From an uncultured Verrucomicrobiota bacterium (GTDB taxonomy: Bacteria; Verrucomicrobiota; Verrucomicrobiia; Limisphaerales; UBA9464): DNA of 39,552 nucleotides. Below the pieces are notes generated by a model that saw only the letters and a program-made list of their open reading frames with translations, was not told where the DNA came from and searched no databases. Every line of letters starts with the position of its first letter. Position 1 is the stretch's first letter. Position numbers and translations under genes: made by a program. Where the stretch lies: positions 1 through 39,552 of the forward strand of contig CAIWVP010000105.1 in assembly GCA_903916195.1 (NCBI GenBank), given 5' to 3'. This document shows, piece by piece, positions 1-39,552 of the stretch.

Positions 1-75
1 CTCGTCTTCAAGCGCGGCCAGGTCTGGACCCTGCTCGCCCACGGTCAGGACCTCTTGGACCTGCTGACCTGCTGA
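1..75 (+). CDS. C-terminal end of an unidentified protein (truncated by window edge)
   Basis: An open frame runs from the first base to a TGA at 73-75 and encodes the last 24 residues of a protein whose start lies outside the window. The tail (LVFKRGQVWTLLAHGQ, then DLLDLLTC) reads like the end of a folded domain, but I do not recognise the family. It converges on the methyltransferase gene that ends at 85, leaving 9 bases between the stops, which fits two real genes meeting tail to tail. Function unknown. Confidence 0.45.
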   Translation, partial: LVFKRGQVWTLLAHGQDLLDLLTC

Positions 76-84
76 CCCACTGGC

Positions 85-1224
85 TCACTGGCTCACCCGC
101 TTCCGCTGGCATAGCACGCTGAAAGCGCGCCCCAGATGCTCCGGATGCGTGAGTGTCTGGAATTGCCGGACCCGCGATGCGTCCCAGGCGGCGAAACCCG
201 CATCCGGGGCGAGCGTCTCCGCCATCGCCTCGGTGAGCCAACGTCGTTGGCTGGTGAAGCACTCGGTCGTCGCCCCCGACTGCTCGCCGGCGGCGACGAG
301 CGCCGAGAAATCCACCTGCGAGGTCAGGTCCTGATCGCCAGGACCGGCCAACAGATCGGTCGCGGACCGATGTCGCTGATAGCCGCGTAGCGTTCCTCCC
401 GCGCGTTGCGGCAGGAAGAATTCCTCGACGCGCAGCCCGTAGTCGAAGGTCAGCAGCCGGCCTTGGTCCAAGGCATCCGTCGCGTCGCGCCACCAAGCGG
501 ATGCCGCCGGGCAGACCTCGGTGGTGAACCCGTCCGGCAAGGCGTCGAGCAGACCTCCGGGAAGACGCGGCCATGCCGCCTCAGGGACCGCGCTCTTCCC
601 GGAGGCGACGCGCGCCCATCGGAAGCCTTCGTCCACCGGCTCCACGCCCCATTCGAACCAGCGGCCGGAGGCGGCATCCCAACCGAGACGATGCACGGCG
701 AACGCGTCGAGCAGCTCGTTCGCGAAGACGACGCCGCGGATGCCGCCGCGACCGGACCGCGCTTCGCGGATGTCGCTGATCCAATCCACCTGACCGCTGA
801 ACCCGGCGAGCGTCTCCGCCTGCCACGCCCGCCGGACCGATGACGGTTCGCAGAGGGTATAGCGGATCCGGCCCGCCAAGGCCGGCCTCCAGATCCGGAG
901 CCACGCCAAGATATCCCGCGCCAACCGGCCGTCGTGCGCTCCGGCCTCGATGATCTGGGACGCGCCCCCCGCAGGACCGTCATCCTCGGCCTGCCAGCGG
1001 GCGAACCGGAACGCGAGCAGTTCGCCGAACACGGGCCCGACGCTGGCGCTCGTGTAGAAATCGCCGCCGCGACCGACGACCGCTCGTCCCCGCTCGTAGT
1101 AGCCGAGCCCCGGCGCGTACAGCGCGAGCTCCATGAACCGGACGAACGGAAGCACGCCGCCGCACGCCGCCGCTTCGCTGCGGATCTGTGCGCCGAGGGC
1201 TTCGGAGGCTGCCGTTCCTGCCAT
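85..1224 (-). CDS. SAM-dependent methyltransferase, MidA/NDUFAF7 family
   Basis: The 379-residue product matches the MidA (DUF185, NDUFAF7) class of Rossmann-fold methyltransferases in length and pattern. Visible family features are FMELALYAPGLGYYERG near residues 30-46, GGDFYTSASVGPVFGELLA at about 53-71, an IIEAGAHDGRLARDILAWL SAM-binding segment near 90-110, and VFANELLDAFAVHRL near 165-180. Mitochondrial NDUFAF7 methylates an arginine of a complex I subunit; the bacterial substrate is not established, so only the general reaction is claimed. Usual glycine-rich motif I residues are partly replaced (EAGAHDG), which is common in this family. It starts at the ATG at 1224, without a clear Shine-Dalgarno. 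No operon partner is visible on either side. Confidence 0.85.
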   Translation of the reverse strand: MAGTAASEALGAQIRSEAAACGGVLPFVRFMELALYAPGLGYYERGRAVVGRGGDFYTSASVGPVFGELLAFRFARWQAEDDGPAGGASQIIEAGAHDGRLARDILAWLRIWRPALAGRIRYTLCEPSSVRRAWQAETLAGFSGQVDWISDIREARSGRGGIRGVVFANELLDAFAVHRLGWDAASGRWFEWGVEPVDEGFRWARVASGKSAVPEAAWPRLPGGLLDALPDGFTTEVCPAASAWWRDATDALDQGRLLTFDYGLRVEEFFLPQRAGGTLRGYQRHRSATDLLAGPGDQDLTSQVDFSALVAAGEQSGATTECFTSQRRWLTEAMAETLAPDAGFAAWDASRVRQFQTLTHPEHLGRAFSVLCQRKRVSQ

Positions 1225-1399
1225 GGGCCGAGATGCTGGCCGCAGCCACCGGACGACGCCAACAGGAACGCGTCGTCATCGCGGTCTTCATCCCGCCCGA
1301 GGTCCGGCGACGGCAGGCAGAAGCGAGGCATCGGCCTAGCCAGATCTAGGGGGGGACGATTGTGATCTTCGGGGCAGGACCGGACCTCGGATCGTTCCC

Positions 1400-1510
1400 A
1401 TGACTGCCTGGACTTCCGGACCGCCCCTCCCGCTGCCAGCGACCCTCGCCGCGTTGGCTGCACTTGTCTCGGCCGCGGGGCTGGTCCTCGAACGCCTCAC
1501 GCCGAAGTGA
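1400..1510 (+). CDS. Possible 36-residue hydrophobic peptide
   Basis: An ATG at 1400 opens a 36-codon frame ending in TGA at 1508-1510. The predicted peptide begins MTAWTSGPPLPLPATLAA and continues as an Ala/Leu/Val-rich stretch ending LERLTPK. That gives one short potential membrane segment with a charged tail. No Shine-Dalgarno is evident and the family is unknown. In DNA this GC-rich an ORF of this size arises easily by chance, so it is listed as a candidate only. Confidence 0.15.
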   Translation: MTAWTSGPPLPLPATLAALAALVSAAGLVLERLTPK

Positions 1511-1585
1511 GCGGCCGCGCCGACGCGGAGGAATCGCCTCCGCGAGGGCGCGGTCGGAAGTCGCGGTCATGCGAGACCCAGACCC

Positions 1586-1672
1586 GTAGCGCCGAGTTGC
1601 ACTCGGCACGGCGTCGGCAAGACCAAACGCGCCCGCCTGCCGCAGCACCTGCGGATTCCAGATCCGCGATAC
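1586..1672 (+). repeat. Composite palindromic repeat, copy 1
   Basis: Two perfect hairpins lie about 43 bases apart. The first is GCCGAG-TTGCA-CTCGGC at 1591-1607 and the second is GCGGAT-TCCAG-ATCCGC at 1651-1667. The linker contains GGCGTCGGCAAG, and GATAC follows the second hairpin. The same order of parts occurs in reverse orientation at 37425-37530, so this is a dispersed repeat and not a one-off hairpin. It lies just upstream of moxR, outside any credible gene. Confidence 0.8.
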
Positions 1673-1690
1673 CTCCAACGCGATCTGCCC

Positions 1691-1718
1691 TTGCCCGAGC
1701 GCCGGTCGTGCCTACGCT
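1691..1718 (+). promoter_or_regulatory. Putative sigma-70-type promoter of moxR
   Basis: TTGCCC at 1691-1696 and TACGCT at 1713-1718 are separated by 16 bases. The -10 box ends 20 bases before the moxR ATG at 1739. It matches the general pattern seen before many genes in this window. Confidence 0.4.
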
Positions 1719-1738
1719 CGCTTGCCAGAGCCCCCTCC

Positions 1739-2737
<999 letters not shown>

Positions 2738-2797
2738 GGGGGTGAGGCGCGGCGGAGTTACGCCGTGCCGAGGCCGCCGATCTTCGGTCGAGACCTC

Positions 2798-4582
2798 TCA
2801 GGCCGCCGCCACCGGCTCGGCGTCGACCCACTTGCCGTGCTCCTTGATGAGGTCCACGAGGCGCTCGACGGCTTCGACCTCCGGGATGTTGAACTTCACC
2901 GGCTTCTTGCCGACGTAGAGGTTGATCTTGTTCGGCGCGCCGCCCACGTAGCCGAAATCCGCATCGGCCATCTCGCCGGGCCCGTTCACGATGCAGCCCA
3001 TGATGGCGATCTTCACGCCCTTGAGGTGGGCGGTGCGCGACTTGATCCGCGCGGTGACGGTCTGGAGGTCGAAGAGCGTCCGGCCGCAGCTCGGGCAGGC
3101 CACGTAATCGGTCTTGAACGACCGGCATCCCGCCGCCTGGAGGATGTTGAAGGCGAGCCGCAGCGATTGCCCGGCTCCCGATTCACCGCGCACCAAGATG
3201 GCGTCGCCGATGCCGTCGGCGAGCAGCGCGCCGAGGTTCACGGAAGCGCGGAGCAGCGCGATCTCCGGCGTCAGCACGTCGGGGCCGAAGCCGAGGCAGT
3301 CCTTGAGCAGGATGGGGTTGTCGCGACCGAGCCGGCGCAGGTGCGCGGCGAGCAGCCGGAAGGCGGCGATCGGCGGCAGGTCCACGCCGTCGGCGACGGT
3401 CACCATCTGGGTGCGGCAGTTGATCTGTTCCGGCGCGACCGGCTGCGTCGGGTCGAGTTCGAGCAGGTTCAGGTCCTCAAGGATGCCTTCCGGCTTCACA
3501 TCGGCCTTGGGCAGGATGCGCGGCGCGACCTTGTCGAAGGTGGCCCGGGTGACGACGACGCGGACGGTCTGCTCCCCACCGGCCTTCACCGCGCCCAGAT
3601 CCGTCTCCGAGGAGACGCGGCGCTCGTAGTGGAACGGATCGTAGGAGTGTTGCAGCTCGGGATCCAGGGGCCGCAGGTTGGCCAACGTCGGGATCTGGGA
3701 GAGCAGGTCGTCGCAGACGGCGATCTCGCGCGGGCTGTCCTCGGTGAGGGAGACGCGGAGGGTGTCGCCGATGCCGTCGCCGAGCAGGGAGCCGATGCCG
3801 ATGGCGGATTTGATGCGTCCGTCCTCGCCTTCGCCGGCCTCGGTGACGCCGAGATGCAGCGGATAGTTCCAATCGGGGCCTTCCTGGTCGAGGCGGGCGA
3901 CGAGCAGCCGATAGCACTCGATCATGACCTTCGGGTTCGAAGACTTCATCGAGAACACGAAGTCGTGGAAGCCGTTCTTGCGGGCGATGCGGGCGAACTC
4001 GAGCGCGCTCTCGACCATGCCGAGCGGCGAATCGCCGTAGCGGTTCATGATCCGGTCGCTGAGCGAGCCGTGGTTGGTGCCGATGCGCAGGGCGCGGCCG
4101 AGGCGCTTGGCCTCGAGCACAAGCGGGGTGAACTTCTCCTCGATGCGCCGCAACTCATCGACGTAGGCATCGTCGGTGTACTCCTTGACCGCGAATTTCT
4201 TGGAATCGGCGTAGTTGCCGGGGTTCACGCGGACCTTTTCCACCCACTTCACGGCCTCCATCGCGGCATCGGGCTTGAAATGGATGTCGGCGACGATGGG
4301 CACGTGGCAACCGACGGCGCGGAGCTCGCGGACGATGTGCTCGAGGTTCGCCGCGTCCTTCACGGTCGGGGCGGTGATGCGCACGATCTGGCAGCCGACG
4401 GCGACGAGGTCCAACGTCTGCCGGACGCAGGCCGCGGTGTCCATCGTGTCGCAGGTGATCATGGACTGCTTCACGACCGGCCGGCTGCCGCCGATGACGA
4501 CCCCGCCGCGGGACGGGTCGCCGACGGCGACTTCACGGGTGGCACGGCGCGAGAAGGTCCAAGGGGACGGGCGATGCTTCAT
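2798..4582 (-). CDS. ispG: 4-hydroxy-3-methylbut-2-enyl diphosphate synthase (long, insert-containing form)
   Basis: IspG converts methylerythritol cyclodiphosphate to HMBPP in the MEP isoprenoid pathway, using a [4Fe-4S] cluster. The N-terminal TIM-barrel half shows GGSRPVVKQSMITCDTMDT, VGCQIVRITAPT and VPIVADIHFKPDAAM. The C-terminal cluster domain carries CPSCGRTLFDL and IAIMGCIVNGPGEMADADFGY, which contain the cysteine ligands and the conserved Glu. At 594 residues it is far longer than the roughly 370-400 residue two-domain enzyme and has the extra central domain (A-A*-B layout) known from chlamydiae and plants. The frame extends 28 codons upstream, but the ATG at 4582 precedes MKHRPSPWTFSRRATREV, and a TAGGAT box lies 11 bases before it. 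It lies 91 bases downstream of the rseP stop on the same strand. Confidence 0.96.
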   Translation of the reverse strand: MKHRPSPWTFSRRATREVAVGDPSRGGVVIGGSRPVVKQSMITCDTMDTAACVRQTLDLVAVGCQIVRITAPTVKDAANLEHIVRELRAVGCHVPIVADIHFKPDAAMEAVKWVEKVRVNPGNYADSKKFAVKEYTDDAYVDELRRIEEKFTPLVLEAKRLGRALRIGTNHGSLSDRIMNRYGDSPLGMVESALEFARIARKNGFHDFVFSMKSSNPKVMIECYRLLVARLDQEGPDWNYPLHLGVTEAGEGEDGRIKSAIGIGSLLGDGIGDTLRVSLTEDSPREIAVCDDLLSQIPTLANLRPLDPELQHSYDPFHYERRVSSETDLGAVKAGGEQTVRVVVTRATFDKVAPRILPKADVKPEGILEDLNLLELDPTQPVAPEQINCRTQMVTVADGVDLPPIAAFRLLAAHLRRLGRDNPILLKDCLGFGPDVLTPEIALLRASVNLGALLADGIGDAILVRGESGAGQSLRLAFNILQAAGCRSFKTDYVACPSCGRTLFDLQTVTARIKSRTAHLKGVKIAIMGCIVNGPGEMADADFGYVGGAPNKINLYVGKKPVKFNIPEVEAVERLVDLIKEHGKWVDAEPVAAA

Positions 4583-4593
4583 CTTATCGGCGG

Positions 4594-4599
4594 ATCCTA
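4594..4599 (-). promoter_or_regulatory. Putative -10 box of ispG
   Basis: On the minus strand a TAGGAT box ends 11 bases before the ispG ATG. The -35 region at the expected spacing (TCGCCT at 4617-4622) is poor, so this is a weaker example of the short-leader promoter pattern. If real, ispG can be transcribed independently of rseP. Confidence 0.35.
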
Positions 4600-4673
4600 G
4601 CGCCGGACGGCCGTCGAGGCGACAACGACGTTGGGAACGACGGGAGCACGACGGTCCGGGCGCCAAGATCAGG

Positions 4674-6047
4674 TCACTTGGCCGGCGCAGGCGCCGGGGC
4701 GGCGGATTCGACCAGGTTGCGCTGCTGGAGCAGGGCCTTGAAGAGCGGCACGCGACGGAGGTCGAAGAAGGTCACGTAGAGCATGAACGAGATGAGCAGC
4801 AGCGCGAAGCTGGTCGTCGCGTACTCCTGGAAGCGCAGGCTCACCTTGCGGCGGGTGACGAGCTCGAAGAGCGCCATGGTGATGTGCCCGCCGTCGAGCA
4901 CCGGCAGCGGCAGCAGGTTCAGCAGGGCGAGGTTCAGGTTCAGCATCACGAGGAAGCGCAGGCCGAGGCGCAGATCGGTCTTCAGTTCGACGGCGAGGCC
5001 GCCGAGGATCCCCACCGGACCGCTGAGGTCTTTGGCGCCGACGCCGGTCTCCTTCGAGTGGGCGAGCGCGGTGAAGGTCTTGCCCATGCGCGTGAACACC
5101 TCGTCGAACTGCTCCCATGGCGTCGGACCCGGGCGCTGGACCTCGTAACGTCCGCCGGCGAACCCGATGCCGATGAGGCCGCGCTTCTCCTTGGCGTCGT
5201 ACACCGGGGTGACGGTGAAGGTGCGGCGCTGTCCGGCGCGCTCGACGACGATGTCGCACGGCTTGCCCTCGCCTTTGCCGATCAGCTCCATCAGGTGCTG
5301 CTGGTTGAGGACCGCGATGCCGGCGAAGGTGAGGAACTTGTCGCCGGTCAACATCCCGGCCTTGGCGGCGGGCATGTCGGGCCGGACCAGGCCGATCACC
5401 GGCCGGTCGAGCGGATCGAGGTTCAGCCACTTGAGGCCGAGCAACGGGCTGGAGCGGGTCGCGAGCTGGTAGGTGGTGCGGACGCCTTGGTGCTCGATGG
5501 AGACGGGCAACACGTTGGTCCGGGCGGTGATCACCTCCATGCTCACCTCTTCCCACGACTTCACCGCGTTGCCGTCGACGGCGACGATGCGGTCGCGCTC
5601 CTGGATGCCGAGCTTGGCTTCCGGCGAATCCTTCTCCACCGGCCCGATGACCGGCGGGTTGACGAGCATCGGCAGGCCGATGACCCAGATCAACGAGGCG
5701 ATGGCCAGCGCGAAGACCACGTTCATCGCCGGGCCGGCGGCCGCGACGAGGATGCGCGAGACCGGCGACGCGGGCGGGATCTCAGCATCCGCTTTCCCTT
5801 CGATCGCCTCGCTGGTGATCATCTGCGGCAATTTCACGAAACCGCCCGCCGGGATCCAGCGGATGCTCCATTCCACTCCTTGGAACATCCACGAGAAGGC
5901 CTTCGGCCCGAGACCGATGGAAAAGCCCTCCACCTTCATCCCGCGGCGCAGGGCCATCCAGTAATGGCCGAGCTCGTGGAAGAAGATGCTGGCGCCGAAG
6001 AACAGCACCACGGCGACGGCGATGAAGAGCCAACGGAGATATTCCAT
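4674..6047 (-). CDS. rseP: RseP-like site-2 intramembrane zinc metalloprotease (M50)
   Basis: The 457-residue membrane protein is an M50B protease of the RseP/MmpA type, which cleaves membrane-anchored regulators such as anti-sigma factors. An N-terminal membrane helix carries the zinc motif in FFHELGHYWMALRRGM (HELGH at about residues 24-28). Two PDZ-like segments follow (around 125-215 and 215-305; SPEAKLGIQERDRIVAVDG and MPAAKAGMLTGDKFLTFAG). The second zinc motif LLPLPVLDGGH lies near the C-terminus, followed by a last hydrophobic helix and an Ala/Pro-rich tail. The ORF stays open 39 codons upstream, but that part is Arg/Cys-rich and non-membrane. The ATG at 6047 (MEYLRWLFIAVAVVLFFGAS) gives a normal family start and has a good promoter 13 bases upstream. 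The isoprenoid gene ispG follows on the same strand; rseP next to isoprenoid genes is frequent in bacteria. Confidence 0.95.
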   Translation of the reverse strand: MEYLRWLFIAVAVVLFFGASIFFHELGHYWMALRRGMKVEGFSIGLGPKAFSWMFQGVEWSIRWIPAGGFVKLPQMITSEAIEGKADAEIPPASPVSRILVAAAGPAMNVVFALAIASLIWVIGLPMLVNPPVIGPVEKDSPEAKLGIQERDRIVAVDGNAVKSWEEVSMEVITARTNVLPVSIEHQGVRTTYQLATRSSPLLGLKWLNLDPLDRPVIGLVRPDMPAAKAGMLTGDKFLTFAGIAVLNQQHLMELIGKGEGKPCDIVVERAGQRRTFTVTPVYDAKEKRGLIGIGFAGGRYEVQRPGPTPWEQFDEVFTRMGKTFTALAHSKETGVGAKDLSGPVGILGGLAVELKTDLRLGLRFLVMLNLNLALLNLLPLPVLDGGHITMALFELVTRRKVSLRFQEYATTSFALLLISFMLYVTFFDLRRVPLFKALLQQRNLVESAAPAPAPAK

Positions 6048-6060
6048 GCGAAGCGTTGCC

Positions 6061-6089
6061 AAGCTAGATGCGCGACGGCGGCAAGGCAA
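6061..6089 (-). promoter_or_regulatory. Putative promoter of rseP
   Basis: Read on the minus strand, TTGCCT (6084-6089) and TAGCTT (6061-6066) are 17 bases apart. The -10 box ends 13 bases before the ATG at 6047, leaving room for only a few untranslated bases and no Shine-Dalgarno. Confidence 0.5.
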
Positions 6090-6534
6090 CCGGCGGGTCG
6101 TGCAGGAAGACGATTCATCGAGCGCGATCGTCCCGGATGCGTGTCGACACCACGGACGGTCCATCCTACCGGCGCATCCGTGATGAGCCGCAGCCTGAGC
6201 TCACCTACCTTCCTGCGGGTGGACACGGGGGAGCCAAGTTCACGGCGCAAGCCGGGATAGGGCGCACGGGGCCGGGCAACCGGTCCCAAGTCCATTTCCA
6301 AAGACAAGCCCGTCAGCGAACCCCGTCGGTGATCGGGAGGACGACCCTCTAGGTCCGCAAGTCGCCCCCACCCACTGGTCTCCTGGCGCGTGACAACGTG
6401 CGCGTGCCGTGGACCCGTGGCGTCGCCGGGGAGATCCTGTGTCTCCCGAAGGCGGCCTCGCACCGTCGGCGCGAGCGCAGCAGGGCGGGCAGGCGAGACG
6501 CCTCGCCACATCGCAGCCTGAGGGCGGCGATCCG
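6090..6534. other. Large intergenic region without a recognisable gene
   Basis: Frames on both strands are Arg/Pro/Gly-rich and match no family I know. I looked for tmRNA, RNase P, SRP RNA and tRNA signatures and saw none. A GGCGAG-ACGC-CTCGCC hairpin lies at 6492-6507. The region ends in a small ORF and a strong plus-strand terminator (6673-6704), so a transcript of unknown nature probably comes from here. Confidence 0.5.
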
Positions 6535-6648
6535 ATGGCACAGGGGCCGCGCCGATCAGATCGGTTGAAAGACATCGTCCCGATCGCCAGGTCCTTCGCC
6601 GGCGGGCCGGACATGGTGTTCCAGATGCCGGCGCCAGGGACGAAGTAG
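6535..6648 (+). CDS. Possible 37-residue small protein before a terminator
   Basis: An ATG at 6535 opens 37 codons ending in TAG at 6646-6648. The peptide begins MAQGPRRSDRLKDIVPIA and ends GPDMVFQMPAPGTK: a basic start, a short hydrophobic patch and a proline-rich end. A GAGGG at 6520-6524 lies 10 bases upstream as a possible ribosome site. The stop lies 24 bases before a 9-pair intrinsic terminator on the same strand, which is the main reason to take it seriously. In an upstream-extended form the frame could begin at 6409, but that part is low quality. The alternative is a non-coding RNA ending at the same terminator. Family unknown. Confidence 0.3.
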   Translation: MAQGPRRSDRLKDIVPIARSFAGGPDMVFQMPAPGTK

Positions 6649-6672
6649 TCACTGAGAAAACCCGGCGACGTG

Positions 6673-6704
6673 GGCGGCGCGACCACGGATCGCGCCGCCT
6701 TTTT
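6673..6704 (+). terminator. Intrinsic terminator upstream of the Nudix gene
   Basis: A perfect 9-pair stem (GGCGGCGCG at 6673-6681 with CGCGCCGCC at 6691-6699) encloses a 9-base loop and is followed by TTTTT at 6700-6704. The T-run is on the plus strand only, so something transcribed rightward within 6090-6650 ends here. The Nudix promoter follows immediately. Confidence 0.85.
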
Positions 6705-6718
6705 CCGTCTCCGCACGC

Positions 6719-6748
6719 TTGCGCCTCCGTCCGCCCCGTCGGTTACTT
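6719..6748 (+). promoter_or_regulatory. Putative promoter of the Nudix gene
   Basis: TTGCGC at 6719-6724 and TTACTT at 6743-6748 are 18 bases apart. The -10 box ends 9 bases before the ATG at 6758, which predicts a start of transcription at or next to the start codon. The same TTGCGC-18 spacing occurs before leuC. Confidence 0.5.
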
Positions 6749-6757
6749 CGCCGCGCG

Positions 6758-7273
6758 ATGAGCGACGAGATCTTCGATGTGGTGGATGAGAGGGACGAGG
6801 TCGTGGGCGCGCTGCCGCGCCGCGAGGTCCATCGGCTCGGGCTACGGCACCGGGCGGTCCACGTCCTGGTCTTCAACGCCCGTGGCGAGCTGTTCCTCCA
6901 GCAGCGGTCCATGCTCAAGGACAACTGGCCGGGCGTCTGGGATTCCTCCGCGTCGGGCCACCTCGACCAGGGCGAGACCTATGATGATTGCGCTCTGCGC
7001 GAGGTCCGCGAGGAGATCGGGCTCGTGCTCATGTCGGTGCCCGGGCGTTTGTTCAAGCTGGAGGCCTGCGCCGGCACCGGCATGGAGTTCTGCTGGGTGT
7101 ACCGCGTCGCGCACGAGGGGCCGTTCGTGCTCCAGGAATCCGAGGTGCGCGGGGGTGGATGGTTCACGCCGGAGGCCGTCGACGATTGGATCACCCACCG
7201 GCCCGGCGACCTCGCAAGCGGCTTCCGCGTGATCTGGGAACAGTGCCGGCGCACCGCGGTCCTGGGCCTTTGA
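6758..7273 (+). CDS. Nudix hydrolase, isopentenyl-diphosphate isomerase-like/YfcD type
   Basis: The 171-residue product has a complete Nudix box, GHLDQGETYDDCALREVREEIGL split as GHLDQGE-x7-REVREEIGL at about residues 68-90, which binds Mg2+ for hydrolysis of nucleoside-diphosphate-linked or similar substrates. The N-terminus (MSDEIFDVVDERDEVVGALPRREVH, in pieces) and the segment HVLVFNARGELFLQQRS resemble the YfcD/Idi-like subgroup. Substrate cannot be read from the sequence. The frame is open 13 codons further upstream, but the ATG at 6758 follows a good promoter and begins the family-like N-terminus. It stands alone between a terminator and the rpsU promoter. Confidence 0.9.
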   Translation: MSDEIFDVVDERDEVVGALPRREVHRLGLRHRAVHVLVFNARGELFLQQRSMLKDNWPGVWDSSASGHLDQGETYDDCALREVREEIGLVLMSVPGRLFKLEACAGTGMEFCWVYRVAHEGPFVLQESEVRGGGWFTPEAVDDWITHRPGDLASGFRVIWEQCRRTAVLGL

Positions 7274-7298
7274 TGCGGTGGATCCTGGAAACGAGGGC

Positions 7299-7326
7299 TT
7301 GCTACCTCGTGGGAAAAGGCTATTTC
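7299..7326 (+). promoter_or_regulatory. Putative promoter of rpsU
   Basis: TTGCTA (7299-7304) and TATTTC (7321-7326) are 16 bases apart. Unlike the other promoters here it lies well upstream of its start codon, leaving about 110 bases of leader before the TTG at 7444. Confidence 0.45.
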
Positions 7327-7334
7327 CATCGCCT

Positions 7335-7443
7335 GCCACGGTTCCGGAGACGGGACCGTTTCGCTTTCCGGCGTCCCTGTGGACGTCCGGAGCGCGGAGC
7401 CCGGGAGTCCGGGACCGCGTTGTTGAAAGGACGTGAAAGTGAT
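7335..7443 (+). promoter_or_regulatory. Structured 5' leader of rpsU
   Basis: Three hairpins follow one another. CGGTTCC pairs with GGGACCG (one G-U pair) around a GGAGAC loop. TCCGG-CGTCC pairs with GGACG-T-CCGGA with a single bulged base around a CTGT loop. GCGG..CCCGG pairs with CCGGG..CCGC around a GAGT loop. They are followed by a single-stranded GAAAGGACGTGAAAG stretch before the TTG start. Other ribosomal protein genes have autoregulatory leaders; whether this is one is inference. Confidence 0.4.
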
Positions 7444-7641
7444 TTGAGCGAAGTCAAATTGAAGAAGGGCGAACCCGTTGATCGTGCATTGCGCCGCCTT
7501 AAGAAGAAGGTGGACCGCGAGAACACCATCAAGGATGTCCGTGCCCGGAGAAGTTTCGAGAAACCCAGCGAACGGCGTCGCCGCAAGCTGAAGGTCGCGA
7601 AGTTTTCCGCCATGCTCTCCGCCCGCTACGCGGACGTCTGA
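7444..7641 (+). CDS. rpsU: 30S ribosomal protein bS21
   Basis: The 65-residue, very basic product is bS21, the small-subunit protein that sits near the 3' end of 16S rRNA. The typical sequence runs SEVKLKKGEPVDRALRRL, KKKVDRENTIKDVRARR, SFEKPSERRRRKLKVAKF and ends MLSARYADV. I place the start at the TTG at 7444 because it gives the usual family N-terminus. GAAAGGA at 7425-7431 is a possible Shine-Dalgarno with long spacing. An in-frame TTG at 7423 is the alternative start and would add 7 residues. The gene is monocistronic, between its own leader and a terminator at 7681-7722. Confidence 0.95.
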   Translation: MSEVKLKKGEPVDRALRRLKKKVDRENTIKDVRARRSFEKPSERRRRKLKVAKFSAMLSARYADV

Positions 7642-7680
7642 GCATCCACATATTCCTGTGCTACAGGATTGAACCCGCTT

Positions 7681-7722
7681 GCGCCGGATGTTGTCCTTGC
7701 TGGACGCGTCCGGCGCTTTTTT
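7681..7722 (+). terminator. Intrinsic terminator of rpsU
   Basis: GCGCCGGA at 7681-7688 pairs with TCCGGCGC at 7709-7716, with an inner GTCC/GGAC pairing, followed by six T at 7717-7722. It lies 40 bases after the rpsU stop and ends only 6 bases before the next start codon. Confidence 0.85.
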
Positions 7723-7728
7723 GCACCC

Positions 7729-8649
7729 ATGTATTCGCTATCGTCCTGTTGGAACTCGGGCCGCCACACGTGCGGCCGCGAGATGCTCCGTGAGATCCGC
7801 GACCTCGGCTTCGGCCACGCCGAGCTGAGCCACGGCATCCGCCTCAGCCTCATCCCTGGGATCATCGATGCGGTGGAGGCGGGCGAGATGAAGATCTCCA
7901 CGCTGCACAACTTCTGCCCGCTGCCAATCGGGATCAACTATCCCGCGCCGAACATCTTCAAGTTCTCCGCCAGCGACCGCCGGGAGCGCGAGTACGCATG
8001 GAAGCACTCGCTCAAGACGATCGACACCGCACAGCGCCTCGGCGCGAAACTGGTCGTGCTCCACTCCGGGCAGGTCGATATCAAGGACTACCAGGCCAAG
8101 CTGGAGGAGATGGTGCTCGCCGGGCAGAAGGAGACGCCGAAGTACCGCAAGCTGGTCGAGGAGATGGAGACCAAGCGCGAGCGGAAGAAGGACGAAGCGG
8201 TCCGGCTCTCGCTCGAGATGATCGGCGGGCTCGCCCAGTATGCCGGCGAGCGCGGGCTGCTGCTCGGGGTCGAGAACCGCGAATCGGTCGAGGAGATCCC
8301 GTTCGACCACGACATGTCGTCGTTCTTGGATTCGTTGCCCGAGAACGTCCGCTATTGGCACGACTGCGGCCACGCGCAGATCAAGCAGGGCCTCGGCCTC
8401 ATCGACCATCGGATGCACCTGGAGAGCCTCGCGCCGCGCCTCGGCGGCCTGCACATCCACGATGTGAAGGTCGACGGCGAAGGCATGCACGACCATTGCC
8501 CGCCCGGTTCCGGCGAGATCGATTACGCGGCGCTCAAGCCGTTCGTCGGACCGGGACACATCAAGGTCATCGAGCTCAGCCCCGGCGTGCCGCCCGAGGA
8601 CGTCAAGACCGGCTTCGCGCACATCAAGTCGGTCTGGGGCGAGGAATGA
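7729..8649 (+). CDS. Xylose isomerase-like TIM-barrel protein (sugar phosphate isomerase/epimerase family)
   Basis: The 306-residue product belongs to the AP-endonuclease-2/xylose-isomerase-like TIM barrels. Indicators are REMLREIRDLGFGHAELSHG, KISTLHNFCPLP, AKLVVLHSGQVD, GLLLGVENRES, VRYWHDCGHAQIK, LGGLHIHDVKVDG and the C-terminal KVIELSPG, which supply the His, Glu and Asp metal ligands of the fold. Members include isomerases, epimerases and endonucleases; substrate is not assignable. The frame is open from a TTG at 7669, but the ATG at 7729 (MYSLSSCWNSGRH) is the family start and lies beyond the terminator T-run. The gene's own promoter is not obvious. Ten bases separate it from the downstream flippase gene, so they probably form an operon. 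Confidence 0.88.
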   Translation: MYSLSSCWNSGRHTCGREMLREIRDLGFGHAELSHGIRLSLIPGIIDAVEAGEMKISTLHNFCPLPIGINYPAPNIFKFSASDRREREYAWKHSLKTIDTAQRLGAKLVVLHSGQVDIKDYQAKLEEMVLAGQKETPKYRKLVEEMETKRERKKDEAVRLSLEMIGGLAQYAGERGLLLGVENRESVEEIPFDHDMSSFLDSLPENVRYWHDCGHAQIKQGLGLIDHRMHLESLAPRLGGLHIHDVKVDGEGMHDHCPPGSGEIDYAALKPFVGPGHIKVIELSPGVPPEDVKTGFAHIKSVWGEE

Positions 8650-8659
8650 GCCGCCTGCC

Positions 8660-9748
8660 GTGACCCGCGCCCGCCTCATCAGCCTGGTACGGACCGTCGT
8701 CTGCGGACTGCTGCTCGCCGCGATCTTCCACGTCATCTTTTGCAACGAGGTCCAGCTCCAGGCCGCGTCGGAAGGGCGCGCTTGGGACGACCTGTCGAAG
8801 TGGGACCAACGTCGTCTGGCGTGGACCCGGGGGCCGGCGGGCCTCTGGGAGACCGTCCAACGTCTGGACGCCGGCAGCTTGGCCGTCTCCGCCGCCGCCT
8901 GCGGATCGCTCATCGTCTTCGGCGGGCTGCGTTGGCGCGCGGCGCTGCGGGTGCAGGGCCTCGACCTGCCGGTGCGCGAGGTGCTGCGGATCTCGTTCGT
9001 CGCGCACTTCTTCAACGCCTTCCTGCTCGGGACCGCCGGCGGCGACGTCGTGAAAGCCTGGTACGCGGCGGGCGCCACGGCCGACAAGAAACCGGAGGCC
9101 GCGCTCACGGTCTTCGCCGACCGGTTGTTGGGCACGTTGGCGCTGCTCCTTTTCACGGCGTCGCTGCTCGTGCCCAACCTCGGCCTCGTGCTCGGCTACC
9201 CGGAGCACATCGCCGTCGCGGCCCTCGTCCTGGCGATGCTCGCCGTCGCCGCGGCGCTGGTGGTCGCGGGGTTCTACACGGATGCCCTCGGACATGACGG
9301 CCGTCTCGCGCGCTGGGTGCGGCGGCTGCCCAAAGGGGACGCGTTGAGCCGCGGCTTGTCCGCGTGCCGGAAGTTCGGGCGGCATCGCGGCTTCATGGCG
9401 GAGGTCGCGTTGTGGTCGGCCCTGATGAACGTCTGCGTGGTCGTCGCCTTCACGGCGCTGGCGTCGGGGCTCGGCATCATGGTTCCGGCGGGGACCCTCT
9501 GGTACATCGTGCCCGCGGTCGTCTCGGTCGCGGCGCTGCCGGTCACACCGAGCGGGCTCGGGGTGCGTGAGAACCTCTTCGTCTGGCTGCTCACCGTGCC
9601 GGCGCTCGGGGTGAAACCCGGTGCGGCGCTCTCGCTGTCGCTGCTCGGCTACACGGTGAACCTCGCCTGGAGCGCGGTCGGCGGGATCGTCTACCTGCTC
9701 ATGCCGGACCGCGCGAAGGTAGCAGCCGCGCGCAGCCGCGGAGTCTGA
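8660..9748 (+). CDS. Lysylphosphatidylglycerol synthase TM region/UPF0104-like membrane protein
   Basis: The 362-residue protein is highly hydrophobic with about 8 membrane segments. It has family hallmarks of the flippase-like domain: LRISFVAHFFNAFLLGTAGGDVVKAWYAA (in the middle, with the GGD motif) and VVSVAALPVTPSGLGVRENLFVWLL near the C-terminus. Relatives include the flippase domain of MprF and AglD-like proteins; lipid handling is therefore likely, but the cargo is unknown. The start is the GTG at 8660, ten bases after the preceding stop, implying translational coupling. A perfect palindrome GGACCCGCGGGTCC at 9751-9764 follows directly and lies between this gene and the convergent SCO gene. 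Confidence 0.88.
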   Translation: MTRARLISLVRTVVCGLLLAAIFHVIFCNEVQLQAASEGRAWDDLSKWDQRRLAWTRGPAGLWETVQRLDAGSLAVSAAACGSLIVFGGLRWRAALRVQGLDLPVREVLRISFVAHFFNAFLLGTAGGDVVKAWYAAGATADKKPEAALTVFADRLLGTLALLLFTASLLVPNLGLVLGYPEHIAVAALVLAMLAVAAALVVAGFYTDALGHDGRLARWVRRLPKGDALSRGLSACRKFGRHRGFMAEVALWSALMNVCVVVAFTALASGLGIMVPAGTLWYIVPAVVSVAALPVTPSGLGVRENLFVWLLTVPALGVKPGAALSLSLLGYTVNLAWSAVGGIVYLLMPDRAKVAAARSRGV

Positions 9749-9775
9749 TCGGACCCGCGGGTCCGGCGCGGTGCC

Positions 9776-10690
9776 TCACTTCGGCTTGGCGGCGGCGATG
9801 ACCGCGTCGGCGAGCTCGTCGGCGCTCCATGCGTTGCCGATGAAGACCTGGGCCACCTTGCCCCGTGCGTCGACGACGACCGTGCGGAGGTTGTGGTTCT
9901 GGTCCGCAGGCGGCAGGTCCCGGCCGAAATAGAGCCCGAAATGCCCGGCCAGCCGCTCGATGGGGTCGAACGCACCGCTAACGAGGCTCCAGCGCGACGG
10001 GTCGTATCCGAAGCGCCGACCGTATCCGGCCAACGTCTCCGGCGTGTCGGTCGCGGGATCGAAGGAGACCGAGAGCAGCCGCCAGTTCTTCGGCGCGGCG
10101 GGATCGGACGCGAGCCGCTTCTGCACAGTCGCGAAACGGTCGCTCATGCGCGGGCAGAAATCCGGGAACGGGCAGCGTGTGAAGATGAAGGTGAACGCGT
10201 ACGCGTCGCCGCGGAGATCGGAGAGGCGCATCGAGCGGCCGAGCTCGTTGGTGAACCCGTAGTCCGGCAACAGGTCGCCCGGGGCCAGGGCCGGGACATC
10301 CGGCAGGACGCGGATCGCGCTCGCGACGTTCGTCGCCGGACGTGGAGCCGGTCCGTGCGAGGTGACCCGGACCTCGTCGATCCATCCGTCCTTCTCGGTG
10401 ACGCGCATCCGGAACTCGACGGCATCTCCCGGCTGGAGCCCGCGCAGCTCGTTCGTGTCCTTCACGTCGAAGGGCATGGTCATCGCATCCATGAAGCCGG
10501 GGATCGCCTCGTGCTTGATGACGACCGTGCTGCCGTCCGGCCGCAGCGCCTGCACGATGCCGCGCACGGGATAGTTGGTGACGGGGCCATCGGCGGAGGA
10601 CCCGACCGGAGCGGTCGGGTCGGGTCTCCCGCAACCGGAACAGGCCGCGAGCAGCGTGAGGCAGCAGAGGGCGAGGAAGGCGTTATTCAT
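9776..10690 (-). CDS. CusF-SCO fusion copper lipoprotein
   Basis: The 304-residue product starts with a lipoprotein signal (MNNAFLALCCLTLLAAC, lipobox LAAC with Cys17). Residues about 39-110 form a CusF-like copper-binding domain with VRGIVQALRPDGSTVVIKHE and IPGFMDAMTMPFDVKD, whose His and Met residues bind Cu(I). Residues about 140-304 form an SCO1/SenC thioredoxin-fold domain, which in the family delivers copper to cytochrome oxidase. Its cysteines are in TRCPFPDFCPRM (C173 and C179, spacing C-x5-C; the classical motif is C-x3-C), and the partner His is in DQNHNLRTVVVD. It is expected on the outer face of a membrane. The much longer open frame upstream is a shadow. No oxidase genes are nearby. 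Confidence 0.92.
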   Translation of the reverse strand: MNNAFLALCCLTLLAACSGCGRPDPTAPVGSSADGPVTNYPVRGIVQALRPDGSTVVIKHEAIPGFMDAMTMPFDVKDTNELRGLQPGDAVEFRMRVTEKDGWIDEVRVTSHGPAPRPATNVASAIRVLPDVPALAPGDLLPDYGFTNELGRSMRLSDLRGDAYAFTFIFTRCPFPDFCPRMSDRFATVQKRLASDPAAPKNWRLLSVSFDPATDTPETLAGYGRRFGYDPSRWSLVSGAFDPIERLAGHFGLYFGRDLPPADQNHNLRTVVVDARGKVAQVFIGNAWSADELADAVIAAAKPK

Positions 10691-10700
10691 CGGCGGACTG

Positions 10701-10729
10701 ACGATACCGCATCGGCCCGCCCGGGCAAA
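10701..10729 (-). promoter_or_regulatory. Putative promoter of the CusF-SCO gene
   Basis: On the minus strand TTTGCC (10724-10729) and TATCGT (10701-10706) are 17 bases apart, and the -10 box ends 10 bases before the ATG at 10690. Confidence 0.45.
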
Positions 10730-10870
10730 CCCGACACGACCGGCCGCGCATCCGGAGCCCTTCGCGCGGATCCGGCTCGCGCGATCGGTGCTGGGGCGCT
10801 CGCCCGGGACATGGCAGGGTCCCCATCGTCGACCCATCCGTGAAGTGGCTCCAGGTCGTCCGCTCCGCTC

Positions 10871-11440
10871 ATGAACACTCCCGACCCGATCCCTCGTCCG
10901 GCCCCTCGGTCCTCCGACGGGCATCCCTTCCGCTTCCACCGGCCGCACCTGCATCTGGCGTCGACGTTCGGACCGGATTGGTTCGCGCTGAAGGCCGAGG
11001 CGTTCGCGCGGTTCTTCGGCACGCCGCTCTTCCTCGTCACACAGACCGCGGTCGTGGCGGTCTGGATCGGTCTCAACGCCGTGGGTATCGTGACGTTCGA
11101 CGCGTATCCGTTCATCCTGCTGAACCTCGCGTTCAGCCTCCAGGCGGCCTATGCCGCGCCGTTGATCCTGTTGGCGCAGACGCGCCAGGCCGACCGCGAC
11201 AAGGCGCATGCCGAGGCCGACGCCCTGCACCGCGAAGACCTGGCGCGGGCCAGCGAGGAGCGTCAGGTGCTCGCCTCGGACCAGACCGCGCTGCTGGTGG
11301 ACCTGATGCGCCAGAACACCGAGCTGACCACCGCGACGAAGACGCTGACCGAACGCGTCGAAGCGCTCACCGCCGAGCTGCACGCGCGATTGGTGAAGGG
11401 CACGGATCCGGCGGCACGCGGATCGGGTCCGGGAGCCTGA
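10871..11440 (+). CDS. DUF1003 membrane protein
   Basis: The 189-residue protein matches DUF1003. A hydrophilic N-terminus (GHPFRFHRPHLHLASTFG) is followed by two membrane helices at about 57-75 and 85-105 (FLVTQTAVVAVWIGLNAVG and FILLNLAFSLQAAYAAPLIL), then the family signature LLAQTRQADRDKAHAEAD and a long charged, probably coiled-coil C-terminal half ending in TLTERVEALTAELHARL. Function of the family is unknown. It is divergent from the SCO gene, with 180 bases between them in which I see nothing but promoters. The next gene, leuC, has its own promoter 60-odd bases downstream. Confidence 0.85.
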   Translation: MNTPDPIPRPAPRSSDGHPFRFHRPHLHLASTFGPDWFALKAEAFARFFGTPLFLVTQTAVVAVWIGLNAVGIVTFDAYPFILLNLAFSLQAAYAAPLILLAQTRQADRDKAHAEADALHREDLARASEERQVLASDQTALLVDLMRQNTELTTATKTLTERVEALTAELHARLVKGTDPAARGSGPGA

Positions 11441-11504
11441 CAAAAGGAGGCGAAGCAAAGGAGGACGAGGCAAGGCCGACGCCTTCCCCCGGACCAACTC
11501 CAAG

Positions 11505-11534
11505 TTGCGCCCGGCGCGTCCGGCCCGCTAGGTT
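11505..11534 (+). promoter_or_regulatory. Putative promoter of the leuC-type gene
   Basis: TTGCGC at 11505-11510 and TAGGTT at 11529-11534 are separated by exactly 18 bases. The -10 box ends 13 bases before the ATG at 11548. Confidence 0.55.
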
Positions 11535-11547
11535 CACGCCCTCTGGT

Positions 11548-12924
11548 ATGACGCTGACTGAAAAAATCCTCGCCCGTGCCGCCGGCAAAAGTTCCGTCCA
11601 AGCCGGCGACAACATCTGGGTCGATGCCGACGTGCTGATGACCCACGACGTGTGCGGCCCCGGCACCATCGGTGTGTTCAAGCGCGAGTTCGGAAAGACG
11701 GCCAAGGTCTGGGACCGCAAGAAGGTCGTCATCATCCCCGACCACTACATCTTCACCGCGGATTCGCTCTCGAACCGCAACGTCGACATCCTCCGTGCCT
11801 TCGCCCAGGAGCAGGACCTCCCGTACTTCTACGACGTCATCGACGACCCCGCGGGCCAGTGGAAGTTCGACGCGACGAAGGGCCTGCTCCAGAGGCAGTA
11901 CGGATCGAACTACGCCGGCGTCTGCCACACCGCGCTGCCGCAGAAAGGCCACACGCGGCCGGGCGAGATCCTCTTCGGCACCGATTCGCACACCTGCATG
12001 GCGGGGGCCTTCAACCAGTTCGCGACGGGCATCGGCAACACCGACGCCGGCTTCGTGATGGGCACCGGCAAGCTGCTCATCAAGGTGCCCGAGACGATGC
12101 GCTTCCGCATCGAAGGCAAGCTGCTGCCGGGCGTGATGGCCAAGGACGTCATCCTCCACTGCATCGGCGAGATCGGCTTCGACGGCGCCACCTACCGCGC
12201 GATGCAGTTCGACGGCCCGGGCGTCGCAAGCCTGTCGATGGACGACCGCATGACCATCGCCAACATGGCCATCGAGGCCGGCGGCAAGAACGGCATCTTC
12301 GAGTTCGACGCGCGCACCCAGGAGTTCGTGGAAGGCCGCACCCGGTTGAACGGCACGAAGTCCTCCTTCGAGCCGGTGTTCGCCGACAAGGAGCAGAAGT
12401 TCGTCTACGAGACGGTGATCGACCTCGACCAGTTGGAGCCGACGGTCGCGTGCCATCCGGATCCCGGCCAGCGCAAGAAGGCCAAGGAGATGGGCCACAT
12501 CAAGCTCGACCGCGCCTACATCGGTTCCTGCACCGGCGGCAAGACGAGCGATTTCGTCGAGTTCGCGCGGGTGCTGCACGGCCGCAAGGTCACCATCGAC
12601 ACCTTCGGCGTGCCCGCGACGCCGGAGATCGTCGGTGATCTCCAGAACACCCGCTGGGGCAACCAGAGCCTCTGGCAGATCCTCGTGGATGCCGGTGTGC
12701 GCATGACCGAGAACGCCGGTTGCGCCGCGTGCCTCGGCGGCCCCGTCGACACCTTCGGCCGCATGAACCAGCCCGGGCTCAAGTGCATCAGCGCCACCAA
12801 CCGCAACTTCCCCGGCCGCATGGGCCACAAGGAATCCCAGGTCTTCCTCGCCTCGCCCGCGACCGTGGCCGCCAGCGCCATCGCCGGCCGGATCACCGAC
12901 CCGCGCGAATACGTGTCGAACTGA
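11548..12924 (+). CDS. leuC: 3-isopropylmalate dehydratase large subunit/homoaconitase-type hydratase
   Basis: The 458-residue product is an aconitase-superfamily large subunit of the LeuC/HacA type, which isomerises 2- to 3-isopropylmalate in leucine synthesis (or a homologous substrate). Visible motifs are MTLTEKILARAAGKSSV at the start, MTHDVCGPGTIGVF, GEILFGTDSHTCMAGAFNQF, and the [4Fe-4S] ligands in YIGSCTGGK (Cys328) and NAGCAACLGG (Cys392, Cys395). The end, GHKESQVFLASPATVAASAIAG, is typical. The ORF is open far upstream, but the ATG at 11548 gives the family start and follows a good promoter. No small subunit (leuD) is adjacent. A strong terminator follows 22 bases after the stop, so the gene is monocistronic. 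The exact substrate is inferred from the family. Confidence 0.92.
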   Translation: MTLTEKILARAAGKSSVQAGDNIWVDADVLMTHDVCGPGTIGVFKREFGKTAKVWDRKKVVIIPDHYIFTADSLSNRNVDILRAFAQEQDLPYFYDVIDDPAGQWKFDATKGLLQRQYGSNYAGVCHTALPQKGHTRPGEILFGTDSHTCMAGAFNQFATGIGNTDAGFVMGTGKLLIKVPETMRFRIEGKLLPGVMAKDVILHCIGEIGFDGATYRAMQFDGPGVASLSMDDRMTIANMAIEAGGKNGIFEFDARTQEFVEGRTRLNGTKSSFEPVFADKEQKFVYETVIDLDQLEPTVACHPDPGQRKKAKEMGHIKLDRAYIGSCTGGKTSDFVEFARVLHGRKVTIDTFGVPATPEIVGDLQNTRWGNQSLWQILVDAGVRMTENAGCAACLGGPVDTFGRMNQPGLKCISATNRNFPGRMGHKESQVFLASPATVAASAIAGRITDPREYVSN

Positions 12925-12945
12925 ACGCCCGCCCGATCTCCTCCA

Positions 12946-12974
12946 GGCCCCGCCGATCCGGCGGGGCCTTTTTT
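12946..12974 (+). terminator. Intrinsic terminator of the leuC-type gene
   Basis: GGCCCCGCCG at 12946-12955 pairs perfectly with CGGCGGGGCC at 12959-12968 around an ATC loop, followed by six T at 12969-12974. Confidence 0.9.
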
Positions 12975-13187
12975 GTTCCCGGCCGCCGATGAGATCGACG
13001 GCGGAAGGAACGTGCGGGTCCAGGACGACGCGGGGCGGACGATGATCTCGGCCGCATCGTAGCGCGGACGCGACCTGTTCGCGGCCGCCGGAGCGGTCCC
13101 GGTGCGGCACGGGATCGCGGTGGAACTCGGAGGCAGCTCCGGGCTCCAGGCCATCCCCCTCGCGGAACTGGCCATGAGATCGTCTGC

Positions 13188-13616
13188 ATGGGCGACACTC
13201 CGACGCAACTGCCGACGACGGCAGTGGTGGACGAGCGGTTGCATCTCGCCGCAGCGACCCTCGCGCCGAGCGGGCCGCTGGCGCTGACCTTCCGCAACCC
13301 CGTGGGCAACGAGCTGAAAGACGTGCAGGGGTTCATCCCGGTGCGCAGCGATGACGACCGCATCCTCACCTGCTTCCTCAGATACGGCGACGGCTTCGTG
13401 GACGTCCATGACCTCGCCCACTTCCGCACGCCGGAAGGTCGGAAGCAGAGCGTGAGCTGCTACCGCAAGCGGCGGCTGGACCGGATCGCGGTGGCCGCGG
13501 ACCTCGTCGCGGAGGGGTTGGACCTCGTGCGGAGCGACGTCGAACGCGGCCTCGTGACGATCCTGGCGCGGCGGAACAGCGGACCGAGCATTGGCAACGG
13601 ACCGAGGACGGGCTAG
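13188..13616 (+). CDS. Hypothetical protein, 142 residues
   Basis: The frame from ATG 13188 to TAG 13614-13616 encodes a mixed alpha/beta-looking soluble protein with a balanced composition, unlike the Arg/Pro-rich shadow frames on the other strand. Readable stretches are LALTFRNPVGNELKDVQG, ILTCFLRYGDGFVDVHDL and DRIAVAADLVAEGLDLV. I recognise no domain, signal peptide or membrane segment. The 213 bases between the leuC terminator and this start hold no visible gene or clear promoter. The DUF2721 gene follows after 28 bases in the same direction, so co-transcription is likely. Confidence 0.5.
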   Translation: MGDTPTQLPTTAVVDERLHLAAATLAPSGPLALTFRNPVGNELKDVQGFIPVRSDDDRILTCFLRYGDGFVDVHDLAHFRTPEGRKQSVSCYRKRRLDRIAVAADLVAEGLDLVRSDVERGLVTILARRNSGPSIGNGPRTG

Positions 13617-13644
13617 TGGTTCCGGTACGGCAACGGCCGTGCCC

Positions 13645-14103
13645 ATGCAGAACAACCTCACCGAGATCGTCCCTTTTCTTCAGACCGCCATCGGCCCGGT
13701 CATCTTGATCTCCGGGGTCGGCATGTTGCTGCTCGTGATGACCAACCGCTTCGGTCGGGCCGTGGACCGGTCGCGTCAGCTGATGATGGAACTGCGGAAG
13801 GCGGAAGCCGGCGGCGCCGAAGACCGTGAAGCGTTGCGGGACCAGGTCCGGATCCTGTTCCGGCGCGCGCGACTGTTGCGGAGGGCGATCGGGCTGGCAT
13901 CGGGCAGCGTCCTGTGGGCGGCGCTGCTCATCGTCACGTTGTTCGTGGCCGCGTTGGCGGGTTGGCCCGCGGCGGGCCTGGTCGAGGCGCAGTTCATCGG
14001 GAGCCTGCTCTCGTTGATCGGCGCGGTGGTCCTGTTCCTCCGCGACATCCATCTGTCGCTGGTCGCGCTCCGCTTGGAGCTGCGCGACAGCGGCGTGGTG
14101 TGA
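13645..14103 (+). CDS. DUF2721 membrane protein
   Basis: The 152-residue product matches DUF2721: QTAIGPVILISGVGMLLL then VMTNRFGRAVDRSRQLM, a charged helix, and two further hydrophobic helices (SVLWAALLIVTLFVAAL and QFIGSLLSLIGAVVLFL), ending DIHLSLVALRLELRDSG. The TNRFGRxxDRxR segment after the first helix is the family signature. Function unknown. An 18-codon upstream extension is possible but adds only low-complexity sequence; ATG 13645 is preferred. It converges on purC with 29 bases between the stops. Confidence 0.85.
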   Translation: MQNNLTEIVPFLQTAIGPVILISGVGMLLLVMTNRFGRAVDRSRQLMMELRKAEAGGAEDREALRDQVRILFRRARLLRRAIGLASGSVLWAALLIVTLFVAALAGWPAAGLVEAQFIGSLLSLIGAVVLFLRDIHLSLVALRLELRDSGVV

Positions 14104-14132
14104 TGTGAGAGTCGGCGCGCGACGCCGTCCGT

Positions 14133-15023
14133 TCAGAGCGGTCGGCCGGTGAGGAGCTCGTAGGCCTCGAGATATTTGGCCTGGGTCCTGGCCACGACCT
14201 CGGCCGGAAGGGCGGGCGCGGGCGGCGTCTTGTCCCAGACGAGCGTCTCCAGGTAATCGCGGACGAACTGCTTGTCGTAGCTCGGTTGGCCGCGTCCCGG
14301 GGCATATCGGTCCACCGGCCAGAAGCGCGATGAATCCGGCGTGAGCACCTCGTCGATGAGGATGAGGTTCCCCTCGAAGAGGCCGAACTCGAACTTGGTG
14401 TCGGCGATGATGATCCCTCGCTTGCGGGCGTGGTCGCGGGCGAAACCGTAGAGCTTGAGGCTCAGGTCCCGCGCTTGCTCGGCGATGTCGGCGCCGACGA
14501 GCTCGGACGCTTTGCTGAAGGGGATGTTCTCGTCGTGACCGGTCTCGGCCTTGGTCGCGGGCGTGAAGACCGGCTCCGGCAGCTCGCTGGATTCTTGCAA
14601 TCCGTCGGGCAACGGGATGCCGCAGACGGTCCGGCTCCGCTGGTATTCCTTCCAGCCGGATCCGGCGAGGTAGCCGCGGACGACGCATTCGATCGGGAGA
14701 GGCCTGGCCTTCTTAACGATCATGCTGCGGCCCCGGAGCTGGGCCTCGAACGGAGCCAGCGCCGCCGGCAACGGGTCGCCCGCTTGGGCGAGCCGGTGGT
14801 TCGGCAGCCACGAACCCGTCAGGTCGAACCAGAAGTGCGAGAGCTGGGTGAGGACCTCGCCTTTGCGAGGGATCCCGTTCGGCATGACACAGTCGAACGC
14901 GGAGATGCGGTCGGTGGCGACGAAGAGCAGGCGGTCGCCGAGGTCGAACACCTCGCGGACCTTCCCGCGCTTGGGCGGCGGGAAGCCGGGAAGATCGAGC
15001 GTCAGGAGCGGTGTGACTGGCAT
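14133..15023 (-). CDS. purC: Phosphoribosylaminoimidazole-succinocarboxamide synthase (SAICAR synthetase)
   Basis: PurC joins aspartate to CAIR in de novo purine synthesis. The 296-residue product has the family pattern: KRGKVREVFDLGDRLLFVA, TDRISAFDCVMPNGIPRKG, LPIECVVRGYLAGSGWKEY, ETGHDENIPFSKASEL, and IIIADTKFEFGLFEGNLILIDEVLTPDSSRFW in the active-site region. Length fits the roughly 290-300 residue form of the enzyme. It starts at ATG 15023, 6 bases after a TAGCCT -10 box, so the mRNA is predicted to be leaderless. purF lies 7 kb away on the same strand, not in an operon with it. Confidence 0.97.
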   Translation of the reverse strand: MPVTPLLTLDLPGFPPPKRGKVREVFDLGDRLLFVATDRISAFDCVMPNGIPRKGEVLTQLSHFWFDLTGSWLPNHRLAQAGDPLPAALAPFEAQLRGRSMIVKKARPLPIECVVRGYLAGSGWKEYQRSRTVCGIPLPDGLQESSELPEPVFTPATKAETGHDENIPFSKASELVGADIAEQARDLSLKLYGFARDHARKRGIIIADTKFEFGLFEGNLILIDEVLTPDSSRFWPVDRYAPGRGQPSYDKQFVRDYLETLVWDKTPPAPALPAEVVARTQAKYLEAYELLTGRPL

Positions 15024-15029
15024 GCGGCG

Positions 15030-15059
15030 AGGCTAGAAGGAAGCCGGGCCGGGCCGAAA
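15030..15059 (-). promoter_or_regulatory. Putative promoter of purC
   Basis: On the minus strand TTTCGG (15054-15059) and TAGCCT (15030-15035) are 18 bases apart. The -10 box ends just 6 bases before the ATG at 15023, placing the expected transcription start on the start codon. Confidence 0.5.
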
Positions 15060-15092
15060 CGAAAAAGCCGCGCCGTCGCCTGCGTCGCAGGC

Positions 15093-16052
15093 TCACTTCT
15101 CCGCGGCGACGAGCAACGTCTCGAAATGCGGTGGCTGTTCCTCCCGCGCGACGATGCTGATCTCGATGCGGCGGAAGCCGGCCGCTTCGAGCCAACCGTG
15201 CAGGTCCGATTCCGAGAAACCGAGCCAGTGGTCGCCGTAGAGCTCGTGCGCCTGCGCGAACCGGTGCTTCGCGAGGTCGAGCAGCAAGAGTTGTCCGCCC
15301 GGCTTCAGGATCCGGTGGGCGCTGGCCAGGGCCTTGGCGGGGTCCGCGGCGTGATGGAGCGCCTGGCTCAACACCACGAGATCGACCGAGGCAGGGTCGA
15401 TGGGCGGGGTCTCCAGGTCGCCGAGGCGGAAATCAAGGTTCTTGAGGCCGTTCTTCTTCGCCTTCTTCGCACCGAACTCGACCATCTTCTCCGAGTTGTC
15501 GACCGCGATCACCTGTTTGCAGCGGCGGGCGAGCAACTCGCTGAGGAGCCCTTCACCCGAGCCGAGGTCGGCGACCACCAACGGCGGGAGCACGCGCAGG
15601 AGCAGATGGCCGAACGCTTGCCACGAGCGGCCCGGGCCGTAGCTCCGGTCGAAGCGGCCCGCGACCTGGTTGAAGTAGACCTGGGCCTGCTGTTGGCGCA
15701 GGCCGAGCGTGCGCTTGAGGTTGAGCTGGTCGCCCTCGTGCTCAGGGAGCTCCTTCGCAGCGCGGATCGCCAACTGGGCAAAACTACGTCCGGCGTCGTC
15801 CGTCTGCGGCGCGAGCCGATAGAACGTGCGCTTGCCGTCCCGGCGCGACTTGAGCAGGCCGGTCTCGCTCAGGAGCCCGAGGTGGGTGGAGATGCGGGAT
15901 TGCGCGAGCTTGGTGATCTCCTGCAATTCGGCCACGGAGAGCTCGTCGCGCTCGAGGAGGGCGACGATGCGCAACCGGGTCGGATCGGCGAGGGCGCGGA
16001 GGGACTTGAGCGTGGGGGTCACAGGATGGACGCGGCGGATGGACACCTCCAC
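15093..16052 (-). CDS. ArsR-type HTH regulator fused to a SAM-dependent methyltransferase
   Basis: The 319-residue protein has an N-terminal ArsR-like winged helix at about residues 10-90 (LRALADPTRLRIVALLERDELSVAELQEI, then AQSRISTHLGLLSETGLL and KRTFYRLA). It is followed by a class I methyltransferase domain at about 145-319 (VVADLGSGEGLLSELLA, VIAVDNSEKMVEFG, DLVVLSQALHHAADPAKAL, ILKPGGQLLLLDL). The ArsR helix has ELSVAEL where metal-sensing members have ELCVCDL, so the usual metal cysteines are absent. This architecture is known in bacteria, where it may link SAM use to regulation; target and substrate are unknown. The start is a GTG at 16052, 8 bases after a TAGGAT box. A second in-frame GTG two codons later is possible. 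Confidence 0.92.
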   Translation of the reverse strand: MEVSIRRVHPVTPTLKSLRALADPTRLRIVALLERDELSVAELQEITKLAQSRISTHLGLLSETGLLKSRRDGKRTFYRLAPQTDDAGRSFAQLAIRAAKELPEHEGDQLNLKRTLGLRQQQAQVYFNQVAGRFDRSYGPGRSWQAFGHLLLRVLPPLVVADLGSGEGLLSELLARRCKQVIAVDNSEKMVEFGAKKAKKNGLKNLDFRLGDLETPPIDPASVDLVVLSQALHHAADPAKALASAHRILKPGGQLLLLDLAKHRFAQAHELYGDHWLGFSESDLHGWLEAAGFRRIEISIVAREEQPPHFETLLVAAEK

Positions 16053-16060
16053 GTCGGCGT

Positions 16061-16090
16061 ATCCTAACCGCCTTGCCGTGCCCGACTCAA
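16061..16090 (-). promoter_or_regulatory. Putative promoter of the ArsR-methyltransferase gene
   Basis: On the minus strand TTGAGT (16085-16090) and TAGGAT (16061-16066) are 18 bases apart. The -10 box ends 8 bases before the GTG at 16052. Confidence 0.55.
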
Positions 16091-16116
16091 GGCGCGCGAA
16101 CCGGGTCGACCGAGGC

Positions 16117-17580
16117 TCATCGGCGGATCCGCCGCACCATGGCGCTGGCCATCGCCATGGTGACCAGGAACTGGAAGAGCAGGGAACGGACCTGGAACGG
16201 GACGTCGCCGACCGCGTGTCCCAGGATTCCCAGCAACGCCAACGCCACGAGACCCGCGAACTCCCTTGACGGTGGTCGCCCCCGCGAACCGAAAGCGATC
16301 ACGGGCACCAAGAGCATCATCACCACGAGCGCCCCCAGACCGATCCATCCGAGCGTGATCTGGGTCTCCCACCAATCGTTGTGGACATAGCCGTGGACCG
16401 CTTGGGTCGGATCGGCGCGGTAGAGGGCATTCAACGCGGTGAAACTGCCTGCACCGTTGCCGAACCAGCCGGATTCGGCCGACATCCTGCGAGCCGTCTC
16501 GTAGATTTCTCCCCGCCCGTTCAGGGGGTCTTTGGCGGTCTCGACGAACCGCTTGGAAAGCGATTCGCCGCCCAAGAACAGTCCCAGGACCACCGCGACA
16601 GCCAAGAACGCGGTCGCCCATAGCCAGCGCCCTTGTTGCCAGATCCGCTTGCCGGTCAAGAACACCGCCAGCGCGCCGACCGACAGGGCCCCCATGACCA
16701 ATGCCCCGCTCCGGCTGCTTGAGATGAGCGGGCTCGCGGCCAAGATCAGCGCGCACGGGACCAGCAAGACATGAGCGCCCGCACCGGTTCTCGAGCCTCG
16801 GGTCTTGGCTGCATTCCTGAGCGACCACCAGAAACCTAAAGCGACCGGCCAAACGAGGTTGAAATATTGCGCGCCGTTGGTCCGATAGTTGTAAGGGCCG
16901 AAGTGGAACGCCGGTTCCCCTGCGCTGTACGGGGCCCTGATCCAGAGCAGTTTGTCAGTACCGTCGAAGCGCTGGATCATGGAGGTCATGGCCAGCACGG
17001 TGGCGCTCCCCACCAACGTCCACAGCCAGGTCCGGATCCGGTCCGGAAGGCCGTCGTCCTGGTCTTCGTCGTCCGTGCGACGTTCGTCGCGAGATTTGCC
17101 AAGGAACCAATCCCGCGCCGCCCAGAAGACCAACGCCAACGCCGACCAACCCCAGAACGCCGGCAACGATCCGGACCGGTCGTAGCTCGACGGAAGCCAG
17201 CTCACCGGCTCTCCGGGCAGGTACACGAGTTCGGTGCCGAACTTCCAATGATCCGCCGTGGCACGCGCGTTCAGCACGCTCACCAGCACGTACGCCGGTA
17301 CCAGCACCGAAAGGACGGCCAAGGTCCGCACCGCCCACCGGCCTGTGCGGGTCGGCTCGGACCAGCGCGCCGGGACGTGGCGCGTCCGCCAACGGATGAC
17401 GTGCTTCGCCACCAACAGGGCACCCATCGCGACGCCGGTCCAGTTCATCACCTGGATCTCTTCCCACCGGACGTTGCCGAACGCCCAAGGCGACCAGACC
17501 GTGAGGAACAGCAGCAAGGCTCCGCTCGCGGTGTCGAGATGGCGGAGGACGGGCGGCGTGCGGGACGAAGCGGGGTCCAT
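16117..17580 (-). CDS. O-antigen ligase/polymerase (Wzy_C family) membrane protein
   Basis: The 487-residue protein has roughly 11 membrane segments. It carries the Wzy/WaaL pattern: a periplasmic stretch with GPYNYRTNGAQYFNLVWPV, the SSSRSGALVMGALSVG helix, NGRGEIYETARRMSAESGWFGNGAGSF (in parts) and HNDWWETQITLGWIGLGAL. These proteins transfer or polymerise polysaccharide on the outer face of the inner membrane. Whether it ligates O-antigen to lipid A or polymerises an exopolysaccharide cannot be decided. It is divergent from the rhomboid gene, with 13 bases between start codons when the longer rhomboid start is used. The DNA from here to about 21.9 kb looks less GC-rich than its surroundings. 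Confidence 0.88.
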   Translation of the reverse strand: MDPASSRTPPVLRHLDTASGALLLFLTVWSPWAFGNVRWEEIQVMNWTGVAMGALLVAKHVIRWRTRHVPARWSEPTRTGRWAVRTLAVLSVLVPAYVLVSVLNARATADHWKFGTELVYLPGEPVSWLPSSYDRSGSLPAFWGWSALALVFWAARDWFLGKSRDERRTDDEDQDDGLPDRIRTWLWTLVGSATVLAMTSMIQRFDGTDKLLWIRAPYSAGEPAFHFGPYNYRTNGAQYFNLVWPVALGFWWSLRNAAKTRGSRTGAGAHVLLVPCALILAASPLISSSRSGALVMGALSVGALAVFLTGKRIWQQGRWLWATAFLAVAVVLGLFLGGESLSKRFVETAKDPLNGRGEIYETARRMSAESGWFGNGAGSFTALNALYRADPTQAVHGYVHNDWWETQITLGWIGLGALVVMMLLVPVIAFGSRGRPPSREFAGLVALALLGILGHAVGDVPFQVRSLLFQFLVTMAMASAMVRRIRR

Positions 17581-17593
17581 TGCGGAGGACTAG

Positions 17594-18568
17594 ATGGCGG
17601 ATCATCGGGCAAGATCCAAGCGTCGATCCGACGGTCGGGACGGCAGGTTTGCTTTCGACCGCGGCTCCGCGAAATTGCTGGCCATGGAAAGCGAAGAGGC
17701 CGTCCCGCCCGATCGATTGATCGAGGTCCCGAGGGTCATCCGTGCCCGTTCGGAGCGCCAGGCGATGGATTGGTCGCTCGTGCTCGTCAGCCAAGGCATC
17801 GAGGTGGCGCTGGACCGCGAGCCGACGGGCAATGCTTGGAACCTGCTGGTCGCGCCGGCCGACCATCGCCGCTCGCTCACGGCCATCCGGCAATTCCGCC
17901 TGGAGAACCGAGGATTCCAGTGGCGCCACGAGTTGGCGGGATCCGGCCTGATGTTCCACTGGGGTGTGCTGCTGTGGGTCTTCGCCGTGGCGATGTGTTT
18001 CCAGATACAGGGCCATCTGGAGGCCGGCCTTTTCGTGTCGGATGCCGTCCGGGCCGGTGGCTGGTGGCGCGCGTTCACCGCGGTCTGGTTGCATGCGGAC
18101 CTAGGGCATCTCGCCTCGAACGTGGCGGTGGGCACTTTGTTCATCGGCCTCGCCATGGCGCGATATTCGGCCGGGGTCGCCCTGCTCGGCGCCTTGGCCG
18201 CCGGCGCCGCCGGCAACGGGTTCGGCCTCGTTTTCCGGCCGGGCGGTTACATCGGTCTCGGGGCCTCGGGGCTGGTCATGGGCGCGCTGGGCATGCTCGC
18301 CGCGCAGGCCGTGCCGCTCTGGCGGGCCGGGAGACCGGGCACCAAGGTCGTGCTCATGGGCTTGGGCACGGGTTCGCTCTTGTTCGTGCTGCTCGGGGTC
18401 GACCCGTCGTCGGATGTTCTGGTCCATGCCGGCGGGTTCCTCGGTGGCGTGGTCGCCGGAGCGTCCGCGGCGCTCATCCCGGACGGACGCCGCGCGATCG
18501 CCAGCCGGATCTCGGCGGTCCTCTTCGCCGCGGTCGTGGCGACGACCTGGGTGCTGGCGCTGCGTTGA
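17594..18568 (+). CDS. Rhomboid-family intramembrane serine protease
   Basis: The 324-residue product has a soluble N-terminal domain of about 110-140 residues followed by a six-to-seven helix rhomboid core. Motifs present are WWRAFTAVWLHADLGHLASN (the HxxxGHLxxN loop), YIGLGASGLVMGALG (catalytic Ser in GASG) and DVLVHAGGFLGGVVAG (catalytic His). The first ATG at 17594 has a clear GGAGG five bases upstream, so I use it. An alternative ATG at 17684 would remove a basic, low-complexity 30-residue extension. Substrate unknown. Because it lies among surface-glycan genes it could process surface proteins, but that is inference. It converges on the methyltransferase gene 6 bases away. Confidence 0.88.
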   Translation: MADHRARSKRRSDGRDGRFAFDRGSAKLLAMESEEAVPPDRLIEVPRVIRARSERQAMDWSLVLVSQGIEVALDREPTGNAWNLLVAPADHRRSLTAIRQFRLENRGFQWRHELAGSGLMFHWGVLLWVFAVAMCFQIQGHLEAGLFVSDAVRAGGWWRAFTAVWLHADLGHLASNVAVGTLFIGLAMARYSAGVALLGALAAGAAGNGFGLVFRPGGYIGLGASGLVMGALGMLAAQAVPLWRAGRPGTKVVLMGLGTGSLLFVLLGVDPSSDVLVHAGGFLGGVVAGASAALIPDGRRAIASRISAVLFAAVVATTWVLALR

Positions 18569-18574
18569 GGCGGT

Positions 18575-19276
18575 TCAACGGCGACGGAGCAGCAGCGCGC
18601 AGTTCCATGCCGCGAACTCGCGCACGCCCGGCACCGCCATCAGGAACGGCAGCTCGGTGTAGTAGCGCGGCGCGGCCTTCACGATCTCGAGCTTCCCCGT
18701 GGCCCGGACCGTCTCGAGCACCTTGCCGATGTAGGTCGGGAACAGGTTCTCGTGCGGCTTGTGGAAGCGCGGCCGCCGGCTCAGCGAATCGTAGATCCGC
18801 GGCCCGAGCGAGGGCCCGAGGTAATGCAGGGGCGAGAACTCGTGCCCGCCCCATGGCGAGAGCCAGTTCGTCCAGCTCAGGTACATCACGCCGCGGTCGG
18901 TGAGCATCTCGTGGGCGGAATGCAGCAACCGTTCCGGCCGGGCAAGATGCTCCAGCACGTTCGAGCAGACCACGAGGTCGTGCCGGCCGACCTTCGCCAA
19001 CCCGTCGCGATCGAGGTCGACCGCGACGAACGGCGCGCCCCGGTGCGCCGGCAGCAGCTGGTCGCTCGCGTCCGCGAAGGTCACCTTGCAGCCGAGCCCG
19101 GCCAAGGCGCCGCCGAACACGCCATGGCCGCAGCCGAGGTCGAGCGCCGTCGTGCCCGGCCCGGTCGCCACGCCGTTGGCCCGGAGCCAGCGGATCGCGT
19201 CCGTCGCCTGTATCTCGTAGAAGACCGGGTCGTCACGGTGGCGCAGGAACCGCCAGAGCAGCTGGGGCAGGATCAT
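18575..19276 (-). CDS. Class I SAM-dependent methyltransferase
   Basis: The 233-residue protein has a methyltransferase Rossmann core: TALDLGCGHGVFGGALAGLG (motif I), VTFADASDQLL, FVAVDLDRDGLAKVGRHDLVVCSNVLEHLARPERLL (motif II to post-II), then GVMYLSWTNWLSPWGGHEFSP. A C-terminal variable region may hold the substrate site. The WGGHEFSP segment and the neighbours (glycosyltransferase, O-antigen ligase) suggest modification of a surface saccharide or lipid carrier, which is inference. It starts 7 bases after the stop of the next methyltransferase, so the two are an operon. Confidence 0.88.
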   Translation of the reverse strand: MILPQLLWRFLRHRDDPVFYEIQATDAIRWLRANGVATGPGTTALDLGCGHGVFGGALAGLGCKVTFADASDQLLPAHRGAPFVAVDLDRDGLAKVGRHDLVVCSNVLEHLARPERLLHSAHEMLTDRGVMYLSWTNWLSPWGGHEFSPLHYLGPSLGPRIYDSLSRRPRFHKPHENLFPTYIGKVLETVRATGKLEIVKAAPRYYTELPFLMAVPGVREFAAWNCALLLRRR

Positions 19277-19283
19277 GGCAGGA

Positions 19284-19868
19284 TCACGATTTCACCACGC
19301 GCAGGCGGAACCACACCTCTTCCGGCGTGACCAGCGTGGCGAAGAACCGCTCGAAGAGCACCGGCTCCAGGTTGATGACCGGGTCGAGCCAGCTCAGCGC
19401 GGCGAAGTTGGAGAAGTGGAACCGCTTCTCCTCGACCACGAAACGCGCGGCGCTGCCGTAGTTCGTCCGGTGCCCCAGCTTCCACTTCTCGTAGAACTTC
19501 AGCTTCTTGCCCGTGATGTCCTCGTAGTTGTCGAACGACCGGATGCCGAACGGGATCCGGTGGTCGGGCTCGGAATAGTACTTCGTGCTGAGGAAGAACG
19601 GCACCCGGACGACGACGATGGCGCCGGGCCGGCAGACGCGCCAGATCTCGTTGATCACGGCGTTGAAGTTGCCCATGTGCTCGAGGATGTGGCTGGCGAG
19701 CACCTCGTCGAAGTGCGATTCCGGGAACGACCACGGATAGCGGTCCAGGTCCGCGAGCGTGTTCCCGCCATAATCGACCCTATCGAGGTTCACCCAGCCG
19801 GGGCGGATATCCAAGCCGCAGCCCACGTTGAGGCGGCGGGGCGCGACGGCGGGCGCGGTGGCATTCAT
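19284..19868 (-). CDS. Methyltransferase-domain protein
   Basis: The 194-residue product has RRLNVGCGLDIRPGWVNLD (SAM-binding loop), HFDEVLASHILEHMGNF and GAIVVVRVPFFLSTKYYSEPDHRIPFG split over the core, the pattern of short methyltransferases found beside glycosyltransferases in polysaccharide loci. The ORF continues 25 codons upstream to 19943, but that part overlaps the promoter of the divergent glycosyltransferase gene. ATG 19868 (MNATAPAVAPRRLNVGCG) is the sensible start. It forms an operon with the following methyltransferase gene. Acceptor unknown. Confidence 0.87.
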   Translation of the reverse strand: MNATAPAVAPRRLNVGCGLDIRPGWVNLDRVDYGGNTLADLDRYPWSFPESHFDEVLASHILEHMGNFNAVINEIWRVCRPGAIVVVRVPFFLSTKYYSEPDHRIPFGIRSFDNYEDITGKKLKFYEKWKLGHRTNYGSAARFVVEEKRFHFSNFAALSWLDPVINLEPVLFERFFATLVTPEEVWFRLRVVKS

Positions 19869-19938
19869 CGGGCGCAGAGGATGGGAACCGGACGGACGAA
19901 CGCCAGCGCGGACTTCGTGGACAAACCTCAAGCAAAGC

Positions 19939-19967
19939 TTCAACCAGCCATCGCCGACCGGTAGGGT
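19939..19967 (+). promoter_or_regulatory. Putative promoter of the glycosyltransferase gene
   Basis: TTCAAC at 19939-19944 and TAGGGT at 19962-19967 are 17 bases apart, and the -10 box ends 9 bases before the ATG at 19977. Confidence 0.5.
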
Positions 19968-19976
19968 GTCACCTTG

Positions 19977-21029
19977 ATGAGCGAACGACGGCCCCGCCTG
20001 AGCGTGATTGTCCTGAACTACAACGGATCACGTTGGCTGGATCGCTGCGTCGGATCTTTACGGGAACAGACGGTGATCTCCGAATGCGAGGTGATCATCG
20101 CCGACAACCTGTCCACCGATGGTTCCGACCAGCAAGCAGCGGCTTTGATGCAGGATTTCCCGGGCGGACGTTTCATGTCCCACGGAACGAACCTCGGCTT
20201 TTGCGAAGGCAACAACAGGGCCGCGCGCGCGGCCCGGGGCGAGTGGCTGTTCTTCCTCAACAACGACACGTGGTTGGAGCCGGATTGCTTGGAGAAACTG
20301 CTGACGGGCGCGCAGCAGGAACAGGTGGATGCCGCCATGCCGGTCGTCCTCAACTATGCCGACGACTCCTTCCAATCGCTCGGCGTGCGCGGCTTCGATT
20401 GCTTTGGCTGGGGCACCCATTTCTCGAAAGCACCGACCGGGACGACCGAGATTTTTGCGCCGAACGGCTGCGCTTATCTGATCCGTGAAGAGGTCTTCTG
20501 GAAGCTGGGCGGCTTCGACCCGGAGTTTTTCATGTATGCCGACGAACTTGACCTGTCTTTCCGGCTCTGGGTCACTGGTTTTCGAGCTGTGGCGCTTCCG
20601 GTTGCACGGCTGCACCACCGAGGAGCGGCGAACGTGAACCCGAAGGGGGACGGTTCGATGGTCGAACTCCGGACCAGCGACAGCACCCGCTTCTACTCGA
20701 ACCGCAACTCTTTGCTGACGTTGCTGAAGAGCGCTCAACATCTGTTGCTCTTGCTGGTGCCGATGCAGGTCCTCCTCTTGCTGGCGGAAGGGCTGGTAGG
20801 TTGGGCCGTCACCCGCCGCTGGTCGTTCGTCCGCCGCGCGTATCTTGGCGCTGTCCTCGATTGCTGGAAGATGCGCTCGCACTGGCTTGCCGAGCGCCGG
20901 CGCATCCGACCGCTGCGTCGGCGCGGCGACCTCTGGATGCTCCGGATGTTCTTCACTTGGGTTCCGCAACGCTGGGACGAGTTCCAGCGCGTCCGTCGTA
21001 TGGGTCTGCCCAAGGTTTCGGCGCGTTGA
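19977..21029 (+). CDS. Family 2 glycosyltransferase
   Basis: The 350-residue protein is a GT2 (GT-A fold) enzyme of the rhamnosyltransferase-like kind. It has LSVIVLNYNGSRWLDRCVGS at the N-terminus, EVIIADNLSTDGSDQQ, NLGFCEGNNRAARAARGEWLFFLNNDTWLEPD (nucleotide-sugar and metal site, NND in place of DXD), and GGFDPEFFMYADELDLSFRL (acceptor/catalytic region). A hydrophobic C-terminal segment around residues 250-275 (LLLLLVPMQVLLLLAEG) probably anchors it to the membrane. The frame could include a TTG at 19974, but ATG 19977 is preferred. It converges on the prepilin-like gene, with 8 bases between stops. Likely role: building a cell-surface glycan with the O-antigen ligase. Confidence 0.93.
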   Translation: MSERRPRLSVIVLNYNGSRWLDRCVGSLREQTVISECEVIIADNLSTDGSDQQAAALMQDFPGGRFMSHGTNLGFCEGNNRAARAARGEWLFFLNNDTWLEPDCLEKLLTGAQQEQVDAAMPVVLNYADDSFQSLGVRGFDCFGWGTHFSKAPTGTTEIFAPNGCAYLIREEVFWKLGGFDPEFFMYADELDLSFRLWVTGFRAVALPVARLHHRGAANVNPKGDGSMVELRTSDSTRFYSNRNSLLTLLKSAQHLLLLLVPMQVLLLLAEGLVGWAVTRRWSFVRRAYLGAVLDCWKMRSHWLAERRRIRPLRRRGDLWMLRMFFTWVPQRWDEFQRVRRMGLPKVSAR

Positions 21030-21037
21030 CCGCGTGT

Positions 21038-21835
<798 letters not shown>

Positions 21836-21959
21836 GGCTAGGCTCCTTCTTTGGATAGGAAAAAGCGCATAAAACAAGGCAGCGCCCACGGAAGCGTGTG
21901 GCGGACCCTCCTTATGAAACTCAATCTGCCCTATTGACGCGCCAAATACAAGCTACCCT

Positions 21960-23507
21960 TCACAACAGCCGCTGGTGCCGCGCCTCGGCGTCGAGCTCCG
22001 GTCCGAGGCCGGTGCCGCGGGCACGACGGCGCTCGATGATGTGCTTGTCCGTCAGCGGATCGTACGGCACCGGATAGTTGCCGTCGTAGCAGGCGAGGCA
22101 GAAGGAGTTCTTCGGCTTGCCCGTCGCCGCGACCATGCCGTCCACCGAGAGGTAGCCGAGGGAATCGGCGTTGAGGAACCGCCGGATCTCGTCGTGCGTG
22201 TTCGTCGCCGCCATCAGCTTGCTGCGCTCGGGGAAATCGATGCCGTACACGCACGGGTTCATGTGCGGCGGGCAGCTCACGAGCACGTGGACCTCCTTGG
22301 CGCCGGCCTCTTTCAGGCTGGTGACGCGCGCCTTGCTGGTCGTGCCGCGGACGATGGAGTCGTCCACGATGACGACGCGTTTGCCGCGCACGAGGTCGCC
22401 GATGAGGTTCAGCTTCACCCGCACGTTGAAGTCGCGGATGAGCTGCGACGGCTGGAGGAAGCTCCGTCCGACATAGTGGTTCCGCACGAAGGCCATCTCG
22501 TAGGGGATGCCGCTCTGCAGCGAGTAGCCGAGCGCGGCGGAGTTCCCGCTGTCCGGCACGGGCACCACGATGTCGGCCTCGATGGGATGCTCACGGGCGA
22601 GCTGGCGGCCCATCTCGACGCGCACCTTGTAGACGTTGCGGTCCGCGATGTTCGAGTCGGGCCGGGCGAAGTAGACGTACTCGAAGACGCAGAACGCGCG
22701 GCGCGTGTGCTCGGGGAACGCCTGCACCGACCGCAGCCCGTTCGCGTCGATGATCACGATCTCGCCCGGCTCCACGTCGCGGATGAACTGGGCCTGGATC
22801 AGGTCGAGCGCGCAGGTCTCGCTCGACAGCACGAACCCTCCGTTCGCCAGCCGGCCGATGCTCAGCGGGCGGAACCCGTGCGGATCGCGCACGCCGATGA
22901 GCTCGTGCTCGGTGAGGATGACCAGCGAGTAGGCGCCCTCGATGCGGCGAACGGCCTCGACCAGGGCGCTCTCATGGCCGCCCGGCCGCGTCGGCTGGGC
23001 GAGCAGGTGGACGATGATCTCGGAATCCACCGTGGTCTGGAAGATCGACCCCTTGGCCTCGAGCTCGTCGCGCAGGGCGGCGGCGTTGGTGAGGTTGCCG
23101 TTGTGGCCGATGGCGATCTTGCCGCGAGCGCAATCGACCGTCAGCGGCTGGGCGTTGGTGAGGTTCGACGAACCGGTGGTCGAGTACCGCGTGTGCCCGA
23201 TCGACGCCTGGCCGACGAGCTTGTGCAGCACGTCGCCGTTGAAGATGTTGGGCACCAGCCCCATCCCTTTGTGGACGTAGAACTGTTTGCCGTCGGTCGT
23301 GACGATGCCGGCCGATTCTTGGCCGCGGTGCTGGAGCTGGTAGAGCCCGTAGTAGGTGAGCTCGGCGGCGTTCGGATGGCCGTAGATGCCGAAAACGCCG
23401 CAGTAGTGCTTCGGATAGTGTTCCACGTGAACCGCCGATTGAGGCGACGGCGGGGGCGGAGGGGAAGGGTATTTTTCGGACACGATGGTTTCAGTGGCGC
23501 CAGACAT
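21960..23507 (-). CDS. purF: Amidophosphoribosyltransferase
   Basis: PurF makes phosphoribosylamine from PRPP and glutamine, the first step of purine synthesis. The 515-residue product has a 35-residue proline-rich N-terminus before the catalytic Cys36 in YPKHYCGVFGIYG, consistent with a propeptide. The class II glutaminase part shows LQHRGQESAGIVT and GHTRYSTTGSSNLTNAQP. The PRPP-binding segment is VVIVDDSIVRGTTSK. Cysteines in AFCVFEYVYFARPDS, MNPCVYGIDFP and FCLACYDGNYPV match the [4Fe-4S] ligands of the Bacillus-type enzyme, so an iron-sulfur, propeptide-processed form is expected. Its ATG lies inside the end of the YaeQ-like gene (17-base overlap), so the two are translationally linked. 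Confidence 0.97.
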   Translation of the reverse strand: MSGATETIVSEKYPSPPPPPSPQSAVHVEHYPKHYCGVFGIYGHPNAAELTYYGLYQLQHRGQESAGIVTTDGKQFYVHKGMGLVPNIFNGDVLHKLVGQASIGHTRYSTTGSSNLTNAQPLTVDCARGKIAIGHNGNLTNAAALRDELEAKGSIFQTTVDSEIIVHLLAQPTRPGGHESALVEAVRRIEGAYSLVILTEHELIGVRDPHGFRPLSIGRLANGGFVLSSETCALDLIQAQFIRDVEPGEIVIIDANGLRSVQAFPEHTRRAFCVFEYVYFARPDSNIADRNVYKVRVEMGRQLAREHPIEADIVVPVPDSGNSAALGYSLQSGIPYEMAFVRNHYVGRSFLQPSQLIRDFNVRVKLNLIGDLVRGKRVVIVDDSIVRGTTSKARVTSLKEAGAKEVHVLVSCPPHMNPCVYGIDFPERSKLMAATNTHDEIRRFLNADSLGYLSVDGMVAATGKPKNSFCLACYDGNYPVPYDPLTDKHIIERRRARGTGLGPELDAEARHQRLL

Positions 23508-24057
23508 GGAAAAAGGTTTCGAACCACAGGCCGTTCAGCTCGAACTGGAGCATCGGCGAACCGATGCCGGGCTCTCCTCCGAGACCGCCCTTGAACCAAT
23601 GCAGGGCATTGCGGTCGCTGACCTGCCCGCAGATCTCCTCGAAGAAGTCCGGGTCGAAGGCGACCACGCCGTAGCGGCCGCGGCGCAACCCGTCCTTCGT
23701 CATCTCGGCCAACAGCGCCTCGGCATCCGCCGGCGAACGCCGGAAGCACCAGATCTCGGCTTCTTGGCACTTCACGGCGATCTTGTGGAGTTTCGGGGTG
23801 CTGCAATCGCCGCACTCGATCCACAGACGCGGACGCATATCGTAGCCAAGTTCGCAGACGTCGGGAACGAACGGCACCGAATCGTCCGGCACCGCGGTCT
23901 CCACCTGGAGGCGTTCGCGGTAGAACAGGAGCCAACCGAGCAGCTTGAGCGCGATATGGCGCACGGATTCGTCCGGCTGGAGCGCCAGCAGCAGCTTGTG
24001 GGGCAGCGGACGGCGCCGGTCGTCGCTCGTGAACAAGAAGGTGAACTTGGCAGCCAA
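23491..24057 (-). CDS. YaeQ-like protein
   Basis: The 188-residue product resembles YaeQ proteins, which have a PD-(D/E)XK nuclease-like fold and no settled function. Pointers are DESVRHIALKLLGWLLFY near residues 32-50, RPRLWIECGDCSTPKLHKI near 84-102 and EAEIWCFRRS near 108-117, aligned with the LWIE/KL and YTYG-like parts of the family. I set the start at a TTG at 24057 because it gives MAAKFTFLFTSDD and has GGAG six bases upstream. The frame itself stays open for thousands of bases upstream as an artefact inside the CotH gene. It precedes purF with a 17-base overlap. Confidence in the gene is high, in the family name moderate. Confidence 0.8.
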   Translation of the reverse strand: MAAKFTFLFTSDDRRRPLPHKLLLALQPDESVRHIALKLLGWLLFYRERLQVETAVPDDSVPFVPDVCELGYDMRPRLWIECGDCSTPKLHKIAVKCQEAEIWCFRRSPADAEALLAEMTKDGLRRGRYGVVAFDPDFFEEICGQVSDRNALHWFKGGLGGEPGIGSPMLQFELNGLWFETFFHVWRH

Positions 24058-24140
24058 TCGGGGCTCCAAACTCGCGTCCCGGCACGCGAAGTCCAGCGAG
24101 GAGTGGGAACGCCGGGCCGTCACGTTTCCGTAACTTCGGA

Positions 24141-24168
24141 TTGGGTTTGGCCGCGAGATTGCTAGTCT
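24141..24168 (+). promoter_or_regulatory. Putative promoter of the CotH/LTD gene
   Basis: TTGGGT at 24141-24146 and TAGTCT at 24163-24168 are 16 bases apart. The -10 box ends 6 bases before the ATG at 24175, again predicting a leaderless mRNA. Confidence 0.45.
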
Positions 24169-24174
24169 CACGGC

Positions 24175-27100
24175 ATGTCCCACCGGCTCTTGTGCTTGGC
24201 GATGCTCCTGTCGATGTCCTTCGGCGTCGTCCGCGCCCAGATCGTCATCTCCGAGTTCATGGCCAGCAACGCCAAGACGCTCGCGGATGCCGATGGGGAT
24301 TTCTCGGACTGGATCGAGGTCCAAAACACCAGCAGCCGGCCGGTCAACCTGCTCGGATGGTCCCTCACCGATCGTCCCGATCTCGCGGCCAGATGGCGTT
24401 TCCCCGCCACCAACCTCAACGCCGGCGCTTTCCTCGTCGTCTTTGCCTCGGGCAAGGACCGCACGAACTCCGGCGCGCCGTTGCACCTGGACTTCCGCCT
24501 GTCGGCGGCCGGCGATTACCTCGGGCTCTTCCCGCCGGACAGCGCCGCCGCCGCGACCGAGTTCGCCCCGGTCTATCCGCCGCAGAAGACCGACATCTCG
24601 TACGGCATCCGCAACGGCCAGCGCCTCTTCTTCAGCCCTGCTTCGCCCGGCGCGGCGAACACGGGCGGGTTCGCTGATTTCGTGGCGGACACCAAATTCA
24701 GCCAGAACCGCGGCTTCTTCGACACGCCGTTCGACCTGACCATCTCCACCGCCACCGCCGGCGCGACCATCCGCTACACGACCAACGGCGTGCCGCCCAC
24801 CGCCACCACCGGCCTTATCTACACCGGGCCGGTCAGCATCCCGGGCACCACGGTGGTGCGTGCGGGAGCGTTCAAGGACGGCCTCCAGCCCAGCGGGGTG
24901 GACACGCAGACCTATCTCTTCCTCGCCGATGTGGTCCGTCAATCGACCAACGGCGCCGCGCCTCCGGGCTGGCCGACCTCGTGGGGCGCGAACGTTCGCA
25001 ACTACGGCATGGATCCCGACATCGTGGATTCCCCGATCTACCGGGACCAGGTCATCCCGGCGCTGAAGTCGCTGCCGTCGTTCTGCGTGGTCACCGAGCT
25101 CAAGAACCTCTTCGACCCGGCCACCGGCATCTATGCGAATCCCGGTCAGGACGGACGTGATTGGGAGCGTCCCTGCTCCTTGGAACTGGTCTATCCCGAT
25201 GGGACGAAAGGGTTCCAGATCGATGCCGGCATCCGTATCCGCGGCGGGTTCTCCCGGAGCACCGACAACCCGAAGCACGCGCTGCGCTTCTTCTTCCGCG
25301 ATGTCTACGGCCCGACGACGCTCAAGTTTCCGCTCTTCGGCGACGAGGGCACGGACGAATTCGACGCCTTCGATCTCCGCACGTTCCAGAACTATTCGTG
25401 GAGCTTCCAGGGCGACGGCCAAGGTGTGTTCATCCGCGACCAGTTCAGCCGCGACACGCAGCTCGCGATGGGGCGCCAAGGCGAGCGCGGCAAGTACTAC
25501 CACCTCTACATCAACGGCCAGTACTGGGGCCTCTACAACACCTGCGAACGTCCCGAGGCCGCCTATGCCGCGACCTACTACGGAGGCAACAAGGAGGACT
25601 ACGACGTCGTCAAGGTGGAGGCCGGGCCGTACACGATCAACGCCACCGACGGCGACATGGCGGCGTGGACCCGTCTCCACAACGCCGCCCGGGCCGGCCT
25701 CACCAACAACGCCGCCTACTTCAAGCTCGAGGGCCGCGGCCCCGACGGCGCGCCCGATCCGGCGCTCGAGAACCTGCTCGATGTCGACAACCTGATCGAC
25801 TACATGCTGGTCATCCTCTACGGCGGGAATCTCGACGCGCCGATCTCCAACTTCCTCGGCAACACCTCGCCGAACAACTGGTACGGGAACCGCGACCGCA
25901 CCGGTAAGCATGGCGGCTTCCGGTTCAACGCCCATGATTCCGAGCACACGCTGCTGAACGTCAGCGAGAACCGGTCCGGTCCGTACGGCAGCGCCACCAG
26001 TTGGCCGCTCAGCAAGAGCAATCCCCAGTACCTCTGGCAGCAGCTCAGCGCGAACGCCGAGTTCCGGCTGCGCGTCGCCGACCACATCCAGAAACATTTC
26101 TTCAACGGCGGCGCGCTCACGCCGGCCGCCGCCCGCGCCCGCTTCGGGGCGCGCACCAACGAGATCTACGCCGCCGTGGTCGCGGAGTCGGCGCGCTGGG
26201 GCGATTCCAAGGTGTCCGTCCCGCTGGCGCGCGACCGGAACTGGCTGCCCCAGGTGAACAGCATCCTCAACAACTACATGGGCCAGCGCACCACGACGGT
26301 GCTCAACCAGCTCAAGACGCGGAAGCTGTATCCCGCCGTCGCCGCACCCGCGTTCGGCCAGCACGGAGGCAACGTGCCGTCCGGATTCCGGGTCTCGATC
26401 GGCGCGCCCGCCGGCACGATCTATTACACCACCGATGGTTCGGACCCGCGCCTGCTGGGCGATCCCGTCGCGCCGTCGGCCAAGTTGTACACGACCGATT
26501 TCCCGCTCACCGAGACCACGACCCTCCGTTCGCGCGTGCTCAGCGACACCAACTGGAGCGCGCTCACCGAGGCCACGTTCACCCTGATCCGCGACTACGA
26601 CACGCTGGCGGTCACCGAGCTGATGTACCATCCGGCCGCGTCCGGCGATCTGGACGGCGACCACTTCGAGTTCATCGAGCTGAAGAACGTGGGCGCCACC
26701 GAGCTGGACCTCAGCGGCGTGAGCTTCACCAACGGCGTGAGCTTCACCTTCCCGGCCGGCGCCCGGCTCGCGCCCGGCCGCTTCGCGGTGCTGGTGAGCG
26801 ACGCCGAAGCCTTCGCCAGCCGGTATCCCGGCGTCCCTGTGGCCGGCGTCTATGGCGGAAAGCTCTCCAACGGCGGCGAACGCCTCACACTCGTCCATGC
26901 CGCGGGCAAACCGATCTTCGACGCCGCCTACGGCACCGCCGCGCCGTGGCCCACGACGCCCGATGGTCTCGGCTTCTCGCTCGTGCCGGTGGATCCGACC
27001 GCCCCGGCGACGCCGGGCCTCGCGGCGAGCTGGCGCGCGAGCTCGCGTCCCGGGGGTTCGCCCGGTGCCGACGACCTGGTGCTGGACGTCCCCGCGGTCG

Positions 27101-29394
27101 TCATCAACGAGGTGCTCACGCACACCGATCCGCCGCAGCTCGACGCCATCGAGCTGCACAACCCCGGATCCAAGCCGGCCGACATCTCCGGATGGTTCCT
27201 CAGCGACGACCGGAACCAGCCCGCGAAATTCCGCATCCCCGGACCGCGCGTCATCCCGGCGGGCGGCTTCCTCGTCATCGACGAGAGCCAGTTCGACGCG
27301 CCCGCGCTCGGTACCGATGCCTTCCGGCTCGATTCCCATGGCGATTCTGTCTGGCTCTTCTCCGCCGACGCCTCGGGCAAGCTCACCGGCCACAGCGACG
27401 GCTCCAGCTTCCCGGCCGCGGCCAACGGCGTCTCGTTCGGGCGCATGACGAACTCCGCCGGTGAGGTGCAGTTCCCGCCGCAGCGCTCGCTCACCTTGGG
27501 CTCGGTCAACAGCGGCCCGTCCGTCGGACCGGTCGTGATCGAAGAGATCCAGTACCATCCGGCACCGGGCGAGGTGGAGTTCATCGAGCTGAAGAACATC
27601 GCCGACCATCCGGTGCCGCTCTTCGACCTGGAGTTCCCGACCCACACCTGGCGGATCACCGGCGCGGATTTCGTGTTCCCGCCCGGCGTCACGATGCCGC
27701 CCGGCGGCATCGTGGTCGTCGCCGACAGCGATCCGGCGCTCTTCCGCAAGCGGTTCGGTATCGCGCCCGAAGTGCCGGTCTTCGGTCCGTTCGGCGGCAA
27801 CCTCCAGGACAGCGGCGAACGCCTCGAGCTCCAGCGGCCCGACAAACCGGACCCCGTGACCAACAAGCTCGGTCAGGTCAGCTTCTTCGTCCCGTTCATC
27901 GGCGTGGATCCGGTCCGCTACAACGACAAGGCCCCGTGGCCGACCCACGCCGCGGGCTCCGGTCCTTCGATCGAGCGCAAGTCGGCCGCGAACCACGGCG
28001 ACGACCCGGCCAACTGGGCCGACAGCAACGGCCGCGCGACCCCGGGCTATGACAGCGACGGCAACCGGCCGCCCATCGTCGATGCCGGACGCGACCAGGA
28101 TTTCCCGGCCGCCGCGGATTTCCCACTCGTCGTCTCGGTCGCCGGCACCGCGACCGACGACGGCAAACCCGGCGGCCCGCTGACCTACGCTTGGACCCAG
28201 ACGTCGGGCCCCGGCCCGGTGACCATCGTCTCGCCCGACAAGCTCGCCACCCAGGTCCGCTTGCCCGGCCAAGGCATCTACACGCTGCGCCTCACCGTGG
28301 ACGACGGACGCATCGCGACGAGCGATGAGCTCATCCTCTCGGCCTCGCGAGCGACCGGCGACGTCACGTTCGTGACCGCCGGCTCGGTGTGGCGCTATCT
28401 CGACAACGGCTCCGACCAAGGCACGGCGTGGCGCGAGCCGGGGTTCGCTGACGCCAACTGGAAGTCCGGCAAGGCCAAGCTCGGCTACGGCGAAGGCGAC
28501 GAGGTGACGACCCTCGGCTTCGGCAGCGACGCCAACGCCAAATCCATCACCACCTACTTCCGGCTGAAGTTCAACGTGGCCGACGCCAAGTCGGTGACCG
28601 GCCTCACCGCCAAGGTGCTACGCGACGACGGCGTGGTCGTCTGGGTCAACGGCAAGCTCGCCGTCCGCGACAACATGCCCGAGAGCGACGCCACCTACCT
28701 CACCACCGCCAGCAACACCGTCGGCGGCGCGGATGAGAGCACCTTCTTCGACCACCTCGTCGATCCCGGCCTGCTCCGCGACGGCGAGAACACCCTCGCG
28801 GTCGAGCTCCACCAGAGCGGGGGCGCGTCGAGCGACATCAGCTTCGACTTCGCGCTCGTCGGCCAGGTCTTCCCCGCCAACCGCGCGCCGACCGCCGACG
28901 CCGGCCCCGACATCACCCTCCCGCTCGGGACCGCCGCCGTGCTTGTCGCGACGTTCGTTGACGACGGGCTGCCGAGCCCGCCCGGGATCCCCGCGTTCAC
29001 CTGGAGCAAGGCCGACGGCCCGGGGGCCGTGACCTTCGCGGACGCCCGGTCGCCGAGGACCACCGCCACCTTCAGCGAAGCCGGCAGCTACGTGCTGCGC
29101 TTCAAGGCCGACGACAGCGCGCTGAGCGCGAACGATGATGTCACCATCACCGTGGTCTCCGGCGAAGTTCCACCGGCCATCGCCGTGGCCTTCACCGGAG
29201 CCGGTCCGGTGCTCCGCCTCGTCACCGAAGCAGGCCGCAGCTATGCCGTCCAAGTGCGCGACGAGCTCGTCGTCGGCGCGTGGGTGACGGTCCAGCAGGT
29301 CGCCGCCGGGGGAGCGGGACGCATCGTGGAGGTGCCCTTGGCCGGAGCCGGTCCGCAACGCTACTACCGGGTCGTCTCGCCGTCCGTGCCGTGA
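24175..29394 (+). CDS. Giant secreted CotH kinase-like protein with four lamin-tail domains
   Basis: The 1739-residue protein starts with a signal peptide (MSHRLLCLAMLLSMSFGVVRA). Approximate order of parts: lamin-tail domain 22-150 (ISEFMASNAKTLADADGD); chitobiase-C-like beta domain 180-260 (GATIRYTTNGVPP); CotH kinase-like domain about 340-715 (IDAGIRIRGGFSRS, GQYWGLYNTCERPEAAY, FRFNAHDSEHTLLN); second chitobiase-like domain 722-805 (GTIYYTTDGSDPR); lamin-tail domains at about 812-945, 973-1100 and 1119-1265 (each beginning like VTELMYHP, VINEVLTH, VIEEIQYHP); PKD-like domain 1298-1390; a galactose-binding-like sandwich 1399-1565 (WRYLDNGSDQGTAW); a second PKD-like domain 1570-1660; and a C-terminal SYAVQVRD...YYRVV tail. 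CotH of Bacillus spores is a protein kinase; activity here is not shown. Likely cell-surface or exported. Confidence 0.93.
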   Translation: MSHRLLCLAMLLSMSFGVVRAQIVISEFMASNAKTLADADGDFSDWIEVQNTSSRPVNLLGWSLTDRPDLAARWRFPATNLNAGAFLVVFASGKDRTNSGAPLHLDFRLSAAGDYLGLFPPDSAAAATEFAPVYPPQKTDISYGIRNGQRLFFSPASPGAANTGGFADFVADTKFSQNRGFFDTPFDLTISTATAGATIRYTTNGVPPTATTGLIYTGPVSIPGTTVVRAGAFKDGLQPSGVDTQTYLFLADVVRQSTNGAAPPGWPTSWGANVRNYGMDPDIVDSPIYRDQVIPALKSLPSFCVVTELKNLFDPATGIYANPGQDGRDWERPCSLELVYPDGTKGFQIDAGIRIRGGFSRSTDNPKHALRFFFRDVYGPTTLKFPLFGDEGTDEFDAFDLRTFQNYSWSFQGDGQGVFIRDQFSRDTQLAMGRQGERGKYYHLYINGQYWGLYNTCERPEAAYAATYYGGNKEDYDVVKVEAGPYTINATDGDMAAWTRLHNAARAGLTNNAAYFKLEGRGPDGAPDPALENLLDVDNLIDYMLVILYGGNLDAPISNFLGNTSPNNWYGNRDRTGKHGGFRFNAHDSEHTLLNVSENRSGPYGSATSWPLSKSNPQYLWQQLSANAEFRLRVADHIQKHFFNGGALTPAAARARFGARTNEIYAAVVAESARWGDSKVSVPLARDRNWLPQVNSILNNYMGQRTTTVLNQLKTRKLYPAVAAPAFGQHGGNVPSGFRVSIGAPAGTIYYTTDGSDPRLLGDPVAPSAKLYTTDFPLTETTTLRSRVLSDTNWSALTEATFTLIRDYDTLAVTELMYHPAASGDLDGDHFEFIELKNVGATELDLSGVSFTNGVSFTFPAGARLAPGRFAVLVSDAEAFASRYPGVPVAGVYGGKLSNGGERLTLVHAAGKPIFDAAYGTAAPWPTTPDGLGFSLVPVDPTAPATPGLAASWRASSRPGGSPGADDLVLDVPAVVINEVLTHTDPPQLDAIELHNPGSKPADISGWFLSDDRNQPAKFRIPGPRVIPAGGFLVIDESQFDAPALGTDAFRLDSHGDSVWLFSADASGKLTGHSDGSSFPAAANGVSFGRMTNSAGEVQFPPQRSLTLGSVNSGPSVGPVVIEEIQYHPAPGEVEFIELKNIADHPVPLFDLEFPTHTWRITGADFVFPPGVTMPPGGIVVVADSDPALFRKRFGIAPEVPVFGPFGGNLQDSGERLELQRPDKPDPVTNKLGQVSFFVPFIGVDPVRYNDKAPWPTHAAGSGPSIERKSAANHGDDPANWADSNGRATPGYDSDGNRPPIVDAGRDQDFPAAADFPLVVSVAGTATDDGKPGGPLTYAWTQTSGPGPVTIVSPDKLATQVRLPGQGIYTLRLTVDDGRIATSDELILSASRATGDVTFVTAGSVWRYLDNGSDQGTAWREPGFADANWKSGKAKLGYGEGDEVTTLGFGSDANAKSITTYFRLKFNVADAKSVTGLTAKVLRDDGVVVWVNGKLAVRDNMPESDATYLTTASNTVGGADESTFFDHLVDPGLLRDGENTLAVELHQSGGASSDISFDFALVGQVFPANRAPTADAGPDITLPLGTAAVLVATFVDDGLPSPPGIPAFTWSKADGPGAVTFADARSPRTTATFSEAGSYVLRFKADDSALSANDDVTITVVSGEVPPAIAVAFTGAGPVLRLVTEAGRSYAVQVRDELVVGAWVTVQQVAAGGAGRIVEVPLAGAGPQRYYRVVSPSVP

Positions 29395-29401
29395 CGCCGG
29401 A

Positions 29402-29941
29402 TCATCCGACGAACAACCAGTGCCACGGCTCGTAGATGACGCCTTGGGGATTGCCCCGCGGATAGGTCATCCGGAAACCCGCCGCGCCGGCGTTGCGGGA
29501 CAGCCACGCGAACGCCGCGGTGCCCTCGAAAGCCTCCTCCAACGGCGGGCAGCCCGGCGTGCCGATGTCCACCGCGCGCCCGGTGTGGTGCTCGCTGTAG
29601 CCGGGAGCGGCGTTCACCCGGAGGATCTCCTCCAGCGTTTGTCCCGCCGCCAGCTTCTTCGCGAGGATCTGGTGCTGGTGCTCCACGCTCCGAAAGCCTG
29701 AGACCAGCAACAGCGTCACCCCTTCTGCCGCGGCCGCTGCCGCCAACATCTGCCACGCCGCCGCCGCCGCCGGGGCCAACCGGAGCTCGCGTCCGTCCTT
29801 GAGCACCCGCGCCGTCACCAGGTCCGTCGCCTCCGGCTGTGGCACGAACCCGCGGCGTTCCGGATCACCGACCGGGATGCCGAGTCCCTTCAGCAAGACG
29901 CCGATGCGTTCGGCAGGAGGGACGGTCTCGGAGGACGGCAT
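29402..29941 (-). CDS. VanY-family D-alanyl-D-alanine carboxypeptidase
   Basis: The 179-residue product matches the VanY/peptidase M15B fold, zinc enzymes that trim D-Ala from peptidoglycan stem peptides. Motifs are LLVSGFRSVEHQHQILAKKL, PGYSEHHTGRAVDIGTPG (SxHHxGxAxD, zinc His and Asp) and the C-terminal VIYEPWHWLFVG with the third zinc ligand His. I use ATG 29941, which gives MPSSETVPPAERIGVLLK. The frame remains open to 30175, adding 78 residues of unclear quality. With the short start there is no signal peptide, so either export uses the longer form or the enzyme is cytoplasmic. It converges on the CotH gene, with 7 bases between the stops, and diverges from the haem dehydrogenase. Confidence 0.85.
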   Translation of the reverse strand: MPSSETVPPAERIGVLLKGLGIPVGDPERRGFVPQPEATDLVTARVLKDGRELRLAPAAAAAWQMLAAAAAAEGVTLLLVSGFRSVEHQHQILAKKLAAGQTLEEILRVNAAPGYSEHHTGRAVDIGTPGCPPLEEAFEGTAAFAWLSRNAGAAGFRMTYPRGNPQGVIYEPWHWLFVG

Positions 29942-30195
29942 AGGCCGAGAGTGGTACAAGGCGTCGGTCCAAGCCAAGTCCGCGGCGTCCCATCGTGCGA
30001 CCGCAGGGAGCGGGCAGCAGGAGCCCAGGGCTTCCTCGGCGTGGCGATACCGGTCCCGGTGGATCGGTGGCAGATCGGGAGTCCACGGCTCCGGCGGCGG
30101 ATCGACCAAGGAACGGTCCTGCGCCCGCGATAGGCACCCACGGCGCCCGGCGCGTCCGCGCGTGACGGATCGCACCGGTCGGGTACGCTCGCGGC

Positions 30196-33100
30196 ATGCC
30201 CCCGAAGGTCCTCGCCATCGCCATCGCCGCCGCCGTCGCCGCCGTCGTCGTCGCCGTTTGGGCCCGGGCCGATCCGTCCGTCACCGTGGTCCAAGGCGCG
30301 CCCGCGGGGGATGCGCTCGCAGCGCGGTCCCGGCTCCGCGTCGCGCCCGGGCTCAAGGTCGAGCTCTGGGCCGGCGAGCCGCTCGTGAAGGACATCACCA
30401 GTTTCTGCTTCGACTCCATCGGCCGCGCCTACGTCGTCGAGACCGGCCGGCGTCGCACCAGCGTGTTCGACATCCGCGGTCTCCAGCCGTGGCTCGATGA
30501 CGACCTGTCGTTCCGCACCGTCGCCGATCGTCGTGATTTCCTCACGCGCAAGCTCACGGTGGGCGACCCGGACCACGACCGGTTCCTCGCCGCGCTCACG
30601 AAGTCCGGCATCGGCGGATTCCGCGATTTCAACCAGGACGGGACCCTCGACGCCCGCGACCTCGACGTGGAGTCCGAGCGGATCCGGCTGGTCTGGGATT
30701 CCGACGGCGACGGACGCGCGGACTCGGCGACGACGTTCGCCGACGGCTTCACCAACCGCGTCGGCGGCGTCGCGGCAGGAATCCTCGCCCACGGGACCAA
30801 CGTGTGGTTCACCAGCATCCCCGACCTGTGGCGGCTCGACGCGAAAGCCGTCGGTCCGACCAGTGGGTCCGCAGGGGCGAAGGCAGATCCTGGCTCCACC
30901 GCCGGCTCTCCCGCCCGCTCGCTTTTGCTGACCGGCTTCGGCGTCCACATCGCGTTCGGTGGGCACGATCTCCACGGTTTGGTGAAGGGCCCCGATGGCC
31001 GCCTCTACTTTACCATCGCCGACCGCGGCTCCTCGGTGACCAACTGGGAGGGCAGGGTCATCTCGCTGCCTGACTGCGGCGCGGTCTTCCGCTGTGAGCC
31101 GGACGGTTCGGATTTCGAGGTCTTCGCCAAGGGCCTGCGCAACCCGCAGGAGCTGTGCTTCGACGACTTCGGCAACCTGTGGACCTGCGACAACAACGCC
31201 GATGGCGGCGACAAGGCGCGATGGACGCTCGTGCTCGAAGGCGCTGACTACGGCTGGACCATCGGCTGGCAATGGCTGCCGAAACTGGGCGCGTGGAACT
31301 CCGAGCGGCTCTGGCACACGCGCGAGAGCAACACCGCCGCGTACATCGTCCCGCCCGTTGCGCACATCGGCCACGGTCCGGCGGGCATCGCGTATTACCC
31401 CGGCACCGGATTGCCCGCGCGCTATGACCGGCATTTCTTCGTGACCGATTTCCCGGGCGGGTTGCGGACGTTCGCGGTCGAGCCCGACGGCGCGTTCTTC
31501 AAGGTCGTCCCGGAGCCCGGAGCGGACCTCGCCGGCCGATGGAAGGAGGACAACTCCGCGACCAACATGGTGGGCAAGGTCCTGTGGGACCTCTCGCCGG
31601 TGGACGTCGCGTTCCCGCCCGGCGGCGGCGTGACCATCGCCGATTGGGTCCAAGGCTGGGAGAAGACCGGCAAAGGCCGGCTCTGGCACGTCTCCGATCC
31701 CGCGCTAGCGAACGACCCGCTCATCGCCGAGACGAAACGCTTGCTCGCCGAAGGAGTGACGAAACGCGCCGAGAAGGAACTGCTCGCGCTGCTCGGGCAT
31801 CGCGACCAACGCGTGAGGCTGGAGGCGCAATGGGAACTGGCGGGGCGAGGGCTCGAAGGACGCAAGGCTTTGCAGACCGCGGCCGAGAAAGGGGCGGGTC
31901 TGGCCACACGGCTGCACGGCATCTGGGGCCTCGTCCAGGCGGTCAGGCAACGACGTGGCAGCGACCTCGTCCCGGAGTTGACCGGACTCTCCCTGTTGAA
32001 CGACCGCGAGCCGTTGGTGAGGGCAGCCGCGGCGCGACTTGTCGGGGCGGCCCGGTTGATCGAGGAGGAAGGCGCGCTGGTCCGGATGTTCGCTGACAAC
32101 GATCCCCGTGTGGCGGCCGCCGCTGTCGATGCGTACCGCGAGTGTCTGATGGGGTCCGACGGTCGCTCGATAGGCCGGCGCAAGATCCCCGCGCACTGGC
32201 TCCAGCGGTTGGCTCCGCTGATGCCCTCGTTTCTACGCCAGAAGATGCATGTCGAGGTTTTGCCGGACACCTTCGATTGGCCGTTGATCCAACTGGATGA
32301 TCTGCTCACGGGTGATGCCGGCGCCGAGCCGATGGTGCTCAATTCTGCGGCTCTGTTGATCGCCGAGTTCGGTCGGTCACTCGGCACCAACGTTCTCGCG
32401 ACGCTCCGGAGACGCTACGAGATAGCCGGCGGGCTGGCGGATGGCCCCGTGGGCCCACGACTCGCGCTGCTGCTCGCTCAGCGGCGTTTGGCAGACCCTC
32501 AGATCGCATCGTTCCTCGGTGAGAGCCGGCTGGATATCGCCCTCGAAGCCGCCCGCGCGATCAACGACGTGCCGATACCAGGAGCGATGGTCGCGCTCGC
32601 CGAGCTTGTCGGACCGGCATCGTTGGAACGACTGAGACGTCAAGCGGACGCCGATCCGTCGACACTGTCCTCACCTCTGCACCCTCCCGCCGGGAGGCCG
32701 GGTGATCTGACCGCGCCCTCCTCGACGACTCGGGCCGCTCAGGACTCTTCGATCGCGTCCGTGCCGCTGATCACGCCGGAACGGACACGCCCGTCCGAAG
32801 CGATCTCACCGGGAGGAACGGGCCGGGGCGAGGGCGGGTATCGTCCGCGGAGCCTCAATTTCACCCGCGACGAATGGCTCGCCTGGGTCCTGCGCCGCGC
32901 GGTGAACGCGAACTTCCGCCTCGGTGACGCCACGAACGCTGCCGCGCTCGGTGACTTCGCCGCACGGACCGACGCGCCAGAGAGCGTCCGCGTCGAGGCG
33001 CTCGAAGACCTCGCCGATTGGGCGAAGCCGCCGGGTCGTGACAAGATCGTGGGCCTTTGGCGTCCCTTGCCGCCGCGCGATCCGGCTCCGGCGCGCAGCG

Positions 33101-33963
33101 CGCTCGGCTCCGCCTGGAACGGGCTCGCAGCGGACACGTCCACGAATGTCGTGCTCGCCGCCGTCCGCGCCGGCGCGGCACTGGGCATCGACGCCTTCGC
33201 GGAGAAGTTGGCCGCGTTGCAGCGGCATCCTGACCCGTCGGTGCGCGCCGAGGTCGCGCGCTGGGCGGGAGCGGGCGCGCCGGCCGACGTGGCCGATCTC
33301 CTCGCTCGGCTCGACCGCGGCACGGTGGCCGAACGCCAGACCGCCTTCGCCGCGCTCGGTGGCGTGAAGGATCCGGCGGCGACGGACGCGCTGACCGGTC
33401 GGTTGCGTCAGCTCGTCGCGGGCAAGGTCGTCCCGGAACTTCAGCTCGACGTGTTGGACGCCGCGCGCCGGGCCGGGCTATCCCTCGCCGCGTGGACGAA
33501 CTCGCTGCCGAAGGAGGATCCGCTTGCGCCCTATCGCCCGGCGTTGGCCGGCGGCGATGCGGCGCGCGGGCGCAAGGTGTTCACCGAGCGGCAGGACCTA
33601 GCCTGCCTGCGCTGCCATAAGCTCCGCGGCGAAGGTGGCGAGGTCGGGCCGGAGCTCACCGGCATCGGACGCGCGAAGAGCCGCGAGTATGTGCTGCGGT
33701 CGATCCTGTTCCCCAACGCGGAGATCGCTGCGGGCTACGAGAACGTCGTGGTCACGCGCAAGGACGGCTCGGACGTGGCCGGTGTGCTGAAGTCCGAGAC
33801 CGCGACCGAGCTGGTGGTCGCATCGGCGGAGGACGGTCTTGTGACCGTCAAGAAGGCCGACATCGCGAAGCGCGAACGCGGTCCGTCGTCGATGGTCGAG
33901 GGCCTCGGCGACCTGATGTCGCTCCGCGAACTGCGCGACCTGGTCGAGGCCTTGTCGGAGTAG
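30196..33963 (+). CDS. PVC-type membrane-bound dehydrogenase with HEAT region and C-terminal haem domain
   Basis: The 1255-residue protein begins with a membrane/signal helix (MPPKVLAIAIAAAVAAVVVA). Residues about 45-520 form a beta-propeller like soluble sugar dehydrogenases (LRVAPGLKVELWAGEPLV, FNQDGTLDARDLDVE, GHDLHGLVKGPDGRLYFTI, RNPQELCFDDFGNLWTCDNN, IADWVQGWEKTGKGRLW). Residues about 520-1090 are HEAT-like repeats. The C-terminal haem domain (about 1110-1255) has CLRCHK with Cys1137, Cys1140 and His1141, followed by GEVGPELTGIGRAKSREYVLRSI. This is the architecture described as the Pirellula/Verrucomicrobium membrane-bound dehydrogenase/haem-binding family; the substrate is unknown. Residues about 826-882 are an odd Pro/Ser/Thr/Gly-rich insert that coincides with a palindromic repeat in the DNA (32671-32840). 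A smaller Gly/Ala/Ser-rich insert lies near residues 220-235. Confidence 0.93.
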   Translation: MPPKVLAIAIAAAVAAVVVAVWARADPSVTVVQGAPAGDALAARSRLRVAPGLKVELWAGEPLVKDITSFCFDSIGRAYVVETGRRRTSVFDIRGLQPWLDDDLSFRTVADRRDFLTRKLTVGDPDHDRFLAALTKSGIGGFRDFNQDGTLDARDLDVESERIRLVWDSDGDGRADSATTFADGFTNRVGGVAAGILAHGTNVWFTSIPDLWRLDAKAVGPTSGSAGAKADPGSTAGSPARSLLLTGFGVHIAFGGHDLHGLVKGPDGRLYFTIADRGSSVTNWEGRVISLPDCGAVFRCEPDGSDFEVFAKGLRNPQELCFDDFGNLWTCDNNADGGDKARWTLVLEGADYGWTIGWQWLPKLGAWNSERLWHTRESNTAAYIVPPVAHIGHGPAGIAYYPGTGLPARYDRHFFVTDFPGGLRTFAVEPDGAFFKVVPEPGADLAGRWKEDNSATNMVGKVLWDLSPVDVAFPPGGGVTIADWVQGWEKTGKGRLWHVSDPALANDPLIAETKRLLAEGVTKRAEKELLALLGHRDQRVRLEAQWELAGRGLEGRKALQTAAEKGAGLATRLHGIWGLVQAVRQRRGSDLVPELTGLSLLNDREPLVRAAAARLVGAARLIEEEGALVRMFADNDPRVAAAAVDAYRECLMGSDGRSIGRRKIPAHWLQRLAPLMPSFLRQKMHVEVLPDTFDWPLIQLDDLLTGDAGAEPMVLNSAALLIAEFGRSLGTNVLATLRRRYEIAGGLADGPVGPRLALLLAQRRLADPQIASFLGESRLDIALEAARAINDVPIPGAMVALAELVGPASLERLRRQADADPSTLSSPLHPPAGRPGDLTAPSSTTRAAQDSSIASVPLITPERTRPSEAISPGGTGRGEGGYRPRSLNFTRDEWLAWVLRRAVNANFRLGDATNAAALGDFAARTDAPESVRVEALEDLADWAKPPGRDKIVGLWRPLPPRDPAPARSALGSAWNGLAADTSTNVVLAAVRAGAALGIDAFAEKLAALQRHPDPSVRAEVARWAGAGAPADVADLLARLDRGTVAERQTAFAALGGVKDPAATDALTGRLRQLVAGKVVPELQLDVLDAARRAGLSLAAWTNSLPKEDPLAPYRPALAGGDAARGRKVFTERQDLACLRCHKLRGEGGEVGPELTGIGRAKSREYVLRSILFPNAEIAAGYENVVVTRKDGSDVAGVLKSETATELVVASAEDGLVTVKKADIAKRERGPSSMVEGLGDLMSLRELRDLVEALSE
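32671..32840 (+). repeat. Palindromic repeat element embedded in frame in the dehydrogenase gene
   Basis: The segment opens with CCTCCCG-C-CGGGAGG at 32683-32697 and is bounded by roughly inverted ends. The left end has a CACCTCTGCACCCTCCCG-type run followed by GGGTGATC. The right end has GATCTCACCGGGAGG followed by GGGCCGGGGCGAGGGCGGG. An internal GATCGC (32751-32756) is matched by GCGATC (32800-32805). It has no stop codon in the reading frame and adds about 57 low-complexity residues to the protein. It resembles CCCTC-rich intergenic palindromes common in GC-rich bacteria; that resemblance is from memory. Confidence 0.55.
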
Positions 33964-33980
33964 GACGGAGCAGAAACGCA

Positions 33981-34010
33981 GACGGCGGACTCCAAAAGAA
34001 GTCCGCCGTC
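33981..34010. terminator. Hairpin between convergent genes
   Basis: GACGGCGGACT (33981-33991) pairs perfectly over 11 bases with AGTCCGCCGTC (34000-34010) around an 8-base A-rich loop. It lies 18 bases after the dehydrogenase stop and 62 bases past the aldolase stop. There is no real T-run on either strand, so it may act as a two-way but imperfect terminator or as an mRNA 3'-end stabiliser. Confidence 0.6.
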
Positions 34011-34071
34011 CTGATATTGTCCTATCCTGACGACGAACCGTCGGCGCGAGCCGCCGGTTCGTCCGCGGGCT

Positions 34072-36270
<2,199 letters not shown>

Positions 36271-36378
36271 AAAAGGACCAGAAGGGTGGGTCGCGGGACG
36301 GACGCCTACAACGGTTTTTTCGGGTGGGAAACGCCGGCGGATCTTGGTCCATTCGCCGTCGGTCCTTCCCTCCATCCC

Positions 36379-36912
36379 ATGAAGATCGTCAAACGCATCC
36401 TGGTTTTCCTCGTCGCGCTCGTCGCGGGCTTTGCCGTCGTCGGCTTCTTCCTGCCGGCCCGCTACCACGTCGAACGCAGCACGACCGTCTCCGCGCCGCC
36501 GGAGAAGGTCTTCGCCATCGCGTCCGATTTCAGGACGTGGGAGGACTGGACGGCTTGGAACCTGAAGATGGACCCGACGATGAAGCGCACCTTCGCCGGT
36601 CCCGCCACCGGCGTGGGCGCGGCGGTCTCGTGGGACGGGCAGAAATCCGGCCAAGGCGAGATGAAGCTGACCCAGGTCACGGCGCCGACGGAGTTCACCT
36701 ACGACCTCGCGTACGAGCACGGGCAGTTCAAGTCGGTCGGGACGATGCGCTTCGAGGCCTCGGGCAACGGCACGACGGTGGTCTGGACCGACGACGGCGA
36801 CATGGGCGGGAACCCCTTCTACCGTTGGATGGGTTTGGCGATGGACAAGTTCATCGGGCCGGATTTCGCCAAGGGGCTCGAGGGCCTCAAAGCGCTGGCG
36901 GAGCGGAAGTGA
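36379..36912 (+). CDS. SRPBCC/polyketide cyclase-like protein with N-terminal membrane anchor
   Basis: The 177-residue product begins with a membrane helix ([20 protein letters not shown]), followed by an SRPBCC (START-like) domain: [57 protein letters not shown] and a late hydrophobic helix [17 protein letters not shown]. The domain forms a hydrophobic ligand pocket; ligand and role are unknown. It starts 108 bases from the divergent aldolase gene and ends 4 bases before the dtd start, so the two are an operon. Confidence 0.88.
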
Positions 36913-36916
36913 GGAT

Positions 36917-37369
36917 TTGAGGGCTGTCGTCCAACGGGTCCGCCACGCGACGGTCGTCGTCGACGGCAAGACGGTCGGAGCCATCGGCCCCGGCCTGCTC
37001 GTCCTGCTGGGTTGCGCCGCGGACGACGGTCCGGACGACATCGCCTGGCTCGCGGCGAAGTCGGCGGACCTGCGCATCTTCGACGACGAGGCCGGGGTGA
37101 TGAACCGATCGGTGAAGGACATCGGCGGCGATGTCCTGCTCGTGAGCCAGTTCACGCTCTTGGCCAGCACCCGGAAAGGCACGCGGCCTTCGTGGCATCC
37201 CGCGGCGAGACCGGAGGCGGCGGTGCCGCTGTACGAGGCGTTCCACCGACGGTTGGAGGCGGTCCTGGGGCGCCCCGTGCCGACCGGGATCTTCGGTGCG
37301 GACATGCAGGTGGCCTTGGTCAACGACGGGCCGGTCACGATCGTGATCGATTCCAAGCTGCGCGAGTGA
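36917..37369 (+). CDS. dtd: D-aminoacyl-tRNA deacylase
   Basis: DTD removes D-amino acids (and glycine) mischarged on tRNA. The 150-residue product has the full family pattern: [17 protein letters not shown] at the start, [51 protein letters not shown] (SQFTL motif) and the late [14 protein letters not shown], containing the Gly-cisPro motif. The start is a TTG at 36917 preceded by GAGG, 4 bases after the upstream stop, so translation is coupled. Length matches the usual 145-150 residues. Confidence 0.97.
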
Positions 37370-37424
37370 ACTCCGCCGCCGTGCGGGTGCGATCAGAATT
37401 GGCGGGCACGGCGGCGAAAGCAGC

Positions 37425-37546
37425 GCCGAGTTGCACTCGGCTGTATCGCGGATCTGGGATCCGCAGGCGCTGCGGCGGGGAAGTGGTCGTGCCTTGCCGA
37501 CGCCCTGCCGAGTGCAACTCGGCGATACAGCAGGTTGAAAACCTGC
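37425..37546 (-). repeat. Composite palindromic repeat, copy 2 (inverted relative to copy 1)
   Basis: Four hairpins lie in a row: GCCGAG-TTGCA-CTCGGC (37425-37441), GCGGAT-CTGGG-ATCCGC (37448-37464), GCCGAG-TGCAA-CTCGGC (37507-37523) and GCAGGTT-GAA-AACCTGC (37530-37546). Read on the minus strand, the middle part has the same order as copy 1 at 1586-1672: the GCCGAG hairpin, a GGCGTCGGCAAG linker, GCAGC, CCTGCGGAT, ATCCGCGATAC. Spacers between modules are TGTATC/GATACA. It fills most of the 273-base gap between dtd and the acyl-CoA ligase. Confidence 0.82.
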
Positions 37547-37594
37547 GCTACGAATGTCCGTCACTTCCCATCGCACCCCCGCCGTGCGGCCGTC

Positions 37595-37624
37595 TTGACG
37601 CGGACGCCGTCCGGGACGTCAACT
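37595..37624 (+). promoter_or_regulatory. Putative promoter of the acyl-CoA ligase gene
   Basis: TTGACG at 37595-37600, close to the -35 consensus, is followed after 18 bases by TCAACT at 37619-37624. The -10 box ends 18 bases before the ATG at 37643. Confidence 0.4.
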
Positions 37625-37642
37625 CCGTGCGGTCCCACCGCC

Positions 37643-39139
37643 ATGCAAAATCTCGCCGCTGCTTTCGCCGCGTCCGCGTCCGTCCATTCGGACAAGCCCG
37701 CCCTCTACTGGGGCGAGTCCCAGTTCTCGTACCGTCACCACGCGGACCACGCCGCGGCGCTGGCCCAGATGCTCGTGACGCGGCTCGGCGTGCGGCCGGG
37801 CGACCGGGTCGGCATCTGGCTGAAGAACTGTCCGGAATTCGTCACCGCGCTCTTCGGCATCCTCGGCGCCGGCGCGGTGGTGGTGCCGATCAACAATTTC
37901 TTCAAACCGGGCGAGGTCGGCTACCTGATCTCGGATGCCGGCGTGGATGCGTTGATCGCGGAATCCGCGACGGCCGCCGCCTGCGCCGAGGTCGCCGCGC
38001 TGCGGCCGGGCCTGAGGGTGCTGACCCTCGAAGATTTTCCGGTGCCTTCGGGGCGGGTCGCGTTCCCGGTCGGCATGACGACACGCGGCCGCGACGACCT
38101 GGCGGTGTTGATCTACACCAGCGGAACCACCGGCAAGCCGAAGGGCGCGATGCTCACCCACGGCAACCTGCTCCATAACGTCGAGTCCTGCCGGCAGGTG
38201 CTGCAGGTCGTGGATTTCGATCGGTTCGTGCTGCTGCTGCCGATGTTCCACAGCTTCATGCTCACGGTGTGCATCCTCCTGCCGTTGCTGGTCGGCGGCT
38301 CGATCGTGCTCATCCGCTCGGTGCATCCGCCCAAGGCGATGATCCAGGAGATGCTGCAGAACCGCGGTTCGATCCTGCCTGCGATGGCGGCGATCTTCCG
38401 CGTGCTCGCCACATTGCCCGCGGGGCTGGAACTGCCGCTGCGCCTGGGTCTCAGCGGCGCAGGGCCGTTGCCGGCGGAGATCCTGCGCGCCTTCAACGAA
38501 CGGCATCCGGACGTCCCGCTCATCGAGGGCTACGGCCTGAGCGAGGCCAGCCCGGTGGTCTCGGTGAACCCCGTCGCCGGCCCGTGCATCCCGGGGACCA
38601 TCGGACCGCCGATCCCCGACGTGGAGATGACCGTGCAGGACGATGCGGGCACGATCCTGCCCGACGGCGCGGACGGCGAGATCTGCGTGCGCGGTGGCAA
38701 CGTGATGCTCGGCTACTGGAACGCCCCGGAGAAGACGGCCGAGACGCTGGTCGACGGCTGGCTGCGCACCGGCGACATCGGCCATCGCCGACCGGACGGC
38801 TACTACGTCATCACCGACCGCAAGAAGGACATGCTGAAGCCGAACGGCATCAACGTGTATCCCCGCGAGATCGAGGAGGTGATCTACCGGTTCAAGGGCG
38901 TGCGCGAAGCGGCGGTCGTCGGCGAGCCGTGCGATCGCCGCGGCGAGCGTCCGGTCGCCTTCGTCAGCCTCGACGAGGGCGTGGTGTTCGACGAGAAAGC
39001 GTTGCTCGTCCATCTCAAGGAGCATCTCGCCGATTTCAAGCTGCCCAAGCGCGCGATGGTCCTGCCCGCGCTACCGCGCAACGCGACCGGCAAGATCCTG
39101 AAGACCGCCCTGCGCGAGCTCCTGAAGGCGGATGCCTGA
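37643..39139 (+). CDS. AMP-dependent acyl-CoA ligase (long-chain fatty-acid-CoA ligase type)
   Basis: The 498-residue protein is an ANL-superfamily adenylating enzyme. Motifs present are VLIYTSGTTGKPKGAMLTH (phosphate-binding loop, near residue 158), LLPMFHSFMLTVCIL, EGYGLSEASPVVSVNP, GEICVRGGNVMLGYWNAPE, DGWLRTGDIGHRRPDGYYVITDRKKDMLK and the C-terminal PRNATGKILKTALRELL with the catalytic Lys. It activates a carboxylic acid, probably a fatty acid, to its CoA thioester. Its length is on the short side for long-chain enzymes. ATG 37643 (MQNLAAAFAASASVHSDKPAL) is the natural start; the 36-codon upstream extension reads through the repeat flank. Confidence 0.92.
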   Translation: MQNLAAAFAASASVHSDKPALYWGESQFSYRHHADHAAALAQMLVTRLGVRPGDRVGIWLKNCPEFVTALFGILGAGAVVVPINNFFKPGEVGYLISDAGVDALIAESATAAACAEVAALRPGLRVLTLEDFPVPSGRVAFPVGMTTRGRDDLAVLIYTSGTTGKPKGAMLTHGNLLHNVESCRQVLQVVDFDRFVLLLPMFHSFMLTVCILLPLLVGGSIVLIRSVHPPKAMIQEMLQNRGSILPAMAAIFRVLATLPAGLELPLRLGLSGAGPLPAEILRAFNERHPDVPLIEGYGLSEASPVVSVNPVAGPCIPGTIGPPIPDVEMTVQDDAGTILPDGADGEICVRGGNVMLGYWNAPEKTAETLVDGWLRTGDIGHRRPDGYYVITDRKKDMLKPNGINVYPREIEEVIYRFKGVREAAVVGEPCDRRGERPVAFVSLDEGVVFDEKALLVHLKEHLADFKLPKRAMVLPALPRNATGKILKTALRELLKADA

Positions 39140-39180
39140 CGGTCCGACCGGATCCCTTGCCGTGCATCGGCGGCGATCAG

Positions 39181-39338
39181 GCGGGAGCTGAGCGCAGCGA
39201 TACCCTCCCGGAAAGAAGGACCTTGGTCGGACCCTGGAGGGGGCGCAGAGGCGGGTCGGTTGTTCGACGCGGCTGCGAACCTTCCAGTTTCGTCCTGATC
39301 CTTGGGTTTCCGGGGGTGTCGCTTGCGCTCACCCCCGG
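39181..39338. repeat. Diverged inverted pair of GAGCGCAGCG hairpin repeats
   Basis: Copy one at 39181-39213 has CGGGAG (39182-39187) pairing with CTCCCG (39205-39210) around GAGCGCAGCGATACC, followed by GGAA. Copy two at 39308-39338, on the other strand, has CCGGGGGTG pairing perfectly over 9 bases with CACCCCCGG around an 11-base loop. Read in reverse it gives GAGCGCAAGCGACACCC and then CCGGAA. The two share core and order in opposite orientation. They account for most of the 268-base gap before the last gene; no ORF there looks real. Confidence 0.6.
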
Positions 39339-39407
39339 CCAATGGCTGGCACGGCTCCACCGTGCGATCATCCCGACCGGTGTCGTTCGACGATGATGAT
39401 CAACCCC

Positions 39408-39552
39408 TCAAAGCTTCCAGCCCTTGCGGTACTGGTAGTGGATGAACGGATCGGCCTCGGGCACGCCGACGGCCTTCATCTTCGCGGCGTTCCAGACGAT
39501 CTCTTTGCCGGTGCGGTGCGCGACGTTGCCGAGCAGCACGCTCTCGGTGAGC
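39408..39552 (-). CDS. Gfo/Idh/MocA-family oxidoreductase, C-terminal fragment (truncated by window edge)
   Basis: The last 48 codons of a minus-strand gene are visible, ending at the TGA (TCA on the plus strand at 39408-39410). The tail reads LTESVLLGNVAHRTGKEIV, WNAAKMKAVGVPEADPFIH, YQYRKGWKL. This is the characteristic ending of the large Gfo/Idh/MocA group of NAD(P)-dependent oxidoreductases in Verrucomicrobiota and Planctomycetota (VLLGNVAxRTGK followed by a short WxL end). Such proteins oxidise or reduce sugars and polyols, and many are exported. Substrate cannot be inferred from this fragment. Confidence 0.8.
   Translation of the reverse strand, partial: LTESVLLGNVAHRTGKEIVWNAAKMKAVGVPEADPFIHYQYRKGWKL

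Follow-up and report, generated by a model that had tools for sequence, protein, structure and literature searches.

The question raised by this locus is how the gene for a haem dehydrogenase came to carry, in frame, a run of residues that its relatives lack. The window (the whole stretch of DNA that was analysed, 39,552 nucleotides) comes from a species represented by a single sequence only. A sequence-only reading had proposed that the HEAT region of the enzyme was interrupted by a mobile palindromic repeat. The gene and its relevant parts are as follows.

30196 to 33963, plus strand: the host gene, encoding a 1255-aa DUF7133/GSDH-type dehydrogenase with HEAT repeats and a C-terminal haem-c domain (open reading frame and Pfam).
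30322 to 31650, plus strand: the dehydrogenase (DUF7133/GSDH) domain, residues 43-485 (Pfam match coordinates).
32669 to 32838, plus strand: the in-frame insert of 56 residues (826-881), placed by the gap in relatives, the end matrix, the covariance model and codon usage.
33208 to 33408, plus strand: the HEAT_2 match, residues 1005-1071, 3' of the insert (Pfam).
33604 to 33618, plus strand: the haem-c attachment motif CLRCH, residues 1137-1141 (translation; the C, C and H columns are invariant in alignment A2).

The Pfam E-values for the host protein are 1.3e-17 (DUF7133), 8.8e-10 (GSDH) and 1.6e-7 (HEAT_2).

The insert is missing in all 19 of the related proteins that were aligned (chosen from 43 related loci), which have only a short variable loop at the site. 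The 19 include the proteins of two sister species, G006 and G007, which share 63-70% identity with the window protein in the parts that match; the gene of the same-genus genome G004 is likewise without the insert. The edges of the insert match the alignment gap, so that the clean edges looked for by the sequence-only reading are found, and the best boundaries begin 2 bases before the start it had given. The loop that remains in the relatives, being short and variable, fixes the edge only to within a few codons.

As first described, the interruption keeps the frame, contains no stop codon and is rich in Pro, Ser, Thr and Gly (55% of the 56 residues). In codon usage it is foreign to its host gene: the score is 0.07 in comparison with 0.36 ± 0.13 for windows elsewhere in the gene, of which 0.17% are as low. 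The GC content at the three codon positions is.68/.75/.75 in the insert and.72/.52/.84 in the gene; GC3 of the insert alone is unremarkable (14% of gene windows are as low). An AlphaFold2 model of residues 541-1255, built with 12 relatives (mean pLDDT 75.8), places residues 823-886 below 50 pLDDT as one coil between two helices, and the helices that follow this disordered loop are well predicted.

The insert contains the palindrome CCTCCCG-C-CGGGAGG (32683-32697) and both GATCGC and GCGATC, as had been noticed. The pair and the overall palindromy are no evidence on their own, because short inverted pairs are plentiful (11 of 7-13 nt in the insert stretch) and the fold is unexceptional: the whole stretch of 186 nt is no more stably folded than its dinucleotide shuffles (z = +1.08; 176 of 200 were equal or better). 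The roughly inverted ends that had been claimed are real in that both match the ends of a repeat family, but the palindromy of the whole is not beyond chance.

This family was found with an end motif, GGGNGAGGGNNGGGGTGAGG, which was framed from the look of the insert ends and one related match in the window's own genome. With at most one mismatch it has 69 matches in G006 and 130 in G007, and the reversed-pattern control has none in either. At least one match is present in 25 of the 50 family genomes, some of them at control level. The matches in the sister genomes are mostly doublets of about 149 bp: there are 41 opposed end pairs in 40 stretches, 130-241 bp apart but mostly 148-150 bp. Three pairs of 217-241 bp were omitted, leaving 38 of the 41, whose 76 ends make up the end matrix (the window was left out); 34 of the 38 elements form alignment A1. 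Many end-motif matches also occur in family genomes G012 (64), G039 (42) and G011 (18).

The aligned elements form one family, built of CCTCACCCCGG, a hairpin, a centre with its own stem, a second hairpin, a TTA/TCA-type spacer and GGGTGAGG. Base pairs are preserved in 97% of the cells of the alignment and three pairs have changed on both sides. The outer arms occur in three matching types (GCCGTTCTC/GAGAACGGC, CCCTTCCC/GGGAAGGG and GCCCGC/GCGGGC), with pairing clearly above shuffles at positions 2 and 6. There is no consistent repeat that could be a target-site duplication other than these covarying outer arms. The conserved end is CCTCAC/GTGAGG, and a GTAG tag is absent from the alignment of 34 copies. 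In L155 (2690-2930) and L173 (2792-3032), one in each sister genome, a terminal hairpin of the doublet harbours a second palindromic repeat, about 90 bp long.

The repeat type is not new. BoxC, for which PIT and intrastrand triplex motif are other names, has been recorded in E. coli and in over 260 genomes (PMC4666352), and the sister-species family has the whole of its terminal motif, GGGAGAGGG-spacer-GGGTGAGG with the partner CCCTCTCCC. The 20-mer GGGAGAGGGCCGGGGTGAGG of G006 and G007 is contained in TM_ECO no. 1 in Table 1 of PMC4666352. In the A1 consensus one end shows CCCCGG, of type B, and the other a T-C/T-A spacer, of type A. The inverted doublets appear to join units of type A (TTA) and type B (CCG), which is also the arrangement at five E. 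coli sites described in that paper. An end of a sister element has a match in 5,359 of 5,426 E. coli genomes, with identity to the E. coli places of at most 97% over 35 bases.

Does the insert in the window belong to this family? It can be divided into three parts.

32669 to 32697, minus strand: the left terminal unit, with the tag CCTCACC and the hairpin CCTCCCG-C-CGGGAGG, stem pairing intact (end matrix; 3/17 motif mismatches).
32698 to 32808, plus strand: the centre, with no recognisable kinship to the sister-species centres.
32809 to 32838, plus strand: the right terminal unit, CCGGGAGGAACGGGCCGGGGCGAGG with the outer GCGGG and the type-B spacer CCG (end matrix; 4/17 motif mismatches).

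In spite of these mismatches the two ends are still the best in the window. Among 39,533 window positions the end matrix ranks the left end, at 32669, first (14.8 bits) and the right end, at 32814-32833, also first for its side (9.2 bits); together they score 24.0, whereas 40 Markov windows gave at most 15.4 (mean 1.7, sd 4.1). Neither end score is wholly independent of the original choice of the stretch, which was made partly for its inverted ends. The left unit retains its stem and tag, whereas in the right unit the C-rich partner strand of the hairpin is lost. The right end is of type B and the left spacer is unreadable. The outer arm GCGGG(C) at the right end is the same as in L159, L164, L165 and L176; the left outer arm is not complementary to it beyond four partly wobble pairs. 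A covariance model delimits the element at 32669-32833, with an E-value (5.27) that is not significant, and a whole-element nhmmer profile search of the window was not significant either (E 7.5). Similarity of the centre to the family was considered as evidence and rejected, since the best of 76 comparisons with the 38 sister elements reached a z of only 2.7. Judged by sequence, the ends of the insert are recognisable as BoxC/intrastrand triplex motif and the centre is not. Taken together, the data suggest that the insert is very probably a decayed inverted doublet of this kind that entered a loop of the HEAT region in frame.

The sequence-only reading had suggested a search for further copies inside and outside genes. 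Such copies are present in G006 and G007, where the bulk of the family lies, but the genome to which the window belongs has hardly any, and these few are weak. With the insert DNA as query, BLAST detected no further copy in that genome at E<0.01, and the end motif with at most one mismatch has two matches there in comparison with one for the reversed-pattern control. The left-end pattern has five matches and its reversed control four, so copies in this genome barely exceed noise. The right-end pattern with up to three mismatches has 85 matches against 35 in the control, mostly with three mismatches, and the covariance model gives 14 matches at E<=10, the best at 9.7e-4. A one-hairpin copy at G000:C80:25855-25874 (L080) lies in an hsdM-like ORF, where it is read as PLSALGGEGWGEV; it is a candidate insertion, and the PDB match stops short of the copy. 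A cluster of weak BoxC-like units is present at G000:C66:8008-8194 (L212), with no convincing gene around it.

In the sister species the repeat is found within genes. The stretches contain 70 non-overlapping family matches, of which 18 lie inside ORFs with at least 60 residues on either side. Pfam was run on 16 ORFs, supporting nine and leaving seven unsupported; the seven matches in ORFs without Pfam support and the other 52 were left out of the intragenic count. The supported hosts are a PepX-type hydrolase, an FtsX permease, a two-domain ABC ATPase, a PSCyt2/PSD1 protein, a CusA-like RND pump, the TPR/FG-GAP proteins of G006 and G007, a DUF7133/HEAT protein and a dehydrogenase paralogue of G007. 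Most of the in-frame copies are situated either between Pfam domains or next to one. The insert of the RND pump falls within query residues 160-200; at this point only four residues of CusA separate the aligned blocks on either side.

The G007 paralogue (1291 residues) is the closest parallel to the window gene. It carries a 132-bp family copy in frame in the corresponding linker (L165 3342-3473), while its orthologue in G006, 81% identical over the match, has no copy, and neither have the other relatives in the paralogue alignment except the window protein itself. In both enzymes the frames in which the ends are translated agree: PSPRPSPPGRG...SPSPGGEGRGEG in G007 against SSPLHPPAGRPG...AISPGGTGRGEG in the window. 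The two insertions are separate events, because the G006 and G007 orthologues of the window gene are empty. A short way upstream of these orthologues there are near-full-length doublets, at L213 8368-8512 and L214 3557-3703.

A one-hairpin form also occurs, with seven pattern matches in G006, 11 in G007 and none in the other 48 family genomes. At all seven Pfam-supported sites (L146, L149, L156, L160, L166, L167 and L171), in unrelated proteins, it is read as PSPLNGERAGVRGE or nearly so, and two of the sites are common to the 91%-identical orthologues L156 and L171 (G006/G007); the one-hairpin consensus has two further open frames besides PSPLNGERAGVRGE. This form bears on how the insert in the window was put together. 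Two separate one-hairpin insertions in the same loop, or one such insertion joined to unrelated DNA, would agree with the presence of single hairpins in frame in several genes, with the TPR/FG-GAP protein of G006/G007 that has two at different sites, with a window centre unlike the doublet centres and with the greater length of the insert (165 bp end to end in comparison with about 149 bp). The tags, however, point outward and, with their spacing, fit the architecture of a doublet, and the genic single-hairpin subfamily is read in a different frame, PSPLNGERAGVRG. We therefore consider this origin unlikely.

An element of the REPIN type, moved by a REP-associated tyrosine transposase (RAYT), is somewhat less probable still. 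REPINs, as described in PMC3116915, resemble the elements studied here in being inverted doublets of hairpin units around a variable spacer, and PF01797 genes are present in 47 of 50 family genomes. On the other hand, REPINs are described there as mainly extragenic and linked to RAYTs, whereas here the copy number of the repeat is not correlated with the number of PF01797 genes across the 50 genomes (Spearman 0.02, p 0.89) and a search of the surroundings of PF01797 genes in G000, G005, G006, G007 and G010 (13 stretches, each of 2-4 kb) gave no family copy. Neither the counts nor the neighbourhoods of PF01797 genes gave a link to a mobilising enzyme. That the repeat is mobile is suggested by its pattern of presence and absence.

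The least probable account is that slippage and drift, acting in a GC-rich genome, lengthened an ordinary low-complexity linker and that the palindromes arose by chance. This would suit the variation of linker length and sequence among paralogues, a fold no better than shuffles and a centre without relatives. It is opposed by two ends that match an independently defined family and are its best matches in 39.5 kb, by edges that coincide with the alignment gap, by a family copy whose identity is beyond doubt in the same linker of the sister-species paralogue and by codon usage foreign to the gene.

If the insert is a decayed doublet, its history can be outlined. A BoxC doublet, with two G/C-rich terminal hairpins and CCTCACC/GGTGAGG third-strand tags inverted around a variable centre, would have entered the variable loop between two helices in the HEAT region of the dehydrogenase, with a net gain of about 170 bp, a few bases of the loop included. 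The ORF would have stayed open because the end sequences have stop-free frames; for the same reason, and because the insertion was in a loop and its product is predicted to be disordered, the enzyme could tolerate it. The result would be a disordered Pro/Ser/Gly-rich linker that leaves the folded parts untouched. Later decay would have removed the partner strand of the right hairpin and the left outer arm while keeping the reading frame. We infer that the copying was transposition-like, that the insert came from the family as one doublet and that it was tolerated rather than useful. The step at the level of the protein is better supported than the DNA step, given the open frames of the ends, the position in a loop and the predicted disorder. 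The gap in relatives, the match of the ends, the foreign codon usage, the predicted disorder and the family copies inside other genes are observed, and the core of the sequence-only reading, a palindromic repeat absorbed in frame as a linker, is supported.

That reading had also called the element a GC-rich counterpart of the Rickettsia palindromic elements (RPE). This is borne out in behaviour, but the ends are those of BoxC, a repeat that had been described before. In-frame palindromic repeats have been described for Rickettsia and for Opitutus terrae (PMC3733652). As in RPE, a palindromic repeat is accepted in frame in several unrelated genes and adds residues to their products, and the orthologues of the window gene and of the G007 paralogue are empty; the phylum is another one, the repeat is GC-rich, and the likeness drawn here is one of behaviour. 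The O. terrae repeats are also verrucomicrobial, with REP dimers in ORFs that are considered possibly neutral in linkers and loops, but as described in PMC3733652 they are GTAG-tagged REPs of 20-40 bp whose dimers or groups encode 20-30 aa, whereas here a BoxC doublet tagged CCTCACC/GGTGAGG encodes 56 aa. The enterobacterial RU-1, RU-2 and RU-3 are likewise mobile repeats of small size (103-168 bp) that occur inside genes and have open frames (PMC2759123); they are MITE-like units, and we liken them by description.

For BoxC itself, PMC4666352 gives all 23 copies in MG1655 as intergenic, with five pairs that are inverted A+B doublets, reports no association of the MG1655 copies with mobile elements and ties such repeats to genome instability. 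Intergenic position is a property seen in that strain and no part of how the repeat is defined. In 25 of 5,399 E. coli records the matching place has no annotated feature under it, an observation of another reach than that of the paper, which takes in every MG1655 site. The copies described here differ in lying within ORFs and in frame, and the window copy differs from TM_ECO also in being diverged, with one hairpin broken. We found no report of in-frame BoxC copies in the open-licence PMC papers; the repeat and the in-frame habit are each known, and their combination was not found in print in that literature.

A broader reading can be offered tentatively, with the chances slightly against it: that a genus-level BoxC/triplex-motif lineage lives in genes, its one-hairpin form supplying the PSPLNGERAGVRGE peptide and its doublets linkers of 44-56 residues, so that it would provide proteins with interdomain linkers, selection acting on both frame and peptide, and that the window insert is a decayed example. 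The locus matters because members of the BoxC family, reported as always intergenic in E. coli K-12 MG1655, are here in frame at or near domain junctions, and because in a sister species the same loop of a paralogous enzyme has received an insert of this kind too. Since genic in-frame members and a parallel insertion in a paralogue are found here, the question whether palindromic repeats supply proteins with new linkers becomes testable outside Rickettsia by means of closely related verrucomicrobial genomes.
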